Source: Brevibacillus brevis
GTDB lineage: Bacteria; Bacillota; Bacilli; Brevibacillales; Brevibacillaceae
NCBI RefSeq assembly: GCF_031583145.1
Contig: NZ_CP134050.1
Coordinates: forward strand, 2,617,501 to 2,681,500
Reading direction: 5' to 3'
Length of the DNA stretch: 64,000 nt
In this document: in pieces, positions 1 to 64,000 of the stretch
Layout: each line of letters starts with the position of its first letter
Position numbering within the stretch: position 1 is the first letter of the stretch
Made by a program: the position numbers and the translations under genes
The notes under the pieces: generated by a model
Database searches by the model: none
The model's input: the letters and a program-made list of their open reading frames with translations, nothing else
Told to the model about the DNA's origin: nothing

Positions 1-1
1 G

Positions 2-1453
2 AAGCGCCGTCCCATCTCGGACCACATTGAAGAGAACAAGGAGTATTTTCACGACCGGCTGGGGGTGGGCACCAGCTTTGATATCGCTGCCCACGACTTC
101 TACATCGGGAGCACGCGGGTGCTTTTGTATTACATAAACGGTTTTGCCGACAGCCATCTCATCACCCTGATCATGAAAGACTTGAACGATCTGCGTGGGC
201 GAGAGGTACAAAACAACGTGTTTGACCTTCTGTTTTACAAGTACATTCCCTTTTACCAACTGGAAAAAGTCAGCACGACCGACGAATTCATGGACAAGCT
301 GCTGGTTGGGCAGGTGGGTCTGATCATCGACCATTCTCCCCATGCCATCATCATGGACGCGAAGGTGCTGCCGGTACGGACACCGGCAGAGCCCGATACG
401 GAGAGAATCGTACGGGGGGCCCACGACGGCTTCACGGAGGCGCTGGTCACCAACACGGTCCTGACTCGAAGGCGGATTCGCGACGAGCGCCTGCGCTTCG
501 AAATCATGCAGATCGGGGAGCGCACGAAGACGGACGTAGCCGTCGCATATTTGAAGGATGTAGCCAATCCCAAGCTGGTAGACACGCTCAAGGAACGCCT
601 GCAACATATTCAGATCGACGGGATTCCGATGGCGGAAAAGACGGTGGAGGAGTTTATCATCGGCAAGACGCTCAATCCCTTTCCGATGGTCCGGTATACG
701 GAGCGTCCCGATGTAGCGGCAGTGCATTTGCTGGAGGGACACGTGCTCGTTTACGTAGACAACTCTCCCAGCGTGATGATTACCCCCGCGACTTATTTTC
801 ACCATGTCCAGCACGCAGAAGAGTACCGCCAGACACCGGTTGTCGGGGCTTACCTGCGCTGGGTGCGCTTCTTCGGCATTTTCGCATCGCTATTCATTTT
901 GCCGATCTGGCTTTTGCTCGTGATGCACCCGAGCATGATTCCGGAGCCGCTGCACTTTATCGGGATCAAGCACAAAGGGAGCATTCCTCTGCTGGGGCAA
1001 TTCCTGATGGCGGAGGTCGGGCTGGATCTGATGCGAATGGCCGCGATCCATACGCCGACTCCTCTGTCCGTGGCCATGGGACTTCTGGCGGCGATCCTGG
1101 TGGGAGATGTGGCCATCAAAGTGGGGTTGTTCGCCCCGGAAGTCATTCTCTACCTGGCGGTTGCTGCCATCGGCATGTATGCCACGCCAAGCTATGAGCT
1201 CAGCATGGCCAACCGCCTGGTCCGCCTCTTCTTGATCCTCATGGTCGGGTTCTTCTCCACGACAGGCTTGATGATCGGATTGACGCTTGTCCTGATCGCG
1301 CTGGCCGCCACCCGTTCCCTGGATACTCCATACCTGTGGCCGTTCATTCCGTTCAATTACAAAGCGCTGAAGGATGTTTTGATCCGGATGGCCGTGCCGC
1401 AGAAAAACACCCGCCCCAGTATTGTCCGATCGAAGAATAGCGCCAGGCAATAA
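2..1453 (+). CDS. spoVAF: SpoVAF, GerA-family A-subunit-like spore membrane protein (5' end outside window)
   Basis: The reading frame is already open at base 2, so the true start lies upstream and only a few N-terminal residues are missing; 483 residues are visible against roughly 490 for the family. The first half is a soluble GerA-type domain. From about base 860 there are several hydrophobic segments typical of GerA/SpoVAF A subunits. In Bacillus, SpoVAF sits in the forespore spoVA operon next to lysA, and SpoVA proteins move dipicolinic acid; SpoVAF is related to germinant receptor A subunits and is thought to assist germination. The following gene here is lysA, matching that order. A GTG at base 65 also opens a shorter frame, but the conserved-looking sequence continues upstream of it (residues DHIEENKEYFHDRLG), so I do not take it as the start. 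Confidence 0.9.
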   Translation, partial: KRRPISDHIEENKEYFHDRLGVGTSFDIAAHDFYIGSTRVLLYYINGFADSHLITLIMKDLNDLRGREVQNNVFDLLFYKYIPFYQLEKVSTTDEFMDKLLVGQVGLIIDHSPHAIIMDAKVLPVRTPAEPDTERIVRGAHDGFTEALVTNTVLTRRRIRDERLRFEIMQIGERTKTDVAVAYLKDVANPKLVDTLKERLQHIQIDGIPMAEKTVEEFIIGKTLNPFPMVRYTERPDVAAVHLLEGHVLVYVDNSPSVMITPATYFHHVQHAEEYRQTPVVGAYLRWVRFFGIFASLFILPIWLLLVMHPSMIPEPLHFIGIKHKGSIPLLGQFLMAEVGLDLMRMAAIHTPTPLSVAMGLLAAILVGDVAIKVGLFAPEVILYLAVAAIGMYATPSYELSMANRLVRLFLILMVGFFSTTGLMIGLTLVLIALAATRSLDTPYLWPFIPFNYKALKDVLIRMAVPQKNTRPSIVRSKNSARQ

Positions 1454-1541
1454 TATTCTGAAAACGTCGGTCAACACCCATTGTCAAATGAACGTCCATG
1501 TAGTACATTGGATGGGAAGCCTTGCTTAGATAAGTATGTTC

Positions 1542-1570
1542 GGCAACTGACCTTGTGTCGGTTGCCTTTC
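1542..1570 (+). terminator. Rho-independent terminator of the spoVA operon
   Basis: A 10-bp stem (1542-1551 with 1557-1566, one G-U pair) with a 5-nt loop is followed by a short T-rich run. It separates spoVAF from lysA. Confidence 0.7.
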
Positions 1571-1631
1571 TCTATAAAAGGTTGAAAGAGGCAAGACTGA
1601 TTCGGTGCAGGAGACTGGGGAGGAAAGAAGC

Positions 1632-2954
1632 ATGTTTTTACACGGGACAAGTCGAGTAAACGAGCAGGGCAACCTGGAGATCGGAGGTTGCGATACGACC
1701 AAGCTCGTACAGACATACGGCACACCGCTTTACGTATACGATGAGGCGCATATCCGCAGCAATTGCCGGGAATTTGTTGAGGCCTTCCGCAAGTCAGGCT
1801 TTGCTTTTCAGGTAGCATATGCCAGCAAGGCGTTCTGCACCATGGCCATGTGCAAATTGGTCGAAGAGGAAGGGCTGTCGCTGGATGTCGTGTCAGGAGG
1901 CGAGCTGTTCACCGCCTTGCAGGCAGGCTTCCCGCCGGAGCGCATTCATTTCCATGGCAACAACAAATCTCCGGACGAGATCACCATGGCGCTGGATGCA
2001 AAAATCGGCTGCTTCGTAGTCGACAACTTTTACGAGCTTCACCTGCTGGAAGAGCTGGCGGGGGAACGGGGCGAAAAAGTATCGGTCCTGCTGCGTGTCA
2101 CACCAGGGGTTGAGGCGCATACGCACGAATACATTTCCACCGGCCAGGTGGATTCAAAATTTGGATTTGACGTAAAACACGGCCACGCTTTGGACGCGAT
2201 GCGATACGCGCACGAGAGCCGTCATCTTCATTTGCTGGGCGTACACAGCCACATCGGTTCGCAAATTTTCGAGACGGAAGGCTTCCTCGTCGCGGTGAAA
2301 AAATTGACCGAGCTGCTGGGCGAGGCCAAGGAAGCGTTTGGCTTCGTGCCGGAAGTGCTGAACGTAGGGGGCGGATTCGGAATCCGCTACGTGGAAGGGG
2401 ATACGCCGCAGCCTGCGGAAGCGTATATCAAGGCGATCACAGACGCCGTGCGCGAAGAGCTGAACGCCCGCAGCATTCCGCTTCCGGAACTGTGGATCGA
2501 GCCGGGGCGCAGCATTGTAGGCGACGCAGGCACGACCCTGTACCGCATCGGCTCCCGGAAGGAAATCCCGGGCGTGCGCAAATACGTAGCGGTGGACGGC
2601 GGCATGACCGACAACCTCAGACCAGCCCTGTATCAGGCTGAATACGAAGCGGCCATTGCCAACAAAATGAACGAGCCTGCCACAGAGGTCGTCTCCATCG
2701 CCGGCAAGTGCTGCGAATCCGGCGATATGCTGATCTGGGACGTGAAGCTGCCCGCCTCTTCCGCAGGTGACATTTTGGCGGTGCCAAGCACAGGCGCCTA
2801 CGGCTACTCCATGTCAAACAACTACAACCGAATCGCTCGTCCGGCCGTTGTATTCGTAAAAGACGGCGAAGCGGATCTGATCGTCAAGCGCGAGAGTTAC
2901 GCGGACGTCATCAGCCATGACCTGCTGCCAAAGCGTGCGCAATTGCAACGCTAA
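1632..2954 (+). CDS. lysA: Diaminopimelate decarboxylase
   Basis: This PLP enzyme removes CO2 from meso-diaminopimelate, the last step of lysine synthesis. The protein has 440 residues, normal for LysA. It shows the alanine-racemase-type barrel with the PLP lysine in VAYASKAFC, the HSHIGSQI histidine motif, the glycine loop NVGGGFGIRY, and the C-terminal EPGRSIVG and CCESGD motifs, the latter carrying the catalytic cysteine. The ATG at 1632 is preceded by GAGGAAAG at good spacing. An upstream in-frame ATG at 1605 would add nine residues but lacks a ribosome site. The gene stands between two terminators and is probably transcribed alone. I looked for a lysine riboswitch in the 178-base leader and did not recognise one. 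Confidence 0.96.
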   Translation: MFLHGTSRVNEQGNLEIGGCDTTKLVQTYGTPLYVYDEAHIRSNCREFVEAFRKSGFAFQVAYASKAFCTMAMCKLVEEEGLSLDVVSGGELFTALQAGFPPERIHFHGNNKSPDEITMALDAKIGCFVVDNFYELHLLEELAGERGEKVSVLLRVTPGVEAHTHEYISTGQVDSKFGFDVKHGHALDAMRYAHESRHLHLLGVHSHIGSQIFETEGFLVAVKKLTELLGEAKEAFGFVPEVLNVGGGFGIRYVEGDTPQPAEAYIKAITDAVREELNARSIPLPELWIEPGRSIVGDAGTTLYRIGSRKEIPGVRKYVAVDGGMTDNLRPALYQAEYEAAIANKMNEPATEVVSIAGKCCESGDMLIWDVKLPASSAGDILAVPSTGAYGYSMSNNYNRIARPAVVFVKDGEADLIVKRESYADVISHDLLPKRAQLQR

Positions 2955-2970
2955 CCGAATGAAATTGAGA

Positions 2971-2999
2971 GCCTCCCCGGGAGTTCGGGGAGGCTTTTT
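2971..2999 (+). terminator. Terminator of lysA
   Basis: A perfect 9-bp GC-rich stem (2971-2979 with 2986-2994) is followed by five T. Confidence 0.9.
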
Positions 3000-3100
3000 C
3001 GCGCTCGCGACGAGATTATTTATCAATCCTCCATCACTCATTTACAAAAAATTCACGAGCGGGTGCCATAATGGAAGGGGGCGAGGAGGAAGGATTCACC

Positions 3101-5374
3101 ATGTGGTCGATGCTCATGAGAAAGTTTCGGCGTTTTCCCGTCTTTTCCCTGGATAAGCGACAATGGATGAAAAACGTCATCCACCAGGAAGTTGGGAAAG
3201 GGAAGCGCGTCATCATGTTTTATGTAGATATCGTCAAACTGACGGAAGTGGAGAATCGCTATGGCGATGTGATCGCCAAACGGGTCCTCCATATTTTCGA
3301 GCGGATTCTGCCGCATGTCTCCCGCCAGGTGTTTGAAATTCGCGGCAACATACTCGCCATTCAAAAGCTGTGGGGCGACGACTTTGCCATCTACGTCTCG
3401 TTTGGCGGGGACGTGAATGAGGAAGACTGCCGGATGCTCTCGATTCATTTTCAGGAACAAGCCGAAAAACAGCTCAATCGGCAGGTGAGTTTCGTCAACC
3501 GGGAGGAGCTTCGCGTCCATATCGGCTATGCGGCTATCTCGGGACAAGACATCGTCAAGGAAATGTACACGTCAGTCAAGCGGGCCGCACATATGGCCAA
3601 GTACGGAATCACCTCCGAAACCTATACGCACGTCACGCAATTTCACCAGGTACTCGCCGAGGAGAATGTGACGATGAATTTTATGCCCATCGTTCATTTG
3701 CCGGATGGGGAGACCCTAGGCTGGGAGGCGCTGGCACGTGGACCGGAGGGAAGTCCGTTTGCGACGCCGTCGATGCTGTTTCGCTATGCGGAAGAGACGG
3801 ACACGGTCTTCCGGCTGGAACACATTTGCCGGAAACGGGCGTTGGAACAGCTGCGTTACGTCAAGCCTCAACAAAAGCTGTTCATTAATTTGGACCCCCG
3901 CGCAATTGACGATCCGTTTCTTCTGCGGGGAGAAGTGTTTGCCCGCTTTGAACAATACGGCTTGAATCCGTATAACATTGTGTTTGAAATTACCGAGCGA
4001 CATGCCATCTCGAACTATGCGGTGTTTCGCAAAATCATCGAAGAATACCGCAAAAAGGGGTATCTCATAGCCGTCGATGATGCGGGAGCGGGCTATTCCA
4101 GCCTGGAATCGATCACAGAGATTTACCCGGACTTCATCAAGCTCGATATGTCGCTGATTCGCAACGTCGATGTCGATCCGATCAAGCAGGCTCTCTTGGA
4201 AACCATCGTGCAGTTTGCCGAAAAGGTCGGGTGCAAAATCATCGCGGAGGGAATCGAGACCGGACGCGAGCTGGAAACGCTGATCGAGGTCGGAGTGACT
4301 TACGGCCAGGGCTATTTTCTCGGCAAACCGGACAAAGGCATGGGGCACGCATCCGGGCAAGCGATGAATTTTCTGCGCACGATGCAGGAGAAAAAAGCGA
4401 GCGTACGGGAAGAGCCGTTCCTGTTCACTCCCGCCATGTCGGAGATCTTGGCGAAGACGATCACGGTGGAAAAGCATGTGAAGGTGCGACGCGTCCATGA
4501 AATTTTCGAACAAAACCAGCGGATTGAAAGTGTCGTGGTCCTGGAAGAGGGCCGGCCAGTCGGGCTCGTCATGCGCTTTGCACTCTATCAAGTGCTGGGT
4601 GGTCAATACGGAATCGCCCTTTATTACGAGAGGCCGGTCTCGCAAATCATGAACGCCAATCCGCTCATCGTCACCAAGGACGACAAACTGGACGAAGTGG
4701 CGCGCAGGGCGATGACACGGGATGCCTACCACTTGTACGATGTGGTCATCATTACAGGCGTTGAAGGGGAGTACATCGGAATTGTCACCGTACAGAGCTT
4801 GCTGGACAAAATGGCCTCCATCAAGCTCGAGATGGCTTCTTCCGCCAATCCGCTGACAGGACTTCCCGGAAACGTGCAGATCGAACGGGAGTTGAACAAG
4901 CGCATCAAGCAGCAGGTGTCGCAGATGGTCATCTACTGCGATCTGGATCGCTTCAAGTGGTTCAACGACCGCTATGGATTCGAGACGGGGGACCAGATTA
5001 TTGTCCGGACCGCGAATCTGCTCAAGGAAGCGGTGATGCGGTGCGGCAGCGGAGACGATTTTATCGGGCACATCGGCGGAGACGACTTTATTTTGATCAC
5101 GAAGGCCGCGGGTGCAGACGAGCTGATATCGTTTCTGCTCGAGGCGTTCCCCTTGTTTTTTGCGGACATTTATGAAAAGAGGGGCTTGGGGGAAGGAGCT
5201 ATCCTTTCCATGTCGATGGCCGGCGTATGCATGATCCCTGGGCTCTATGAAAATGTGGAAGCGATTGCCGAGCGGGCCGCTTACGTCAAAAAGCGGGCCA
5301 AGGAGCTGCCAGGCACCGTCTTCCTCGACGAAAGGGACTGCGCAGCCGATGAAACGCACCAAACGCAGGTATAA
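3101..5374 (+). CDS. GGDEF(degenerate)-EAL-CBS-GGDEF cyclic-di-GMP signalling protein
   Basis: A 757-residue cytoplasmic protein without membrane segments. Order of parts: residues about 35-170, a degenerate GGDEF-like domain with WGDDF in the signature position; about 190-430, an EAL phosphodiesterase domain with WEALARG, FINLDP, FEITER, VDDAGAGYSS, FIKLDMS, AEGIET and YGQGYFLGKP, so all main metal and catalytic residues are present; about 447-575, a CBS pair; about 585 to the end, a GGDEF cyclase domain with DLDRFKWFND and GGDDF. The RxxD inhibitory site is replaced by SGDD. It could therefore both make and break c-di-GMP, with the CBS pair sensing a nucleotide; this is inference. The ATG at 3101 follows GAGGAGGA; an in-frame ATG at 3071 has no such site. 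A PilZ receptor protein lies at 36.8 kb. Confidence 0.9.
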   Translation: MWSMLMRKFRRFPVFSLDKRQWMKNVIHQEVGKGKRVIMFYVDIVKLTEVENRYGDVIAKRVLHIFERILPHVSRQVFEIRGNILAIQKLWGDDFAIYVSFGGDVNEEDCRMLSIHFQEQAEKQLNRQVSFVNREELRVHIGYAAISGQDIVKEMYTSVKRAAHMAKYGITSETYTHVTQFHQVLAEENVTMNFMPIVHLPDGETLGWEALARGPEGSPFATPSMLFRYAEETDTVFRLEHICRKRALEQLRYVKPQQKLFINLDPRAIDDPFLLRGEVFARFEQYGLNPYNIVFEITERHAISNYAVFRKIIEEYRKKGYLIAVDDAGAGYSSLESITEIYPDFIKLDMSLIRNVDVDPIKQALLETIVQFAEKVGCKIIAEGIETGRELETLIEVGVTYGQGYFLGKPDKGMGHASGQAMNFLRTMQEKKASVREEPFLFTPAMSEILAKTITVEKHVKVRRVHEIFEQNQRIESVVVLEEGRPVGLVMRFALYQVLGGQYGIALYYERPVSQIMNANPLIVTKDDKLDEVARRAMTRDAYHLYDVVIITGVEGEYIGIVTVQSLLDKMASIKLEMASSANPLTGLPGNVQIERELNKRIKQQVSQMVIYCDLDRFKWFNDRYGFETGDQIIVRTANLLKEAVMRCGSGDDFIGHIGGDDFILITKAAGADELISFLLEAFPLFFADIYEKRGLGEGAILSMSMAGVCMIPGLYENVEAIAERAAYVKKRAKELPGTVFLDERDCAADETHQTQV

Positions 5375-5442
5375 GTTGGACGGCACTCCTCACCCATGGT
5401 AAAATGGGTACGTTAACTTAACCCATGTCTGGAGGCTCACAA

Positions 5443-5877
5443 ATGAAAAAAGCGCTGATCACCATGGAAAACGGCAACCAAATCGAACTGGAGCTGTTTG
5501 AAAAAGAAGCTCCGGGAACCGTTGCCAACTTCGAGAAGCTGGCAAACGAAGGCTTCTACAACGGTCTGTCGTTCCATCGCGTCATCCCTGGATTCGTCGC
5601 GCAAGGTGGCTGCCCTTACGGAACAGGTACAGGCGGCCCTGGCTATACCATCAAATGCGAAACAAAAGGCAACCCGCACAAGCATCTGCGCGGCGCTCTG
5701 TCCATGGCCCATGCGGGAAAAGATACCGGCGGCAGCCAATTCTTCATCTGCTACGATTCCTTCCCTCACCTGGATGGCGTACATACCGTATTCGGCAACG
5801 TCATCTCCGGCATGGAGCACGTCGATGCCATTAAACAAGGCGACAAGATGAGCACCGTCAAAGTAACGGCTGAATAG
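5443..5877 (+). CDS. ppiB: Peptidyl-prolyl cis-trans isomerase, cyclophilin type
   Basis: A 144-residue single-domain cyclophilin that speeds proline isomerisation during protein folding in the cytoplasm. It shows the family core: [13 protein letters not shown] with the active-site arginine, then [15 protein letters not shown] and HTVFGNV. The length equals that of B. subtilis PpiB (143-144). The ATG at 5443 has GGAGG seven bases upstream; an ATG at 5425 would place that site inside the gene. No signal peptide. It is monocistronic, with a terminator directly after it. Confidence 0.95.
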
Positions 5878-5892
5878 GAGTGCCCCGACAAA

Positions 5893-5920
5893 ACACTGGC
5901 GTTGAATCGCCGGTGTTTTT
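5893..5920 (+). terminator. Terminator of ppiB
   Basis: A 9-bp stem (5893-5901 with 5908-5916, one G-U pair), 6-nt loop, then a T run. Confidence 0.85.
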
Positions 5921-6012
5921 CTGTTTGTCAAGGAACGCGCTGGCCAGAGGCTTGTAAGCCTATCCATCTGCTGGTATCCTAGAAAATAGACGATTTTTTT
6001 GAGGAGGAACCA

Positions 6013-6681
6013 ATGGATCTTTTTCATTTTGATTGGAAGACGGTGCCGTTCCGCATGATCGCGTTCGTCATCGCCTTCTCTTTGCATGAATGGGCTCACG
6101 CCTTTGTCGCCTGGAGGCTGGGAGACAATACGGCGAAAGACGAAGGCCGCTTGACCGTGAATCCGATTCCCCACATCGACCCGTTCGGTTTGATCCTGAT
6201 CCTGTTCGGGCCGTTTGGCTGGGCGAAACCGGTTCCGATCAATCCGCTTCATTTTCGCGGCAATAAAAGGCTGGGGATCGTGTACGTGTCGGCAGCAGGT
6301 CCGCTGATCAATCTGGTGCTGGGCATTTTGTTTTCCGTTCTGTACATCGTGGTGGGCTACTCGGGAGCACTGGAAGGCATGACGGAGAAATGGGCGTACG
6401 CCATTAAGCTTACGATAGAGTATTGCATCATCATCAACTCGGCTTTGTTTGTTTTCAATCTGTTGCCGATCGCCCCTCTGGACGGATACAAGATCCTGCG
6501 TTTCTTGTCACCGCGCAGCTGGGATCGCTTTTTCTACAATTACGAGGTCTACGGACCGTGGATCTTGCTGCTTTTGATCTTCATCCCGGGCATCAGCTCC
6601 ACGATCTTCGGAATACCGCTCGGCTTCGTCATTATGTGGGTGCAACAAGCAGCTTTGAAGATCGTCACACTGTTCGTATAA
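6013..6681 (+). CDS. Site-2 protease family (M50) membrane metalloprotease
   Basis: A 222-residue polytopic membrane protein with a HEWAH zinc-protease motif near residue 25 in the first membrane helix, and a second conserved region NLLPIAPLDGYKIL that supplies the third zinc ligand (the aspartate). Small stand-alone M50 proteins of this kind are common in Firmicutes (B. subtilis YwhC is an example), but their substrates are mostly unknown. It lies just upstream of scpA with 18 bases between, so it may be co-transcribed with the scp genes. The ATG at 6013 is preceded by GAGGAGG. No PDZ domain is present, unlike RseP, so a role in sigma-factor control cannot be claimed. Confidence 0.85.
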   Translation: MDLFHFDWKTVPFRMIAFVIAFSLHEWAHAFVAWRLGDNTAKDEGRLTVNPIPHIDPFGLILILFGPFGWAKPVPINPLHFRGNKRLGIVYVSAAGPLINLVLGILFSVLYIVVGYSGALEGMTEKWAYAIKLTIEYCIIINSALFVFNLLPIAPLDGYKILRFLSPRSWDRFFYNYEVYGPWILLLLIFIPGISSTIFGIPLGFVIMWVQQAALKIVTLFV

Positions 6682-6699
6682 GGAAACGAGGGACTACCT

Positions 6700-7467
6700 G
6701 TGGCTTACAGCATCAAACTGGATTCTTTTGAGGGGCCGCTCGACCTGTTGCTCCATCTGATAGACAAGGCCAAAGTGGATATTTACGACATTCCCATCGC
6801 GGAAATAACCGAGCAGTACTTGGCGACGATCGATACGATGCAGCAGCTGCAGCTGGATGTAGCGAGCGAATTCGTCGTCATGGCGGCGAGCCTCCTCTCG
6901 ATCAAAAGCAAGATGCTGCTGCCGAAGAAAGAGGAGCACGTCTTTCAGCAGCTCCTCGATATGGACGTCGAAGAGATCGACCCGAGGGAAGAGCTGGTCC
7001 AGCGGCTCTTGGAGTACAAGCGCTACAAGATGCTGGCGGAGCGCCTGCGGGAGATGGAAATCGGACGCAATCAGGTGTATACGCGCCCGGCGGAAAATTT
7101 GGCTCCCTACGTGCGGGAAGAGGATCATACCGTGAAGAACGTCACACTTTACGACCTCATTTCCGCCCTGGAGAGATTGGTGAAAAAGGCGACGGACAAG
7201 CAGCCGATTACCAAAGTATCGCGCGATGAAGTGTCCATCAAGGACAGGATGCGCGAAATTCGCGAGCTGGTCCGGGTAGGGGGAGGAATGGTTCGCTTCT
7301 CCCAGCTCTTCTCCAAAGGAGCGACCCGCTCGGAGATCGTCACAAGCTTCCTGGCCTTACTGGAGCTGATGAAAGCGAAAGAAATCACCTGCGTCCAGAA
7401 TCAGTTGTTTCAGGACATCATGATTTGCGAGAACAAAACGAAAGGAGTCCCTGAAGATGGACTATGA
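6700..7467 (+). CDS. scpA: Segregation and condensation protein A (kleisin)
   Basis: ScpA is the kleisin of the bacterial SMC condensin; it bridges the SMC heads and binds ScpB. The 255-residue protein shows the typical N-terminus FEGPLDLLLHLIDK, the segment FVVMAASLLSIKSKMLLP and a C-terminal winged-helix part (SRSEIVTSFLALLEL-like). The start is GTG at 6700. Its last 11 bases overlap scpB, which implies translational coupling, as expected for two subunits of one complex. Confidence 0.96.
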   Translation: MAYSIKLDSFEGPLDLLLHLIDKAKVDIYDIPIAEITEQYLATIDTMQQLQLDVASEFVVMAASLLSIKSKMLLPKKEEHVFQQLLDMDVEEIDPREELVQRLLEYKRYKMLAERLREMEIGRNQVYTRPAENLAPYVREEDHTVKNVTLYDLISALERLVKKATDKQPITKVSRDEVSIKDRMREIRELVRVGGGMVRFSQLFSKGATRSEIVTSFLALLELMKAKEITCVQNQLFQDIMICENKTKGVPEDGL

Positions 7468-8041
7468 CAAGCTGAAAGGCGTCATTGAGGGCTTGTTGTT
7501 CATTTCGGGCGATGAAGGCATCGATGCCAAGGAAATCAGCGAGATCATCGAGGTATCGGAAGAAGAAGTCATCGACTTGATTGAAGACATGAAAGCAGAC
7601 TTTCGCCGCGCAGGGAGAGGGATTCAGATCGTAGAGGTCGCCCGGGCGTATCAGCTCACGACACTGCCCGAGCACGTTCCTTACTTTGAGCGGCTGGCCA
7701 GCTCGCCGAACCAGTCGACGCTTTCCCAGGCTGCGCTGGAGACCTTGGCCATCATCGCTTACAAACAGCCCCTGACCCGCTCGGAAATCGAAGAAATCCG
7801 GGGAGTGAAATGCGAAAAGGCGCTCAACACCTTGCTGTCCAAGCAGCTCATTCGCGAAGCGGGGCGAGCGGAAGGCATCGGGAGACCCATCCTGTATGCG
7901 ACGACCAAGGACTTTTTGGAACACTTTGGATTGCGGGAATTGGCGGACCTGCCGGAGCCCCCGGTCAATTTGGACATTGAGGAGGCCCGCATGGAAGCGT
8001 CCGCCCTGTTCGGAAAGGCCGAAGAACCGACAAACGACTAG
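7457..8041 (+). CDS. scpB: Segregation and condensation protein B
   Basis: A 194-residue protein made of two winged-helix domains; it dimerises and binds the ScpA kleisin in SMC-ScpAB. Family marks are GLLFISGDEGI near the N-terminus, the segment ALETLAIIAYKQPLTRSEIEEIRGV, and GRPILYATT. The ATG at 7457 lies within the end of scpA, after an AAAGGAG site. The gene pair sits just before dacB-spmA-spmB as in B. subtilis. Confidence 0.96.
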   Translation: MDYDKLKGVIEGLLFISGDEGIDAKEISEIIEVSEEEVIDLIEDMKADFRRAGRGIQIVEVARAYQLTTLPEHVPYFERLASSPNQSTLSQAALETLAIIAYKQPLTRSEIEEIRGVKCEKALNTLLSKQLIREAGRAEGIGRPILYATTKDFLEHFGLRELADLPEPPVNLDIEEARMEASALFGKAEEPTND

Positions 8042-8066
8042 CTGCGTACGGGCAGTTTTTCGTACT

Positions 8067-8091
8067 AATAGACGACTCGTCCCCATATACT
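8067..8091 (+). promoter_or_regulatory. Possible sigma-E promoter of dacB-spmAB
   Basis: An AATA element (8067-8070) is 13 bases from CATATACT (8084-8091), resembling the sigma-E pattern of an ATA-type -35 and a CATAC-type -10. In B. subtilis dacB-spmA-spmB is under sigma-E control. The match is approximate. Confidence 0.35.
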
Positions 8092-8138
8092 TGGTACAAA
8101 CCTGTGCATCGTCGTACTTTGTAATGGGGAGGACGTTT

Positions 8139-9311
8139 ATGAAGGTGCGAAAATTAGTGTCCGGCGTGCTCGTCGTTTTTCTTTTTATACAGGTCCTTCT
8201 GTTGCCTGCTACGGACGCGAATGCCGCTGCCAAGCCCCCTGGGCTGTCGGCGGAGAGTGCAGCGCTGATTGACGTGACGAGCGGGCGAATCCTGTACTCG
8301 AAAAATGGCACGAAAAAAATGCGAATCGCAAGTCTGACCAAGACGATGACTGCGATTGTGGCGATCGAGTCGGGCAAGCTGAACGACGTGGTCACAGTGC
8401 CGCAAGAGGCCGTAGGAGTCGAAGGTTCTTCCATTTACCTGAAAAAAGGGGAAAAGCTGACCCTGGAAGAGCTATTGTACGGGCTGATGCTACGCTCCGG
8501 CAACGATGCGGCAGTGACGATCGCCACCCATGTCGGGGGCTCGCTCCCCGGCTTCGTCTACATGATGAACGAGAAAGCGGCAATGATCGGGATGAGCCAC
8601 ACGAACTTTACGAATCCGCACGGGCTCGACGACAGCAACATGCACTACTCTACGGCCGAAGATATGGCCAAACTGTCCGCCTACGCCTTGCGCAATCCCG
8701 TGTTCCGCCAGATCGTGTCTACAAAAGTAAAGGACATCTCGTGGGAGGGCGAGCAGTGGGACCGGCGTCTCTTGAACAAAAACAAAATGCTCCACCTGTA
8801 CGAGGGAGCGGACGGAGTAAAAACCGGCTATACGAAGCTAGCGAAGCGCTGCCTTGCATCGTCCGCCACGCGCGACGGAAGGCAGCTGGCGACGATCACG
8901 CTTAATGCCTCGGACGACTGGAACGACTCCGCCAAGCTGTTGGACTACGGCTTTGCCAACTTTCCGCTGAAAGAACTGGTAGGGGGCAAGCAGGACGTGA
9001 AGCCGGATACGCCCGTTACGATGGAGAGGGGTACGCACCTTGTCACCATGAACGCGTTTCGCTATCCGCTGCAGCCAACCGAGGCCGATGACGTACACAA
9101 GCGCGTCGTTCTTGGGGAGTCGGTGATCAACGGGAAAATGAACGGTCAATTGGTGGGCTTTCTGCAATTTTACCTGAAGGAGGACATGATCGGACAAGTG
9201 CCGCTGTTGGTAAGTGCCGATTCCTCGGTCGAGGGGAGACCCGAGTCCGGAATCCGCGGGTTTTGGCGGCACTTCTGGACGATAGCGGCGGGAGGGCTGT
9301 GGAGTGCTTAA
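8139..9311 (+). CDS. dacB: D-alanyl-D-alanine carboxypeptidase (sporulation, DacB type)
   Basis: A 390-residue penicillin-binding protein 5-like enzyme that trims peptide side chains during spore cortex synthesis. A signal peptide is clear (residues 1-30, hydrophobic core VLVVFLFIQVLLLP, ending near ANAAA). The active-site triad is present: SLTK, SGN and KTG (GVKTGYTKLAKRC). A C-terminal beta-rich domain follows. GGGGAGG precedes the ATG at 8139, with an alternative in-frame ATG at 8124. The position before spmA-spmB identifies it as DacB rather than DacF. Its end overlaps spmA by 8 bases. Confidence 0.93.
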   Translation: MKVRKLVSGVLVVFLFIQVLLLPATDANAAAKPPGLSAESAALIDVTSGRILYSKNGTKKMRIASLTKTMTAIVAIESGKLNDVVTVPQEAVGVEGSSIYLKKGEKLTLEELLYGLMLRSGNDAAVTIATHVGGSLPGFVYMMNEKAAMIGMSHTNFTNPHGLDDSNMHYSTAEDMAKLSAYALRNPVFRQIVSTKVKDISWEGEQWDRRLLNKNKMLHLYEGADGVKTGYTKLAKRCLASSATRDGRQLATITLNASDDWNDSAKLLDYGFANFPLKELVGGKQDVKPDTPVTMERGTHLVTMNAFRYPLQPTEADDVHKRVVLGESVINGKMNGQLVGFLQFYLKEDMIGQVPLLVSADSSVEGRPESGIRGFWRHFWTIAAGGLWSA

Positions 9312-9894
9312 CATCATCTGGCTGGCCCTGATTGTCGTCAGTATCGTGGTAGCCGCCATCAATGGAAAGATCAATGTCGTCAACCAGGCAGCATTCGAGG
9401 GAGCAAAGACAGGCGTGACCGTTTGCTTTGGCCTGCTGAGCATTCTCGCCTTCTGGATGGGTCTCATGCGCATAGCAGAAAGATCGGGGCTGCTGGAGCT
9501 GCTGGCACGCGTCCTGTCCCCGATCATCCGGCTGCTGTTTCCCGATGTGCCCAATGGGCATCCCGCCATCGGCTACATTTTGTCGAACATGAGCGCGAAT
9601 TTGCTCGGGCTGGGTAACGCAGCGACGCCCATGGGACTGAAAGCCATGGAAGAGCTGCAAAAACTCAACCCGAACAAACATGTGGCCTCCCCTGCCATGT
9701 GCACGCTCCTCGCGATCAATACAGCGAGCATCACCATCATCCCGACCACGATGATTGCCATCCGGATGCAGTACGGCTCCGCGAGTCCGGTAGAAATCGT
9801 CGGAACGACTTTGCTCTCTTCCTTCGGGGCAACGATTGTCGCCCTTCTCCTAGACCGCTGGTACCGCTACCGTCATGCGAAACGTCACAGATAG
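9304..9894 (+). CDS. spmA: Spore maturation protein A
   Basis: A 196-residue membrane protein with nucleoside-recognition (Gate) type helices, about five of them. It carries the family signature NMSANLLGLGNAATPMGL. With SpmB it is needed for full dehydration of the spore core in Bacillus. The start is GTG at 9304, inside the end of dacB, so translation is coupled. Confidence 0.94.
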   Translation: MLNIIWLALIVVSIVVAAINGKINVVNQAAFEGAKTGVTVCFGLLSILAFWMGLMRIAERSGLLELLARVLSPIIRLLFPDVPNGHPAIGYILSNMSANLLGLGNAATPMGLKAMEELQKLNPNKHVASPAMCTLLAINTASITIIPTTMIAIRMQYGSASPVEIVGTTLLSSFGATIVALLLDRWYRYRHAKRHR

Positions 9895-9905
9895 GGGGAA
9901 GTCGC

Positions 9906-10439
9906 ATGTACCAATGGGTATCCCTGCTTTCTCTCTGGGCCATTCCCGTAACGATCTCCTTCGTGCTGCTGTACGGCTGGCGGAAGCAGGTACCCGTCTA
10001 CGAGGCTTTCGTGGATGGGGCGAAGGGCGGACTCACGACAACGATCCGCATTCTTCCGCACCTGATTGCCATGATGGTGGCCGTGACGATGTTCCGGGAG
10101 TCGGGTGCCCTCGAACTGTTGCTTGGACTGATCCGACCGCTGCTCGATGCGTTGCATTTCCCGGAAGAGCTGGTCCCGCTCGCTTTGCTGAGACCGTTGA
10201 CGGGGACTGGGTCGCTTGCGATCGCCACGGACCTGATCGCTCAATACGGGCCGGATTCCTTTTTGGGCAGGCTGGCGGCGACCATGCAAGGCAGCACCGA
10301 TACGACGCTTTACGTCCTGACTGTGTACTTCGGCGCCGTCGGAATCCGCAACTCGGCTTACGCCTTGAAAGTCGGGCTCTGGTCCGATTTGGCCGGGGTC
10401 ATTTTTTCCCTGCTTGTCGTCTCGTACGTATTTTCCTAA
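9906..10439 (+). CDS. spmB: Spore maturation protein B
   Basis: A 177-residue partner of SpmA with the same Gate-type fold; marks include FRESGALELLLGLI, LRPLTGTGSLAIATDL and GSTDTTLYVLTVYFG. The ATG at 9906 follows AGGGGGAAG. It lies 11 bases after spmA in the dacB-spmA-spmB operon and is followed by a terminator. Confidence 0.94.
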   Translation: MYQWVSLLSLWAIPVTISFVLLYGWRKQVPVYEAFVDGAKGGLTTTIRILPHLIAMMVAVTMFRESGALELLLGLIRPLLDALHFPEELVPLALLRPLTGTGSLAIATDLIAQYGPDSFLGRLAATMQGSTDTTLYVLTVYFGAVGIRNSAYALKVGLWSDLAGVIFSLLVVSYVFS

Positions 10440-10449
10440 ACAGAGTTCC

Positions 10450-10487
10450 GGAAAAACTTCCTCGGCTTGGGGAAGTTTTTCCCTTTT
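10450..10487 (+). terminator. Terminator of dacB-spmA-spmB
   Basis: A 12-bp stem (10450-10461 with 10471-10482), with T-rich sequence in and after the 3' arm. Confidence 0.85.
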
Positions 10488-10538
10488 TCTTGTCCACACT
10501 GGTAAGAATGGGTATGATGTTGGAGAGGTGATCCATGA

Positions 10539-11288
10539 ATGGAACGTTTACAAAAAGTTTTGGCACACGCAGGAGTCGCCTCTCGTCGGCATTGCGAAGA
10601 ACTGATCGTGCAAGGCAGTGTTCAAGTGAACGGCAAAGTGGTGCGTGAATTGGGTACGCGAGTGGATCCAAGCGTCGATCGGATCACGGTGAACGGCCGG
10701 GCGATCCGCATCGAGCAGCACGTCTACCTGATGCTATACAAGCCTACGGGCGTTATTACCAGTGTATCGGACCCGCGCGGACGGCGGGTGGTCACGGACC
10801 TGCTCACGGGAATCAAGGAGCGTGTTTACCCGGTAGGCCGCCTGGATTACGATACGTCCGGCTTGCTCCTGCTGACGAACGACGGGGAGCTGGCCAACCG
10901 GCTGGCCCATCCGAGCTACGAGATCGACAAGGTGTACCGCGCCTGGGTGCGAGGTGTTCCGAGTCCTGACAAAATCAAAAGGCTGGCGACAGGGATTCGC
11001 CTCGAAGACGGTATGACTTCGCCAGGAGAGGCCCGGTTGCTCAAAACCGCCCCCGGTCAGGACAAGGCGCTCGTCGAATTGACCATTCACGAGGGGCGAA
11101 ACAGGCAAGTGCGGCGAATGTGCGAGGCGATCGGCCATCCCGTCCTTTCGTTGGAGCGGATCAGGCTCGGCTTCCTGACATTGGAAGGATTGCAGCTTGG
11201 GCAGTACCGTCCACTGACGAGCACGGAAGTCGAAAGGCTGAAGCAAGGGCTCGTCCAAAAGCGAAAGCCCCGAGAGAATCGGCGTTGA
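10539..11288 (+). CDS. rluB: Ribosomal large-subunit pseudouridine synthase B
   Basis: A 249-residue enzyme of the RsuA/RluB family that converts a uridine of 23S rRNA helix 89-90 to pseudouridine. It has an N-terminal S4 RNA-binding domain (residues 1-60, SRRHCEELIVQGSVQVNG) and a catalytic domain with the GRLDYDTSGLLLLTNDGELA motif holding the catalytic aspartate. NRQVRRMCEAIGHPV is also typical. The ATG at 10539 follows GAGAGGTG; the nearby ATG at 10535 is out of frame. It is placed between spmB and resA as in B. subtilis. Confidence 0.95.
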   Translation: MERLQKVLAHAGVASRRHCEELIVQGSVQVNGKVVRELGTRVDPSVDRITVNGRAIRIEQHVYLMLYKPTGVITSVSDPRGRRVVTDLLTGIKERVYPVGRLDYDTSGLLLLTNDGELANRLAHPSYEIDKVYRAWVRGVPSPDKIKRLATGIRLEDGMTSPGEARLLKTAPGQDKALVELTIHEGRNRQVRRMCEAIGHPVLSLERIRLGFLTLEGLQLGQYRPLTSTEVERLKQGLVQKRKPRENRR

Positions 11289-11340
11289 TACGTTCAAAAT
11301 CTGTTCATAAGTTATACGCTGCCGGAAAAACTAGGAACGC

Positions 11341-11346
11341 TATAAT
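11341..11346 (+). promoter_or_regulatory. -10 element, possible resA operon promoter
   Basis: A perfect TATAAT lies 51 bases before the resA start. No convincing -35 is seen at the usual distance, which would suit an activator-dependent promoter such as one bound by ResD; that is inference. Confidence 0.4.
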
Positions 11347-11397
11347 AGAAAGGAAAAACATTGTAATTGATTAGGGTAGATGGGAGTTAGGGCAAAT

Positions 11398-11922
11398 ATG
11401 AACAAAAGCAATCGTACATACATTCGCGTCGCCGTTTTGGGCCTCCTGCTCGTGGCGCTTGTCTTTGCTCTCTATTCAAGCTTTGTCAAGGATCCGAATG
11501 CGGTCAAGGTGGGGAGTGCGGCTCCGAACTTCAGCTTGCAGCAGCTGAACGGACCAGAGATGGCCTTGGGCGATCTGAAGGGCAAAGGGGTCGTGCTCAA
11601 TTTCTGGGGAACGTGGTGCGAGCCGTGCAAGAAGGAACTGCCTGCGCTGCAGCAGCAATACAACCAGTTCAAGGACAAAGGGCTGGTCGTGATCGGCGTC
11701 AACATCGGCGAATCTCCTGTTGCCGTCGAGCCGTTCGTAAAGCAGTTCGGTGTCAATTTCCCGATCCTGCTCGACAGCGATTCCCAAATCACCAAGCTGT
11801 ATCGCATCGGTCCCATTCCGACGACGTACTTCATTTCTCCGGATGGGGATGTGGAAGAGATCTTCATCGGCCAGTTGAACGAAGCCATGATTGCAGAGAA
11901 AGTGACGAAAATCTTGCCGTAA
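11398..11922 (+). CDS. resA: Thiol-disulfide oxidoreductase ResA
   Basis: A membrane-anchored, extracytoplasmic thioredoxin-like protein that reduces apocytochrome c cysteines before haem attachment. An N-terminal signal anchor (about residues 8-27) is followed by a TlpA-type fold with the active site WCEPCKKE and the cis-proline loop GPIPTTYFI. With 174 residues it is close to B. subtilis ResA. I chose the ATG at 11398 because B. subtilis ResA also begins just before the basic anchor; an in-frame ATG at 11380 would add six residues and neither has an ideal ribosome site. First gene of resABC. Confidence 0.93.
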   Translation: MNKSNRTYIRVAVLGLLLVALVFALYSSFVKDPNAVKVGSAAPNFSLQQLNGPEMALGDLKGKGVVLNFWGTWCEPCKKELPALQQQYNQFKDKGLVVIGVNIGESPVAVEPFVKQFGVNFPILLDSDSQITKLYRIGPIPTTYFISPDGDVEEIFIGQLNEAMIAEKVTKILP

Positions 11923-11935
11923 GTGAGGATTTACT

Positions 11936-13564
11936 ATGGATCAGCGAAAATGTGAATGTGGACATGCCAATCCCGTTGGAACGCTGCTCTGCGAATCCTG
12001 TGGCAAGCCCCTGGACGTTGAACTAGCGGAGCAGACAGCATTTCCGGACATGCGCTACGAAGGAATGGCGCGCCGTTCCCAGACGTACACGAAGACAATC
12101 ATCGACCGGGTCTGGAACTGGTTTTCTTCTGTCAAAATTGCAATCGGTATCATTCTTGTCATCTTGATTGCGTCGGCTGTGGGGACGGTGTTCCCCCAAC
12201 AGCAATACATACCTGTGCCCGTGCCGACGGAAGCGGACGTGGCCCGCTTCTATACAGAGACGTACGGAACGCTGGGGACCATTTACTACGAACTGGGCTT
12301 CCACAACTTGTATTCTTCCTGGTGGTTTGTGACCCTTCTGGTCATGCTCGGGACGTCGTTGGTCATTTGCAGCTTGGATCGCGTCGTGCCGCTGTACAAA
12401 GCGCTTTCCAAACCGCGACTCAACCAGCACAAGTCGTTTTTAAAAGGCCAAAAGCTCTTTGGCGAGGGATCAATGCCGGCCGGCCAGACTCAGGAAGAAC
12501 TATTGGGTACTGCCGGGCAAGCGCTCCGGAAGAAAGGCTATCGCATTTTCTCGACCGATCGCGCGCTGATGGCCGAAAAAGGCAGATTCAGCCGCTGGGG
12601 GCCGTACATCAACCATATCGGGTTGATTCTCTTTTTGATCGGGGTGCTCATGCGCAATCTTCCCGGATTCTTCCTGGATGAGTACGTCTGGGTGCGGGAA
12701 GGCCAGACCGTGGCGATTCCCGATACGCCATACTACGTCAAGAATGTGCAGTACCATACCGAGTACTGGTCCGAGAGTGACATGCCGCAGCAGCTGGACT
12801 TGAAAGGCGGCGTCATCCCGAAGAGCTTCCAGACCGATGCTATTTTGTACATAAACAAAAACGCCGATTTGCCGGGAGCCAAACCCGAGCTGGTGGAAGT
12901 GAAAAAGGGACCGATCGTGGTCAATCACCCGATGGAGCATGAAAGCCTTTACTTGTACCAATCGGGCGTGCAGGAAATGCAGTTGGGCGCTCTGAACTTC
13001 GAACTGGTCGATCAGAAAGCGGGCAACAAGCAGCTGGGGCAAATCAAGATCGACCTGTACAATCCGCCGAAAGAGCAGGACATCGGCAACGGGATCAAAG
13101 TGAGAACGCTCGACTACTTTCCGGATTTCATCATGGGGAAGGACGGCAAACCTGCAACCCAGACCAACTTGCCGAAAAACCCGATGGTCGCATTGGAAGT
13201 CATCGGAGAAAACGGGAGCCTCAACGAAAAAATGGTCTACCTGCAAGGAACGATCATCACCCAGAAGTCGGACCCTCGCTACGGACTGGTCATCCATAAG
13301 CCGGATCTGATCGACATCACGGGATTGAACGTACGCATGGACAAAGCGGTTCCCTTGATCTACTTCGGTGCGTTCATCTTCATGATCGGGGTGGTAATGG
13401 GCTTCTTCTGGCAGCATCGCCGCATTTGGGTCCAGTTTCAGGAAGGGCACATCCTGCTCGCCGCCCATACCAACAAAAACTGGTATGGCATGCGCAGAGA
13501 AGTGGACGGCCTGATCGATCAGATGAAATGGCAGCTCGTATTGGAAGAAAAATCGAAGGCGTAA
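11936..13564 (+). CDS. resB: Cytochrome c biogenesis protein ResB
   Basis: A 542-residue membrane protein of the system II (Ccs) cytochrome c maturation machinery; with ResC it exports haem and joins it to apocytochrome c. The N-terminus has a four-cysteine zinc-ribbon-like segment (CECGHANP and CESCGKP), also known from Bacillus ResB. Then come membrane helices near residues 65-85 and 120-145, a third near 225, a large external domain, and a last helix near 480. It follows resA by 13 bases. Confidence 0.94.
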   Translation: MDQRKCECGHANPVGTLLCESCGKPLDVELAEQTAFPDMRYEGMARRSQTYTKTIIDRVWNWFSSVKIAIGIILVILIASAVGTVFPQQQYIPVPVPTEADVARFYTETYGTLGTIYYELGFHNLYSSWWFVTLLVMLGTSLVICSLDRVVPLYKALSKPRLNQHKSFLKGQKLFGEGSMPAGQTQEELLGTAGQALRKKGYRIFSTDRALMAEKGRFSRWGPYINHIGLILFLIGVLMRNLPGFFLDEYVWVREGQTVAIPDTPYYVKNVQYHTEYWSESDMPQQLDLKGGVIPKSFQTDAILYINKNADLPGAKPELVEVKKGPIVVNHPMEHESLYLYQSGVQEMQLGALNFELVDQKAGNKQLGQIKIDLYNPPKEQDIGNGIKVRTLDYFPDFIMGKDGKPATQTNLPKNPMVALEVIGENGSLNEKMVYLQGTIITQKSDPRYGLVIHKPDLIDITGLNVRMDKAVPLIYFGAFIFMIGVVMGFFWQHRRIWVQFQEGHILLAAHTNKNWYGMRREVDGLIDQMKWQLVLEEKSKA

Positions 13565-13587
13565 TGGCTTCAAGGAGGGACTTCTGA

Positions 13588-14817
13588 GTGCAGCTCATCC
13601 AATTGAGTGACTGGTTATTGGATATCGCGTTTCTGCTTTACGTGCTCTCGTCTGTAGTATTCGTCGTAGCGGTGACGGGGAAGAAATGGGCGGGGCGCGA
13701 TCCCCACGTGCACGAAGCGCGTTTTGGCCGCATTGCATACGTGATGGCGGTCATCGGTTTTTTGGCCCAGACCGGATATGTCGTGACCCGCTGGATCGGG
13801 GGCGGGCATAGTCCCACCAGCAACATGTTCGAGTTCATGGCATTCCTGGACTTCTGTATTATTCTCGCCTATCTGATTATTTACAGGATTTACAAGCTGA
13901 CAGTGATCGGTGCTTTCGTCCTGCCGCTCGGGGTCATCATGCTGGCGTACTCGTACGTGTTCCCGAAGGAAGTCACGCCGCTCATCCCTTCGCTGCAAAG
14001 CTATTGGCTGCACATCCATGTAACGACAGCGGCATTGGGAGAAGGAATTCTGGCGGTCGGATTTGCAGCAGGTCTCATGTACCTGATTCGCACAGTCCCG
14101 CAACATGTCTCCACCAGGAGCACGAAATGGCTGGAAGTGGTTTTGGCCGTCGTACTGATGCTGGTGGGCTTTATCGGAATGGAATCTACATTCGCCCGCT
14201 TGGATCAAAAGACGATCTTTGAAATGAACAAGGCGCAGCCGAACGCGCTAGGGCAAATGGAGAAGCCGCAAGCCGTCTACACCATGCCGGCGATCGTGGC
14301 GCCAGCCGATTCCACTGTCATTCAGGCAGGACCGATGTCTCCGCTGTTTACGGCACCTACCTGGATGGAAGGCAAAGATGCCGCTCGCAAACTGAATACG
14401 ATGCTGTGGTCGATCATTACGGGCGTGATCCTTTACGGAGTCTTGCGCTTGCTCTTCCGCAAGAGGCTGGGGGCGATCATTCAGCCGTCCGTAGAAGGGA
14501 TCGAGCCGGAATTGCTGGATGAGATCAGCTACCGTGCGATCAGCATCGGCTACCCAGTCTTCACGCTGGGAGCCCTCATCTTCGCCATGATTTGGGCGCA
14601 AGAGGCATGGGGACGCTTCTGGGGCTGGGATCCAAAAGAGGTATGGGCGTTGATCGTCTGGCTGTTTTACAGCGCATATCTGCATTTGCGCCTGTCGCGC
14701 GGCTGGATTGGTGCAAAGTCAGCCTGGATGTCCGTCATCGGTTTTGTCATCATCTTGATCACGCTGGTCGTAGTCAACCTGGTCATTGCCGGTTTGCACT
14801 CCTACGCAGGCGTCTAA
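13588..14817 (+). CDS. resC: Cytochrome c biogenesis protein ResC (CcsA/CcsB family)
   Basis: A 409-residue membrane protein that forms the haem-handling half of the system II synthase. The haem-binding WWD-like motif is clear (WGRFWGWDPKEVWALIVW), and histidines near the ends of membrane helices can serve as haem ligands. The start is GTG at 13588 after a strong AAGGAGGG. It ends the resABC part of the cluster, and a terminator follows. Confidence 0.94.
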   Translation: MQLIQLSDWLLDIAFLLYVLSSVVFVVAVTGKKWAGRDPHVHEARFGRIAYVMAVIGFLAQTGYVVTRWIGGGHSPTSNMFEFMAFLDFCIILAYLIIYRIYKLTVIGAFVLPLGVIMLAYSYVFPKEVTPLIPSLQSYWLHIHVTTAALGEGILAVGFAAGLMYLIRTVPQHVSTRSTKWLEVVLAVVLMLVGFIGMESTFARLDQKTIFEMNKAQPNALGQMEKPQAVYTMPAIVAPADSTVIQAGPMSPLFTAPTWMEGKDAARKLNTMLWSIITGVILYGVLRLLFRKRLGAIIQPSVEGIEPELLDEISYRAISIGYPVFTLGALIFAMIWAQEAWGRFWGWDPKEVWALIVWLFYSAYLHLRLSRGWIGAKSAWMSVIGFVIILITLVVVNLVIAGLHSYAGV

Positions 14818-14826
14818 CTATCCGAG

Positions 14827-14854
14827 AAAAAGCTGGTTCAAACGCCAGCTTTTT
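14827..14854 (+). terminator. Terminator between resC and resD
   Basis: A 10-bp stem (14827-14836 with 14845-14854) with an 8-nt loop whose 3' arm ends in T. Partial read-through into resDE is likely, as in Bacillus. Confidence 0.75.
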
Positions 14855-14880
14855 GGACTATTTTCTTACGGTTATACGAT
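14853..14880 (+). promoter_or_regulatory. Possible resDE promoter
   Basis: TTGGAC (14853-14858) is 16 bases from TACGAT (14875-14880), 26 bases before the resD start. This would give resDE its own promoter as in B. subtilis. The match is moderate. Confidence 0.35.
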
Positions 14881-14905
14881 ATCATGAGGCTAAGAGGTGT
14901 AAAGC

Positions 14906-15622
14906 ATGGAGAAAATGGCACGTATCCTTGTTGTTGATGATGAAGAGCGCATCCGCCGTCTGCTGAAGATGTATCTGGAACGAGAAAACTTCCTTATCGA
15001 CGAAGCCGACAACGGGGAGCAGGCAGTCGAAATGGCGGTCGGCAGCGACTACGACATCATCCTGCTCGACCTGATGCTGCCAGGCATGGACGGCATTGAA
15101 GTCTGTCAGCGCATTCGCGAGTTCAAAGCTACGCCCATCATCATGCTGACGGCAAAAGGAGAGGAGACCAACCGCGTTCACGGGTTTGAGGCGGGAGTCG
15201 ACGATTACGTGGTGAAGCCGTTCAGCCCCCGTGAAGTGATGTACCGTGTGAAGGCCATCCTGCGCCGTTCTTCCGCTACCGCTTATTTGAAAACAGAGAC
15301 ATTCAATAGCCATTCGGTCCTCGTCTTCCCGGAACTCACGATTGATCACGATGCGCATAAAGTCATCGCAAGCGGCCAGGAAGTAAGTCTCACACCGAAA
15401 GAATACGAGCTGCTGCACTACCTGGCGCTCTCCCCTGATAAAGTCTTTACCCGGGAAGAATTGCTGAAGGATGTATGGCACTACGAGTTCTTCGGAGATT
15501 TGCGCACGGTGGATACGCACATCAAGCGCTTGCGCGAGAAGCTGAACCGCGTCTCTCCTCAGGCGGCAAACATGATAGCGACAGTGTGGGGCGTCGGCTA
15601 CAAGCTAGAGGTGCCAAAATAA
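14906..15622 (+). CDS. resD: Response regulator ResD
   Basis: A 238-residue OmpR/PhoB-type response regulator. The receiver has the acidic pair in VVDDEER, the phosphorylated aspartate in LLDLMLPG, and conserved T and K (MLTAKGEE, VVKPFSP). A C-terminal winged helix follows (LTPKEYELLHYL, VDTHIKRLREKL, VWGVGYKL). In Bacillus, ResD-ResE control respiration genes under low oxygen, including resABC. It is followed one base later by resE, forming a cognate pair. Confidence 0.95.
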   Translation: MEKMARILVVDDEERIRRLLKMYLERENFLIDEADNGEQAVEMAVGSDYDIILLDLMLPGMDGIEVCQRIREFKATPIIMLTAKGEETNRVHGFEAGVDDYVVKPFSPREVMYRVKAILRRSSATAYLKTETFNSHSVLVFPELTIDHDAHKVIASGQEVSLTPKEYELLHYLALSPDKVFTREELLKDVWHYEFFGDLRTVDTHIKRLREKLNRVSPQAANMIATVWGVGYKLEVPK

Positions 15623-15623
15623 C

Positions 15624-17420
15624 GTGGACGTCTATTTTCGCAGCGTAGTCGGAAAGCTATGGATGACCATTATCGCCTTGTTTGCCCTGGTCTTGACGAT
15701 TTTCAGCCTGCTGATCGTACAGTCCTTCGATAGCTTTTACACGAATCGGCAAACCAAAAACTTGCAAGAGCTAGCGGAAGGTCTGTCAAACGGCCTGTCC
15801 GCCAGCGAGGATACGCAGCGGGCGCTGGAGATGGCTGCGACGTTTGGCGTCGTGCACCATACCGGGATGGTCGTGCTGGACAACCAGAAAAAAGTGATTG
15901 GAACGAGCGAAGGGAAAGGTCTTCCCCCAATTCCGATCGACCAGCTGCTGGCTGCGCCCGAGCTAAGGCTGCAGGACGCACTGGCAGGCAAGCATCCAGC
16001 ACCCGAGCGGATCTATTTGCCAGTCGGGGGCGGCGGACAGAACAATCCAAACGCCAATATACAAATACTCGCGGTGGCTGTCCCGATGAAATCCGCTGCG
16101 GCACAGTACGGATCGGTCGTCATGTATCAGGCGATCGAAGATTTTGATGATACGGTGAACGAAGTACGATTCCTCATTTTCGTGGTGGGGGTCATCGCCT
16201 TTATTTCCACGACTGTTTTCGCCTTTTTCCTCTCCTCGAGAATCACGATTCCGCTGCGGCAGATGAAGGAGACCGCCCATCGGATTGCGGAAGGGGACTT
16301 CCATGCGGAGATTCCCATCCGGACGACGGACGAGCTGGGCGAGCTGGCTGCTTCGTTCAATACGATGGCCACTCGGCTCAATCAGCTCGTCGATGCCTTG
16401 TCCAAGGAAAAGGAGCAGCTTGCCAGCGTATTGCGCAGCATGGTCGACGGAGTCGTGATGATCGATACGGAAGGCAAGATCGCTTTGACCAACCCTCCGG
16501 CTGAGCGCTTTTTGCGGGATTGGAAATACGAGCATCCGTCCGAACCGATTCCGCTGTTCTCGATTTATCAGCAAGTCGTCCAGACCGGACAGGAAGTGAC
16601 GGAGGATATACCCCTGCAGGGACGCATCTGGGCGCTGGTCATGGTGCCGGTGAACGACCGCGAGCAAATTCGCGGAGCGGTTGCGGCTCTCAGGGACATG
16701 ACACAGGAGCGCAAACTGGACAAGATGCGCAACGATTTCGTCGCCAACGTTTCCCATGAGCTGCGCACGCCTCTGTCCATGCTGCAAGGATACAGCGAAG
16801 CGATCGTGGACGACTTCGCCACGACGCCCGAAGAGCACAAGGAGCTGGCGCAGATCATCTACGACGAATCGGTGCGCATGACCAAGCTCGTCAATGAACT
16901 GCTCAGCCTGGCGCGGATGGAAGCGGGGCATGTAGAGCTGTTCCGGGAAACTGTGGAGCTGCGGCCTTATATGGAGCGAATCCAGCGCAAATTCACCAAT
17001 CTGGCTCGGGAGCGGGACATTCATCTGCTTCTTGACATGGCGACCACTCACAGCGAAGTGAACATCGATCCGGATCGGATGGAGCAGGTGCTGACGAATC
17101 TGATCGACAATGCATTGAGGCACACGCCGGCAAGCGGAAGTGTGACGATTCGGGCCCGCGGAGAAAAAGACAAGACGCTGCTGCTGGAAATTAGCGATAC
17201 GGGCAGCGGTATTCCACAGGAAGACCTGCCGTTCGTGTTTGAGCGTTTTTACAAGGCGGACAAGGCTCGGACGCGCGGTCGGGTAGGCGGCACGGGCCTT
17301 GGTCTCGCGATTGCGCGGAACCTCGTAGAGGCGCACGGTGGGACGATCAACGTACAGAGCAAGCTGGGAGAAGGAACGACGTTTACGATAGCCCTGCCTG
17401 TCCAAGCGAAGACAAAATAG
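15624..17420 (+). CDS. resE: Sensor histidine kinase ResE
   Basis: A 598-residue membrane kinase paired with ResD. Two membrane helices (about residues 12-34 and 185-208) flank an external domain. Then come a HAMP linker, a PAS domain (about 265-370), the dimerisation box NVSHELRTPLSML with the phosphorylated histidine, and the ATPase domain with NLIDNALRHTP, DTGSGIP and GGTGLGLAI. The start is GTG at 15624, immediately after resD; no separate ribosome site is needed beyond that at the end of resD. Confidence 0.95.
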   Translation: MDVYFRSVVGKLWMTIIALFALVLTIFSLLIVQSFDSFYTNRQTKNLQELAEGLSNGLSASEDTQRALEMAATFGVVHHTGMVVLDNQKKVIGTSEGKGLPPIPIDQLLAAPELRLQDALAGKHPAPERIYLPVGGGGQNNPNANIQILAVAVPMKSAAAQYGSVVMYQAIEDFDDTVNEVRFLIFVVGVIAFISTTVFAFFLSSRITIPLRQMKETAHRIAEGDFHAEIPIRTTDELGELAASFNTMATRLNQLVDALSKEKEQLASVLRSMVDGVVMIDTEGKIALTNPPAERFLRDWKYEHPSEPIPLFSIYQQVVQTGQEVTEDIPLQGRIWALVMVPVNDREQIRGAVAALRDMTQERKLDKMRNDFVANVSHELRTPLSMLQGYSEAIVDDFATTPEEHKELAQIIYDESVRMTKLVNELLSLARMEAGHVELFRETVELRPYMERIQRKFTNLARERDIHLLLDMATTHSEVNIDPDRMEQVLTNLIDNALRHTPASGSVTIRARGEKDKTLLLEISDTGSGIPQEDLPFVFERFYKADKARTRGRVGGTGLGLAIARNLVEAHGGTINVQSKLGEGTTFTIALPVQAKTK

Positions 17421-17434
17421 GAGTGTAGAGAGAA

Positions 17435-18571
17435 ATGATCAAGACGATCTTGTTTGATGTGGATGGCGTCATGCTCAGTGAAGAACGTTACTTTGACGCG
17501 TCCGCACTGACTGTATGGGAGCTGCTGTACAGCCCGCAATACCTCGGGCTGAAGTCGGACGCCTTTACCCCCGCTCCGCAGGAAACCGATATTCGCCGGA
17601 TTCGCGAAGAGGTGTTCGCGAGAGACGAAGTGCTGGACTTGATCAAAGCACGGGGGATCAACTCCAACTGGGACATGGTCTACTTGACGTTTTCCTATCA
17701 TTTGATACGACTGGTTGAGGAATTGAAATCGCAAATGGGGGAGAAAGCAGCCAGCCTGCTTGGCGGGCAGATCGACCGTGAGAAGCTGGCACAGCTGCGA
17801 GTGTGGAAAGAGGCATACGCTCCAGGCTTTGCTCCCGACTACGCTGCGTTTACTCCCGATTTCGCGAAGGGTACTGCGCAAAAGGCGGAGATGCTGCTTT
17901 ATCTCAATCAAATTGCCAAGGAGCGCTGCGGTATCGAGACGGACACGTTCTCGCGCAACAGCGTGCTGTGGGAGCTTTGTCAGGAGACGTTTCAGGAATG
18001 GTACCTCGGCGATGAGCGGGTCGCCGCTTCCATCGGCAGAGACACGATGCAGCCCGGCAAGAAAGGCTTTCTGGCCGATGAAATTCCGATCGTTCCGCCA
18101 GCTGAGCTGATCGAGCTGCTTCGCACATTGAAAGAGAAGGGGTATACGCTCGGGATTGGCACCGGACGGCCGACGATCGAGACACACGTCCCTTTGAATG
18201 AATTGAAGGTCCTGGAATGGTTTGACCCGGATCGTATCGTGACGGCGTCCCACGTATTGCAGGCCGAAGAGGAATATCCGGAGCATGCTCCCTTGTCCAA
18301 GCCGCATCCTTTTTCCTATGTAAAAGGGATGCTGGGATTATCTGCCCCGAACAGCGGTGTGGTGAACATTCCTCTCCCGATCGCCAATGGGGAGGAAGTG
18401 TTGATCGTCGGAGACTCTATGGCGGATTTCCTCGCGGCACGTTCCATCGGCTGCCAATTTGCGGCTACGCTCACCGGCCTGTCTGGTCAGGAGGCGCGGT
18501 CCAAGTTTGAGGAAGTCAAAGCCGACTACATCCTCGACGATGTACGCGGTCTCCTGTCCATTCTGAAATAG
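17435..18571 (+). CDS. HAD-superfamily hydrolase, large form
   Basis: A 378-residue protein with all four HAD motifs: DVDGV (residues 8-12) with the nucleophile aspartate; IGTGRP for motif II; the lysine of SKPHPFSY for motif III; and VGDSMADF for motif IV. The roughly 200-residue stretch between motifs I and II is mostly helical and longer than in phosphoglycolate phosphatase, so this is a C1-capped phosphatase of unknown substrate. It begins 14 bases after resE and may be read with it. B. subtilis has sigX after resE, so this gene is a local difference. Confidence 0.8.
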   Translation: MIKTILFDVDGVMLSEERYFDASALTVWELLYSPQYLGLKSDAFTPAPQETDIRRIREEVFARDEVLDLIKARGINSNWDMVYLTFSYHLIRLVEELKSQMGEKAASLLGGQIDREKLAQLRVWKEAYAPGFAPDYAAFTPDFAKGTAQKAEMLLYLNQIAKERCGIETDTFSRNSVLWELCQETFQEWYLGDERVAASIGRDTMQPGKKGFLADEIPIVPPAELIELLRTLKEKGYTLGIGTGRPTIETHVPLNELKVLEWFDPDRIVTASHVLQAEEEYPEHAPLSKPHPFSYVKGMLGLSAPNSGVVNIPLPIANGEEVLIVGDSMADFLAARSIGCQFAATLTGLSGQEARSKFEEVKADYILDDVRGLLSILK

Positions 18572-18602
18572 GGCGAGGACGAACGCGAATCGATTGACTC
18601 AA

Positions 18603-18640
18603 AAAAGACTCCGTCTGGCAGATCCAGGCGGAGTCTTTTT
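18603..18640. terminator. Bidirectional terminator between convergent genes
   Basis: A 16-bp stem (18603-18618 with 18624-18639, one G-U pair) is flanked by A on the left and T on the right, so it can serve both the HAD gene (+) and the 91-residue gene (-). Confidence 0.9.
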
Positions 18641-18651
18641 GCTGACCTCTT

Positions 18652-18927
18652 TTATTCCCATTGCAGCGATTTCAGGCATTGACAACGGAAGGCGTGAATC
18701 AAAAACAGATCCACGACATTCTTGCGCACGATCACCTCGTACGTGCCATCTTCGTGCGAGTAAAACAGCGCGTCCGTATAGTCCTTGTTCTCCTCGAAAA
18801 ATGTGCGAACTTGCTTGAGACGTTTGCGCATCTCCTCGGATTTGACGACGATTTGGAACGAGACGTCGTTGTGGTTTTCGATCTTCTGAATATCGATCAA
18901 AGATTCGTCAAAGGTATAGCTCAGCAA
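18652..18927 (-). CDS. Conserved-looking protein of unknown function, 91 residues
   Basis: I do not recognise the family. The start is TTG at 18927, supported by a strong GAGGAGG eight bases upstream; there is no in-frame ATG at the N-terminus. The protein is soluble, of mixed charge, with a predicted alpha/beta character and a CQC pair near its end (RCQCLKSLQWE). It starts 12 bases after the stop codon of the ArsB/NhaD transporter and shares its promoter, so it may act with that transporter; this is inference from context only. Confidence 0.6.
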   Translation of the reverse strand: MLSYTFDESLIDIQKIENHNDVSFQIVVKSEEMRKRLKQVRTFFEENKDYTDALFYSHEDGTYEVIVRKNVVDLFLIHAFRCQCLKSLQWE

Positions 18928-18939
18928 GCGGTTTCCTCC

Positions 18940-20223
18940 TCACCAAATGAAATAGCGCAAGTATACGTAGAGATGAGAAATCACTATGGAGATGAGCATC
19001 AGCGGGAAAGCGACTTTCAGGAAGCCGACGAAGCTGATGTTGTGTCCTTCCTTGGAGGCCAGTCCTGCGACGATGACGTTGGCGCTTGCTCCAATCAGCG
19101 TACCGTTACCGCCCAGACACGCCCCGAGCGCAAGGCTCCACCATAGTGGTTCTAAGTTCGTGATGCCAAGAGAGCCCATTTCCTTGATCATCGGGATCAT
19201 CGTCGCGACGAAAGGAATGTTGTCGATAAAAGCGGAAGCGATCGCACTCAGCCACAAAATGAGCAGGGAGGTATGAAGTGGATCGCCACCGGTCAGCTTC
19301 ATGGCTTCTGCCGCGAGTTTTCCGATGACACCGGTTTCAACCAGCCCCGAGACGAGGACAAACAAGCCGATGAAGAAGAAGATGGTATTCCACTCGACTT
19401 TGCTGATGGCATCCTCCAAGTAGTGCTCGCCGGTGAGCAAGAGCAAAAGGAAGGCGCCAGTCAAAGCGATCGTGGCGGACTCGAGCTCAAGAGCACCGTG
19501 CAGCATGAACCCGATGATCGTCAAAGCCATGACGGTTAACGATTTTTTCAGCAAAACGGTGTCGGTAATCTCGTCGCGTTCGTTCAGCTGCATGATCTTC
19601 GCGCTCAGTTCCGGTGTTGTGACCAATTGCTTGCGGTAAATGAACACGAAACAGAGGATCGTAACGGCCATAATGATCACGATAACGGGAGCGAGGTTGA
19701 ACAAAAAGGCCATGAAATCGAGTTCGGGTACAGCACTGCCGATCATGATATTGGGAGGATCGCCAATCAGTGTCGCGGTTCCCCCTGCATTTGAAGCAAT
19801 AATCTCACTGATCAAAAAGGGGATCGGGTTCAATTGCAGTTGGCGTGCGATGCTGAACGTGACCGGAACGATCAGCAGAACAGTCGTCACGTTGTCCAGA
19901 AAGGCGGACGCGACCGCTGTGATAATACTTAAGTAGACAAGGATTCGAATGGGCTTGCCCTTTGCAGCCTTGGCAGCGCGGATGGCGACGTATTTAAACA
20001 CGCCTGTCTGCGCGGTGATGGCTACCAGGATCATCATCCCGATGAGCAGCCCCAATGTGTTGAAGTCGATGTGATGGATGGCCTGCTCCTGGCTTACGAT
20101 GCCAAACAAAACCATGAGGATCCCGCCGGACATCGCAACGATAGTGCGGTGCAGCTTTTCACTAATAATGAATGCGTACGTGACTAAAAAGATGCCGATG
20201 GCAAACAGCGCCTGATTCGTCAT
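18940..20223 (-). CDS. ArsB/NhaD-family ion transporter
   Basis: A 427-residue protein with 11 to 12 membrane helices from the ion transporter superfamily. Family hallmarks are the paired hairpins with ASAFLDNVTTVLLIVP and ASAFIDNIPFVATMIP, each holding an aspartate-asparagine pair, and the GDPPNIMIG and GNGTLIGASANVIVAG turns. Members include NhaD sodium/proton antiporters, ArsB arsenite pumps and citrate-type carriers. The doubled FLDN/FIDN motif fits the NhaD-like branch better than a carboxylate carrier, but the ion cannot be fixed from sequence alone. No arsR or arsC gene is nearby, which argues against arsenite. Confidence 0.85.
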   Translation of the reverse strand: MTNQALFAIGIFLVTYAFIISEKLHRTIVAMSGGILMVLFGIVSQEQAIHHIDFNTLGLLIGMMILVAITAQTGVFKYVAIRAAKAAKGKPIRILVYLSIITAVASAFLDNVTTVLLIVPVTFSIARQLQLNPIPFLISEIIASNAGGTATLIGDPPNIMIGSAVPELDFMAFLFNLAPVIVIIMAVTILCFVFIYRKQLVTTPELSAKIMQLNERDEITDTVLLKKSLTVMALTIIGFMLHGALELESATIALTGAFLLLLLTGEHYLEDAISKVEWNTIFFFIGLFVLVSGLVETGVIGKLAAEAMKLTGGDPLHTSLLILWLSAIASAFIDNIPFVATMIPMIKEMGSLGITNLEPLWWSLALGACLGGNGTLIGASANVIVAGLASKEGHNISFVGFLKVAFPLMLISIVISHLYVYLRYFIW

Positions 20224-20259
20224 AAGAAGCTCCTTTCATTTGCAGGGTGGTCTTGTCCT

Positions 20260-20288
20260 ATTATAGCGAGAAGGAAAAAAAGGGTAAA
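20260..20288 (-). promoter_or_regulatory. Sigma-A promoter of the ArsB/NhaD operon
   Basis: On the minus strand, TTTACC (20288-20283) is 17 bases from a perfect TATAAT (20265-20260). It lies between the serA terminator and the transporter start. Confidence 0.7.
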
Positions 20289-20290
20289 GA

Positions 20291-20319
20291 AAAAGACCCG
20301 GCTCGCAGCCAGGTCTTTT
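20291..20319 (-). terminator. Terminator of the aminotransferase-serA operon
   Basis: A 13-bp inverted repeat (20291-20303 with 20307-20319). The one imperfect pair is G-U when read on the minus strand, and the minus-strand 3' arm ends in TTTT. Confidence 0.85.
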
Positions 20320-20344
20320 CAAGCCTTACGAATAAAGCGATCCC

Positions 20345-21928
20345 TTACAGCTCGATTTGTGTCACGCTTTTGACTTCGGCCAGTTCACCCATGGTATCCA
20401 GCAGCTCAGCAGTGAGCGGCTTGTCTACGGACAGCATCATGATCGCGTCTCCGCCGACGTCGCGACGACCGACCTGCATGGTAGCGATGTTGACGCTGTT
20501 TTCGCCGAGAATGGAACCGACTCGTCCGATTACACCCGGACGGTCATTGTGGTGAATGTAGAGCAGATAGCCTTCCGGAGCGACGTCGATCGCATAGTCG
20601 TCGATTTTCACGATCCGGGCGCCGTATCCGTTCAGGCGGGTACCTGCTACGGTACGCGTTTCCTGCGTCGTTTTCAGGGAAACCGTCAGCAAGTTCGTAA
20701 AGCCCTTGTTCTGAGCGGCTTTCTGTTCCGTTACTGTGATGTCGCGAACCTTGGCCAGAAGCGGCGCATTCACGAAATTCACTTCTTCACCCAGGCGGAA
20801 AGACAGCACTCCTTTCAGCACAGTGCGCGTCAGCGGCGACGTATCGACATCGGTCAGTTCGCCGCTGTATTTGATCTCCACTTCCGAAATGGAGCCGACA
20901 GTCACCTGTGCGAGGAAGTGCCCCAATTTTTCGCCGAGAGTGAAGTACGGCTGCACTTTTTCCATGACGTGCGCCGGGATCGAAGGCAAGTTCACTGCAT
21001 TTTTGAACGGCTCTCCACGCAGCACCTTGAGAATCTCCTCGGATACATCTACGGCCACATTTTCTTGGGCTTCGATGGTGGAAGCACCCAAGTGAGGGGT
21101 CGTGACGACTTTCGGATGACCGACCAGCGGGTTGTCTACAGGCGGTTCTTCTTCGTAGACATCCAATGCGGCTCCGGCTACTTTTCCGGTCGTCAGCGCT
21201 TCGTACAACGCTTTTTCATCGATGATCCCGCCGCGAGCGCAGTTGATGAGGCGCACGCCATCCTTCATCTTCGCGAATTCGCGGGAGCTGATAATGTGGC
21301 GGGTTTCTTTCGTGAGCGGAGTGTGCACGGTGATGAAGTCGGCATTTCGGCAAATCTCGTCGACCGTTGCGTGGATGACGCCCATTTTTTGCGCGCGCTC
21401 CTCTGTCAGGAATGGATCGTAGCCCATGACGGTCATACCAAACGCTTTCGCGCGTTTTGCTACCTCGGAGCCGATCCGTCCCATTCCGATGACGCCGAGC
21501 ACTTTGTTGTTCAGCTCGACACCTTGAAAGCTTTTGCGGTCCCAAGTGCCGTCCACCAGTTTCTTGTGAGCCTGCGGAATGTTGCGGGCGACTGCCATCA
21601 GCATCGCAAAGGAGTGCTCTGCAGTAGAAATCGTATTTCCGTCAGGGGCATTGATGACCGGAATACCGGCCTGGGTAGCGGCGTTCACATCGATGTTGTC
21701 GACACCCACACCGGCACGGCCTACGGCTTTCAGCTTTTTGCCTGCCGCGAACACTTCTGCTGTCACTTGCGTCTGGCTGCGGACGAGCAGGGCATCGTAG
21801 TCTCCGATAACAGCGAGCAGATCGCTAGGGGAGAGGTTGGTTTGACGAACGACTTCGACGTCGGGAGCGTCCAGCAGCTGTTGAATACCAAATTCGCTAA
21901 GTGGGTCCGTAATCAGTACTTTATACAT
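20345..21928 (-). CDS. serA: D-3-phosphoglycerate dehydrogenase
   Basis: A 527-residue long-type SerA that oxidises 3-phosphoglycerate to 3-phosphohydroxypyruvate, the first step of serine synthesis. It has the NAD fold GMGRIGSEVAKRAKAFGM, catalytic arginine in NCARGGIIDE, catalytic histidine in TTPHLGAST, an intervening allosteric-substrate-binding domain, and a C-terminal ACT domain (DRPGVIGRVGSILGENSVNI) that usually binds serine for feedback. The ATG at 21928 lies inside the end of the upstream aminotransferase gene (8-base overlap) after AGGAGGTG, so the two are translated together. A serine T-box precedes the pair. Confidence 0.96.
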   Translation of the reverse strand: MYKVLITDPLSEFGIQQLLDAPDVEVVRQTNLSPSDLLAVIGDYDALLVRSQTQVTAEVFAAGKKLKAVGRAGVGVDNIDVNAATQAGIPVINAPDGNTISTAEHSFAMLMAVARNIPQAHKKLVDGTWDRKSFQGVELNNKVLGVIGMGRIGSEVAKRAKAFGMTVMGYDPFLTEERAQKMGVIHATVDEICRNADFITVHTPLTKETRHIISSREFAKMKDGVRLINCARGGIIDEKALYEALTTGKVAGAALDVYEEEPPVDNPLVGHPKVVTTPHLGASTIEAQENVAVDVSEEILKVLRGEPFKNAVNLPSIPAHVMEKVQPYFTLGEKLGHFLAQVTVGSISEVEIKYSGELTDVDTSPLTRTVLKGVLSFRLGEEVNFVNAPLLAKVRDITVTEQKAAQNKGFTNLLTVSLKTTQETRTVAGTRLNGYGARIVKIDDYAIDVAPEGYLLYIHHNDRPGVIGRVGSILGENSVNIATMQVGRRDVGGDAIMMLSVDKPLTAELLDTMGELAEVKSVTQIEL

Positions 21929-23075
21929 GTGCGATGAGCACCTCCTGAGCAGCTTTTACGCCGGCGCCCAGTTCGACAGGGGCACCGATTTTGTGGAGCG
22001 ACATTTCAAGGGCAGCGATGACTTGCAGGACGTCGAGCGGTTCGCAGTAGCCCATGTGGCCGATACGGAAAATCTTTCCTTTCAGATGCTGCTGTCCGCC
22101 TGCGATGGTGATGTTGTAATGCTTGGTCAGAGCCTTGCGCATCGCTTCGGCATCAAAAGCGCCTTGCGGGTCGCAGGAAGTGACGGTCGTCGCTGCGTAG
22201 GCGTCTTCGGCCATCAGCTTGATTCCCAGTGCCCGCATCGCCGCGCGGGTCATATCGCGCATGAGCTCGTGGCGTTTGACGATGGCAGGCAAGCTCTCCT
22301 CTTCCATCATGTCGAGCACTTCCGCGAGGCCGAAGATCAAGGATACAGCAGGCGTATACGGTGTGGTTTGATCAGCCAGGCTCTTACGGTACGCTTTCAG
22401 ATCCAGGTAAAACGCGAGCGACTTGTTCTTTTCGATGACGGACCAGGCGCGTTCGCTGGCTGCCAGGAAGGCGAGGCCGGTAGGGAGCATAAACGCTTTC
22501 TGAGAGCCTGTCACCACGATGTCGACACCCCAGGCGTCCATTTCGCAAGGGACAGCGCCCAGGCAGCTCACTGCGTCTACGATGAACAGAGCGTCCGTCT
22601 TTTTGCGGATGACCTGTGCCAGCTCGGCGATCGGGTTTTGCACCCCGGTAGAAGTTTCACAGTAGGTAGCAAAGACGGCCTTCACTTGCGGCTTTTCATT
22701 CAGGAACGAGTCCAGAAGCTCCGGAGTGACTGCCGTGCCCCAAGGAACCTCAAGGCGGTGAGCAACAATGCCGTAGCGCTCGCAAATTTTGGCGAAGCGT
22801 TCGCCGAAGTTGCCGCTGACCAGAATTGCCGCTTCATCTCCTGGCTGGAGGGTGTTGACTACACCCATTTCCAATGCGCTTGTTCCGCTTCCCGCGATGA
22901 TGTAGACATCTTGCTTGGTTCCGAAATACGGCTTGAGGCGCTCAGCTGTACGTGCGAACAGAGCGGAGAACTTGCCGCTGCGATGACCGATCATCGGCTG
23001 GTTCATGGCGCTTTGCACGCGCGGCGGGATCGGGGTAGGACCCGGGATTCTCAAAATCAATTTGTCAGTAAACAT
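21921..23075 (-). CDS. Class V aminotransferase, probable serine-pathway transaminase
   Basis: A 384-residue fold-type I PLP enzyme of the alanine-glyoxylate / serine-pyruvate aminotransferase group. It shows the PLP-binding aspartate in FIVDAVSCLG, the Schiff-base lysine in VTGSQKAFMLPTG, and N-terminal PGPTPIPP. The ATG at 23075 follows AAGGAGGAG; longer frames upstream would run into the T-box terminator. It forms an overlapping operon with serA under a serine-type T-box. This makes a role as the phosphohydroxypyruvate (or hydroxypyruvate) transaminase plausible in place of a classical SerC; that role is inferred, since the fold alone also fits glyoxylate or ureidoglycine transamination. 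Confidence 0.85.
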   Translation of the reverse strand: MFTDKLILRIPGPTPIPPRVQSAMNQPMIGHRSGKFSALFARTAERLKPYFGTKQDVYIIAGSGTSALEMGVVNTLQPGDEAAILVSGNFGERFAKICERYGIVAHRLEVPWGTAVTPELLDSFLNEKPQVKAVFATYCETSTGVQNPIAELAQVIRKKTDALFIVDAVSCLGAVPCEMDAWGVDIVVTGSQKAFMLPTGLAFLAASERAWSVIEKNKSLAFYLDLKAYRKSLADQTTPYTPAVSLIFGLAEVLDMMEEESLPAIVKRHELMRDMTRAAMRALGIKLMAEDAYAATTVTSCDPQGAFDAEAMRKALTKHYNITIAGGQQHLKGKIFRIGHMGYCEPLDVLQVIAALEMSLHKIGAPVELGAGVKAAQEVLIAHV

Positions 23076-23103
23076 GCTCTCTCTCCTCCTTGAATACAAG
23101 CAA

Positions 23104-23395
23104 AATAAAAAACCTCCCGTTCTCACACTGCTCCTATCACAGAACAGTGAGGGACGAGAGGCTTTGCTTCGCGGTGCCACCCTCATTTACCCTTCTTTTC
23201 TCAAAGAAGAGCCTTAGCAGGTACATGACCTAAAGAGATAACGGATCTACCGTTCGCGTCTACAGGAGGTGGGCCTCGTTCGACGCAACAGCTCGAAAGT
23301 GCTTATCTGTGATTGGAACCGCCGATTCGCAGCAACCATCGGCTCTCTGAGGGTTTCCAGGGCACAGCGTTTCTTCGTCATCGCTGTTTTGCATT
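23104..23395 (-). promoter_or_regulatory. T-box riboswitch, serine (AGC) specifier
   Basis: Read on the minus strand. Stem I is closed by AACAGC (23388-23383) with GCTGTT (23292-23287), then CTGTG (23367-23363) with CACAG (23311-23307). The internal loop between these stems contains AGC at 23303-23301 in the specifier position, followed by A. The distal part has the AGAGAG element and a CCGAT/ATCGG hairpin. The T-box sequence AGGGTGGCACCGCG lies at 23183-23170. A long terminator stem follows at 23161-23105, ending in a T run just before the aminotransferase start. Uncharged tRNA-Ser should bind and allow read-through. Confidence 0.9.
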
Positions 23396-23419
23396 ATGTG
23401 TTCGTAAGATTTGTACTTA

Positions 23420-23448
23420 CGATAACACGGCAAAAAGGGGAGCGTCAA
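23420..23448 (-). promoter_or_regulatory. Possible promoter of the T-box operon
   Basis: On the minus strand TTGACG (23448-23443) is followed by TGTTAT at 15 bases (23427-23422) or TTATCG at 17 bases. It is about 30 bases before stem I of the T-box. Confidence 0.5.
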
Positions 23449-23539
23449 GCACAAAAAACAGAAAAAAAGAACGTTATCTATGAAAAAGTATTTTTTGTTC
23501 GTAAATAAAGGTCAATTGAAGTCTTGAACAGTCTGAAAA

Positions 23540-23651
23540 ACAACCAAAAACCGAACGTTAGGATATTAGTCTCACGAAAAATGGAAAAAAGCCGTTTTAA
23601 TGTTCGGTTTTTCTGTGATTTTATTGTATCGAATCCAAGGCGAAGTGGAAA
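23540..23651 (-). ncRNA. Possible small RNA gene with its own promoter and long closing stem
   Basis: The AT-rich 330-base space between the T-box promoter and the ferredoxin terminator has no protein gene. On the minus strand it holds TTTCCA (23651-23646), 17 bases, TACAAT (23628-23623): a good sigma-A promoter. The predicted RNA would start near 23616. Its 5' end (23612-23598) pairs with 23560-23546 over 15 positions with one mismatch, and the 3' arm ends in a U-rich tract. This could be an approximately 75-base RNA or an unusual terminator with a large loop. No known RNA family was recognised. Confidence 0.35.
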
Positions 23652-23697
23652 TGAAAATTTGCTGATCAACCGTTCATCGGCGATTGCGAAGAAACTG

Positions 23698-23732
23698 AAA
23701 AACCTCTCGCGCCCAAATGGCGGAGAGGTTTT
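23698..23732 (-). terminator. Terminator of the ferredoxin gene
   Basis: A 10-bp stem (23699-23708 with 23723-23732) ending in T on the minus strand, about 20 bases after the ferredoxin stop. Confidence 0.85.
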
Positions 23733-23753
23733 CTTCCCATGAAGTCGGAATCA

Positions 23754-23996
<243 letters not shown>

Positions 23997-24008
23997 CTAT
24001 CATAGACC

Positions 24009-24037
24009 ATTGTATGCTCTTGCTGACAAGATTTCAA
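24009..24037 (-). promoter_or_regulatory. Sigma-A promoter of fer
   Basis: On the minus strand TTGAAA (24037-24032), 17 bases, TACAAT (24014-24009). It is 49 bases before the ferredoxin start. Confidence 0.75.
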
Positions 24038-24061
24038 GATTGAATCAGTCTAAAAATGTAC

Positions 24062-24982
24062 TTACCTGTAAATCGGAATTTCCGGAGTATGCAGCCCGGA
24101 GTAGAGTTTGCTGCTCATTTGCTTGAAATCCCCTGCATGCACGGCATCTGTCGCTTCCAAAAGCAGAAGCGCACTCTTTACATCGTGGACTCCCAGCGAC
24201 TGGGCCTCATTGGAGGCAAGCAGCTTGTCGATCCGCGCCGTCAGGTCTTCCGGACTGTAATTTCTCCATTGTTTCTGTCCAGACATCGCGATAGCGGCGA
24301 GGTACGTCCGGTAATGGAAAGGATACTGCTTCCATTCATTTGTGCTGACGGTTGCGGTTGGAACCGTTTTTGGCATCGGCTGTTTTCGTACATAGGCGGA
24401 TTCCCATACCGCAACAGACTGGTACAGCAGCTCCTGGGCCGAAAGCCAGCTGTTTTGGAACAGCGTCAGGCGTGAAGCGATGTCAGCTGGGCTCTGGGCA
24501 TTACTATTCTGATCGGATCGCAGTTGCTCCATACTATCCAAATAAGCCCGGAGGCTGTTTGTAAAAGTGGTGTGGGATTGTGCCAGCAGCGGAGAAGTGG
24601 GCAGCGGCACGTTCTTTTCCAAAGTGCTCAAAGTCCGCTCTGCCATCTTGGTCAATCGCTTCAACGAATCGGCTCTTTGCGTTTGATCCAGCGAAGCCCA
24701 CTTGCCCATCTCCTCGAAATGAGCCTGGCGAAAATCGAGCAGGGGAGCGTAAACTGCGTAATAAAACCGGACGAAGTCCTGTTCGTTATAGAGCTTTTGC
24801 TCTTTCAGCATCTTTTCTTTTTGGGCTTCTTTCTGTTCCGTTTCCTGCTTGGCGGCTTGCTCGGCTGCGATTCGCGTCTTCATGTAATGGGCGCCGAAAA
24901 AAAATCCACCAACCGTGCAAGCAAGTGTTATGATGATCATGTACGCCATCATAAATTCTGACTTTTTCAATCGTTTTGTCAT
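24062..24982 (-). CDS. Membrane-anchored protein of unknown function
   Basis: A 306-residue protein. One N-terminal membrane helix (about residues 12-32, MMAYMIIITLACTVGGFFFG) is followed by a strongly charged Lys/Glu/Gln-rich segment (about 35-65) likely to form a coiled coil, then a helical domain of about 240 residues with no cysteine motif I recognise. The orientation is probably N-in, with the large domain outside. GGAGGAG precedes the ATG at 24982. It is divergent from ypbB with a 66-base gap, so the two starts share a control region. I cannot name a family. Confidence 0.7.
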   Translation of the reverse strand: MTKRLKKSEFMMAYMIIITLACTVGGFFFGAHYMKTRIAAEQAAKQETEQKEAQKEKMLKEQKLYNEQDFVRFYYAVYAPLLDFRQAHFEEMGKWASLDQTQRADSLKRLTKMAERTLSTLEKNVPLPTSPLLAQSHTTFTNSLRAYLDSMEQLRSDQNSNAQSPADIASRLTLFQNSWLSAQELLYQSVAVWESAYVRKQPMPKTVPTATVSTNEWKQYPFHYRTYLAAIAMSGQKQWRNYSPEDLTARIDKLLASNEAQSLGVHDVKSALLLLEATDAVHAGDFKQMSSKLYSGLHTPEIPIYR

Positions 24983-25048
24983 AAAACTCCTCCGTCTGAT
25001 GATGCAGCGAATAATAAAAGTAAAGAAAGATCAAATAAAGGAGTACCA

Positions 25049-26161
25049 ATGAATAACCGGAGCATTGCGGCACAGGAAATTCTTAGCGCTGTCGCCTTAA
25101 ACGCCATGATTCCGCTTGCCAACGAGCGAACGCTTCAGGCAGCCTACTACATATTGCGGGGCCGAAAAGCCAATCAGACTCTGCAAGACGTGCACTTGTA
25201 CCACCTTTATCCGTATTATCGGATGTTTCCCCGTTTTTCAAAAGAGGATTGGGAGAAAATTGTTTCAACTTTGTTGCAAGACGGGCTGATCGAGCCGCTG
25301 ACTGTGAAGGGAGCGAGCGCCAAACCGTCTTTTGCCGTGACCGCGAAGGGCATTAGTCAGGCCCGTGAATGGCGGGAGAGCTATCAGCTCGATCAATGGT
25401 TCGGTCCGTTTACCGACGCGGGCATTGCCCAACGGATCGAGCTGTTTTGGCATCGACTGCATCTGCTCGTGCAGACGGTTTCCCATCTTCTGGCGGAAGA
25501 CCTCGGATTCTTGCCTGTCGTATCCGACAAAAAAATACAGCAGTGGGTCAAGGAGCAAGTCGCTACGCAAAAAGCCAGAGCCCTGTGGCAACGGCAACTG
25601 TGCGAGGAGCTGCATCGACTGTGGTCTTCATTGCCGGAGCGCGTGCAGATGTTGCTCGTCGGACAATTGTCCGGGGCAAGCCAAGTGGGAAAAACGCTGG
25701 GACAGCTGGCCCAAAAGCTTGAAGAACCCGCTGCCTATCTGCACCTGCTGTTTCGCTATGGACTGGCGGCGTCGCTCCAGCGATTGCAGATGGAGCCAGG
25801 ACAGTTTGACTTGCTTTCGCGCTTGGCCGTCCAGGACGATAAGCTGGACGCCCGCCTGACGGAAAGCGCCGCCCGCACGTATTCCCTGATCCGTCGAGGA
25901 TGGGGAATCGAACAAATTGCCACAGCCCGAAAAATCAAGATCAGCACCGTAGAAGACCATCTGGCGGAAATCGCCCTGCGCTGCCCGGAGTGGGATTGCT
26001 CGGCTTACTTGGATCCCGGCCTGGGAGCCCTGATTGTGCAGATCAGCGAACAACTGCAAACGAGCAGGCTTCGGCTGATCAAAGACCAAGCGGGCGCTTC
26101 CGTCTCTTACTTGCAAATTCGCCTGGCACTGGCGCGCAGACAGGGGGAGGGCGGGGAATGA
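25049..26161 (+). CDS. ypbB: YpbB-like helix-turn-helix protein coupled to RecQ
   Basis: A 370-residue protein corresponding by position and character to B. subtilis YpbB. The C-terminal third carries a helix-turn-helix segment (about residues 275-310, RRGWGIEQIATARKIKISTVEDHL) of the kind often found with RecQ-family helicases. The N-terminal part is mostly helical with no clear catalytic motif. Its stop codon overlaps the recQ start (ATGA), so the products are made together and may act together in DNA repair; the biochemical role is not known to me. AAAGGAG precedes the ATG. Confidence 0.82.
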   Translation: MNNRSIAAQEILSAVALNAMIPLANERTLQAAYYILRGRKANQTLQDVHLYHLYPYYRMFPRFSKEDWEKIVSTLLQDGLIEPLTVKGASAKPSFAVTAKGISQAREWRESYQLDQWFGPFTDAGIAQRIELFWHRLHLLVQTVSHLLAEDLGFLPVVSDKKIQQWVKEQVATQKARALWQRQLCEELHRLWSSLPERVQMLLVGQLSGASQVGKTLGQLAQKLEEPAAYLHLLFRYGLAASLQRLQMEPGQFDLLSRLAVQDDKLDARLTESAARTYSLIRRGWGIEQIATARKIKISTVEDHLAEIALRCPEWDCSAYLDPGLGALIVQISEQLQTSRLRLIKDQAGASVSYLQIRLALARRQGEGGE

Positions 26162-27675
26162 ACGGAATGCTTCTGCAAAAACTGAAAGACCATTTCGGGC
26201 ATGATTCCTTTCGGCCGGGTCAGGAAGAAGTCATCCGTCGTGTGCTGAACGGCCGCAATGTCCTTGCCCTGCTGGCGACGGGAGGAGGAAAGTCGGTTAC
26301 GTACCAGCTCCCCGCTCTGCTTCTGCCGGGTATCACTGTGGTAGTTTCCCCGTTGATTTCGCTGATGATCGATCAGGTGCAGCAGCTGAGAGCGAAGAGG
26401 AAAATCGCAGCGGCGTACATCAACAGTACACAGGACCAGGGAGAAGCGCGGGAGATCATGCAAGGTCTGGCGAGCAGAAAGTACAAGCTGCTGTACATCT
26501 CGCCGGAAAAGCTGCAGCAGCCTTACATTCAGTCGGCATTGCGGCGGGTGGGAGTATCTCTTGTTGCAGTCGACGAGGCTCACTGCATTTCTCAGTGGGG
26601 CCATGATTTTCGGACAGACTACCTGAGGCTGCCTGACGCGATTCGCCAGCTGGGAAACCCGCCGGTTATAGCGGTTACCGCTACTGCCACTTCCGATGTT
26701 CGCGACGAAATTCGCGAGCTGCTGCATATCGAATTGGACGATGTCATTGTTCAACCGGTCAACCGGGCGAATATTGCCCTCGATCTACTTTCGGTACAAG
26801 ACGAAGTAGAGCGCCGCGAGCAGGTCATCGGGCTGATCGACGAACTGAAAGGTCCCGGTATTGTTTACTGCAGTACGCGAAGCGCGGTCGAAGCACTCGT
26901 CGCTACCTATCAGCTGTCGGGCAAAAAAAGGGTGCACGGCTATCACGGCGGGATGGACAGCATGGAGCGGATGTTGATCCAGACGCAATATTTGTCCGGG
27001 GAGCTCGATGTCATCATCGCTACGAACGCCTTTGGCATGGGCATCGACAAGCCTGACATTCGCTATGTCATCCACTATCAGATGCCGGCCAGCCTGGAGG
27101 CATACGCGCAAGAAATAGGCCGCGTGGGGCGTGACGGAGAGCCAGGGTACGCCGTCTTGTTTTACGTAGAGGACGATTGGCTGATTCATCAGCACATGGT
27201 CGAAAAGGAATACCCGACACAGGCCCAGGTCGCCAGGTTCTGTCAATGGTTTGCTGCCGGCCATCCTGTGAACGCAGAAGCCTGCGCTGCTCTTGAAATG
27301 TCGGAAGAAATGGTCCAGATGCTGACGTTTTATGCCCAGGACGCGAGCGGGCGATCAGAAGTCGCGGCTGCGATCGACAGGACCATGGAAACTCCACGGC
27401 AAATTTGGCTGGAGATGGACAGGCGGAAGCGTTTGAAGATGCAAAAGCTGCATGCAATGCGCTTATATATAGAGGAATCGGCTGAATGCCTGCGCAAAAA
27501 ATTGAATCGCTACTTCTCCGAGGAGGAGAGGCGCTTTTCCCTTCATTGCTGCTCCCGCTGCGGACTGGACAAGCAGGCTTATCGTGGTGATCGGAACACC
27601 GGGGCTGGAAACAAGGACGAGAACGTTTGGAATTTGCGGCAGGCGTTGGAGAACCTTTTGCCGAAAAAGGAATAG
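26158..27675 (+). CDS. recQ: RecQ-family ATP-dependent DNA helicase (RecS type)
   Basis: A 505-residue 3'-5' helicase. Motifs in order: FRPGQEEVI (motif 0), ATGGGKSVTYQLP (Walker A), VVSPLISLM (Ia), VDEAHCISQWGHDF (DEAH and aromatic loop), AVTATAT (III), and QEIGRVGRDG (VI). The C-terminal part has a short cysteine cluster (HCCSRCG) but lacks a full RQC and HRDC region, which matches the shorter RecS paralog of B. subtilis. It unwinds recombination and fork intermediates. The ATG overlaps the ypbB stop. Confidence 0.93.
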   Translation: MNGMLLQKLKDHFGHDSFRPGQEEVIRRVLNGRNVLALLATGGGKSVTYQLPALLLPGITVVVSPLISLMIDQVQQLRAKRKIAAAYINSTQDQGEAREIMQGLASRKYKLLYISPEKLQQPYIQSALRRVGVSLVAVDEAHCISQWGHDFRTDYLRLPDAIRQLGNPPVIAVTATATSDVRDEIRELLHIELDDVIVQPVNRANIALDLLSVQDEVERREQVIGLIDELKGPGIVYCSTRSAVEALVATYQLSGKKRVHGYHGGMDSMERMLIQTQYLSGELDVIIATNAFGMGIDKPDIRYVIHYQMPASLEAYAQEIGRVGRDGEPGYAVLFYVEDDWLIHQHMVEKEYPTQAQVARFCQWFAAGHPVNAEACAALEMSEEMVQMLTFYAQDASGRSEVAAAIDRTMETPRQIWLEMDRRKRLKMQKLHAMRLYIEESAECLRKKLNRYFSEEERRFSLHCCSRCGLDKQAYRGDRNTGAGNKDENVWNLRQALENLLPKKE

Positions 27676-27709
27676 GGGGAAAATCACAGGGAGGGACAGT
27701 GGGCAAGAG

Positions 27710-28270
27710 ATGGATGAAGCTAATTTGCGGTTAAATCTCTGGCTGACACAAGTAGTGGTTCTGGCAATCGCTGCGGTCGGCAGCTTTCTCGTCCATGGGA
27801 TAGGCGGAACGGCAGGACTTTTTGATATGCCAAAGTGGACAGGCATGACACTGGCGATGGGCTTCGCGCTGTCGATTGTAGTGGCGAGCATCGCTATGGA
27901 CCGCTTTCTGCCGCCACATTGGCAAGACGATGGCAATGTGAACGAGCTGGTATTTGGAAGCATGTCGCCGCTCATGACCGTACTGGTCTGCATTTCGGTC
28001 GGGGTGGGAGAAGAGTGGCTGTTTCGCGGCGTCGTCCAGCATTTTGCCGGGAATTTGGGGACGAGCGTCATATTTACGGTCATCCATATCCGATATTTGA
28101 AGAAGCCGCTGCTTTTTCTCAGTGTTTTTACCACCAGCATGCTGCTGGGACTTTTGTATGAATGGGAAGGCACTTTGTGGCCGTCGATCACCGCCCATAT
28201 CGCGATTGATCTGTTGCTGGCCTTTTACTTGCAGTACACATTGAAAAAGGGGAAGGGGGAGAAAGAGTGA
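27710..28270 (+). CDS. ypbD: CPBP-family intramembrane protease (YpbD-like)
   Basis: A 186-residue protein with about five membrane helices and the three CPBP/Rce1 motifs: EEWLFRG with the catalytic glutamates, FTVIHIRY with a histidine, and HIAIDL. Such proteins are thought to be membrane proteases; the substrate here is unknown. The ribosome site is not ideal for the ATG at 27710, about 15 bases after GGAGG. It is followed by a GTGA overlap with the next gene, as in the ypbD-ypbE pair of B. subtilis. Confidence 0.85.
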   Translation: MDEANLRLNLWLTQVVVLAIAAVGSFLVHGIGGTAGLFDMPKWTGMTLAMGFALSIVVASIAMDRFLPPHWQDDGNVNELVFGSMSPLMTVLVCISVGVGEEWLFRGVVQHFAGNLGTSVIFTVIHIRYLKKPLLFLSVFTTSMLLGLLYEWEGTLWPSITAHIAIDLLLAFYLQYTLKKGKGEKE

Positions 28271-28944
28271 GCTTGGAACAAACCGGGCTGCCGCCTAGGC
28301 GCCATCGCAGGAATCGCCCAGCGGGGCCATTTTCGTTCAAAAGGATTATTCAATCGGGACTGGTTGTGTTTGGTGCGCTGTTTTTCGGCGTAATCGGAAT
28401 CGAACTGTACCAGGCGAAGGTCAGTAAACCGCCGGCTGCAGAAGGCGGGCCCGTGGTAACGACAGAACCGGCAGGCACCGGGGATGATCAGGACAAACAG
28501 TCAGCAGCTGGTGCGGTCGAACCGAATGCTTCGTCAGCTCCGGTCACGGTGGCTTCGTCCGCCACTCAGGGGCAGCCAACACCAACTCTGCCTTCCCGGG
28601 ATGGCCATTCATCCGCGCCGCCTGCTTCCACCCAAGAAATGGGGCAAACGGCAGGCACTGTTTCATCCTTCGGCCGAACTGAGGAAAAGGGCGCAAAGGC
28701 AAGCCAAGGAACTGGAGATAATCCGGGACCGGCGTCGAACAGTCCGAAGCCGGTGACAAGCAGCACCGCACAGAAGCCGAAAGCCGTCAAACATGTGGTA
28801 CAAAAGGGCGAGACGCTCTACATGCTTTCGCGCAAATATTACGGCAACAACTCGAACGTGGCCCGCATCGCTTCCTACAACGGCCTGTCGGTGGAAGCGC
28901 AGCTGACAGCCGGAAAAGTGATCCTGGTCCCGCTTTCCCCGTAA
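28267..28944 (+). CDS. ypbE: Membrane-anchored LysM protein (YpbE-like)
   Basis: A 225-residue protein with a basic N-terminus, one membrane helix (about residues 32-52), a low-complexity Ala/Pro/Ser/Thr/Gly linker (about 55-175) and a C-terminal LysM domain (about 178-223, HVVQKGETLYMLSRKYYG) that binds peptidoglycan. It is therefore cell-surface facing. The start is GTG at 28267, overlapping the stop of the CPBP gene. No catalytic domain is present. Confidence 0.88.
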   Translation: MSLEQTGLPPRRHRRNRPAGPFSFKRIIQSGLVVFGALFFGVIGIELYQAKVSKPPAAEGGPVVTTEPAGTGDDQDKQSAAGAVEPNASSAPVTVASSATQGQPTPTLPSRDGHSSAPPASTQEMGQTAGTVSSFGRTEEKGAKASQGTGDNPGPASNSPKPVTSSTAQKPKAVKHVVQKGETLYMLSRKYYGNNSNVARIASYNGLSVEAQLTAGKVILVPLSP

Positions 28945-28978
28945 TGGTATTTTGCTTCCCGGGTTATGCTAGGGGGAA

Positions 28979-29861
28979 ATGCGAAATGACGGGTGGCGAT
29001 TGCCGGTGATATACGATACCATCATCGTTGGCGGAGGAATCGGCGGGTTGCAGACTGCCATTCAATTGGCGAGGAGCTTGCGCCGTGTCGCGGTCGTAGA
29101 CATTCCGGGCGGGAGGTCTATGATCGCGAAAGGCTACCGCAACCTTTTGGGATTTCCAGAAGGAATCAGCGGAGAAAGCCTGCGCCAACTCGGCAGGGAG
29201 CAGGCGGCCAAGTACGGAGCCGTCTTTGTCGAAGAGGAAGTGATCTCTCTGCGAAGCGAAGGAGATCGAGGCTTTTTCATCTATACCAAAAGCGCGTCCT
29301 CTCCTTTGCATGCACGGACGCTGGTCATGGCGACCGGAATACGCGATCCTTTCCCTGACCTACCGGGAATCCATGAATGTCTGGGTGTGTCCGTCTTCTT
29401 GTGCCCGGATTGCGACGGTTATGAGACGGTCGGGCAGAAGGTGGCGGTAATCGGGGCATTGCCGCAAGCGATTGGCATGGCGGACGAGCTTGCCCACTAT
29501 ACGACAGACATCGTCGTGGTGAATCATGAGAAAAGTCCCGTGGAAGACGATTGGAGGCAAGAGCTGCAAGAAAAAGCGTTTCCGTTCGGGACATCAGTTG
29601 GAGGTCACGAGGGCATTCCTTGCCATTCCCGGGGCTAAGGTGCAAACTGGTCTCCTGCAGGGCTTTTCGGTTCGGCTCAATCCAAAGGGACACGTCTTGA
29701 CGAACCCGCGAACGAAAGAAACCGACCATCCAAATGTTTGGGCTGTTGGGGATATTGGAGAGCATTCGCAACAAGTTGCTGTGGCGATGGGGGACGGTGC
29801 GCTGGCCGCTATCTGGATTCAAAAGCGGTTGCGCGAACTGGATGCAAAAAAACGCCGATGA
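28979..29861 (+). pseudogene. Thioredoxin-reductase-like flavoprotein gene, frameshifted
   Basis: Two overlapping frames encode one protein. The first (28979-29638) has the FAD fold IIVGGGIGGLQTA, the motif VMATGIRD, and the redox pair CPDC in FLCPDCDGYE followed by a second dinucleotide fold VAVIGALPQAIG. It stops soon after a short stretch that does not look like family sequence. The second frame (through 29861) resumes with FLAIPGAKVQTGL and the FAD-binding end NVWAVGDIGEHSQQVAVAMGDGA. The shift falls between about 29570 and 29625. Joined, the product would be about 290 residues, the normal size. It is either a recent pseudogene or a sequencing error. The CPDC pair separates it from YpdA-type bacillithiol disulfide reductases. 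Confidence 0.8.
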
Positions 29862-29873
29862 CCGGCGTTTTTT
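29846..29873 (+). terminator. Terminator after the flavoprotein gene
   Basis: An 11-bp stem with CGCCG/CGGCG core (29853-29857 with 29863-29867), flanked by A and T runs, overlapping the end of the coding frame. Confidence 0.8.
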
Positions 29874-29970
29874 GTTTGCCGGGTGATCTTCGCGCCTGCC
29901 GCTGAGGAACCCGAACTAGCAAAGGTCAATACTATGGGAAGAAAAGGGCTGCAAATAGGAGGAACCTCGC

Positions 29971-30381
29971 GTGGTGGCCATCATGGGGAGAAGCTTGCTG
30001 GTAGGGGTCCTTGCCTGGATCTTGGGAAATGGGGCACTGCGTGCATTTCCATCAGGACACCACCAGCTTACCCACATCGGCGACTGGCTTTCGCTTCTTC
30101 TGTTTTCGCCGGTTGAACTATTGCTATCCGCTTTTTTGTTTGCGCTCGCTTCGTTTCTCTTGTTCGGCTTGCTGCATTTTCACGTACAGCAGTACATTTT
30201 CCTGCGAAATGCAGGCGGAGCGCTCGTTTGGATGCACCTGACGTTGTGCCTGTTCACGTTTTTTCTGCTCGTCATACAGTTCGCCAAAATGCCTGTCGCC
30301 ACCACCTTCACTGCTGTGCTTGCCGTCATGTACGAAATGACGAGGGGAGACCTGCTTTTCCTGGGAAAGCGCAGGAATTGA
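29971..30381 (+). CDS. Small integral membrane protein of unknown function
   Basis: A 136-residue protein with about four hydrophobic helices and a basic end (LFLGKRRN). The start is GTG at 29971 after ATAGGAGG; an ATG four codons on is an alternative. I recognise no family or catalytic motif. It stands alone between a terminator and the MecA-family gene. Confidence 0.65.
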   Translation: MVAIMGRSLLVGVLAWILGNGALRAFPSGHHQLTHIGDWLSLLLFSPVELLLSAFLFALASFLLFGLLHFHVQQYIFLRNAGGALVWMHLTLCLFTFFLLVIQFAKMPVATTFTAVLAVMYEMTRGDLLFLGKRRN

Positions 30382-30623
30382 CAGGCGGTGCCAATCTTCT
30401 CCCATCGGATTCGACAGCGACCGCGAATGTGCGCGAACGACACGCCCGTCACCCCCGTGGCTATGTTCTGGATAACAAATGTGATATGATAGGACTACCT
30501 CGGATTTTCCCAAACGCTAAAAATGGTTGAATGAAGAGCGGGTATTCGTCGGAAAATGCGGAGAACTCTTACAGGCTTACCATCATATTTTGTAGTACGA
30601 CTGGATGGCGAGGAGGGACAGTC

Positions 30624-31226
30624 ATGCGTGTTGAACGCCTTGGTCAAGATAAAATACGAATCTTTTTAACGTTTGACGACCTGTCAGAGCGCGGGATAGA
30701 GAAAGAAGACATGTGGCGTGACATTCCTAAAGTACATGAACTGTTCAACGACATGATGGAGCAGGCGTATCATGAATTGGGTTTTGAAGTGTCAGGGCCT
30801 GTTGCCGTTGAAGTGTTCGCCTTGCCAGCTCAGGGGATGGTCGTAATCGTGACACGGGGCAAGACCGGCTCGAAGGAAGGAAAAGAAGAAGAGGAATTCG
30901 ACGACGAAGACGTGTATGAGCTTGAGGTGACGTTGGAGGAAAGCGACCTCATCATCTACGCCTTCCGAGATTTTGAGCATATGGTCGAAGCCGCTCATCG
31001 CATAAACGCTCTTTTGACAAATGGTGGTTCCGCTTATTTCTACCAGGGCAAATATCATTTGGTGCTGGAAGAGGTGGAACTGGATCAGGAGCGCTACCAC
31101 AAGCTGATTGCGATTCTCTCTGAGTACGGGGAAGCGACGCCGACAACCATTTACGTGCTGGAGGAATACGGAAAAGTTGTCGTGGCAGATGATGCAGTCA
31201 AGGAAATATGCAGGCATTTCACATGA
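30624..31226 (+). CDS. MecA-family ClpC adaptor (MecB/YpbH-like)
   Basis: A 200-residue adaptor that delivers substrates to ClpCP protease. The N-terminal substrate-binding domain (MRVERLGQDKIRIFLTFDDLSERGI) and the C-terminal ClpC-binding domain (about residues 105-198) are joined by an acidic linker rich in E and D (about 80-100). The start ATG at 30624 follows GAGGAGGG. Its place upstream of glutamate dehydrogenase matches B. subtilis ypbH, but MecA itself would look similar, so I leave the symbol open. Confidence 0.9.
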   Translation: MRVERLGQDKIRIFLTFDDLSERGIEKEDMWRDIPKVHELFNDMMEQAYHELGFEVSGPVAVEVFALPAQGMVVIVTRGKTGSKEGKEEEEFDDEDVYELEVTLEESDLIIYAFRDFEHMVEAAHRINALLTNGGSAYFYQGKYHLVLEEVELDQERYHKLIAILSEYGEATPTTIYVLEEYGKVVVADDAVKEICRHFT

Positions 31227-31254
31227 TCGCTTGAAAGCCTGGGAAGATAAAAAC

Positions 31255-31283
31255 AGCACCTAGTCAACCGCTAGGTGCTTTTG
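31255..31283 (+). terminator. Terminator of the MecA-family gene
   Basis: A perfect 9-bp stem (31255-31263 with 31271-31279), 7-nt loop, followed by a T-rich tract. Confidence 0.85.
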
Positions 31284-31814
31284 CTGTTTTCAGGGGTCGT
31301 TTTTTGACTTTTTGGTCTCTTTTTGGTCTTGAAATTTTGGCAAAAGAAAGGGAAGTTTCCGATTTTTCGCGTTACTGCCAACGCTTTGCCCGCAGAGGCG
31401 CTGGTCAGAGTGTTGGGGGTTTGTGGAAAAGGTGTTGCCGGTCTGGAAGAAAAACGTTTGCGAATGCCCCGTCTGAAGCAAAAAATACGCATTCTCCGAA
31501 AAAAATTGTCCATGAATAAACTTCCATCATTTCACCATGTTACGGCGGAACGGTTTCACTCAACTGGTAATGAAACGGCCCCATTTGGGGAGCCTACACA
31601 TATGGACGTTATCGCATTTTCGTGCTTGTACAGTCAATTCAGACTACTCATATCAACGTTTTTGGCTGCTGGAAATCCTTTGAATGAATATGCGCATGAA
31701 ACGAAGAAAACGCTTCCGAATTGGAAAAAAGGTTTTTTTTACGCTTCTCATCCGAAAGACAAACATGTATACTAAAGGCTGCGTTTACCGATAACATTTT
31801 TGAGGTGGTAAGTA
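31284..31814. other. AT-rich gene-free region upstream of gudB
   Basis: About 530 bases without a credible gene. It has a perfect tandem 11-bp repeat CTTTTTGGTCT (31308-31318 and 31319-31329) and a -10 element TATACT at 31768-31773, 42 bases before gudB, with only a weak -35. A 150-codon open frame here has an amino-acid make-up unlike a real protein. I see nothing else that I can assign. Confidence 0.5.
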
Positions 31815-33104
31815 ATGGGTAATCAAGACGTGGTAACCGAAAGCACCCAAGGGAATGAAAAGCAAGAAAGCATGAACTTGCTGAAATCTACTCAAGTGGT
31901 GATCAAGGAAGCACTGGAGAAACTAGGTTACCAAGAATCGATGTATGAACTCTTGAAGGAGCCGCTGCGCGTTCTGACCGTACGCATTCCCGTTCGCATG
32001 GATAACGGCGAAGTGAAAGTGTTTACGGGCTATCGTGCACAGCACAACGATGCTGTAGGTCCGACCAAGGGGGGCATTCGTTTCCACCCGGAAGTTACTG
32101 AGGATGAAGTTAAAGCACTTTCTATCTGGATGAGCCTCAAAGCAGGTATCGTCGATCTGCCATACGGTGGCGGTAAAGGCGGTATCATTTGCGACCCGCG
32201 TGAAATGTCTTTCCGTGAACTGGAGAGACTGAGCCGCGGTTACGTTCGCGCAATCAGCCAGCTTGTGGGACCGACGAAAGACATTCCGGCTCCGGACGTC
32301 TTTACGAACTCGCAAATCATGGCATGGATGATGGACGAATATAGCCGTATCCGTGAATTTGACTCCCCTGGTTTCATTACGGGCAAACCGATCGCACTGG
32401 GTGGTTCCCATGGCCGTGAAACAGCTACGGCGAAAGGTGTAACCATCTGCATCCGCGAAGCTGCCAAACGCCGCAACATCGACGTGAAGGGCGCTCGCGT
32501 AGTAATCCAAGGCTTTGGTAACGCAGGTAGCTACCTGGCGAAATTCATGCACGATGCAGGTGCGAAAGTAGTGGGAATTTCCGACGCATACGGCGCTCTG
32601 CACGATCCGAACGGTCTGGACATCGACTATCTGCTCGATCGCCGCGACTCTTTCGGAACCGTGACCAAGCTGTTCAACAACACGATCACAAACAAAGAAC
32701 TGCTCGAACTGGAATGCGATATCTTGGTGCCGGCAGCCATTGAAAACCAAATCACTGCTGCAAACGCTCACAATATCAAGGCGCAGATCGTGGTGGAAGC
32801 AGCAAACGGTCCGACCACTCTCGAAGCGACCAAAATCTTGACAGAACGCGGTATCCTGCTCGTTCCGGACGTACTGGCAAGTGCAGGCGGCGTGACTGTG
32901 TCCTACTTCGAGTGGGTGCAAAACAACCAAGGCTACTACTGGACAGAAGAAGAAGTGGAAGAAAAACTGGAACAAGTGATGGTTCGTTCTTTCGAGAACG
33001 TATACTCCCTGTCCCAAACACGCCGCGTAGACATGCGCCTTTCCGCATACATGGTGGGGGCACGCAAAATGGCAGAAGCATCCCGCTTCCGTGGCTGGGT
33101 ATAA
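31815..33104 (+). CDS. gudB: NAD-specific glutamate dehydrogenase
   Basis: A 429-residue enzyme that deaminates glutamate to 2-oxoglutarate and ammonia in the cytoplasm. It has the glutamate-site motif LPYGGGKGGI with catalytic lysine, the segment PTKDIPAPDVFTNSQIMAWM, and the dinucleotide fold VIQGFGNAGSYLA. The VKA near residue 97 (TEDEVKALSIW) occurs once, so it lacks the three-residue duplication that inactivates gudB in laboratory B. subtilis 168. GAGGTGG precedes the ATG. It lies upstream of prsW as in B. subtilis but with asparaginase inserted between. Confidence 0.95.
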   Translation: MGNQDVVTESTQGNEKQESMNLLKSTQVVIKEALEKLGYQESMYELLKEPLRVLTVRIPVRMDNGEVKVFTGYRAQHNDAVGPTKGGIRFHPEVTEDEVKALSIWMSLKAGIVDLPYGGGKGGIICDPREMSFRELERLSRGYVRAISQLVGPTKDIPAPDVFTNSQIMAWMMDEYSRIREFDSPGFITGKPIALGGSHGRETATAKGVTICIREAAKRRNIDVKGARVVIQGFGNAGSYLAKFMHDAGAKVVGISDAYGALHDPNGLDIDYLLDRRDSFGTVTKLFNNTITNKELLELECDILVPAAIENQITAANAHNIKAQIVVEAANGPTTLEATKILTERGILLVPDVLASAGGVTVSYFEWVQNNQGYYWTEEEVEEKLEQVMVRSFENVYSLSQTRRVDMRLSAYMVGARKMAEASRFRGWV

Positions 33105-33142
33105 TCGAAGTTCCGTTCTGTACTCCGCATCCCATAACCAAA

Positions 33143-33178
33143 ACCCCTCTTTGGCCAAAACCAAGGAGGGGTTTTTTT
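33143..33178. terminator. Terminator between convergent gudB and ansA
   Basis: A 14-bp stem (33141-33154 with 33161-33174, one imperfect pair) and a run of T on the plus strand; A on the left allows use on the minus strand too. Confidence 0.9.
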
Positions 33179-33190
33179 ATCATCCGCCGT

Positions 33191-34162
33191 TTACTGATCA
33201 AACAGCTTCTGCAATTGTTGAAAATCGCGGGTGTGCTGGAGGGTTACCATCAGTTTCAGCCGTGCTTTTTGTCCATTCAGGCCGTTGGAGAAGATGACGC
33301 CGAGCTCCTTCAACTGGCGTCCGCCGCCTTCGTAATCATAGACGTCCTGCACCTGTCCGTTGTAGCAGCGGGAGACGAGCACGATCGGAATGCCTTTCGC
33401 CAACACCTGTTTCAATGTAGGGAGGATGGCAGGGGGGAGGTTGCCAAGGCCGAATGCTTCAATGACCAGACCGTCGATCGGCTGCTCCAGCAAAAATTGC
33501 AGCCAGGAGGGATCCATCCCCGCTACCGCCTTGATCAGCGGCACGTTGGCATCCGCATGAGTGATGGCGTAATGCTCGCGTGTGAGGGGAGCGTGGTGAT
33601 AGTGCACATGTTTCTTGGCGATGGTGCCGATTGGACCGTATTGAGGCGATTGGAAGGTCGCCACGTTGCTCGTGTGGGTCTTGGTTACGTGGCAAGCCGC
33701 ATGAATTTCATCGTTGAAAACCACCAGCACGCCTTTGTTCACACTGTCAGGATCGGCGGCGGTCCGAACGGACGATATCAGATTGACAGGGCCGTCTGCT
33801 CCGAGCTCGTTGCTGCTTCGCATGGCTCCGGTTACGACGACGGGGATCGTCAGGGCCAAAGTCAGATCGAGGAAGTACGCGGTTTCCTCCAATGTATCCG
33901 TGCCGTGGGTGATCACGAGTCCGTCGTACGGCTGGGCGGCGAGCTCCTGTTCGATGTGCAGCCGCAGTTGGTTCATAATGGCAGGAGTCATATGCGGGCT
34001 TGGCAAATTCAGGACATTTTTCATCGTGATGTCGGCATAGCGTTCGAGGAATGGCACAATTTTGTTGACCGCTTGATCGTCCAGCGGTTTTACGCCTTCT
34101 GTGTCGTCGACAGACATGGCGATGGTGCCGCCTGTATTGAGTACCAGTATTTTTTTCAACAT
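33191..34162 (-). CDS. ansA: Type I (cytoplasmic) L-asparaginase
   Basis: A 323-residue enzyme that hydrolyses asparagine to aspartate and ammonia. It shows the two catalytic threonine motifs, NTGGTIAM near the N-terminus and HGTDTLEETA near residue 85, and no signal peptide. The ATG at 34162 follows AGGAGAG; an upstream in-frame ATG at 34192 has no ribosome site. No aspartase gene follows it, unlike ansAB of B. subtilis. It is next to glutamate dehydrogenase, so both feed on amino-acid nitrogen. Confidence 0.93.
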   Translation of the reverse strand: MLKKILVLNTGGTIAMSVDDTEGVKPLDDQAVNKIVPFLERYADITMKNVLNLPSPHMTPAIMNQLRLHIEQELAAQPYDGLVITHGTDTLEETAYFLDLTLALTIPVVVTGAMRSSNELGADGPVNLISSVRTAADPDSVNKGVLVVFNDEIHAACHVTKTHTSNVATFQSPQYGPIGTIAKKHVHYHHAPLTREHYAITHADANVPLIKAVAGMDPSWLQFLLEQPIDGLVIEAFGLGNLPPAILPTLKQVLAKGIPIVLVSRCYNGQVQDVYDYEGGGRQLKELGVIFSNGLNGQKARLKLMVTLQHTRDFQQLQKLFDQ

Positions 34163-34196
34163 GATCTCTCTCCTGTAACGGGTTTTCAGCAACCAG

Positions 34197-34216
34197 TATT
34201 CATGGTACGATGAATA
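34197..34216. promoter_or_regulatory. Palindrome between divergent ansA and prsW
   Basis: TATTCAT (34197-34203) and ATGAATA (34210-34216) form a perfect inverted repeat around a 6-base centre in the 83-base divergent spacer. It may be an operator for one or both genes. No regulator is encoded next to it. Confidence 0.4.
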
Positions 34217-34245
34217 TCAGCCTTGTGTAAAGGAGCAATACGCAG

Positions 34246-34920
34246 ATGATTGCTATGATCGGAGCGGCAGTCGCCCCCGGTATTGCCATCTTGAGCTATT
34301 TTTACCTGCGTGATAGCCTGGAACCGGAGCCGATTTCGATGGTGATCCGGTCATTTATCTTTGGGGTGCTGCTGGTGATCCCTGTCATGGTGATCCAGTA
34401 CATCATGCAGAATGAGTGGAACTGGCGGGACGGCATTGTCGCGGAAGTGTTCCAATCCGCAGTAGTAGAGGAATTTTTCAAATGGATGGTCATTTTTTTT
34501 ACAGCGTACAAACATGTAGAATTCGATGAGCCGTATGACGGGATCGTATACGCCGTGGCAGTTTCGCTCGGCTTCGCTACGTTGGAAAACCTGTTTTACT
34601 TGATTATCAATGGAATGGATATCGCCTTATGGCGGGCTCTGTTGCCGGTGTCCAGCCATGCCTTGTTCGCAGTGTGGATGGGATATTATCTGGGATTGGC
34701 GAAGTTCTCCAAGTCCGCTGTCAAAGAGCGGGTGTTTCTCTGGGTCTCAGTAGCTTTGCCAATCGGATTGCATGCGTTGTACAACGCCATCTTTTTGTCT
34801 GTCCAAAACTGGCTGGTGGTAATCGTACCGTTCATGCTCATCCTCTGGTGGCAAGGGCTGAAAAAGGTGCAGCGCGCCCACGATTTCGGTTCTAAAAAGC
34901 TCTCTTCGCGTCCACAATAG
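34246..34920 (+). CDS. prsW: PrsW-family intramembrane metalloprotease
   Basis: A 224-residue protein with about seven membrane helices. PrsW in B. subtilis makes the first cut in anti-sigma factor RsiW under envelope stress. Motifs are VVEEFFKW with the paired glutamates, ATLENLFY, and SSHALFAVWMGYYLG with a metal-site histidine, plus GLHALYN. AAGGAG precedes the ATG at 34246. No anti-sigma gene lies in the window. The same position after gudB is seen in B. subtilis (formerly ypdC). Confidence 0.92.
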   Translation: MIAMIGAAVAPGIAILSYFYLRDSLEPEPISMVIRSFIFGVLLVIPVMVIQYIMQNEWNWRDGIVAEVFQSAVVEEFFKWMVIFFTAYKHVEFDEPYDGIVYAVAVSLGFATLENLFYLIINGMDIALWRALLPVSSHALFAVWMGYYLGLAKFSKSAVKERVFLWVSVALPIGLHALYNAIFLSVQNWLVVIVPFMLILWWQGLKKVQRAHDFGSKKLSSRPQ

Positions 34921-34940
34921 ACGAGAGGAGGAGACGAAAC

Positions 34941-35099
34941 GTGCTGAAAAACCAACGTGCAAAAGTTACCATTCGCTGCAATGTCTGTGGAGAAAAATTC
35001 ACCCTGAGGGGCCGCCGCGAGCCGGGTGGACAGGTAGAAACAGGCTTCAAGCAATGCCTGTGCGACAATGACAAGCATTTCAGTGTAGACGAGACTTGA
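34941..35099 (+). CDS. Tiny zinc-ribbon-like protein, 52 residues
   Basis: Too short for usual gene calling but well supported. The start is GTG at 34941 with GAGAGGAGGAG upstream, and it begins 20 bases after prsW. The translation has two cysteine pairs, CNVCGEKF (residues 13-20) and CLCDNDKHF (41-49), plus histidine 48, suggesting one bound zinc. It is basic in the first half. No family is recognised; a nucleic-acid or protein-binding role is only a guess. A terminator follows, so prsW and this gene form a two-gene operon. Confidence 0.75.
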   Translation: MLKNQRAKVTIRCNVCGEKFTLRGRREPGGQVETGFKQCLCDNDKHFSVDET

Positions 35100-35105
35100 C
35101 AGAGA

Positions 35106-35137
35106 GGCCGATGCGTTTTTGCGCGTCGGTCTTTTTT
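35106..35137 (+). terminator. Terminator of prsW and the zinc-ribbon gene
   Basis: A 10-bp stem (35106-35115 with 35122-35131, two G-U pairs), then six T. Confidence 0.85.
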
Positions 35138-35300
35138 GTATGGCAAGCGGAGCTCTCCCCAGAATCTGTGTATAATCCATACTTCCTCCACTAACACTAT
35201 GCAGAGACTTCACGAAAAGCCAAAGGGGATGTAGCTTCAGGGCTACACGATTCCGCTTTTCTGGATTAGTTTTTGACTGCTGAAAGGAGGAGTATAACAT

Positions 35301-36668
35301 ATGGTTTACGGAGCTACTGCACGCATCTTGTTTCCCGTAGCCCTGGTCGCGCTGGTAGGGGCGGGTGTGTGGGGGTATCAGGAGCACAATGAGAAAAACT
35401 CGGTGCTGATCAAGGCGGAAAACTCATATCAACGGGCTTTTCATGATCTGACATACCACGTGGACAAACTTCATGACGAATTGGGGAAGGCGCTGGTCGT
35501 CAATTCGCGCCGCCAGATGACTCCTACATTGACGAGCGTATGGCGCCTCGCCTATGCGGCCCAGTCTGACGTGGGGCAATTGCCGCTCACGTTGATGCCG
35601 TTCAGCAAGACGGAAGAAATGCTTTCCCGGGTCGCAGATTTCTCCTACCGGGTAGCTGTGAGAGATCTGGACAAGCAACCGCTGACCGAAAAAGAATACG
35701 GCACGCTGAAAAGCTTGCATAAGCATTCCGCCGATATTCAAAATGAGCTGCGCAAGGTGCAGTCCAATGTCATCAATAATCAGCTGCGCTGGATGGATGT
35801 GGAGACGGCACTTGCTTCCGACGACAAAAAATCGGACAACACGATTGTCGACGGATTCCAAACCATCGAGAAAAAGGTGCAGGAGTATCCGGACCTGGAT
35901 TGGGGAGTCGGCATCCAAAGCCTGGATAAAAAGAAACAGCAGCGGATCAAAGGGCTCGATGGCAAAACGATCACCAAGGAGGATGCTCAGCGCATCGCGA
36001 CGGAGTTTTTGAGAGACAAGGCGAAGGGTGCCCGAATAGAAGTGGATGAGAACGGGCAGGGCCAGCAATACAATGCGTTTAGCGTTCGAGTGAGCTCTCC
36101 CGACCAAAAGCATACGACCCACCTGGACGTGACGAAACGCGGCGGGAAAGTGGTCTGGATGATGAACGAACGTGCGGTAGGCAAAGAAACCATCGACATG
36201 AAGCAGGGAGAAGAGCTCGGACGCAAGTTTTTGGAGCACCGCGGCTTCAAGGATATGGCCGTGACAGAGACGGACAGCTACGGAAACAGCGCCGTGTACA
36301 CGTTTGTCCCGATGAAGGATGGGGTACGCATTTACCCGGACTCCATGACGGTTCAAGTCGCTCTCGACAATGGGGAAGTCACCGGGTTCAATGCGACCGA
36401 GTACTTGTTCAACAACAAGCAGCGCACGTTGCCCAAGCCGCGTATCACCAAGGAGGAGGCGCGGAAAAAAGTCAATCCGAGCGTGAAGGTGACGAGTGAA
36501 CGTCTGGCTCTGATCGAAGGCAAGAACGACGGAAACGAAGTGCTCGTCTGGGAAATGGCTTGCGACTTCGACAACAGCCCCTACATGATCTACATTAATG
36601 CGGAGAACGGGGAAGAGGAAGAAGTCGTGAAAATGGATACCGGAAAAGGTGATCGTGCGGAGAGGTAA
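35301..36668 (+). CDS. ypeB: Germination protein YpeB
   Basis: A 455-residue spore protein. An N-terminal membrane anchor (about residues 7-26) is followed by a helical region and C-terminal PepSY-type repeats (about 205-450, e.g. TKEDAQRIATEFL and TKEEARKKVNP). In Bacillus, YpeB is needed to place and keep the cortex-lytic enzyme SleB in the spore, and the two genes form an operon. Here the gene immediately upstream is not sleB. AAAGGAGG precedes the ATG at 35301. Confidence 0.93.
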   Translation: MVYGATARILFPVALVALVGAGVWGYQEHNEKNSVLIKAENSYQRAFHDLTYHVDKLHDELGKALVVNSRRQMTPTLTSVWRLAYAAQSDVGQLPLTLMPFSKTEEMLSRVADFSYRVAVRDLDKQPLTEKEYGTLKSLHKHSADIQNELRKVQSNVINNQLRWMDVETALASDDKKSDNTIVDGFQTIEKKVQEYPDLDWGVGIQSLDKKKQQRIKGLDGKTITKEDAQRIATEFLRDKAKGARIEVDENGQGQQYNAFSVRVSSPDQKHTTHLDVTKRGGKVVWMMNERAVGKETIDMKQGEELGRKFLEHRGFKDMAVTETDSYGNSAVYTFVPMKDGVRIYPDSMTVQVALDNGEVTGFNATEYLFNNKQRTLPKPRITKEEARKKVNPSVKVTSERLALIEGKNDGNEVLVWEMACDFDNSPYMIYINAENGEEEEVVKMDTGKGDRAER

Positions 36669-36787
36669 AATCATGTGCGGCAATAGTGGGGGAAGCCTTG
36701 ATTTTAGTGGCTTTCCCCATTTGCCGTAACGCAGCGCATGGGTATATAATGGAAACGTGAGAGGGGAAAAAGGAGGAACGTTTCCAC

Positions 36788-37471
36788 ATGTTGCTACCAA
36801 GAATTGGACAATCAATACGACTCAGTTTTACGGGTTCCTCTGAAGAGACGCGGGAGCATACTTACAAGAGCAGAATCGTGGACATTCAAGACGAGATTGC
36901 GTTAATCGAATTGCCGACCAATGAAGATACGGGTCGCACAGGCTTGTTCGGGGCGGGGGAAGCCTGCGAAGTCTGGTATCTGGGGGAGGATGGCTCCCGG
37001 TTCGATTTCCGTTCCACGATCGTGGGCAGGAGAAGCGAGCACATCCCGGTGTTGTTTTTGCAATTGCCCGCAAAGGATGCCATTCACCGTACGCAGCGTC
37101 GCAACTATTTGCGGATTGACTCTTCCCTGGACGTTGCCATCAAGCTGGACGACCCCATCAGGCGCTATCATTTTCTCGCCAGAACGGTCGATATCAGCGG
37201 CGGGGGCTTGTCTTTTACCTGTGAAGAATCATACCGGCTGCAAACGGGCGACAAGGTCCAGGTGTGGATATCCATGCCGAACAAATCGGGAGCTGTGCAG
37301 CATGCAAGCGCAGTCATGGAGGTCGTACGCCAGAAGCCGGCCGAGAAAAAAGGCTTGCATCAGTGGATTTCGGGCAAGTTTGTGCAAATCAGCGAACAGG
37401 ATCGGGCAAAAGTGGTCCGCGCATGCTATGAAAGACAGTTGGAGCTACGCAAAAAGGGAGTTGTTGAGTAA
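36788..37471 (+). CDS. PilZ-domain c-di-GMP receptor (YpfA/MotI-like)
   Basis: A 227-residue protein with an N-terminal YcgR-like beta domain (1-95) and a C-terminal PilZ domain (about 97-220). The c-di-GMP-binding residues are visible: QRRNYLR for the RxxxR box and DISGGGLSF for the (D/N)xSxxG box. In B. subtilis the protein in this position, YpfA (MotI/DgrA), binds the stator MotA and acts as a flagellar clutch. The same role is likely here, and the multi-domain cyclase/phosphodiesterase at 3.1 kb could feed it. AAGGAGG precedes the ATG. Confidence 0.9.
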   Translation: MLLPRIGQSIRLSFTGSSEETREHTYKSRIVDIQDEIALIELPTNEDTGRTGLFGAGEACEVWYLGEDGSRFDFRSTIVGRRSEHIPVLFLQLPAKDAIHRTQRRNYLRIDSSLDVAIKLDDPIRRYHFLARTVDISGGGLSFTCEESYRLQTGDKVQVWISMPNKSGAVQHASAVMEVVRQKPAEKKGLHQWISGKFVQISEQDRAKVVRACYERQLELRKKGVVE

Positions 37472-37498
37472 CATCCGATCCAAAAGGACGTGAAGCAG

Positions 37499-37681
37499 GT
37501 GACGAGTCAGTACAACGAGTGCTTTCGACGTTTCGCAGGCAGGATGGAAAAAGGCATCATGATCGGAATTGTTGTTTGTGCGATGGCTCTCACCGTCGGA
37601 GAAATGCTGATCCAGTACGCGCCGACGCGGCTGTTTCTGGTCGAGACGGAGCGGCTGGAAGGAGTTTCTAGACTCCCATGA
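37499..37681 (+). CDS. Small membrane protein, YpfB-like
   Basis: A 60-residue protein with one membrane helix (about residues 18-37, GIMIGIVVCAMALTVGEMLI). Position and size match B. subtilis YpfB (DUF5359). The start is uncertain: GTG at 37499 has AAGG about 10 bases upstream, while GTG at 37490 is too close to it. Function unknown. Confidence 0.65.
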   Translation: MTSQYNECFRRFAGRMEKGIMIGIVVCAMALTVGEMLIQYAPTRLFLVETERLEGVSRLP

Positions 37682-37685
37682 GGGT

Positions 37686-37714
37686 TTGCGCAAGCTTCCA
37701 TACTATGGTACTAT
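37686..37714 (+). promoter_or_regulatory. Sigma-A promoter of cmk-plsC
   Basis: TTGCGC (37686-37691), 17 bases, TACTAT (37709-37714). It is about 107 bases before the cmk start. Confidence 0.6.
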
Positions 37715-37820
37715 TATAGATAACATAGAAACAGGCAGATGTATGGTAGAGGCTTCGACAGAAGCTTTTCTTGTTTCTATTCCCTTTCCGAATTTACAGT
37801 ACATAGCAGGTGAGACGTAG

Positions 37821-38492
37821 ATGAACATTGCCATTGATGGACCAGCGGGAGCAGGAAAAAGTACTGTTGCAGGGAAAGTTGCAAGTCGCCTGGAATACGT
37901 TTACATCGATACAGGTTCGATGTATCGGGCGTTGGCATGGGCTGTCCACAACCAAGGACTTCCTATCGCCGACGAGCGTACCGTGTCCGAACTGCTGCAG
38001 CACAACCAGATTCGACTGGTTCGCGAAGGCGGACAGCAGCATGTGTACTGGAATGACACCGATGTGACCGCGTGGATCCGGACGCCGGAAGTGAGCCAAT
38101 ACGCTTCCATCGTGGCCAGCTACGGTTCCGTTCGTGAACAGATGCTGGTGTTGCAAAGAAACTTGGCAAAGCAGGGCAACGTCGTGATGGACGGAAGAGA
38201 TATCGGGACTCACGTGCTGCCCGACGCTGAGGTGAAGATCTTTCTGACTGCTTCCATTCGGGAGCGGGCCGAGAGAAGATGGAAAGAACTCCTCGCAAAA
38301 GGAAGTCAGGCACAGCTCGCCGATCTGGAGAAGGAAATCGCAGAGCGCGACTACCGCGACATGAACAGGGAAGCAGCTCCCCTTCGTCAGGCGGAAGATG
38401 CCGTGCTGGTGGATACCACCGGGATGAGCATCGATGAGGTCGTGGAAAAAATCCTGCAAATTTGCGAGCGAATGGGAGAGTCCGCCCAGTGA
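37821..38492 (+). CDS. cmk: Cytidylate kinase
   Basis: A 223-residue enzyme that phosphorylates CMP and dCMP. It has the P-loop IDGPAGAGKSTVA, the TGSMYRALAW segment and DGRDIGTHVLPDA. GGTGAG precedes the ATG at 37821. Its stop overlaps the plsC start (GTGA), so the two are coupled. Confidence 0.96.
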   Translation: MNIAIDGPAGAGKSTVAGKVASRLEYVYIDTGSMYRALAWAVHNQGLPIADERTVSELLQHNQIRLVREGGQQHVYWNDTDVTAWIRTPEVSQYASIVASYGSVREQMLVLQRNLAKQGNVVMDGRDIGTHVLPDAEVKIFLTASIRERAERRWKELLAKGSQAQLADLEKEIAERDYRDMNREAAPLRQAEDAVLVDTTGMSIDEVVEKILQICERMGESAQ

Positions 38493-39082
38493 GTTACTAT
38501 CGTACATTTCGAGGCTTTTTTCGGATTATTTTTTCGCTTGTCTTTCGATGGCAAGTAATCGGGCGTGAACATATACCTAAGGAAGGCCCTGTCATTCTTT
38601 GCGCCAATCACATTTCGCTGTGGGATCCGCCGCTGCTCGGTTCAGGAATCGAGCGCATGGTGAATTTCATGGCGAAGGAAGAGCTGTTCCGCATCCCCGT
38701 TCTCTCTTTCCTGATCACCAAGTTCGGAGCATTTCCGGTCAAGAGAGGGGCAGGCGACCGTGCAGCGATCCGGGCGACGCTGAAACTGCTGGAAGATGGG
38801 AAAATCTTGGGAATATTTCCGGAAGGCACACGCAGCAAGACAGGTGAACTTGGTGAAGGTATGCATGGTGTCGCCCTATTCGCCCTCAAATCGCAGGCAC
38901 AGGTCATTCCGGTCGCAATCGTCGGGCCATACCGTTGGTTCCGCCCCATCAAAATCGTATACGGCGAGCCGATCGACCTGACAGCGTTGCGTGAGGTCAA
39001 GTCGAACGCAGATACGTTAAAAGAGACAAGCGATCTGATTATGCGGCACATCCGAGAATTGCTTGATCAGCATCGTTCCTAA
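38489..39082 (+). CDS. plsC: 1-acyl-sn-glycerol-3-phosphate acyltransferase
   Basis: A 197-residue membrane-associated enzyme that makes phosphatidic acid from lysophosphatidic acid. It has the catalytic NHISLWD (HxxxxD box) and FPEGTRSKTGEL substrate motif. The start is GTG at 38489, eight bases after GGGAGAG and overlapping the cmk stop. The glycerol-3-phosphate acyltransferase plsY lies 6 kb downstream, so two steps of phospholipid synthesis are in this window. Confidence 0.95.
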   Translation: MSYYRTFRGFFRIIFSLVFRWQVIGREHIPKEGPVILCANHISLWDPPLLGSGIERMVNFMAKEELFRIPVLSFLITKFGAFPVKRGAGDRAAIRATLKLLEDGKILGIFPEGTRSKTGELGEGMHGVALFALKSQAQVIPVAIVGPYRWFRPIKIVYGEPIDLTALREVKSNADTLKETSDLIMRHIRELLDQHRS

Positions 39083-39268
39083 GCAGACGGTATAGAATTA
39101 CTAAAGGGTAGAATACTAATTCTGCTGGAACATACTGGCTTCGTCAGTAGGAACTGCAAGCCCTCGGGCGGCAGTTAAAAATATACATGCTCCCGCTTCG
39201 TGTAACGTGGTAAAAAGAACGTCTACATAGATGGTCTGGGACTGGATGGTATTAAGGAGGTCTTTTGG

Positions 39269-40441
39269 ATGATGGAAGAAACGAACGTAAGTCTAACAGA
39301 TGCAAAGACGGTTTCCGTGGGGGATGTCGTCAAGGCTACCGTAACGAAAGTGGAAGACAAACAAGCTTTGGTCGACGTCGGCTACAAATACGATGGACTC
39401 ATTCCGATCAGTGAACTTTCTCCCCTGCACGTCGAAAAAGTATCGGACGTGGTAGCCGTCGGCGACACCTTCGAAGTGAAGGTGATCAAGCTGAACGACG
39501 AGAAGGAAGAGCTCGTGGTGTCCAAAAAAGCGGTCGCCATGGAATCTTCCTGGGCAGACCTGGAGAAAAAGATGGCGGATGGCGAGATCATCGAGGCAAC
39601 CGTCAAGGAAGTAGTCAAAGGCGGTCTCGTCGTTGATGTCGGCGTACGCGGCTTTATCCCTGCTTCGATGGTAGAGCGCCATTTTGTTGAGGACTTTTCC
39701 GATTACAAAGGGAAGTCTTTGACCCTCAAAGTCGTTGAAATGGACAAAGAAAAGAACAAAGTAATCCTCTCCCACAAAGCTGTCCTGGAAGAGGAAGCCA
39801 AGCAACAAAAGCAATCGGTACTGGATAAAATTCAGCCGGGACAAATCCTCGAAGGTACTGTGCAGCGCATGACAGACTTCGGCGTCTTTGTCGACATCGG
39901 CGGAGTTGACGGCCTCGTACACGTTTCTGAGCTGGCGTGGAATCGCGTCGATAAGCCTTCCGACGTCGTAAAAGAGGGCGACAAGGTAACCGTGAAAGTG
40001 CTCAAAGTCGACAAGGAAAATGAGCGGATCGGTCTGAGCATCAAGGAAACGCAGGCGGGCCCTTGGGCGAAAGTGGCTGACGAATTCAAAGTGGGCTCCG
40101 TCGTGAACGGTACCGTCAAGCGTCTGGTTTCGTTCGGTGCATTCGTGGAAGTGGCACCTGGCATCGAAGGGCTGGTTCACATTTCCCAAATTGCCAACCG
40201 TCGTGTAAACACACCTGGAGAGGTCCTGAAAGAAGGCCAAGAAGTACAGGTGAAAATCCTGGACATCGTCCCGCAAGAGCAGCGTATCAGCCTGAGCATT
40301 CGCGCCGTCGAGGAAGATCGCGTGGAGCAGGCAGAGCGTGCCAGCAAAAAAGAGCAGCAGCAATTCCAGCAAGAAAACAACCAGCCGATGGGCGTAACGC
40401 TGGGCGAGCTGTTTGGCGACCTGAAAGACAAATTCAAGTAA
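39269..40441 (+). CDS. S1-domain RNA-binding protein (ribosomal protein S1 homolog, YpfD)
   Basis: A 390-residue protein with four S1 domains (about residues 15-90, 105-170, 190-260 and 275-345). Typical pieces are GVFVDIGGVDGLVHVSELAW and GAFVEVAPGIEGLVHISQIA. The C-terminus is Gln-rich. Firmicute S1 homologs are shorter than the six-domain E. coli S1 and are not always ribosome-bound. AAGGAGG precedes the ATG at 39269. It stands alone before a terminator. Confidence 0.93.
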   Translation: MMEETNVSLTDAKTVSVGDVVKATVTKVEDKQALVDVGYKYDGLIPISELSPLHVEKVSDVVAVGDTFEVKVIKLNDEKEELVVSKKAVAMESSWADLEKKMADGEIIEATVKEVVKGGLVVDVGVRGFIPASMVERHFVEDFSDYKGKSLTLKVVEMDKEKNKVILSHKAVLEEEAKQQKQSVLDKIQPGQILEGTVQRMTDFGVFVDIGGVDGLVHVSELAWNRVDKPSDVVKEGDKVTVKVLKVDKENERIGLSIKETQAGPWAKVADEFKVGSVVNGTVKRLVSFGAFVEVAPGIEGLVHISQIANRRVNTPGEVLKEGQEVQVKILDIVPQEQRISLSIRAVEEDRVEQAERASKKEQQQFQQENNQPMGVTLGELFGDLKDKFK

Positions 40442-40455
40442 GCAATGATAGATGA

Positions 40456-40484
40456 GGGGATACGCACAGGCGTATCCCTTTTTC
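40456..40484 (+). terminator. Terminator of the S1-domain gene
   Basis: A 9-bp stem with GGGGATACG/CGTATCCC arms around ACAGG, followed by five T. Confidence 0.85.
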
Positions 40485-40513
40485 TTTGGTATTCGAAGGA
40501 AAGGAGAATGGGA

Positions 40514-41566
40514 ATGGATCGGTCTTTGCGAAAGCTCGAACATATCCGGCATGCACTGTCTGCACAAGAAATGGAGGGAAGCGTATTTGACGATGTCCGA
40601 TTCGTTCCGAACAGCCTGCCTGACTCTCGATATGCGGATACGTCGCTTATCTGCGATCTAGGACCGTTTCGGCTCTCCTCGCCGATTCTGATCAATGCGA
40701 TGACTGGCGGGGCCGAGCAGACGACACAAATCAACCGCAAGCTGGCCATCATTGCGAGAGAGCGAGGACTGGCGATGGCGGTCGGCTCCCAGATGGCGGC
40801 ATTGCGGGATCCAACTGTCCGGCATAGCTACCAGGTCGTCCGGGAAGAGCATCCACACGGAATCATCTTTGCAAACGTGGGGGCGGAAGCGACCGTGGAG
40901 GAAGCGCAGGCGGCTGTTGACATGATCGAAGCGGATGGGCTGCAAATTCATTTGAATGTAATGCAAGAGCTCTTGATGCCGGAGGGAGACCGGGAATTTC
41001 GGGGCTATCTCGAGCGCATTAGCAGCATTCGGGAGAGCGTGAACGTACCGGTGATCGTCAAGGAGGTAGGCTTTGGCATGGCGAGGAGCAGCATTCAGGA
41101 GCTGGTGGGAATAGGCGTCGATTTGATTGATGTCGGAGGCAAAGGAGGAACCAACTTTGCCAGGGTCGAGAATATGCGCCGGACCGAGCCTCTTGTCATG
41201 TTTGAAGAGTGGGGGCTGTCCACGGTCGAGAGCTTGCTGGAGGCCTCGTGTGCGACAGGCCTCACTACGCAGTTCATCGCGACAGGAGGCATCCGAAATG
41301 GATACGATGCAGCTAAAGCACTGGCGTTAGGGGCTTCAGCATCTGGAATCGCGGGTGCGATGCTGAAGTGCGTGCAGACGATGAGTCTCGAAGAATGTAT
41401 GGAAGCCGTGGATATGTGGCACCACCAGATCAGGATCGTAATGACGGCGCTGGGGGTAAAACGGGTGAGTGGGCTTTCAGAGCAGCCGCTTCTCATAACG
41501 GGAAAGACGGCCGAGTTGGCGCGCCTGCGCGGCATTTCCTTGGAGCGGTGGGCGCAAAAGAAGTGA
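40514..41566 (+). CDS. fni: Type 2 isopentenyl-diphosphate delta-isomerase
   Basis: A 350-residue FMN- and NADPH-dependent enzyme that interconverts isopentenyl and dimethylallyl diphosphate. Family marks are RKLEHIRHAL at the N-terminus, NAMTGGAEQT, VGSQMAAL, HLNVMQELLMPEGD, KEVGFGM and GGKGGTNFA. The ATG at 40514 has AAGGAG seven bases upstream; the ATG at 40508 is too close to it. It supplies prenyl units used by hepS-hepT further down the window. Confidence 0.95.
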   Translation: MDRSLRKLEHIRHALSAQEMEGSVFDDVRFVPNSLPDSRYADTSLICDLGPFRLSSPILINAMTGGAEQTTQINRKLAIIARERGLAMAVGSQMAALRDPTVRHSYQVVREEHPHGIIFANVGAEATVEEAQAAVDMIEADGLQIHLNVMQELLMPEGDREFRGYLERISSIRESVNVPVIVKEVGFGMARSSIQELVGIGVDLIDVGGKGGTNFARVENMRRTEPLVMFEEWGLSTVESLLEASCATGLTTQFIATGGIRNGYDAAKALALGASASGIAGAMLKCVQTMSLEECMEAVDMWHHQIRIVMTALGVKRVSGLSEQPLLITGKTAELARLRGISLERWAQKK

Positions 41567-41646
41567 GTCGTCCAGCCGGTGACTCATGAAAGGCTGGAGG
41601 TTGAGGCATACTTTGGGGAGACTACCACATCCCAAAGGAGAAGAAC

Positions 41647-42282
41647 ATGAACGAGGGAACCATTGCGCTTCTTTCCCAGTGGTGCTTGATTTGCTTGGTC
41701 TGGATGGGGAGCATGGATCCACTGCTGTCGGAAATGAAGGTGTCACCGAGACGCTTGCTTGCCGTCCTTTGCGCGTTTCTGCTCTGTTCCTTTGTCAGTT
41801 GGAAAGTGTACTTCGCACCGATCGAAGTGAGTCTCAGCGGTGCGATGCTGCCTTTTTTGGCCAGCGCTTGGCTGTACGCCCGGCTGCCTCAGGTGCACAG
41901 GAGGCTGTATGTGCTGGGAGCGTGCGCTACGGCAGTCCTTCTGTTTTGGCTAAGGTGGCTGTTTTTCAACGATCCCATCCTGTTGTTTTGGGATGAACGA
42001 GTGATTTTGCCGGTCACCGGAATCTTGTCCATCTTGGCGATGACTCGTCACCGTGTAGCCCAATTGTTCCAAGTGATGGTCGCTCTCCCATTGGCCGACG
42101 TGCTCTACTCTCTGTACTTCCGAAGGCTTTCCGGTACTTGCTCGCTGGGGAGCGAGTATGCGCAAGATTTGCTTTGGAGCGCGATCTCTTTATGGGGGAT
42201 TGTCACAATCACGCGCTTGGCTGCACTGCGTATCCTCAAATGGAAGAAGACCGCGTCACCCGATTCCAACCCAAAGAGGTGA
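41647..42282 (+). CDS. yphA: Integral membrane protein, YphA-like
   Basis: A 211-residue hydrophobic protein with about six helices and a basic tail. It sits where yphA lies in B. subtilis, after fni and before the YIEGIA gene. The function is unknown. AAAGGAGAA precedes the ATG. Confidence 0.75.
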   Translation: MNEGTIALLSQWCLICLVWMGSMDPLLSEMKVSPRRLLAVLCAFLLCSFVSWKVYFAPIEVSLSGAMLPFLASAWLYARLPQVHRRLYVLGACATAVLLFWLRWLFFNDPILLFWDERVILPVTGILSILAMTRHRVAQLFQVMVALPLADVLYSLYFRRLSGTCSLGSEYAQDLLWSAISLWGIVTITRLAALRILKWKKTASPDSNPKR

Positions 42283-42292
42283 GGAGGCCAAC

Positions 42293-43198
42293 ATGCTGCC
42301 ACAACTGCTTCGAAATGAGTTCGTTTTTCCGCTGGCCATCGGATTTGTTTTCGGGATTCTGTGCCGGATCAATTTGCTGAGGACGGATTACCGGCAATAC
42401 CCCACCTATCCGCACGGGAAAATCATTCACGTCTCCCTTGGCGTCATTGCGTCAGCGCTGGGAGCGTTGGCGATTCCGGCATTGCTCAAGGAAAACTATA
42501 CGGCTGTCACTTTTCTCACGGTGGCTGCCCAGCAATTCCGGGATGTGCGGAATATGGAGAGGACGACCCTCAGCGAGATCGACAAGCAGGAGCTGGTGCC
42601 GCGGGGAGGTCCTTACATCGAAGGGATCGCCATGGTGTTTGAAGGCCGGAACTATCTGGTCATGTTCACGTCGCTGTTGACGACGACCGCCACGATCTTT
42701 TTTCAGTGGTGGGGAGGGATCATTGTCGGGCTAATCGCGATCGCCGCATCCATGAAGCTGAAGTCGGGCAAGACGCTGAAGCTGATTGTGGATGTCGACC
42801 CGGCTCCGGTCAGGGTGGAAGGCAAAGACCTGTATGTGGGAGACATCTACATCATGAACGTCGGGCTGCAAGACTCGCAAAACGTAATCCGGGAGCAGGG
42901 GATGGGCTTTATCCTGGTACCCAAAGATGCGAATGCGACAGTCACGATCGCACACCCCGGACAGCGCCAGGCGATTCTGCACGATGTCGCGACACAATTG
43001 GGAGTGTACACGGATTCGGGCGAGCCGTCTTTGACACCGTTGGTTAAGCGGGATCTGCATACCGGCAGACTGGGCGTTTTCTTGCTTCCCCAGGTCAAGG
43101 ATCCGGATCGGGCCCAGAGTGTCATCCGCGCCGTTCCCATCCTGGAGAGCGTATTCCGCATGCCGCTCAAAACCAATGCCGCGAAGCAGGAGGTGTAG
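42293..43198 (+). CDS. YIEGIA-domain membrane protein (YphB-like)
   Basis: A 301-residue protein bearing the signature YIEGIA (within GGPYIEGIAMVF, about residue 105). Three or four membrane helices occupy the first half, and a soluble domain follows. The family is found in spore-formers and is placed beside der and gpsA. The ATG at 42293 follows GAGGAGG. It is followed three bases later by the small partner gene. Its biochemical role is not established to my knowledge. Confidence 0.85.
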   Translation: MLPQLLRNEFVFPLAIGFVFGILCRINLLRTDYRQYPTYPHGKIIHVSLGVIASALGALAIPALLKENYTAVTFLTVAAQQFRDVRNMERTTLSEIDKQELVPRGGPYIEGIAMVFEGRNYLVMFTSLLTTTATIFFQWWGGIIVGLIAIAASMKLKSGKTLKLIVDVDPAPVRVEGKDLYVGDIYIMNVGLQDSQNVIREQGMGFILVPKDANATVTIAHPGQRQAILHDVATQLGVYTDSGEPSLTPLVKRDLHTGRLGVFLLPQVKDPDRAQSVIRAVPILESVFRMPLKTNAAKQEV

Positions 43199-43201
43199 AT
43201 C

Positions 43202-43384
43202 ATGCCGAGCCAGATTTTGGCCGTGATCACCTTGACCAAGGACAGCATCGCAGGCGGTGCCCCTATTTTTATCGAGCCGGACAAGGAAAGGATGCAGCAA
43301 ACGGCGTTTACCCTGGAGAAGATTCTGGACGCGATGGTGCATGAAATAAGGGAAGATACCCTCATCATTGTTCGGCATAACTAG
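43202..43384 (+). CDS. Small partner of the YIEGIA protein (capping complex subunit)
   Basis: A 60-residue soluble protein, beginning three bases after the YIEGIA gene, with AGGAGGTG upstream. Small proteins of this size paired with YIEGIA proteins are annotated as a capping complex subunit; I rely on memory of that naming and on the tight pairing here. It has no cysteine or membrane segment. Confidence 0.75.
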   Translation: MPSQILAVITLTKDSIAGGAPIFIEPDKERMQQTAFTLEKILDAMVHEIREDTLIIVRHN

Positions 43385-43437
43385 TCTATGGTATGATTAG
43401 CAAGACAAAAAGTAAATGAGAGAGAGTGTTGTTGATT

Positions 43438-44751
43438 ATGGGATTGCCAGTGGTAGCCATAGTGGGGAGACCCAACGTGGGCAAGTCCACGATATTTAAC
43501 AGGCTGGTCGGCGAGAGAATCGCCATCGTGGAAGATATGCCGGGGGTAACCCGTGACCGTCTGTACGGAAAAGGAGAATGGTTGACCCACACGTTTCACG
43601 TGATTGATACGGGCGGAATTGAGTTCGGCGAGACCGACGAAATTCTCACGCAAATGCGTTACCAGGCGGAGCTCGCCATCGATGAGGCGGATGTGATCAT
43701 CATGATCGCGGACAGCCGGACAGGCGTGACTGACGCAGATATGGAGCTGGCGCGAATGCTGAACCGCACGGGGAAGCCGATCGTGCTTGCCGTGAACAAA
43801 GCGGACAACCCGGACATGCGCGCCGATATTTACGATTTTTACTCCCTCGGACTGGGAGAGCCTTATCCGATTTCGGGGGCTCACGGTCTTGGCCTGGGGG
43901 ATATGCTGGAGGAAGTCGCCCGTCATTTTCCGGAGCGGGACGAAGACGAGTACAGCGACGATGTCATTCGCGTGTCGATCATCGGACGCCCAAACGTCGG
44001 GAAGTCGTCGTTGACCAATGCGATTCTCGGCGAAGAGCGCGTCATTGTCAGCGATGTGGCAGGCACGACCCGGGATGCGATCGATACGCCGTTTGAACGG
44101 GACGGGCAGAGCTACATCCTCGTGGATACGGCAGGGATGCGCAAACGCGGGAAGGTGTACGAGAATACCGAGAAGTACAGCGTGATGCGGGCGATGCGGG
44201 CCATCGAGGACTCGGATGTCGTGCTGGTTGTCATCAACGGGGAAGAAGGCATCATCGAGCAGGACAAAAAGATCGCGGGCTATGCGCACGAAGCAGGGCG
44301 CGGTGTCATGATCGTCGTCAACAAGTGGGATGCTGTGGAAAAGGACGACAAAACCATGCAGCGCTTCACCGAGTTGATCCGCGAAGAGTTCAAATATCTG
44401 GACTACGCTCCTATTCTGTACGTCTCGGCCAAGTCCAAGCAGCGCGTACATACGATACTGCCGAAAGTCAATGAAATCGCACAGGCGCATGCCATGCGCG
44501 TCCCGACCTCCGTGCTGAACGATCTGGTGACGGATGCCACGATTCGGACTCCACCGCCATCCGACAGAGGAAAACGTCTCAAGATCAACTATGCGACGCA
44601 GGCGACCGTCAAGCCGCCGACGTTCATTTTGTTCGTCAATGACCCGGAACTGATGCATTTCTCCTATGAGCGCTATATAGAGAACAAAATACGGGAAGCG
44701 TTTGTGTTTGAAGGGACGCCGGTACGTATTTGGACGCGGAAAAAAACGTAG
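43438..44751 (+). CDS. der: Ribosome biogenesis GTPase Der (EngA)
   Basis: A 437-residue protein with two GTPase domains in tandem and a C-terminal KH-like domain; it helps assemble the 50S subunit. Both P-loops are clear ([13 protein letters not shown] and [13 protein letters not shown]), as are DTGG and DTAG switch II motifs and the NKAD and NKWD base-recognition motifs. I chose the ATG at 43438 because family members start with this [10 protein letters not shown] segment; a GTG at 43426 also lies in frame. Confidence 0.97.
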
Positions 44752-44766
44752 GGAGAGGAAACCGCC

Positions 44767-45369
44767 ATGGTGATTTTATCCTGGGTGCTCAGCTATCTTA
44801 TCGGCTCGATTAGCTTTAGTTATCTCATCGCCAAAAAAGTAGCAGGAATCGATATCCGTTCCCACGGAAGCGGGAATGCCGGGGCGACGAACACGCTGCG
44901 CGTTTTGGGGAAAGGACCGGGAATCGCCGTTCTGATTTTGGATGCGCTGAAAGGGCTCGCGGCCATGGGGATTACCCATTTGATCACAGGGGATCCGGCA
45001 GCTTATGCGGTGTCGGGACTTTTTGCGATCGCGGGCCACAACTGGCCGATCTTTTTCGGGTTTCGCGGGGGAAAAGGCATTGCTACCACGCTTGGGGTAG
45101 CACTGGGCTTTTCTCCCGTGGCCTTTCTCATTGGTGCGGTTCTGGCTGTACTGGTGATCGCGGTGACGCGTTATGTATCGCTCGGTTCGCTGGTTCTCGT
45201 GACGGCATTGCCCATCGTCATTTATGTATTGGACAAACCGATTGCTTTTTTCTGGACGAGTTTGATTCTCGCGGTCTTTGCGTATGTTCGCCATTATAAT
45301 AATATCCGAAATCTTCTCACGGGAAACGAACGGAAGCTGGGAGACAAATCCCACCGCACACTGGGCTAG
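44767..45369 (+). CDS. plsY: Glycerol-3-phosphate acyltransferase PlsY
   Basis: A 200-residue membrane enzyme that moves the acyl group from acyl-phosphate to glycerol-3-phosphate, the first step of phospholipid synthesis. It has the three conserved loops: SHGSGNAGATN, the segment AGHNWPIFFGFRGGKG, and the C-terminal RHYNNIRNLL with glutamate after it. About five membrane helices. GGAGAGG precedes the ATG. It is followed at 12 bases by gpsA, which makes its substrate. Confidence 0.95.
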   Translation: MVILSWVLSYLIGSISFSYLIAKKVAGIDIRSHGSGNAGATNTLRVLGKGPGIAVLILDALKGLAAMGITHLITGDPAAYAVSGLFAIAGHNWPIFFGFRGGKGIATTLGVALGFSPVAFLIGAVLAVLVIAVTRYVSLGSLVLVTALPIVIYVLDKPIAFFWTSLILAVFAYVRHYNNIRNLLTGNERKLGDKSHRTLG

Positions 45370-45381
45370 GAGGGAAACCAA

Positions 45382-46410
45382 TTGATTCAAAATGTTGCCG
45401 TCATCGGCGCGGGCAGTTGGGGAACTGCACTCGCTACTGTTTTGGCGGATAACGGCCATCAGGTCTCCATTTGGATGCGGGACCCGAAGCAGGCTGACAG
45501 TATCAATCACGATCATGTAAACGAAAAGTACTTGCCAGGCGCCAAGCTTTCCGCCAGAATCGTCGCCACGACGGATTTGCGTCTTGCCGTGTCGGAAAAA
45601 CAGGTCGTACTCGTGGCTGTACCGTCCCACGCCATGCGGCAAATCTGCCGCGACCTTGCGCCGCTCGTTGCGGAAGAAGCGCTGCTGATTCACGCTGTCA
45701 AGGGATTTGAGCTGGAGACGCTCAAGCGCATGTCAGAGGTCATCTCCGAGGAGTTGCCCTCTGCAATCGCCTCGAGGCTGGCCGTGCTGTCCGGGCCGAG
45801 CCACGCGGAAGAAGTGGTTAAGCGGCAGCCTACCACGGTCGTCGTCGCCTCGGAGTCCGAAGAGAGCATGCTGCGGGCCCAGGACTTGCTGATGAACCGG
45901 AACTTCCGGGTTTACACCAATCCGGATGTGGTAGGCGCGGAAATCGCGGGTGCGCTGAAAAACATCATTGCACTGGGGGCAGGCATTTCCGATGGCCTCG
46001 GGTTCGGAGACAATGCCAAGGCTGCTTTGCTTACGCGCGGTCTCGCGGAGATCAGTCGCCTGGGACTCAAGATGGGAGCGATGCCGCCTACGTTCTCCGG
46101 GTTGGCCGGTATCGGTGATCTCGTCGCGACCTGCACGAGCAAGCACAGCCGAAATTGGCGGGCGGGGTTCCTGCTGGGCCAGGGCAAAAAGCTGGATGAC
46201 GTACTCAACGAAATCGGCATGGTCGTGGAAGGCGTTCGGACGACTCGTGCTGCCAACGTCATTGCCGAGCGGGAAGACGTGGAGATGCCGATTACGCACG
46301 TCCTTTACGCGATTTTGTTTGAGGGCAAGGACCCGCGGAAAGGCGTGGAAAAATTGATGGGAAGACTGAAAACGTACGAGATGGAATACTTGAATCCGGA
46401 CGGTGAGTAG
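45382..46410 (+). CDS. gpsA: Glycerol-3-phosphate dehydrogenase [NAD(P)+]
   Basis: A 342-residue enzyme that reduces dihydroxyacetone phosphate to sn-glycerol-3-phosphate for lipid synthesis. It has the Rossmann motif GAGSWGTALATVLADNGH, the LSGPSHAEEV segment and catalytic lysine in GALKNIIALGAG. The start is TTG at 45382, well supported by AGGAGGG nine bases upstream. It is in operon with plsY. Confidence 0.96.
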   Translation: MIQNVAVIGAGSWGTALATVLADNGHQVSIWMRDPKQADSINHDHVNEKYLPGAKLSARIVATTDLRLAVSEKQVVLVAVPSHAMRQICRDLAPLVAEEALLIHAVKGFELETLKRMSEVISEELPSAIASRLAVLSGPSHAEEVVKRQPTTVVVASESEESMLRAQDLLMNRNFRVYTNPDVVGAEIAGALKNIIALGAGISDGLGFGDNAKAALLTRGLAEISRLGLKMGAMPPTFSGLAGIGDLVATCTSKHSRNWRAGFLLGQGKKLDDVLNEIGMVVEGVRTTRAANVIAEREDVEMPITHVLYAILFEGKDPRKGVEKLMGRLKTYEMEYLNPDGE

Positions 46411-46482
46411 GCGAATGCCTCACACTTTTAGGCTCTTGCACATACCATAGGGTGTAAACCTTGGTGGCAGGAGGAGTCCAAT

Positions 46483-46752
46483 ATGAGCAATCCATTTTCT
46501 GGCGGGTTCTTGGATCGTTTGAAGGGGAAAGGCACGGAAAAAATCGATGAGTCAAAACTGCGTTCGTTGGCCAGTCAAGTAAAGAAGAGCGATTTTGAGG
46601 ACGAGGAAAAGCTGAGACAGATTATCAAAACGCTCGCCACACTCGCTGGAAAGCAGCTGACAGTCGAAAAGGAAGACAAGATCGTCGAGATGTTCTACAA
46701 CCAAGAAATCAATATCCACGACATGGCTTCCATATCCAAGCTGTTGAAATGA
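46483..46752 (+). CDS. Stage VI sporulation protein F family (SpoVIF)
   Basis: An 89-residue soluble protein whose second half (FEDEEKLRQIIKTLATLAGK) matches the SpoVIF/YjcC family, a sporulation protein that helps coat assembly late in sporulation. CAGGAGGAG precedes the ATG. A terminator follows within 100 bases. It lies between gpsA and a minus-strand gene; in B. subtilis the homolog is elsewhere. Confidence 0.8.
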   Translation: MSNPFSGGFLDRLKGKGTEKIDESKLRSLASQVKKSDFEDEEKLRQIIKTLATLAGKQLTVEKEDKIVEMFYNQEINIHDMASISKLLK

Positions 46753-46856
46753 GAGAAATGGGCGATTATGCCCGTTACCTGATGACAAATTGGTCATACA
46801 GTAAGACTAGGAACAATCATGGCTCTACAGGGACATGGCTGACCTACAGAACCAAG

Positions 46857-46887
46857 AAAAAAAGAGGGATCTCATCCCTCTTTTTTT
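46857..46887. terminator. Bidirectional terminator after spoVIF and the 168-residue gene
   Basis: A 14-bp stem (46857-46870 with 46874-46887) with a 3-nt loop, flanked by A and T runs. Confidence 0.9.
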
Positions 46888-47378
46888 CGTTGCTTTGCAT
46901 TGTTGCTGTTGCCGACTGTCTGGCTCAGGAGATTTTGGACTAATGGAGATTGCAGCAATCCCAGCAGCTGGCCGATATCTATGTTGCCAAGCGGATTGCT
47001 GTTGGTGGCTGCCGGTTCGGGTTCCGGTGACTCTTCTTCGGCCATTCTGGCTGCCTCGGATACGCCCTTGCGCCTGGTTCCCTTCTTTTCCGTCGCGGCC
47101 GCCTCTGCTTTTTCTTCCGGTTTTTTTCCGAGGTTTTCAAACAATTCCATCGCTCCGTACAACGAGTCCATCGTTTCCTCGACCTGACGGATCGTACTGC
47201 TGATCCCTTTGATATTATTTCGCATTCTGGAGACGGACGTCCGCAAGTCAACCGCTGGTACGATCTTTTTTGGCGTGATCGCCAGGGAAACGTCCGTCAC
47301 CTCTTCGCTCAGCTTCCTGCTTGGTATGGGGGCGTAGGGATTGCGCCATTTTCGCGTGTTTTTCGCTTTGCTGCTCAA
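46872..47378 (-). CDS. Unknown hydrophilic protein, 168 residues
   Basis: I do not recognise it. The start is probably TTG at 47378, with GGAGGG upstream. It is basic at the N-terminus (KAKNTRKWRNPYAPIPSRK), has a central coiled-coil-like segment (about residues 45-80), then an Ala/Glu/Pro-rich spacer and a C-terminal Leu/Gln-rich helix (IDIGQLLGLLQSPLVQNLL). It has no cysteine and no membrane segment. The setting among spoVIF, DUF2768 and spoIVA suggests a spore-related role, which is inference. Confidence 0.6.
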   Translation of the reverse strand: MSSKAKNTRKWRNPYAPIPSRKLSEEVTDVSLAITPKKIVPAVDLRTSVSRMRNNIKGISSTIRQVEETMDSLYGAMELFENLGKKPEEKAEAAATEKKGTRRKGVSEAARMAEEESPEPEPAATNSNPLGNIDIGQLLGLLQSPLVQNLLSQTVGNSNNAKQRKKEG

Positions 47379-47474
47379 TTGCCATCCCTCCAATGGGCGA
47401 ATTCATCAGGATAGTCTATGCGAACGTCCAGATGGAGGTTCGCAGGCCGTCAGACGAAGGCAGGCGAAATATGG

Positions 47475-47480
47475 TATAAT
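47475..47480 (+). promoter_or_regulatory. Extended -10 element before the DUF2768 gene
   Basis: TGGTATAAT (47472-47480) is a perfect extended -10. It overlaps the first possible ATG of the next gene, which argues for a start further downstream. No good -35 is visible. Confidence 0.55.
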
Positions 47481-47514
47481 GAAGCAAAAAATGCAAAGGA
47501 TGCTGTTTTTCCAG

Positions 47515-47703
47515 ATGGTTATCGATCCTATGACCAAGATGAACATCTCGTTGATTGCGATCGGCCTGATGTTTGTCTGCAACCTGCTCATGATTTTTGC
47601 CAGGAAAATGACCAATGCGCCACTTCGTTTTTTAGTCAAAACGTTGGCGTTTTTGCTGCTCCTCGCAGTTTTTGTCATGATCCTCATTGTCATTTTTGTC
47701 TAA
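47515..47703 (+). CDS. DUF2768-type small membrane protein (YphE-like)
   Basis: A 62-residue protein with two membrane helices (about residues 10-29 and 40-61). Its size and place between gpsA and the yphF-like gene match B. subtilis YphE. In-frame ATGs also occur at 47479, 47491 and 47500; because the promoter -10 covers the first and AAAGGA precedes 47515, I prefer the latter. Function unknown. Confidence 0.65.
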   Translation: MVIDPMTKMNISLIAIGLMFVCNLLMIFARKMTNAPLRFLVKTLAFLLLLAVFVMILIVIFV

Positions 47704-47715
47704 GGAGAGGGAAAA

Positions 47716-48012
47716 ATGTCTCAACTAACGCTAGTAACCCGTGACGGCAGACATGTGCTTCCGGTAGAGCTCAACCAGACGGTCGTCGCTCTCGCCAAAA
47801 AGAACAAGGTCGTGTGGGGGCACGCTTGCCAACGAGGGGTATGTGCCCAGTGCCGGACGCTTGTCGTCGAAGGCGCGGAATATCTAAACGAAGTCACCAA
47901 TGAAGAAAAGCTCCGGCTGCGCAAAGCAGAACGCGCAGAAGGGTATCGGCTCGGCTGCCAGATTCAGATCGTCCGAGAGGGAGATGTACAGCTGGCACAT
48001 CGGCCGTATTGA
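47716..48012 (+). CDS. 2Fe-2S ferredoxin (first of two)
   Basis: A 98-residue plant-type ferredoxin fold. The cluster ligands are CQRGVCAQC (C-x4-C-x2-C) and the cysteine of RLGCQI near residue 82. AGGAGAGGG precedes the ATG. A second ferredoxin starts 16 bases after its stop. Partner enzymes are not visible in the cluster. Confidence 0.88.
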   Translation: MSQLTLVTRDGRHVLPVELNQTVVALAKKNKVVWGHACQRGVCAQCRTLVVEGAEYLNEVTNEEKLRLRKAERAEGYRLGCQIQIVREGDVQLAHRPY

Positions 48013-48028
48013 CAGGAGTCGTGGTACC

Positions 48029-48370
48029 ATGGGCAAAGTAACGTTTCTCCCAAGCGGGAAAAGCATCAAAGCAAGGCCAGGACAATCGATGGTCAGTGCC
48101 GCTGCAGCCGCACGAGTCGTCATCCCTCAGCGCTGCGGTGGACATGCCTCCTGCCTGATGTGCCGTGTAGTACTGGAAAGCGGCGAACTGTCCCCGCCAT
48201 CCGCTCTGGAAAAAAGGAAGATGCCGGAACGGGATCTCGCGGAAGGCGTCAGGCTCGGCTGTCAGGCAAAAGCGACCGGCAAAGACTGCACGGTACGCAT
48301 CCCCGAAAACCGCTTGAAGTCCGTCGTACAGGCGGCGTTGGAGCGACAGCGGAAAGAAAACGAAGAGTAA
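48029..48370 (+). CDS. 2Fe-2S ferredoxin (second of two)
   Basis: A 113-residue protein of the same fold. Ligands are CGGHASCLMC, one residue longer in the first spacing than in its neighbour, and the cysteine of RLGCQA. The C-terminus adds a basic helix. ACAGGAG precedes the ATG at 48029. It shares only moderate similarity with the first copy, so this is an old duplication or two separate genes rather than a recent repeat. Confidence 0.85.
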   Translation: MGKVTFLPSGKSIKARPGQSMVSAAAAARVVIPQRCGGHASCLMCRVVLESGELSPPSALEKRKMPERDLAEGVRLGCQAKATGKDCTVRIPENRLKSVVQAALERQRKENEE

Positions 48371-48390
48371 GGTAGAGGTGTACATCTTTC

Positions 48391-49116
48391 ATGTGGCAAT
48401 CATGGCGCAAATCGTTCAAGCTGATCGCGAGCTTGGCTGTCCTATCCGTCCTCTTGTCCGGCTGCTTGTATCCGGACGAGCGCAAGGCGGAAAACCAAGT
48501 TCCCAGCGTATTTTATTTGGAAGCGACGCAAAAGGCAATCGAGCAATTTCAACAAGACACTGGAGTGCTGCCGATTGTGACCAAGCAGATGGACACGCCC
48601 ATCTTTGAAAAATACGAAATCGACTTTCGTAAAATGATCCCCAGGTACATGCCGGATGCACCGGGGAACGCCTTTGAAAAAGGCGGCGTCTACAAGTACG
48701 TCTTAATTGACGTGGAAACCAAACCGACAGCGAAGCTGCTGAATCTGGGAGCCGTCAGCACGGTAGCTGACGTGCAAAGCGCGGTAAACCGTTATCGCGG
48801 ATACTACAACAAGCTGCCCATCAAAGACGACCTGGGCAACGGCTACTACTCGATCGACCACGAGGAGCTCGGTGTGAAAACGTGGCAGGTTCCTTCCACA
48901 GTCGGCCAAAACTTTTTGCCTCTGGTCATGAACGCAAACGGCGAAGTAGGCATCGATTATGCGTCGGATATCGCGCAGCTGCTGCGTGAGAAAAAAGTGG
49001 AAGTACCGAAAAATACCGACCCGCGTTACGTGTTTGCCCGCGAATCGATGTTCGTGCCGGCGAAATCTTTCCCGTATGAATTGGTAAACGGCGAACCGCG
49101 CCTGCTCAAATTGTAA
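48391..49116 (+). CDS. yphF: Lipoprotein, YphF-like
   Basis: A 241-residue protein with a lipoprotein signal peptide: basic start, hydrophobic core LIASLAVLSVLL and lipobox LSGC with the cysteine at residue 25. It lies directly before spoIVA, as does yphF in B. subtilis. The mature part is soluble with no known catalytic motif. It is probably read together with the two ferredoxin genes; the link between them is unknown. Confidence 0.82.
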   Translation: MWQSWRKSFKLIASLAVLSVLLSGCLYPDERKAENQVPSVFYLEATQKAIEQFQQDTGVLPIVTKQMDTPIFEKYEIDFRKMIPRYMPDAPGNAFEKGGVYKYVLIDVETKPTAKLLNLGAVSTVADVQSAVNRYRGYYNKLPIKDDLGNGYYSIDHEELGVKTWQVPSTVGQNFLPLVMNANGEVGIDYASDIAQLLREKKVEVPKNTDPRYVFARESMFVPAKSFPYELVNGEPRLLKL

Positions 49117-49118
49117 CG

Positions 49119-49150
49119 AAAAAACGACTCGAGTCCGAGTCGTTTTTTTT
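49119..49150 (+). terminator. Terminator of the ferredoxin-lipoprotein operon
   Basis: A perfect CGACTCG/CGAGTCG stem (49125-49131 with 49136-49142) with a 4-nt loop, extended by A/T and ending in eight T. Confidence 0.9.
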
Positions 49151-49232
49151 GTTCTAGTTATCCAGCAAATACATATATTTGTACTGTCCACGAAACTAGT
49201 ACGAGATTCCCGGGGAAAATACTGGCGGTCAG

Positions 49233-49260
49233 GGATAATTCGGAAAAACGGTCATAGTGT
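49233..49260 (+). promoter_or_regulatory. Possible sigma-E promoter of spoIVA
   Basis: GGATAATT (49233-49240) and CATAGTGT (49253-49260) with 12 bases between resemble a sigma-E promoter; spoIVA is a known mother-cell sigma-E gene. The -10 is imperfect. Confidence 0.4.
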
Positions 49261-49289
49261 AAAAATAGACAAATAGAAGGAGGTCATCG

Positions 49290-50771
49290 ATGGTGGAACG
49301 AGTCGACATCTTTAAAGACATAGCCGAACGGACGGGCGGCGATATCTACCTGGGAGTGGTAGGGCCCGTACGTACGGGAAAATCGACCTTTATCAAGCGG
49401 TTTATGGAGCAGGTCGTCATCCCGAATATCCAGTCGGAAGCAGAGCGGATCCGAGCAACGGATGAATTGCCGCAGAGTGCTTCAGGCCGAACGATCATGA
49501 CGACAGAACCAAAATTTGTTCCGAATCAGGCCGTCAATGTACATGTAACCGAAGGGCTCAGTATCAACGTCCGCCTCGTTGACTGCGTCGGTTATACGGT
49601 ACAAGGGGCCAAAGGATTTGAAGACGACAACGGGCCGCGGATGGTGAACACCCCCTGGTACGAAGAGCCGGTCCCGTTCGAAGAAGCAGCGGAAGTAGGG
49701 ACCCGCAAAGTCATCCAGGAGCATTCTACCATCGGGATCGTGGTCACGACAGACGGCAGTATCGCGGAGATTCCGCGTGTGGGATACATTGACGCCGAGG
49801 AACGGGTGGTAAACGAGCTCAAGGAAGTAGGGAAGCCGTTCGTCATTGTGGTCAACTCCACGCGTCCGCGCTCGGACGAGGCCCAAAACCTCCGCTTGCA
49901 GCTCCAGGAAAAATACGATGTTCCGGTAGTAGCCCTCTCTGTGGATCACATGTCGGAACAGGAAATCTTGCTTCTCATGAGAGAAGTACTGTTTGAGTTC
50001 CCAGTCCATGAAGTAAACGTAAACCTGCCAAGCTGGGTCATGGTGCTGGAGAGCGGGCACTGGCTCCGCCAAAACTACGAGGAAGCCGTACGTGAAACCG
50101 TGCAGGATATTCGCAGGTTGCGCGACGTGGACCGCGTCGTCGGCTTCTTCAACGACTACGACTTCGTGGAGCGAGCGTCCCTCGCAGGCATGCACATGGG
50201 GCAGGGGATAGCGGAAATCGATCTCTATGCTCCGGATGAACTGTACGACCGCATACTGATGGAGATCGTAGGGGTCGAGATCAATGGCAAGGATCACTTG
50301 CTGAAAATCATGCAGGAGTTTGCCCATGCCAAGCGTGAGTATGATCAGGTGGCAGAAGCGCTGCACATGGTCCGCAGTACAGGTTATGGCATAGCGGCTC
50401 CGTCCTTGCATGAAATGACCTTGGACGAACCTGAACTCATTCGCCAAGGACCTCGTTTCGGCGTTCGGTTGAAGGCGACCGCTCCTTCCATTCACATGAT
50501 CCGCGTCGATGTAGAATCCGAGTTCGCACCGATCATCGGGACCGAAAAGCAGAGCGAAGAGCTCGTCCGATACCTGATGCAAGACTTTGACAAAGACCCG
50601 CTCTCGATCTGGAATTCCGACATCTTCGGCCGTTCGCTCCATTCCATCGTCAGGGAGGGCATCCAGGCGAAAATTACGATGATGCCCGACAACGCCCGCT
50701 ACAAATTGCAGGAAACGCTGGGACGGATTATCAACGAAGGCTCGGGTGGACTGATCGCGATTATTTTGTAA
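49290..50771 (+). CDS. spoIVA: Stage IV sporulation protein A
   Basis: A 493-residue ATPase that polymerises on the forespore surface and forms the base of the spore coat. It has the P-loop VGPVRTGKSTFIKR near residue 27, the DCVGYTVQGAKGFEDD segment, TTDGSIAEIPR, and the C-terminal region ending ELLRIINEGSGGLIAIIL-like that binds the forespore surface anchor SpoVM. AAGGAGGTC precedes the ATG. The length equals that of other SpoIVA proteins. Confidence 0.97.
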   Translation: MVERVDIFKDIAERTGGDIYLGVVGPVRTGKSTFIKRFMEQVVIPNIQSEAERIRATDELPQSASGRTIMTTEPKFVPNQAVNVHVTEGLSINVRLVDCVGYTVQGAKGFEDDNGPRMVNTPWYEEPVPFEEAAEVGTRKVIQEHSTIGIVVTTDGSIAEIPRVGYIDAEERVVNELKEVGKPFVIVVNSTRPRSDEAQNLRLQLQEKYDVPVVALSVDHMSEQEILLLMREVLFEFPVHEVNVNLPSWVMVLESGHWLRQNYEEAVRETVQDIRRLRDVDRVVGFFNDYDFVERASLAGMHMGQGIAEIDLYAPDELYDRILMEIVGVEINGKDHLLKIMQEFAHAKREYDQVAEALHMVRSTGYGIAAPSLHEMTLDEPELIRQGPRFGVRLKATAPSIHMIRVDVESEFAPIIGTEKQSEELVRYLMQDFDKDPLSIWNSDIFGRSLHSIVREGIQAKITMMPDNARYKLQETLGRIINEGSGGLIAIIL

Positions 50772-50811
50772 GAACTAGGAGAAAAGTCCTAGAAAGGCAT
50801 TTAAAAATGGA

Positions 50812-50838
50812 GGCACCCGGCGTGACGGGATGCCTTTT
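50812..50838 (+). terminator. Terminator of spoIVA
   Basis: A stem of AGGCA-CCCG with CGGG-TGCCT (one bulged A), followed by eight T. Confidence 0.85.
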
Positions 50839-50873
50839 TTTCTTGTATTTCGCTTTATTTCGACAGGAGGGGC

Positions 50874-50902
50874 TTGAATTTAGGAAATCGGTGTATTACT
50901 AT
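50874..50902 (+). promoter_or_regulatory. Sigma-A promoter of the HU gene
   Basis: TTGAAT (50874-50879), 17 bases, TACTAT (50897-50902). The transcript would have a leader of about 100 bases. Confidence 0.65.
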
Positions 50903-51009
50903 AAGCTTGTCAGAACGGTAAAAACAACCATTCGTGTATAAAACGCACGGTTTCGGTTAAGAAAAATAGTAATAAGGACTTGGCGTTCTTTGAGGGGAGG
51001 TGAACAAAA

Positions 51010-51282
51010 ATGAACAAAACAGAACTGATTGCAAAAGTGGCTGAAACCACTGAACTCACCAAGAAAGATGCGACCAAAGCTGTTGACGCAGTACTCGACG
51101 CAATTGCTGACGCATTGAAAACAGGTGACAAAGTCCAACTGATCGGCTTTGGTAACTTCGAGGTTCGTGAGCGTGCGGCTCGTAAAGGTCGTAACCCGCA
51201 AACAGGCGAAGAGATCGAAATCGCTTCCAGCAAAGTGCCTGCGTTTAAACCGGGCAAGCAACTCAAAGACTCCATCAAGTAA
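51010..51282 (+). CDS. hup: DNA-binding protein HU
   Basis: A 90-residue histone-like protein that bends and compacts DNA. It starts [12 protein letters not shown], has the [21 protein letters not shown] arm that wraps around DNA, and ends with [21 protein letters not shown] precedes the ATG. Gene order spoIVA-hup-folE is that of B. subtilis. Confidence 0.97.
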
Positions 51283-51311
51283 TCGTCACGTACGTGATCG
51301 AAACACTTACA

Positions 51312-51347
51312 TAAAAAAATCCACATTTTTGCAATGTGGATTTTTTT
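51312..51347 (+). terminator. Terminator of the HU gene
   Basis: A 15-bp stem (AAAAAAATCCACATT with its complement) and a T run. Confidence 0.9.
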
Positions 51348-51393
51348 CTGCCTAAATTGGGTGAGTTACATAAGGTTCACGCTGCGAATGTTT

Positions 51394-51422
51394 TTGTTTT
51401 TTGGCAGACGTTGTGATAAGAT
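51394..51422 (+). promoter_or_regulatory. Possible promoter of folE
   Basis: TTGTTT (51394-51399), 17 bases, TAAGAT (51417-51422), about 70 bases before folE. Confidence 0.45.
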
Positions 51423-51492
51423 GGCCTTGTTTCTTTGACGAGACAAGACCCTGAATTTAAAGAGCCAGAGTCTCAAGGTAGGAGGTACGCAA

Positions 51493-52056
51493 ATGGACGT
51501 TGATTTGGATAAAATACAGCAGGCTGTCCGGATGATTCTCGAAGCGGTAGGGGAAGATCCGGATCGGGAAGGGCTGTTGGATACGCCGAAACGTGTAGCG
51601 AAAATGTACGCCGAAGTATTCGAAGGCATGAGAATAGACGAGGAACAATATTTCGAAACCGTGTTTAGTGAAGATCACGAAGAGATGGTTCTCGTGAAGG
51701 ACATTCCGTTCTACTCGATGTGCGAGCATCACCTGGTGCCTTTCTTCGGAAAAGCGCATGTGGCCTACGTGCCGCGCGGAGGCCGGGTGGTCGGACTTAG
51801 CAAGCTGGCGAGGGCCGTCGACACGGTAGCGCGCCGTCCGCAATTGCAGGAGAGAATCACCTCGACGGTAGCGGATGCCATCGTCCGCAAGCTGGATCCT
51901 CACGGTGTCGTCGTGGTCGTGGAAGCCGAGCATATGTGCATGACGATGCGGGGAGTCAAAAAGCCTGGTTCCAAAACCGTCACCTCTGCTGTGCGCGGGA
52001 TGTTCGAAAAGGATGCCGCTGCGAGAGCCGAGGTATTCAGCCTGATCCGCTCGTAA
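51493..52056 (+). CDS. folE: GTP cyclohydrolase I
   Basis: A 187-residue enzyme that opens GTP to dihydroneopterin triphosphate, the first step of folate synthesis. It has the zinc site [18 protein letters not shown], then [10 protein letters not shown] and the second metal cysteine in [20 protein letters not shown] precedes the ATG. In B. subtilis this gene (mtrA) forms an operon with mtrB; here mtrB is a kilobase away after a tRNA and another gene. Confidence 0.96.
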
Positions 52057-52093
52057 TACTCCGGGCGTCATTAGAAAAAAACGTAAAAAGCTA

Positions 52094-52122
52094 TTGACCG
52101 TACAGGTAAATTATTGTATAGT
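52094..52122 (+). promoter_or_regulatory. Sigma-A promoter of the tRNA-Pro gene
   Basis: TTGACC (52094-52099), 17 bases, TATAGT (52117-52122), ending 12 bases before the tRNA. Confidence 0.8.
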
Positions 52123-52134
52123 ACAGATGTACGT

Positions 52135-52211
52135 CGGGATGTGGCGCAGCCCGGTAGCGCGCACCCTTGGGGTGGGTGAGGTCCAGGGTTCGAATCCCTG
52201 CATTCCGACCA
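52135..52211 (+). tRNA. tRNA-Pro (anticodon GGG)
   Basis: A 77-base cloverleaf. Acceptor CGGGATG pairs with CATTCCG (one G-U). D stem GCGC/GCGC. Anticodon stem CACCC/GGGTG closes the loop TTGGGGT, which gives anticodon GGG. The T arm is CAGGG-TTCGAAT-CCCTG. CCA is encoded. It has its own promoter and terminator. Confidence 0.96.
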
Positions 52212-52230
52212 TCTACATTGCATGTACGGA

Positions 52231-52256
52231 AGCCTGAGAGATCAGGCTTCTTTTTT
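52231..52256 (+). terminator. Terminator of the tRNA-Pro gene
   Basis: A 7-bp stem (52231-52237 with 52242-52248), 4-nt loop, then TCTTTTTT. Confidence 0.85.
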
Positions 52257-52348
52257 CGTTTGATCCGGATTCCATATTTTCTATTGGCTTCCTGTTCTTT
52301 CTTTTCTATAATAGGGGAGAGACAAGCTAGGAAAGGTTGTTCGTAGCC

Positions 52349-53041
52349 ATGAAGGTTCCCGTATCGCTTCAGCCCTATATGAATCAGTTATCGCAATCGT
52401 ATGGTACCTCTCTGGCGCAAGGGTCGCTACCGGCCGGAGATCCGGGAATGTTTTCCGACGTGCTGCAGGCGCAGCTCTCTGCCGGCCAGCGCGTCATTAC
52501 CGCCGAGGAGATCATCGCGGATCTGGATGGTTCGCCTGAATGGAACTACCCGCAGGGTGATTACGGCAGTCGAACAGATGCTTCTGCTAGCGGGGCGAAC
52601 GGAGGCCGATCCTCCATCCCACCCGCAGACCTGATGCATAAAATCGATCGAGTGGCCCAGTCGATTGGCGTGGATAAAGATTTGGTCCGGGAAGTGGTAC
52701 GCGCAGAGTCCAACTTCAATCCGTTGGCCGTCTCCGGTGCAGGAGCCAAGGGGTTGATGCAGCTCATGGATCAGACAGCGAAAGCGTTGAACGTTCGCGA
52801 TGTCTATAATCCGGATGAAAACCTTACCGGGGGCACCAAGTATTTAAAGAGCCTCTTGGACCGTTACGACGGCAATGTGAAGGTGGCGCTGGCTGCATAC
52901 AATGCCGGGCCGGGACGTGTTAGCCGCCTGGGGATCGACGACGATCAGGAATTGATGGAGAAGTACGACCAATTGCCCCAAGAGACGCAGCGCTATGTGG
53001 AAAAAATCATGAACAGATTGCAGTCTGACCGGACATCATAG
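52349..53041 (+). CDS. Lytic transglycosylase (SLT domain)
   Basis: A 230-residue protein whose C-terminal half (about residues 95-215) is an SLT/goose-lysozyme-like domain: catalytic glutamate in [10 protein letters not shown], then [29 protein letters not shown] and [13 protein letters not shown]. The first 90 residues are low-complexity with no signal peptide I can see, as in several small Firmicute transglycosylases. The start is uncertain: ATG at 52349 has GGAAAGG about 12 bases upstream, and a TTG at 52337 lies too close to that site. It would cleave peptidoglycan glycan strands. Confidence 0.88.
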
Positions 53042-53081
53042 TAGTCAAAGACACATATCGCACCCGCAAGGAGGAAAAACA

Positions 53082-53306
53082 GTGTCGCAACCGTATAATC
53101 AGGATTATTTTGTGGTAAAAGCGAAGGAAAACGGTGTCCATGTAATCGGGCTCACCCGCGGCTCCGATACCCGCTTCCACCATACGGAAAAGCTCGATAA
53201 AGGTGAAGTCATGATCTTTCAATTTACCGAGCATACTTCTGCGATCAAGGTTCGCGGGAAGGCTGTGATTTACTCCCAGCACGGGACGGTTGACACGACC
53301 GAATAG
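53082..53306 (+). CDS. mtrB: TRAP, trp RNA-binding attenuation protein
   Basis: A 74-residue protein nearly superimposable on B. subtilis TRAP. The tryptophan-binding part [12 protein letters not shown] and the RNA-contact lysines and arginine in KLDKGEV and AIKVRG are kept. TRAP forms an 11-subunit ring; with bound tryptophan it wraps eleven NAG triplets in RNA. The start is GTG at 53082 with AAGGAGG upstream. Unlike B. subtilis, it is not joined to folE. Its expected target, a trp leader with eleven triplets, lies at 63.6 kb. Confidence 0.96.
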
Positions 53307-53322
53307 CTGGCACGTTTGGCGC

Positions 53323-53348
53323 AAAAGCAGGCATAGCCTGCTTTTTTT
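53323..53348 (+). terminator. Terminator of mtrB
   Basis: A 10-bp stem (53323-53332 with 53336-53345), 3-nt loop, T run. Confidence 0.9.
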
Positions 53349-53379
53349 GTTTGTACAATGGTGGGGAGGAGGGATGTCT

Positions 53380-53895
53380 ATGCCACGAAGACTGCTTGCT
53401 GCCATCGCCGTTTCCGCATTATTGGCTTTCCTGCTGTCGCTCGTCCCGAGCGCACGTTGGAAGCAGACGGATATTCCGACCTTCCAAGCTTCCCGTCCGA
53501 TTGACCTGAGCGAGCGAAATGCGCTGGATTTGTTTACAACGGTCCCCACACATTATAATATTAAGCGTATAAAATGGGAAAATCCGTCGGTTTATGTCGA
53601 TTTGGCCGTGAAACCGGAAGAAAAGGTGGAGCTCTCTCGCGTTTATCTGGATTTTTACAGCTTGACACGTGAGCTTTTTGCTGTAACGGCAAATGTCAAG
53701 CACGTGTATTTCCGCTTGCTGGAGGAAAAGGACGTTCCCAAAGAATCCAGGCTGTTAGTGGCGATTGAGTCCAGTGATGCCAATCAGGCTGCTTTCGGCA
53801 AGCCCCCGGAAGAAATCCCGGATGTGGACACCTATGTGCGGGGGGCGTTTCCGGTCCGGATTGACCCGTATTTTTACGAGAGAATTAGTCCCTGA
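53380..53895 (+). CDS. Secreted or anchored protein of unknown function
   Basis: A 171-residue protein with an N-terminal signal or anchor (about residues 5-22, LLAAIAVSALLAFLLSLVP) and an extracellular alpha/beta domain. No cysteine motif and no known family. The ATG at 53380 has GGGGAGGAGGG at good spacing; an ATG at 53374 is too close. It is placed between mtrB and hepS, a position with no counterpart I know in B. subtilis. Confidence 0.7.
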   Translation: MPRRLLAAIAVSALLAFLLSLVPSARWKQTDIPTFQASRPIDLSERNALDLFTTVPTHYNIKRIKWENPSVYVDLAVKPEEKVELSRVYLDFYSLTRELFAVTANVKHVYFRLLEEKDVPKESRLLVAIESSDANQAAFGKPPEEIPDVDTYVRGAFPVRIDPYFYERISP

Positions 53896-53906
53896 TGTTA
53901 GAAGTA

Positions 53907-53915
53907 TGGTATGAT
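53907..53915 (+). promoter_or_regulatory. Possible extended -10 promoter of the hepS operon
   Basis: TGGTATGAT (53907-53915) has an extended TGn and a TATGAT -10, about 100 bases before hepS. No strong -35. Confidence 0.4.
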
Positions 53916-54014
53916 GATAAGGACGGCCATTTGACCGGGCAGTACAGATAGACGAAAGAGTGTACGGAACAGGCAGACAGCATCAGGTTGTGCTCAGCTT
54001 GTGGAGGAGGACGC

Positions 54015-54851
54015 ATGAGCAAAGAACAAATCCCCTATGTAGAAGAAGTTCGGTCCATCATCGAGCAGATCTACAGGCGAAGTACCCATTCCTATGTAGA
54101 ACATTACGTTGACGTTCCTTCCCTGGCGGAAAATCGTCTAGCCCTTTTGTATCTGTTTTTGCGGGAGCAAGGGATGACAAAGGAACGCTCCGTCGTTTAC
54201 TGCACGGCGACTGGGCTTGTCCAGCTGGGCTTGGACATTCACGAATACGTAAAAAATGATTACGAACGAACGCTGGCTGCCGAACGCAATCGACAGTTGA
54301 CCGTTTTGGCAGGAGATTATTACAGCGCACGCTATTATGCTCTCTTGGCGGAAGCCGGCGAGATTGCGGCCATCCAGGTATTATCCGCAGCGGTTCAACG
54401 CGTGAACGAAGCAAAAATGAGGCTGTACCTGGCAGGAAAGGACGGCAAGCTCCCATCGGATGAGGAGTATTGGGAACTGCGCAATACGATTGACACAGGA
54501 CTGTACGTAGCTGTCGTGGAGGCGTGTGCGGATTCCGAAGAAAAGCGCCGCTTCTGGACGGACTTGATGAAAGAAACGGCGAAAGTGGAAAGCGTGATCG
54601 GGGAATGGGAGCAGCTAAAGTGGCAAGAACAGGTTCCATTTGGTTTTGCCCGTTTTTTGCTGCAAAAGCCGGGGACGACCCTGGCGCAGGTTATGGCGGG
54701 CATTGAGCAGAAGGCCATCGAATTGATCGGCATGTGCGAGCAGATGGTCCGGACGCTGCACCCGGTTGAGACCCGCAATATGCTCGCTACGATGACCGCG
54801 CGTTATTCACATCGGGTCAACCGGCTGAAACGGGTAATTGAGGAGATGTAG
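54015..54851 (+). CDS. hepS: Heptaprenyl diphosphate synthase component I
   Basis: A 278-residue helical protein of the HEPPP synthase subunit 1 family. With HepT it makes the C35 side chain of menaquinone-7. Recognition is by overall character, the start region, and placement immediately before menG and hepT. It is somewhat longer than B. subtilis HepS (about 250). GGAGGAGG precedes the ATG at 54015. An upstream in-frame ATG at 53988 lacks a site. Confidence 0.85.
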   Translation: MSKEQIPYVEEVRSIIEQIYRRSTHSYVEHYVDVPSLAENRLALLYLFLREQGMTKERSVVYCTATGLVQLGLDIHEYVKNDYERTLAAERNRQLTVLAGDYYSARYYALLAEAGEIAAIQVLSAAVQRVNEAKMRLYLAGKDGKLPSDEEYWELRNTIDTGLYVAVVEACADSEEKRRFWTDLMKETAKVESVIGEWEQLKWQEQVPFGFARFLLQKPGTTLAQVMAGIEQKAIELIGMCEQMVRTLHPVETRNMLATMTARYSHRVNRLKRVIEEM

Positions 54852-54856
54852 TCGAA

Positions 54857-55576
54857 GTGAACCAAACCCAAATGAACGACAAAGCCCAGTATGTTCACTC
54901 CGTGTTCGAGAGCATCGCAAGCGAATACGACAAGATGAACAACGTGATCAGCTTTGGCAGCCATGTTGCATGGCGCAATTACACGATGAAGCAAATGGAT
55001 ATTCGGCCGGGCCAAACCGCACTGGATGTGGCGTGCGGTACCGCTGACTGGACGATCGCGCTCGCACAGGCTGTCGGCACGGAAGGACGTGTGGTCGGGC
55101 TTGACTTTAGCCAAAATATGCTTGATGTCGGCGCGTACAAGGTTACCCAAAAGGGTGTCGGGCACATCGTGAGTCTGGTAAACGGGGATGCGATGAAGCT
55201 GCCGTACGAGGACAATACGTTTGATCACGCCACGATCGGCTTTGCGCTGCGGAATGTACCAGACATCCAGACGGTGCTAAGTGAGATGGCGCGGGTGGTG
55301 AAGCCCGGCGGAAAGGTCGTCTCGCTGGAAGTGTCCAAGCCTCCTTTTCTCCCTTATCGCAAGCTCTTTTATTTTTATTTCTACAACATCTTGCCGTTGA
55401 TTGCGAAATGGACGGTAAACAAATACGAGCAGTATGCGTGGCTGCCCAAGTCGCTGACGAACTTTCCGGACAGTCGCGAGCTTGCGCGCATGTTTCAGCA
55501 GGCGGGACTGGATCCCGTGCAAGTGAAGCTGTTCATGGGCGGAGTGGCTGCTCTGCACATCGGAGTCAAGCCGTAA
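54857..55576 (+). CDS. menG: Demethylmenaquinone methyltransferase
   Basis: A 239-residue SAM-dependent methyltransferase of the UbiE/MenG family, the last step of menaquinone synthesis by either known route. It has FESIASEYDKMN, LDVACGTADWTIALA (SAM loop), GLDFSQNMLDVG, and FALRNVPD. The start is GTG at 54857, five bases after hepS, with GGAG about 10 bases upstream. The older name is menH. Confidence 0.94.
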   Translation: MNQTQMNDKAQYVHSVFESIASEYDKMNNVISFGSHVAWRNYTMKQMDIRPGQTALDVACGTADWTIALAQAVGTEGRVVGLDFSQNMLDVGAYKVTQKGVGHIVSLVNGDAMKLPYEDNTFDHATIGFALRNVPDIQTVLSEMARVVKPGGKVVSLEVSKPPFLPYRKLFYFYFYNILPLIAKWTVNKYEQYAWLPKSLTNFPDSRELARMFQQAGLDPVQVKLFMGGVAALHIGVKP

Positions 55577-55671
55577 CGCAATCGGGCCTCCCGTCCGGTT
55601 TGGCACCGAAATTTTGCAAGAACCGGTTGGGGAGCTGCAGGTATTTCTTCAGTGGATAGGAAGTGTATTAC

Positions 55672-56541
55672 ATGAGTCTTCGTAAGTTGAAAATTATTTT
55701 GGAAATGATCAAGTTCGAGCATTCCCTGTTTGCTTTGCCATTTGCTTTTATGGGGGCCGTATTGGGGAATATTGTCATTGAGAAGTCTTGGCCCACTTGG
55801 ACGGAAATCTTTTGGGTTACAGTCGCGATGGTTGGTGCGCGCAGCGCCGCCATGTCCCTGAATCGGGTGATCGATCGCTTTATCGATGCGAAGAACCCGC
55901 GGACGGCGAACAGAGCGATTCCTGCAGGACTGATTTCGATTGTGGAAGTCATCGCGTTCATTGTGGTGTCCTTTGCTGTCCTGTTTATCGCTGCGTACCA
56001 ACTCAATCCGCTGGCCGTCAAGCTGCTGCCCCTCGCGGTATTCGTGCTGGTATTGTACTCGTATACGAAGCGTTTTACGTGGCTGTGCCACTTTGTGCTG
56101 GGGGTAGCGATCGGCTTCGGACCGCTTGGAGGCTGGGTCGCGACGACCGGGCAGGTAGACGGAATCGGCCTTTTGCTGTTTGCGTCTGTGATGTTCTGGA
56201 CGGCTGGATTTGACATTATCTACGCTTGTCAGGATGCAGACTTCGACCGAAAAGAAGGCCTGTATTCCATGCCGAGCCGTTTCGGGGTTGGCAATGCGCT
56301 GATGGTCGCCCGGGCGTGCCACGTCTTGACATTTGTCGGACTCATGTCGCTGTACGTGCTGGCTGATCTGTCCATCTGGTTCCTGCTCGGCGTTTTGATC
56401 TCGGGTGCGATTCTGATTTACGAGCACACGCTGGTCAAGCCGACCGATCTGTCCAAGCTGGATGTGGCCTTCTTCAACATGAACGGCATCTTGAGCGTCG
56501 TCATGTTTGCGTTCACGATGATTGATCTGGTGATCTCATGA
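55672..56541 (+). CDS. mqnP: UbiA-type prenyltransferase, probable MqnP of the futalosine pathway
   Basis: A 289-residue protein with about eight membrane helices and the two aspartate-rich motifs of UbiA enzymes, NRVIDRFIDAKNPRT and YACQDADFDRKEG. It lies directly before ubiX and mqnA, which marks it as the prenyltransferase of the futalosine (mqn) menaquinone route rather than MenA or a ubiquinone enzyme; this assignment is from context. The ATG at 55672 follows AGGAAG; a GTG at 55663 is also in frame. Its stop overlaps the ubiX start (ATGA). Confidence 0.85.
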   Translation: MSLRKLKIILEMIKFEHSLFALPFAFMGAVLGNIVIEKSWPTWTEIFWVTVAMVGARSAAMSLNRVIDRFIDAKNPRTANRAIPAGLISIVEVIAFIVVSFAVLFIAAYQLNPLAVKLLPLAVFVLVLYSYTKRFTWLCHFVLGVAIGFGPLGGWVATTGQVDGIGLLLFASVMFWTAGFDIIYACQDADFDRKEGLYSMPSRFGVGNALMVARACHVLTFVGLMSLYVLADLSIWFLLGVLISGAILIYEHTLVKPTDLSKLDVAFFNMNGILSVVMFAFTMIDLVIS

Positions 56542-57134
56542 GCGGACAGAAGTGGGCGGTCGGCATTACAGGAGCGAGCGGTGCGATCTACGGCGTACGG
56601 GTAGTACAGGAGCTTTTGCGTGCCGGGCACACCGTTCACCTCATGGTTACAGAAGCAGGCTGGCAAGTGTTTCACGATGAGCTAGATTGGCAGGCGGAAG
56701 ACCGTGACAGCTTTTTGCATGACAAGCTGCAGCAAAACTTTCCCGGACAGCTGCACTACTGGGGGTTGCGGGACTTCAACTGCCCGGCTGCCAGTGGTTC
56801 CTATCGATGCGACGGGATGATTGTCGTCCCTTGCTCGATGGGAACTGTCTCCGGGATTGCCCACGGCGCATCAGGCAATCTGCTAGAGCGAGTCGCCGAT
56901 GTTATGATCAAGGAAGGCAGACGTCTGGTCCTCGTCCCGAGAGAAACGCCGTTGAATGCCATCCATCTGGAAAACATGCTCACGCTAAGCAGGCTAGGGG
57001 TCAGGATCCTCCCGGCGATGCCTGGATATTATCAAAAACCGCAAACGATGGACGACCTGATCAATTTCGTTGTGGGAAAAGCTTTGGATGCACTGGATGT
57101 ACCACATTCGCTGTTTCGGCGTTGGGGGGAATAG
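56538..57134 (+). CDS. ubiX: UbiX flavin prenyltransferase
   Basis: A 198-residue enzyme that joins a dimethylallyl group to FMN, making the cofactor of UbiD-type decarboxylases. It has GITGASGAIYGVRV at the N-terminus, the VVPCSMGTVSGIAHG segment and LVPRETPLNAIHLENM. The cofactor would serve a UbiD-like decarboxylase that acts in the futalosine route after prenylation; that enzyme is not in this window. It overlaps mqnP by 4 bases. Confidence 0.92.
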   Translation: MSGQKWAVGITGASGAIYGVRVVQELLRAGHTVHLMVTEAGWQVFHDELDWQAEDRDSFLHDKLQQNFPGQLHYWGLRDFNCPAASGSYRCDGMIVVPCSMGTVSGIAHGASGNLLERVADVMIKEGRRLVLVPRETPLNAIHLENMLTLSRLGVRILPAMPGYYQKPQTMDDLINFVVGKALDALDVPHSLFRRWGE

Positions 57135-57138
57135 TAGC

Positions 57139-58002
57139 GTGACAAAGTCGCTAAAAATCGGGCAGATCCTGTACACGAACGTATTGCCGGTTTATTTTTA
57201 CTTTGAGCAGGAGCGGTTTGAAGACCGCATCGAGTTCATTCGGCAAGTCCCTGCGCAATTGAATGCGGCCATGGCACAAGGTGAGATCGACTTGGGTCCG
57301 ATCTCTTCCTTCAGCTATGCCGAGCACGCGTCTGAATATGTGGCGCTCGCGGATCTGTCCGTCAGCGCAAAAGGGCGGGTAGGCTCCCTTTTCCTGTTCA
57401 GCAAGAAGCCGATCGAACAGCTGAACGGGTCGCGAATCGCCCTGACCAATACGTCCGCAACGACGGTCAATTTGTTGAAGATCGTTCTCCATAAGTTTTA
57501 CGAATATGAGATTTCGTACGTTACACAAGAGCCCGTTCTGGAAGAAATGTTGCAAGAGGCGGATGCGGCGCTGTTAATCGGAGACGACGCGATTGACGCC
57601 AAGCGAAGGGGCGGCGACCTCCATGTATACGACCTTGGCGAATTGTGGCATCAGTTCACGGGCTATTCCATGACGTTTGCGATTTGGGCGGTGCGGAAGG
57701 CAGTGCTGGCCGAGCATGGCTCACTTCTTGCCGACGTGCACGCCTCTTTTCTGGCGAGCAAAGAAAAGACGAGACAGCATACGGGTCCTCTCATCGATTA
57801 CGTACTGGCCCACTTCGGTGGCGACAGGGAGGAATGGACCCGCTATTTTCAAGGATTGCAGCACGATTTCGGCGACGAACAGCGGATTGGACTCGAGTAT
57901 TACTACCGATGCGCAGCGGAGCTGGGACTTCTACCTGTGCCTGCGACCGTCGACATCTGGCAGGCTGGTGGACGGCAGACCAATACTACGCTCACGAGAT
58001 AG
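57139..58002 (+). CDS. mqnA: Chorismate dehydratase MqnA
   Basis: A 287-residue protein of the MqnA/MqnD periplasmic-binding-like fold. MqnA turns chorismate into 3-enolpyruvyl-benzoate, the entry of the futalosine pathway. It starts KIGQILYTNVLPVYF, then has QLNAAMAQGEIDLGPISSF, LTNTSATTVNLLK and the segment ALLIGDDAI. The start is GTG at 57139. It is the defining gene here for the futalosine route. The chorismate it uses is made by aroC a few kilobases downstream. Confidence 0.92.
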   Translation: MTKSLKIGQILYTNVLPVYFYFEQERFEDRIEFIRQVPAQLNAAMAQGEIDLGPISSFSYAEHASEYVALADLSVSAKGRVGSLFLFSKKPIEQLNGSRIALTNTSATTVNLLKIVLHKFYEYEISYVTQEPVLEEMLQEADAALLIGDDAIDAKRRGGDLHVYDLGELWHQFTGYSMTFAIWAVRKAVLAEHGSLLADVHASFLASKEKTRQHTGPLIDYVLAHFGGDREEWTRYFQGLQHDFGDEQRIGLEYYYRCAAELGLLPVPATVDIWQAGGRQTNTTLTR

Positions 58003-58011
58003 GTGGAACGG

Positions 58012-58977
58012 ATGAACCTAGTCGATATTTACTTCAAGATGAAAAAGGACGTCCAGTACATTGAAGACGAACTGGAAAAATCGATCGATACCGATATGCG
58101 GGAGCTCTACCAATCCTCGACGCATCTGCTGAAGGCAGGGGGGAAGCGGATTCGTCCCGTGTTTGTCCTCCTTGGCGGCAAGTGGGGAGAGTACGATGTC
58201 AAACGCCTGAGGCACGTGGCGGTGCCGCTGGAGCTGATCCATATGGCTTCGCTCGTTCACGACGACGTGATTGACGATGCAGACAAGCGCCGCGGGAAAG
58301 ACACGGTTCGGATGAAATGGGACAACAAGGTGGCCATGTATGCGGGAGATTATATCTTTGCGCGAGCGCTCGCCATTGCCGCACAGCTTCCCATCCCGAG
58401 ACTCCACCGAATCTTGTCCAATGCGATGGTCGAGCTTTGCAAGGGCGAGATTGAACAAGTCAAAGACTTGAACAACTGGGACCAAAACTTCCGTACGTAC
58501 CTGCGCCGGATCAAGCGGAAGACTGCGCTGTTGATTGCGATCAGCTGCCAGCTGGGAGCTGTGGCGAGTGGAGCGACTGACGAGCTCATCCGGAAAATGT
58601 ACTGGTACGGATATAATGTTGGCATGGCTTTCCAAATAACGGATGACATCCTTGATTTTACCGGGACGGAAAAACAATTGGGAAAACCCGCCGGGAGCGA
58701 CCTCGCCCACGGGAATATCACGCTGCCTGCACTCTACACGGCCCATTTCGGACGTGCTCGCGAACGCTTCCAGAAGTGGATTGCAGACCAGACATTTTGG
58801 GATCATGTCGACGAAGCGATTCAGCTGGTTCGGGCGGATGAAGGAATCGCCTTTTCACAAAAGCTGGCAGAGCGCTATATCGCCCGTGCCCATGCGATTT
58901 TGGCCGATTTGCCAAACAACCAGGCGAAAACGTCTTTGGCAGGCATTGCCGATTTTATTATCGAGCGCAAATTTTAA
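58012..58977 (+). CDS. hepT: Heptaprenyl diphosphate synthase component II
   Basis: A 321-residue trans-prenyl diphosphate synthase, the catalytic partner of HepS. The first aspartate-rich motif is DDVIDDADKRRG and the second is TDDILDFTG. GGKRIRPVFVLLGG at the N-terminus is also typical. The ATG at 58012 has AGGTGG five bases upstream; a GTG at 58003 is too close to it. Confidence 0.95.
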   Translation: MNLVDIYFKMKKDVQYIEDELEKSIDTDMRELYQSSTHLLKAGGKRIRPVFVLLGGKWGEYDVKRLRHVAVPLELIHMASLVHDDVIDDADKRRGKDTVRMKWDNKVAMYAGDYIFARALAIAAQLPIPRLHRILSNAMVELCKGEIEQVKDLNNWDQNFRTYLRRIKRKTALLIAISCQLGAVASGATDELIRKMYWYGYNVGMAFQITDDILDFTGTEKQLGKPAGSDLAHGNITLPALYTAHFGRARERFQKWIADQTFWDHVDEAIQLVRADEGIAFSQKLAERYIARAHAILADLPNNQAKTSLAGIADFIIERKF

Positions 58978-58999
58978 TGGTTTTTTAACAGCATGCCTG

Positions 59000-59028
59000 T
59001 TGCTTGGCTACTTTTCTTTTGATAAAAT
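59000..59028 (+). promoter_or_regulatory. Possible promoter of ndk
   Basis: TTGCTT (59000-59005), 17 bases, TAAAAT (59023-59028), about 52 bases before ndk. Confidence 0.5.
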
Positions 59029-59080
59029 TTTCGTTGGTGTGTAGGCACCAATACATAGCTCTAATGGAGGCAACCTTACA

Positions 59081-59524
59081 ATGGAAAAAACATTCCTTAT
59101 GGTAAAACCTGATGGCGTACAACGTAACCTGATCGGGGAGATCGTTTCCCGCTTTGAGAAAAAAGGATATCAACTGGTTGGCGCGAAGCTGATGAACGTG
59201 AGCCGCGAGCTGGCAGAAAAACACTACGCTGAGCACAAAGAGCGTCCTTTCTTCGGCGAACTGGTAGACTTCATCACTTCCGGTCCTGTATTCGCAATGG
59301 TATGGCAAGGAAACAACGTAATCAGCACCGCTCGCGCTATGATGGGCAAAACCAACCCGGTTGACGCAGCTGCTGGTACCATCCGCGGCGATTTCGCTAC
59401 TTCCGTGGGCATGAACATCATCCATGGCTCCGATTCCCCTGAAAGCGCTGAGCGTGAAATCGGCCTGTGGTTCTCTGCTGACGAAGTACTCTCCTTCGAA
59501 AAAACCATCCAACGCTGGATCTAA
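59081..59524 (+). CDS. ndk: Nucleoside diphosphate kinase
   Basis: A 147-residue enzyme that phosphorylates NDPs. It has [17 protein letters not shown], the segment [12 protein letters not shown], and the catalytic histidine in [23 protein letters not shown] precedes the ATG. The codon choice is more biased than that of neighbours, in keeping with high expression. Confidence 0.97.
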
Positions 59525-59542
59525 GGTGTAGCACCGATTTGA

Positions 59543-59576
59543 AAAATAACCCCGGAAACGGGGTTATTTTCGTTTT
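59543..59576 (+). terminator. Terminator of ndk
   Basis: A 12-bp stem (59543-59554 with 59559-59570), GAAA loop, then T-rich sequence. Confidence 0.9.
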
Positions 59577-59662
59577 TTCGTCACAATGTCCCATGAGCTC
59601 GATAGGATTTTGGCGAAAAATAGCGAAAAAAGAGGGGAAGTAGTCAAAGGGGGAACGTTCCC

Positions 59663-60436
59663 ATGGAAGATAAGGACTTTCTACAATTTATCGCAAACGT
59701 CAAAAAAATGACCGGAATTGATCTTGCCCTCTACAAGGAAGCACAGATGAAGCGCAGATTGACTTCGCTCCGCGTAAAACGAGGCTATCAGTCGTTCAGC
59801 CAGTACTTTGATGCCATCGCCAAAGACAAGGAGCTCTTTTACGAGTTTTTGGACCGGATGACGATAAACGTATCCGAATTTTTTCGCAATCCGGGCAGGT
59901 GGGAAGTGCTCGAAAATAAAATATTGCCTCGTCTGGCTGCGAAGTCGCCCCGCCTCAAATGCTGGAGCGCCGCTTGTTCGACGGGCGAGGAGCCGTATAC
60001 GCTCTCGCTCATCCTGCTGCGCAAGCGACTGGAAGCGACGGTGCTCGCATCGGATATCGATGAAGGGGCGATTGCCAAGGCCAAGCAAGGGGTGTACACG
60101 GACAGGTCCCTGCAGGACTGCCCGAAGGAACTCGTCAGCAAATACTTCTCCAAAGATACGCTCAGCTACCGTATTAGCGATGAAGTGAAGAACCGCGTCA
60201 CGTTCAAGAAGCACAATCTCCTCGCCGACCCATTCGACTCGCAGTTCGACCTGATCATTTGCCGCAACGTCATGATCTACTTTACGGAGGAGGCCAAGCA
60301 CGAGCTGTATCACAAGTTCAGCAGGGCCTTGAAACCGGGGGGAGTGCTGTTCGTCGGGAGTACGGAACAAATTTTTCAGCCCCAGCAATATCAATTGGAG
60401 ACAGAAGATACGTTCTTTTATCGAAAAATGGGATGA
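59663..60436 (+). CDS. cheR: Chemotaxis protein methyltransferase CheR
   Basis: A 257-residue enzyme that methylates glutamates of chemoreceptors using SAM. It has the N-terminal helical domain (1-75) and the methyltransferase domain with [25 protein letters not shown] and [12 protein letters not shown]. Its place after ndk and before aroC is that of B. subtilis, away from the main chemotaxis operon. GGGGGAACG precedes the ATG. Confidence 0.95.
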
Positions 60437-60514
60437 TTCACAGGTCTGATGAGTATATCTCTGCCCTTTTTTCCCAAGAATAGAAATACGGATGATCAAA
60501 CAGGGGGGCAGCAG

Positions 60515-60682
60515 ATGGACAAACACAAGGTCATTGAGGCGTATCGTCGCGGTCTCATTACTTTGCAAGAGTGCGGGCAAATCTTGGGTGCCGAAAAAAC
60601 GCAGCTGGACGATCTGATGCGTGTCGACCATTCGCGTCAGCCGCTTGGCTCCAATCCATACTTGATCGTAGACCAACTGTAA
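60515..60682 (+). CDS. Small protein of unknown function, 55 residues
   Basis: The ATG at 60515 follows GGGGGGCAG. The protein MDKHKVIEAYRRGLITLQECGQILG... is helical, with a likely helix-turn-helix-like middle, and a conserved-looking end (LGSNPYLIVDQL). Its frame is open upstream to 60449 but without a ribosome site. A terminator follows. I cannot assign a family. Confidence 0.55.
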   Translation: MDKHKVIEAYRRGLITLQECGQILGAEKTQLDDLMRVDHSRQPLGSNPYLIVDQL

Positions 60683-60705
60683 ACGACGCCTTGGCGTTAC
60701 CGCTG

Positions 60706-60733
60706 CGCTTCTCCTTGCCGGAGGAGCGTTTTT
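60706..60733 (+). terminator. Terminator after the 55-residue gene
   Basis: A 9-bp stem (60706-60714 with 60720-60728, one G-U pair), 5-nt loop, five T. Confidence 0.8.
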
Positions 60734-60775
60734 CCTGCCCGGAGAAAGGAAATCAGTCCGTTTGCGACTTTGGTA

Positions 60776-60804
60776 TTTCCACGGCGTGGCAGGTATGATA
60801 TTAT
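60776..60804 (+). promoter_or_regulatory. Promoter of aroC-aroB-aroH
   Basis: TTTCCA (60776-60781), 17 bases, TATTAT (60799-60804), about 80 bases before aroC. Confidence 0.6.
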
Positions 60805-60884
60805 AGCGCTTAAAAGTGATAAAGGACAGCGCCCGTTTGATAGCAGATGGGAGAGGGCTGCCTGGAGGATGGAGGAAGCGAGAG

Positions 60885-62045
60885 ATGCGTTACTTGACAG
60901 CAGGGGAGTCTCATGGGCCGCAATTGACGGCGATCATTGAAGGCGTCCCGAGCAATCTGCCGATTTCCGCTGAGGCGATCAACGAGCAGTTGGCACGCCG
61001 CCAGAAGGGACATGGACGCGGCAGAAGAATGCAGATTGAGAAAGACCAGGTGAAAATCCTTTCCGGTGTGCGACACGGTTATACGACCGGGGCACCGATT
61101 ACATTGGTGGTGGAAAACAGAGACTGGACCCACTGGCAAGGGATCATGAGTGCGGAGCCGGTCGAGGGTGCTGAAGAGAAGCGCCGTGTTTCTCGTCCAC
61201 GTCCCGGCCATGCGGATTTGAACGGGGCGATTAAATATCACCAGCGCGATATGCGAAATATTCTGGAACGTTCCAGCGCCCGCGAGACGACCATTCGCGT
61301 AGCGGTAGGAGCGGTAGCGCGCCAGCTGCTTGCCGCGTTCGGCATTCGCTTGGGCGGACAAGTGCTGCAAATCAACGATGTCGTGGCCAAGCGCGAGGAA
61401 GTGAGCCTGGATGAACTGATCGCGCGTACGGAAGAATCACCTGTCCGCTGTCTGGACAAGGAAGCGGAACAAAAGATGATGGCAGCGATCGACAAAGCCA
61501 AAGAGGACGGGGATTCTCTCGGCGGAATCGTGGAGGTCATCGTGGAAGGCGTACCGATCGGTCTGGGCAGTCACGTGCAGTGGGATCGCAAGCTCGACGG
61601 GCGTCTGGCGCAGGCGATCATGAGCATTCAAGCGTTTAAAGGGGTAGAGATCGGAATCGGATTCGAAGCGGCAGGGCTTCCCGGTTCGCAGGTGCACGAT
61701 GAGATCGTGTGGAACGAAGAGACAGGATACAGCCGGAAGACAAACAGGGCGGGCGGCTTGGAGGGCGGCATGACGACCGGAATGCCGATCGTCGTGCGCG
61801 GTGTGATGAAGCCGATCCCGACCTTGTACAAGCCGCTTATGAGTGTTGATATCGATTCGAGAGAACCGTTCTCCGCCAGCATCGAGCGCTCCGACAGCTG
61901 TGCGGTGCCAGCCGCGAGCGTCGTGGCGGAAGCGGTGGTAGCATGGGAAATTGCGCAGGCAATGTGCGAGAAGTTCCCGTCCGATTCGATGGATGACATG
62001 GTGGAAAACGTCCGCCAATACCGTGCGTACACGGAGAAGTTTTAA
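60885..62045 (+). CDS. aroC: Chorismate synthase
   Basis: A 386-residue FMN-dependent enzyme that makes chorismate from EPSP. It has the start [19 protein letters not shown], then [22 protein letters not shown] and [14 protein letters not shown]. In B. subtilis the same gene is called aroF. GGAGGAAG precedes the ATG at 60885. Its stop overlaps the aroB start (TAATG). Confidence 0.96.
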
Positions 62046-63148
62046 TGAGGCACGAAGAGAGATTGATTGTCGATTTGGGAGAGCGCTCATACCCGATCGT
62101 GATCGGAGAGGGAGTCCTGCAAAAGACTGGGGCACTGCTTCTGGAAGCAGGCATTTCAACCTCGAGCAAGCTGTTGATTGTGACGGACGAGCACGTCGCG
62201 GCTCACTATCTCGAACCGTTGCGGGACGTACTGGCGGAGGCGGGCTACCGCACTACCGCCAGCGTCATCGCGGCGGGAGAGCAATCGAAAAGCCTCGCGG
62301 TCTACGACCGGATCATGACCGAGGCGATTGAGGCTGGGCTTGACCGCAAATCTGCAATCCTGGCTTTGGGAGGCGGCGTCGTCGGCGACTTGGCTGGCTT
62401 TGTAGCTGCCACCTATATGCGCGGGATTCACTTTGTCCAGCTTCCAACCACCCTGCTTGCCCACGACAGCTCGGTCGGCGGAAAAGTAGCCATCAATCAC
62501 CCGCTGGGCAAAAACCTGATCGGTGCGTTCCATCAACCGCGTGTAGTCATTTACGATACGTCTGCTTTGCGTACGCTCCCGAAGAGAGAAGTGGCGGCGG
62601 GCTTTGCCGAAGTGGTCAAACACGGGTTGATTTCGGATTCTGCCTTCGTCGACTGGCTGGAGGAGCATGCCCAGAGCCTGTGGGAGCTGGATTCCGAATT
62701 GCTCGCGCAGGCAATTTCCCGCGGTTGTGCCGTCAAGGCGGCAATCGTGTCGAACGACGAGACGGAGCAAGGCCAGAGAGCTTTGCTCAATTTGGGGCAT
62801 ACGTTTGGGCACGCGTTTGAAGCATTAAGCGCCTATTCCGTGCTCAATCACGGAGAGGCGATTTCTATCGGCATGTGCCTGGCGGCGAAAGTAGCGGAAA
62901 GGGTCGGGCTTGCGGACCAAGGGGTGTACGAGCGCACGCAGCGGCTCCTGAGCTTGTACCATCTGCCGACGGGATGGCCGGGCGATTTGACGCCCGAAGC
63001 CGTGCTGGACGCGATGAAACGGGACAAGAAGACGGTGGGCGGCAAGCTTGCTTTGGTATTGCCGCGGGCCATCGGTCACGTAGAAGTAGTAAAAGACATC
63101 GATGAAGCGATCATCTTGACAGTGATGAGAGAAGAAGTGGAGGCTTAG
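62045..63148 (+). CDS. aroB: 3-dehydroquinate synthase
   Basis: A 367-residue NAD- and metal-dependent enzyme that cyclises DAHP to dehydroquinate. It has LGGGVVGDLAGFVAATYMRG, LLAHDSSVGGKVAINH and the metal-site LNLGHTFGHAFE. It overlaps aroC by one base and is followed by aroH. Confidence 0.96.
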   Translation: MRHEERLIVDLGERSYPIVIGEGVLQKTGALLLEAGISTSSKLLIVTDEHVAAHYLEPLRDVLAEAGYRTTASVIAAGEQSKSLAVYDRIMTEAIEAGLDRKSAILALGGGVVGDLAGFVAATYMRGIHFVQLPTTLLAHDSSVGGKVAINHPLGKNLIGAFHQPRVVIYDTSALRTLPKREVAAGFAEVVKHGLISDSAFVDWLEEHAQSLWELDSELLAQAISRGCAVKAAIVSNDETEQGQRALLNLGHTFGHAFEALSAYSVLNHGEAISIGMCLAAKVAERVGLADQGVYERTQRLLSLYHLPTGWPGDLTPEAVLDAMKRDKKTVGGKLALVLPRAIGHVEVVKDIDEAIILTVMREEVEA

Positions 63149-63151
63149 GCA

Positions 63152-63526
63152 ATGGGAGTGCGAGGAATCAGAGGAGCAATCACGGTAGAGGCGGACACGC
63201 GCGAGGAGATCGTCTCCTCGACGAAGCTGCTGCTTGAGGAAATGGTCACCCGCAATCAGGTGCAGCCGGAGGATATCGGCAGCGTGATCATTACGACGAC
63301 GGAAGATTTGAGTGCGACATTTCCTGCACAGGCAGCGCGCATGCTGGAAGGCGATGGGTGGCAGTACGTTCCCCTCATGTGCGCCCGCGAAATTCCGGTG
63401 CCGGGCGGATTGCCGCTGTGTGTGCGCGTGATGATGCACGTCAACACTGAAAAGACGGCGAAAGAGATCCAGCACGTGTTTTTGCGCGATGCAGTGAAGC
63501 TTCGTCCTGATTTGACAAATCGGTAG
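63152..63526 (+). CDS. aroH: Chorismate mutase, AroH type
   Basis: A 124-residue monofunctional chorismate mutase of the trimeric B. subtilis fold. It turns chorismate to prephenate for tyrosine and phenylalanine. The active-site arginine near the N-terminus (RGIRGAITVE), and the CAREIPVPGGLPLCVRVMMHV segment with the second arginine, are present. It starts three bases after aroB. Confidence 0.96.
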   Translation: MGVRGIRGAITVEADTREEIVSSTKLLLEEMVTRNQVQPEDIGSVIITTTEDLSATFPAQAARMLEGDGWQYVPLMCAREIPVPGGLPLCVRVMMHVNTEKTAKEIQHVFLRDAVKLRPDLTNR

Positions 63527-63555
63527 TTGACTTTCTGGGCGCTCTCTTTTACGAT
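63527..63555 (+). promoter_or_regulatory. Promoter of the trp operon
   Basis: TTGACT (63527-63532), 17 bases, TACGAT (63550-63555), starting right after the aroH stop. Transcription should begin near 63561. Confidence 0.65.
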
Positions 63556-63560
63556 AAGTG

Positions 63561-63579
63561 AAACGAGAGCGCCTCGTTT
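63561..63579 (+). promoter_or_regulatory. 5' stem-loop of the trp leader
   Basis: AAACGAG (63561-63567) and CTCGTTT (63573-63579) form a perfect 7-bp hairpin with loop AGCGC at the predicted 5' end. A 5' stem-loop of this kind aids TRAP binding in B. subtilis. Confidence 0.6.
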
Positions 63580-63607
63580 TCCGGTTTTTATGAGAATTGC
63601 CGGCTGA

Positions 63608-63659
63608 GAGCAGAGCAAGTAGAGCAGAGTTGAGATGAGTTAGGTTGAGGAGAGAAGAG
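63608..63659 (+). promoter_or_regulatory. TRAP-binding site with eleven NAG triplets
   Basis: Triplets start at 63608, 63613, 63617 (AAG), 63622, 63627, 63632, 63637, 63641 (TAG), 63647, 63652 and 63657; the other nine are GAG. Most are spaced by two bases. Eleven matches the eleven subunits of TRAP, whose gene is at 53.1 kb. Spacers of one base before 63617 and 63641 are the least regular points. Confidence 0.9.
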
Positions 63660-63711
63660 CAGGCTGGGATATTTGTTGTACGCCCAAACCAGTGCTCGCA
63701 CTGGTTTTTTT
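63657..63711 (+). promoter_or_regulatory. trp attenuator: antiterminator and overlapping terminator
   Basis: The terminator is AAACCAGTG (63686-63694) with CACTGGTTT (63699-63707) and a T run to 63711. The antiterminator pairs GAGCA-CTGGG (63657-63668, two bases bulged) with CCC and CCAGTGCTC (63683-63697). It includes the last GAG triplet, so TRAP binding would block it and favour the terminator. Confidence 0.85.
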
Positions 63712-63967
63712 ATTTCGTCGATATGTGGTTGACGGGTAAGAAGCTTCGCCTGCGATAAAGGCTAGGCATTACAAGTTTATCCATGAAAAACGATGCATTG
63801 TTTTTCATTAAACTTGAGTGGTGGACGTATAAAGCTGGCTCCCGGGAACGGGCAGCGTAGGCCGTCCTCCGCAATTGCATATTTTCTCCCCCTACCTCTC
63901 GCTCTAGAAAGCGGGCAGAGAAAAGGCATAGACCTTTTCCTGGACCCGAAAAAGGAGATGAGAGTCC
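63712..63967 (+). promoter_or_regulatory. Long trpE leader with possible ribosome-site hairpins
   Basis: A 256-base stretch between the attenuator and trpE with no gene. It has a long hairpin (63773-63791 with 63800-63815, one bulge) and, before trpE, GAAAAGG (63920-63926), CCTTTTC (63933-63939) and GAAAAAGG (63948-63955). The middle piece can pair with either neighbour. TGGAC (63941-63945) can also pair with GTCCA (63964-63968), enclosing the ribosome site AAAGGAG. A weak second promoter-like TTGACG at 63729 is also seen. Confidence 0.5.
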
Positions 63968-64000
63968 ATGTATTTCCCCTCCCTGGCCGAGGTTCAATCC
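63968..64000 (+). CDS. trpE: Anthranilate synthase component I (start only)
   Basis: Only 11 codons are in the window (MYFPSLAEVQS), continuing past the end in frame. AAAGGAG lies 11 bases before the ATG. The gene is named from the trp leader in front and the aroCBH order before it, both as in Bacillus; the visible residues fit but cannot prove it. Confidence 0.75.
   Translation, partial: MYFPSLAEVQS

Follow-up and report, generated by a model that had tools for sequence, protein, structure and literature searches.

The window, i.e. the whole stretch of 64,000 nucleotides of Brevibacillus brevis DNA that was analysed, holds on its minus strand a leader RNA and two genes, one for a class V aminotransferase and one for SerA. 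A phosphatase-like protein is encoded nearby on the plus strand. The features are as follows (positions are those of the window).

17435-18571, plus strand: HAD-superfamily phosphatase-like protein, 378 amino acids, convergent with serA (Pfam HAD)
20345-21928, minus strand: serA, D-3-phosphoglycerate dehydrogenase with ACT domain, 527 amino acids (NCBIfam TIGR01327, 728.4 bits at a cut-off of 454; Pfam)
21921-23075, minus strand: class V PLP-dependent aminotransferase, 384 amino acids, predicted phosphoserine aminotransferase of the SerC3 type (Pfam PF00266, PDB homologues, alignments)
23107-23161, minus strand: predicted intrinsic terminator with U tract, stem 23161-23113 (fold, consensus structure)
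23147-23390, minus strand: T-box leader RNA (Rfam RF00230, E 2.5e-21; 101.9 bits, gathering score 93)
23170-23183, minus strand: T-box sequence AGGGUGGCACCGCG, whose UGGC is reverse-complementary to the tRNA-Ser(GCU) end GCCA
23303-23301, minus strand: specifier codon AGC (serine), from the Rfam alignment
23419-23448, minus strand: promoter-like site, hexamers TTGACG and TATCGT with a spacing of 18, the second preceded by TG (9 of 12 matches in a consensus scan; weak and by itself no evidence of function)

An operon of the aminotransferase gene and serA with an overlap of 8 bases had been read from the sequence before, and this arrangement was found again. The aminotransferase frame ends at 21921 and serA begins at 21928, with the stop of the former lying over the start of the latter (21921-21928). 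The start of the aminotransferase was set at 23075-23073 for the Shine-Dalgarno sequence AAGGAGG from 23091. A longer frame from 23186, taken from a mechanical list of open reading frames, starts inside the leader and was not used. With PF00266 the enzyme reached 96.7 bits against a threshold of 21.5.

The leader RNA and its specificity for serine

The region 23147-23390 was confirmed by sequence comparison as a T-box with a serine codon. None of 200 dinucleotide shuffles folded as well as the leader (z -3.40), and 25 of the 69 predicted consensus pairs showed at least one two-sided, pair-keeping change among 27 leaders. This alignment comprised the leader of B. brevis, 22 of 29 serC3 leaders and four serA leaders (L013, L015, L016, L018, L019, L023 and L025 were omitted). 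The sequence-only reading had placed AGC in the specifier loop, and the same triplet is invariant in all 27 aligned leaders of the Brevibacillus family, with the preceding base varying (A in 18, G in 9). The UGGC of the T-box sequence matches the GCCA end of tRNA-Ser(GCU). Two identical copies of the gene for this tRNA are present among the genome stretches examined. The serine tRNAs examined with the anticodons CGA, GGA and UGA also carry G opposite the same place of the T-box. Hence, the match of UGGC and GCCA fits serine, without singling out GCU.

In the family the T-box was detected at the gathering score in 18 of 20 scanned loci and in all nine of a further set (L029-L037). L015 and L016 scored below this threshold, the core motif being nonetheless present; five of the 35 family loci (G026, G028, G029, G030 and G032) lay outside the scan. 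Among 16 sources from elsewhere, ten reached the gathering score, and the core motif was found in the remaining ones as well (L102, L117, L122, L137, L158, L174). Ten leaders of such loci were read by eye, giving AGC as specifier in eight and UCC in two; for L098 and L112, where the program had set gaps in the specifier loop, the codon call rests on the position adjoining the stem. Since AGC and UCC both stand for serine, the codon shifts while the amino acid stays constant.

The terminator, predicted from fold and consensus structure, was absent from the output of a simple terminator scan. Following the known mechanism of T-boxes, uncharged tRNA-Ser(GCU) would pair with its anticodon to the AGC of stem I and with its GCCA end to UGGC. 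The stem 23161-23113 would then not be formed and the operon would be transcribed. A comparable leader is known from Paenibacillus polymyxa. According to the parts of PMC8002221 considered here, a serine T-box likewise stands before a serine-synthesis gene, acts by transcription attenuation and uses AGC, which was proven as the specifier by mutation. In contrast to B. brevis with UGGC, the leader of P. polymyxa carries UGGU and controls serA, with serC located elsewhere.

Identity of the aminotransferase

A genome-wide search for canonical serC had been proposed together with the first reading. With TIGR01364 the B. brevis genome (6.23 Mb, three contigs) yielded no complete canonical serC. Three matches were obtained with 37.9, 35 and 28.6 bits at a cut-off of 443.6, the third being the aminotransferase itself. 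The other two class V genes were considered as the true SerC and rejected; both lie over the cut-off for PhnW (587.6 and 600.9 bits, cut-off 400.8). A search with the aminotransferase as query gave five matches: the genes just named, plus two that were short and weak (26.4 and 22 bits).

The aminotransferase stayed under the cut-off of all 18 NCBIfam families listed. Its highest score was obtained with BhcA, an aspartate-glyoxylate aminotransferase (NF045640, 311.2 bits, cut-off 650). It also stayed under the cut-off of the two models for PhnW and 2-aminoethylphosphonate (AEP) transaminase (TIGR03301, 187.5 bits, cut-off 360.8; TIGR02326, 122.1 bits, cut-off 400.8). With canonical SerC (TIGR01364) it shares the superfamily and the proposed step, but with 29.2 bits (28.6 in the genome scan) it lies far under the cut-off of 443.6. 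BhcA, the serine-glyoxylate aminotransferases and PhnW belong to the same superfamily. A serine-glyoxylate aminotransferase is the top match in the PDB, and the names of the best five PDB relatives include no phosphoserine enzyme.

We take K193 (in TGSQKA) to be the PLP lysine and R337 to be the carboxylate-binding arginine. Furthermore, the enzyme carries Q328 in a GGQ signature. This glutamine is found in B. brevis and in the other 105 serA-adjacent sequences (106 in total), whereas L, Y, F, V and L stand in its place in the best five PDB relatives (read by eye) and the two PhnW of the B. brevis genome also lack Q. Four sequences that are not adjacent to serA (L159, L162, L163, L164) have L. 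R93 separates the 106 adjacent from these four sequences as well, yet it is common to PhnW and was discarded as a signature. A phosphate-binding pattern was sought in the PDB alignments and in the 106 serA-adjacent sequences, and none could be assigned; presumably the phosphate ligands of Escherichia coli SerC have no conserved counterpart in these alignments. Thus, no structural claim on phosphate binding is made.

From the name of the top PDB match and the class V architecture, the enzyme could be regarded as a serine-glyoxylate or alanine-glyoxylate aminotransferase, active in glycine formation or serine breakdown and merely sharing the operon. Q328 separates it from these best solved relatives, and serine breakdown fits poorly because a serine T-box switches genes on in serine shortage. 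The near-constant partnership with serA and the exchange with canonical SerC, both described below, would also be left unexplained. A glyoxylate enzyme at this locus is hence considered very improbable.

Exchange with canonical SerC

The 39 genomes of the family were examined for both enzymes. SerA was over the cut-off in all of them. In 35 genomes a full-length aminotransferase gene (71-100% identity) lay immediately ahead of serA. Canonical SerC was over the cut-off in five genomes, among them all four without the aminotransferase (G014, G015, G016, G035). Both enzymes occurred in one genome (G008), and no genome had neither (Fisher p 6.1e-5). Because the genomes share ancestry, p values are descriptive only. 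Together with the lack of canonical serC over the cut-off in B. brevis, this exchange supports the earlier suggestion that the class V enzyme may stand in for SerC.

Aminotransferases are often broad in specificity. Accordingly, another aminotransferase of the genome could provide the phosphoserine aminotransferase activity, with the class V enzyme catalyzing a side reaction; the genome searches covered the SerC model and the class V enzyme as queries. This would leave unexplained why, apart from G008 with both enzymes, canonical SerC is found in exactly those four family genomes without the gene, which belong to two clades. We give this explanation next to no weight.

The SerA gene tree covers 31 of the 39 family genomes and was rooted at the midpoint. 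On starred branches, G034, a genome with the aminotransferase, is the sister of G035, and within the genus of B. brevis G014-G016 make up a clade of their own. The order of the neighbouring genes is mostly kept in the six loci compared with B. brevis (G008, G014, G015, G016, G034, G035). In G014, G015, G016 and G035 the T-box precedes serA with no aminotransferase gene in between. In the first three of these, the final 27 bases of the aminotransferase gene (nine codons including the stop) remain, 19 bases ahead of the serA ATG and eight overlapping serA. By BLAST over 25 bases these remnants are 96, 96 and 100% identical to B. brevis. For the 274, 176 and 176 bases between remnant and terminator T run, neither the aminotransferase gene of B. 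brevis nor the loci of nine relatives gave a match (E up to 1). The presumed ribosome-binding site of serA lies within the remnant, which is possibly the reason for its retention. In G035, 24 bases with a ribosome-binding site and ATGTTT lead into serA; the same start belongs to the aminotransferase gene in G034 and G036 (96% identity). Its canonical serC lies no more than 140 bases behind serA, giving the order T-box-serA-serC. Around the canonical serC of G008, G014, G015 and G016 no T-box was detected at the gathering score.

The different end points in G014-G016 and in G035 suggest two separate losses of the aminotransferase gene. From tree and scars we infer this direction of the replacement. 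Alternatively, the other genomes could have acquired the gene upstream of serA, which would be a less simple explanation; in its favour, the scar of G014-G016 may be partly kept as ribosome-binding site of serA, and the root of the SerA tree is a midpoint. With both genes present, G008 looks like an intermediate stage of the replacement. The GC content around its canonical SerC gene is 45%, compared with 49% at the serA locus, and this SerC may be a contamination of the assembly.

Beyond the family, 80 named loci were compared, 12 of them from Brevibacillus. The aminotransferase gene was followed by serA in the same orientation in 76 of these, the exceptions being L159, L162, L163 and L164, and in all 29 loci of a phylum sample. 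The gap between the aligned parts of aminotransferase and SerA was at most 118 bases, except for L192 (341 bases). From the 68 loci outside Brevibacillus, 50 genomes were taken for a census of canonical SerC. It was over the cut-off in one of the 48 genomes with serA adjacent (L153; completeness of the genomes is not given) and in both non-adjacent ones (L163, L164). In the phylum sample of 299 genomes, 86 had canonical SerC and 131 the aminotransferase or a close relative, at a cut of E about 1e-80 or better that was set after the list was viewed. Both enzymes occurred together in 13 genomes, which is rarer than the 37.7 expected, and neither was found in 95. The co-occurrence in G008, in these 13 genomes and in L153 shows that the exclusion is not absolute.

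The phosphatase-like protein accompanies serA irrespective of the SerC present. All 39 family genomes encode it, convergent with serA and no more than 4.5 kb away on the same contig, and canonical SerB (TIGR00338) was over the cut-off in none of them. In three Siminovitchia loci (L153, L155, L158; one of them S. fordii) a HAD protein with 45-48% identity is encoded near serA. PMC9026213 describes SerB4, a HAD phosphatase encoded close to serC3 and serA in Brevibacillus as well as Bacillus fordii. By description and place, the protein 17435-18571 is probably this SerB4 and thus a candidate phosphoserine phosphatase.

The order of the reactions has to be discussed at this point. The class V enzyme might act on hydroxypyruvate, in a non-phosphorylated order, with the phosphate removed from 3-phosphohydroxypyruvate before transamination or with glycerate as the substrate of SerA. 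The names of the nearest solved relatives refer to unphosphorylated substrates, a set of phosphate-binding residues is not identifiable in the alignments, and the HAD neighbour is no more than a candidate phosphoserine phosphatase. Against this, SerA lies far over the phosphoglycerate dehydrogenase cut-off. Moreover, G035 and G014-G016 share the type of T-box, a closely similar SerA and the HAD neighbour, and their SerC is the canonical one, which takes a phosphorylated substrate. SerA is 92% identical between G035 and G034, and 93% between G016 and B. brevis. If canonical SerC takes the product of such similar SerA, the class V enzyme most likely uses the same 3-phosphohydroxypyruvate. A hydroxypyruvate route is therefore regarded as improbable.

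We consequently favour, with a probability of roughly 0.9, a serine-biosynthesis operon T-box(Ser)-serC3-serA, in which the class V enzyme would replace canonical SerC. SerA would convert 3-phosphoglycerate to 3-phosphohydroxypyruvate, and from this the class V enzyme would form phosphoserine in place of SerC, the amino donor being as putative as the reaction. The HAD phosphatase encoded nearby would probably remove the phosphate.

Relation to the predicted SerC3 family

The first reading referred to class V enzymes beside serA in other lineages. The published prediction names Brevibacillus itself: in PMC9026213 (2022), SerC3 is predicted from gene context as phosphoserine aminotransferase. 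The evidence given in the table of that article is co-localisation and functional class only. According to the same article, SerC3 lies in an operon with serA in 65 of 173 genomes, and 120 of the 173 have neither serC1 nor serC2, a missing canonical serC being thus the usual case but no strict trait. SerC2 and SerC3 are described there as similar to the characterised 3-phosphoserine transaminase P74281 of Synechocystis (Klemke et al. 2015, as cited in PMC9026213), and P74281 is likened to the B. brevis enzyme by way of this description of SerC3. The attributes of SerC3 given in these excerpts, PF00266, an operon with serA and a missing canonical serC, were all found for the B. brevis enzyme. 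With regard to the published example A5I0W7, the family identity of the B. brevis enzyme rests on description and place, with nothing at odds in the portion considered. Since the function was already predicted as SerC3 in that portion, the enzyme is to be seen as a member of a predicted family and not as a new kind.

The term T-box does not occur in the text of PMC9026213, and in its part considered here neither a replacement nor an assay of SerC3 is mentioned. In the open-licence literature, no article joining T-box, Brevibacillus, serine and aminotransferase was found, which says little on the remaining literature. New here are the serine T-box, in which one serine codon can stand for another, the two apparent replacements, placed on the tree together with the scars they left, and the GGQ signature. 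A related archaeal case are the methanogens, with a class V phosphoserine aminotransferase. For a haloarchaeon without serC, a non-orthologous replacement was suggested in PMC3402447. Papers on serine gaps of other bacteria (PMC5764234, PMC7311316, PMC3766115) contained no usable class V case in the parts considered.

A wider picture has, in our view, about an even chance of being correct. The enzymes with GGQ ahead of the substrate arginine would form a distinct family of phosphoserine aminotransferases, tied to serA across many Bacillota and older than canonical SerC in the Brevibacillus family. Canonical SerC would have displaced it there at least twice, being acquired first and carried beside the older gene for a stage, until that gene was lost and readable scars remained. 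If this is true, Q328 would be one determinant of the switch between glyoxylate-type substrates and phosphorylated ones. On the main reading, an enzyme that lies under every curated NCBIfam cut-off would fill the open step of the serine pathway where canonical serC is missing. Close relatives with and without the replacement would offer a ready comparison for a change of transaminase substrate and for the displacement of one enzyme by another.

T-box cores at the loci of relatives

With a pattern search, the T-box core motif was not found within 700 bases upstream at 13 serC3-serA loci:

Oceanobacillus: L109, L119, L127, L128, L143, L146, L147
Halobacillus: L154, L160, L161
Paucisalibacillus: L126, L138, L156

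Either these loci are regulated in another way or the motif was missed by the pattern. Two successive core motifs, 366 and 101 bases 5' of the enzyme match, were detected in Sporosarcina cyprini (L118) and are perhaps tandem T-boxes. For Tumebacillus avium (L122) the core GGGTGGAACC lies 187 bases 5' of the enzyme match; pairing with a tRNA-Ser whose CCA is preceded by G would call for C or U at a position that is A in this core.

Class V aminotransferases and canonical SerC

Four loci with a class V aminotransferase (L159, L162, L163, L164) were examined for serA, and no match was present within any of them. Their enzymes carry the motifs HPGPTPIPK and GGLG. Canonical SerC was present in both genomes tested from this group (L163, L164). 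Furthermore, serC3 and canonical serC occur together in one genome of the family set, G008 (stretches C2 and C25), with a GC content of 45% around canonical serC versus 49% at the serA locus.

A gene upstream of the operon, and PhnW genes elsewhere in the genome

Upstream of the serC3-serA operon stands a gene identified by eye:

23757-23960 of the window, minus strand, ferredoxin-like protein of 68 residues with CIACGACGA

As far as seen, it has no relation to the operon. The Brevibacillus brevis genome itself holds two PhnW genes:

L076, 4078-5208, minus strand, PhnW gene
L077, 5217-6335, minus strand, PhnW gene

Each is adjoined by ORFs judged by eye to be ABC transporter-like, whose substrate is perhaps 2-aminoethylphosphonate.
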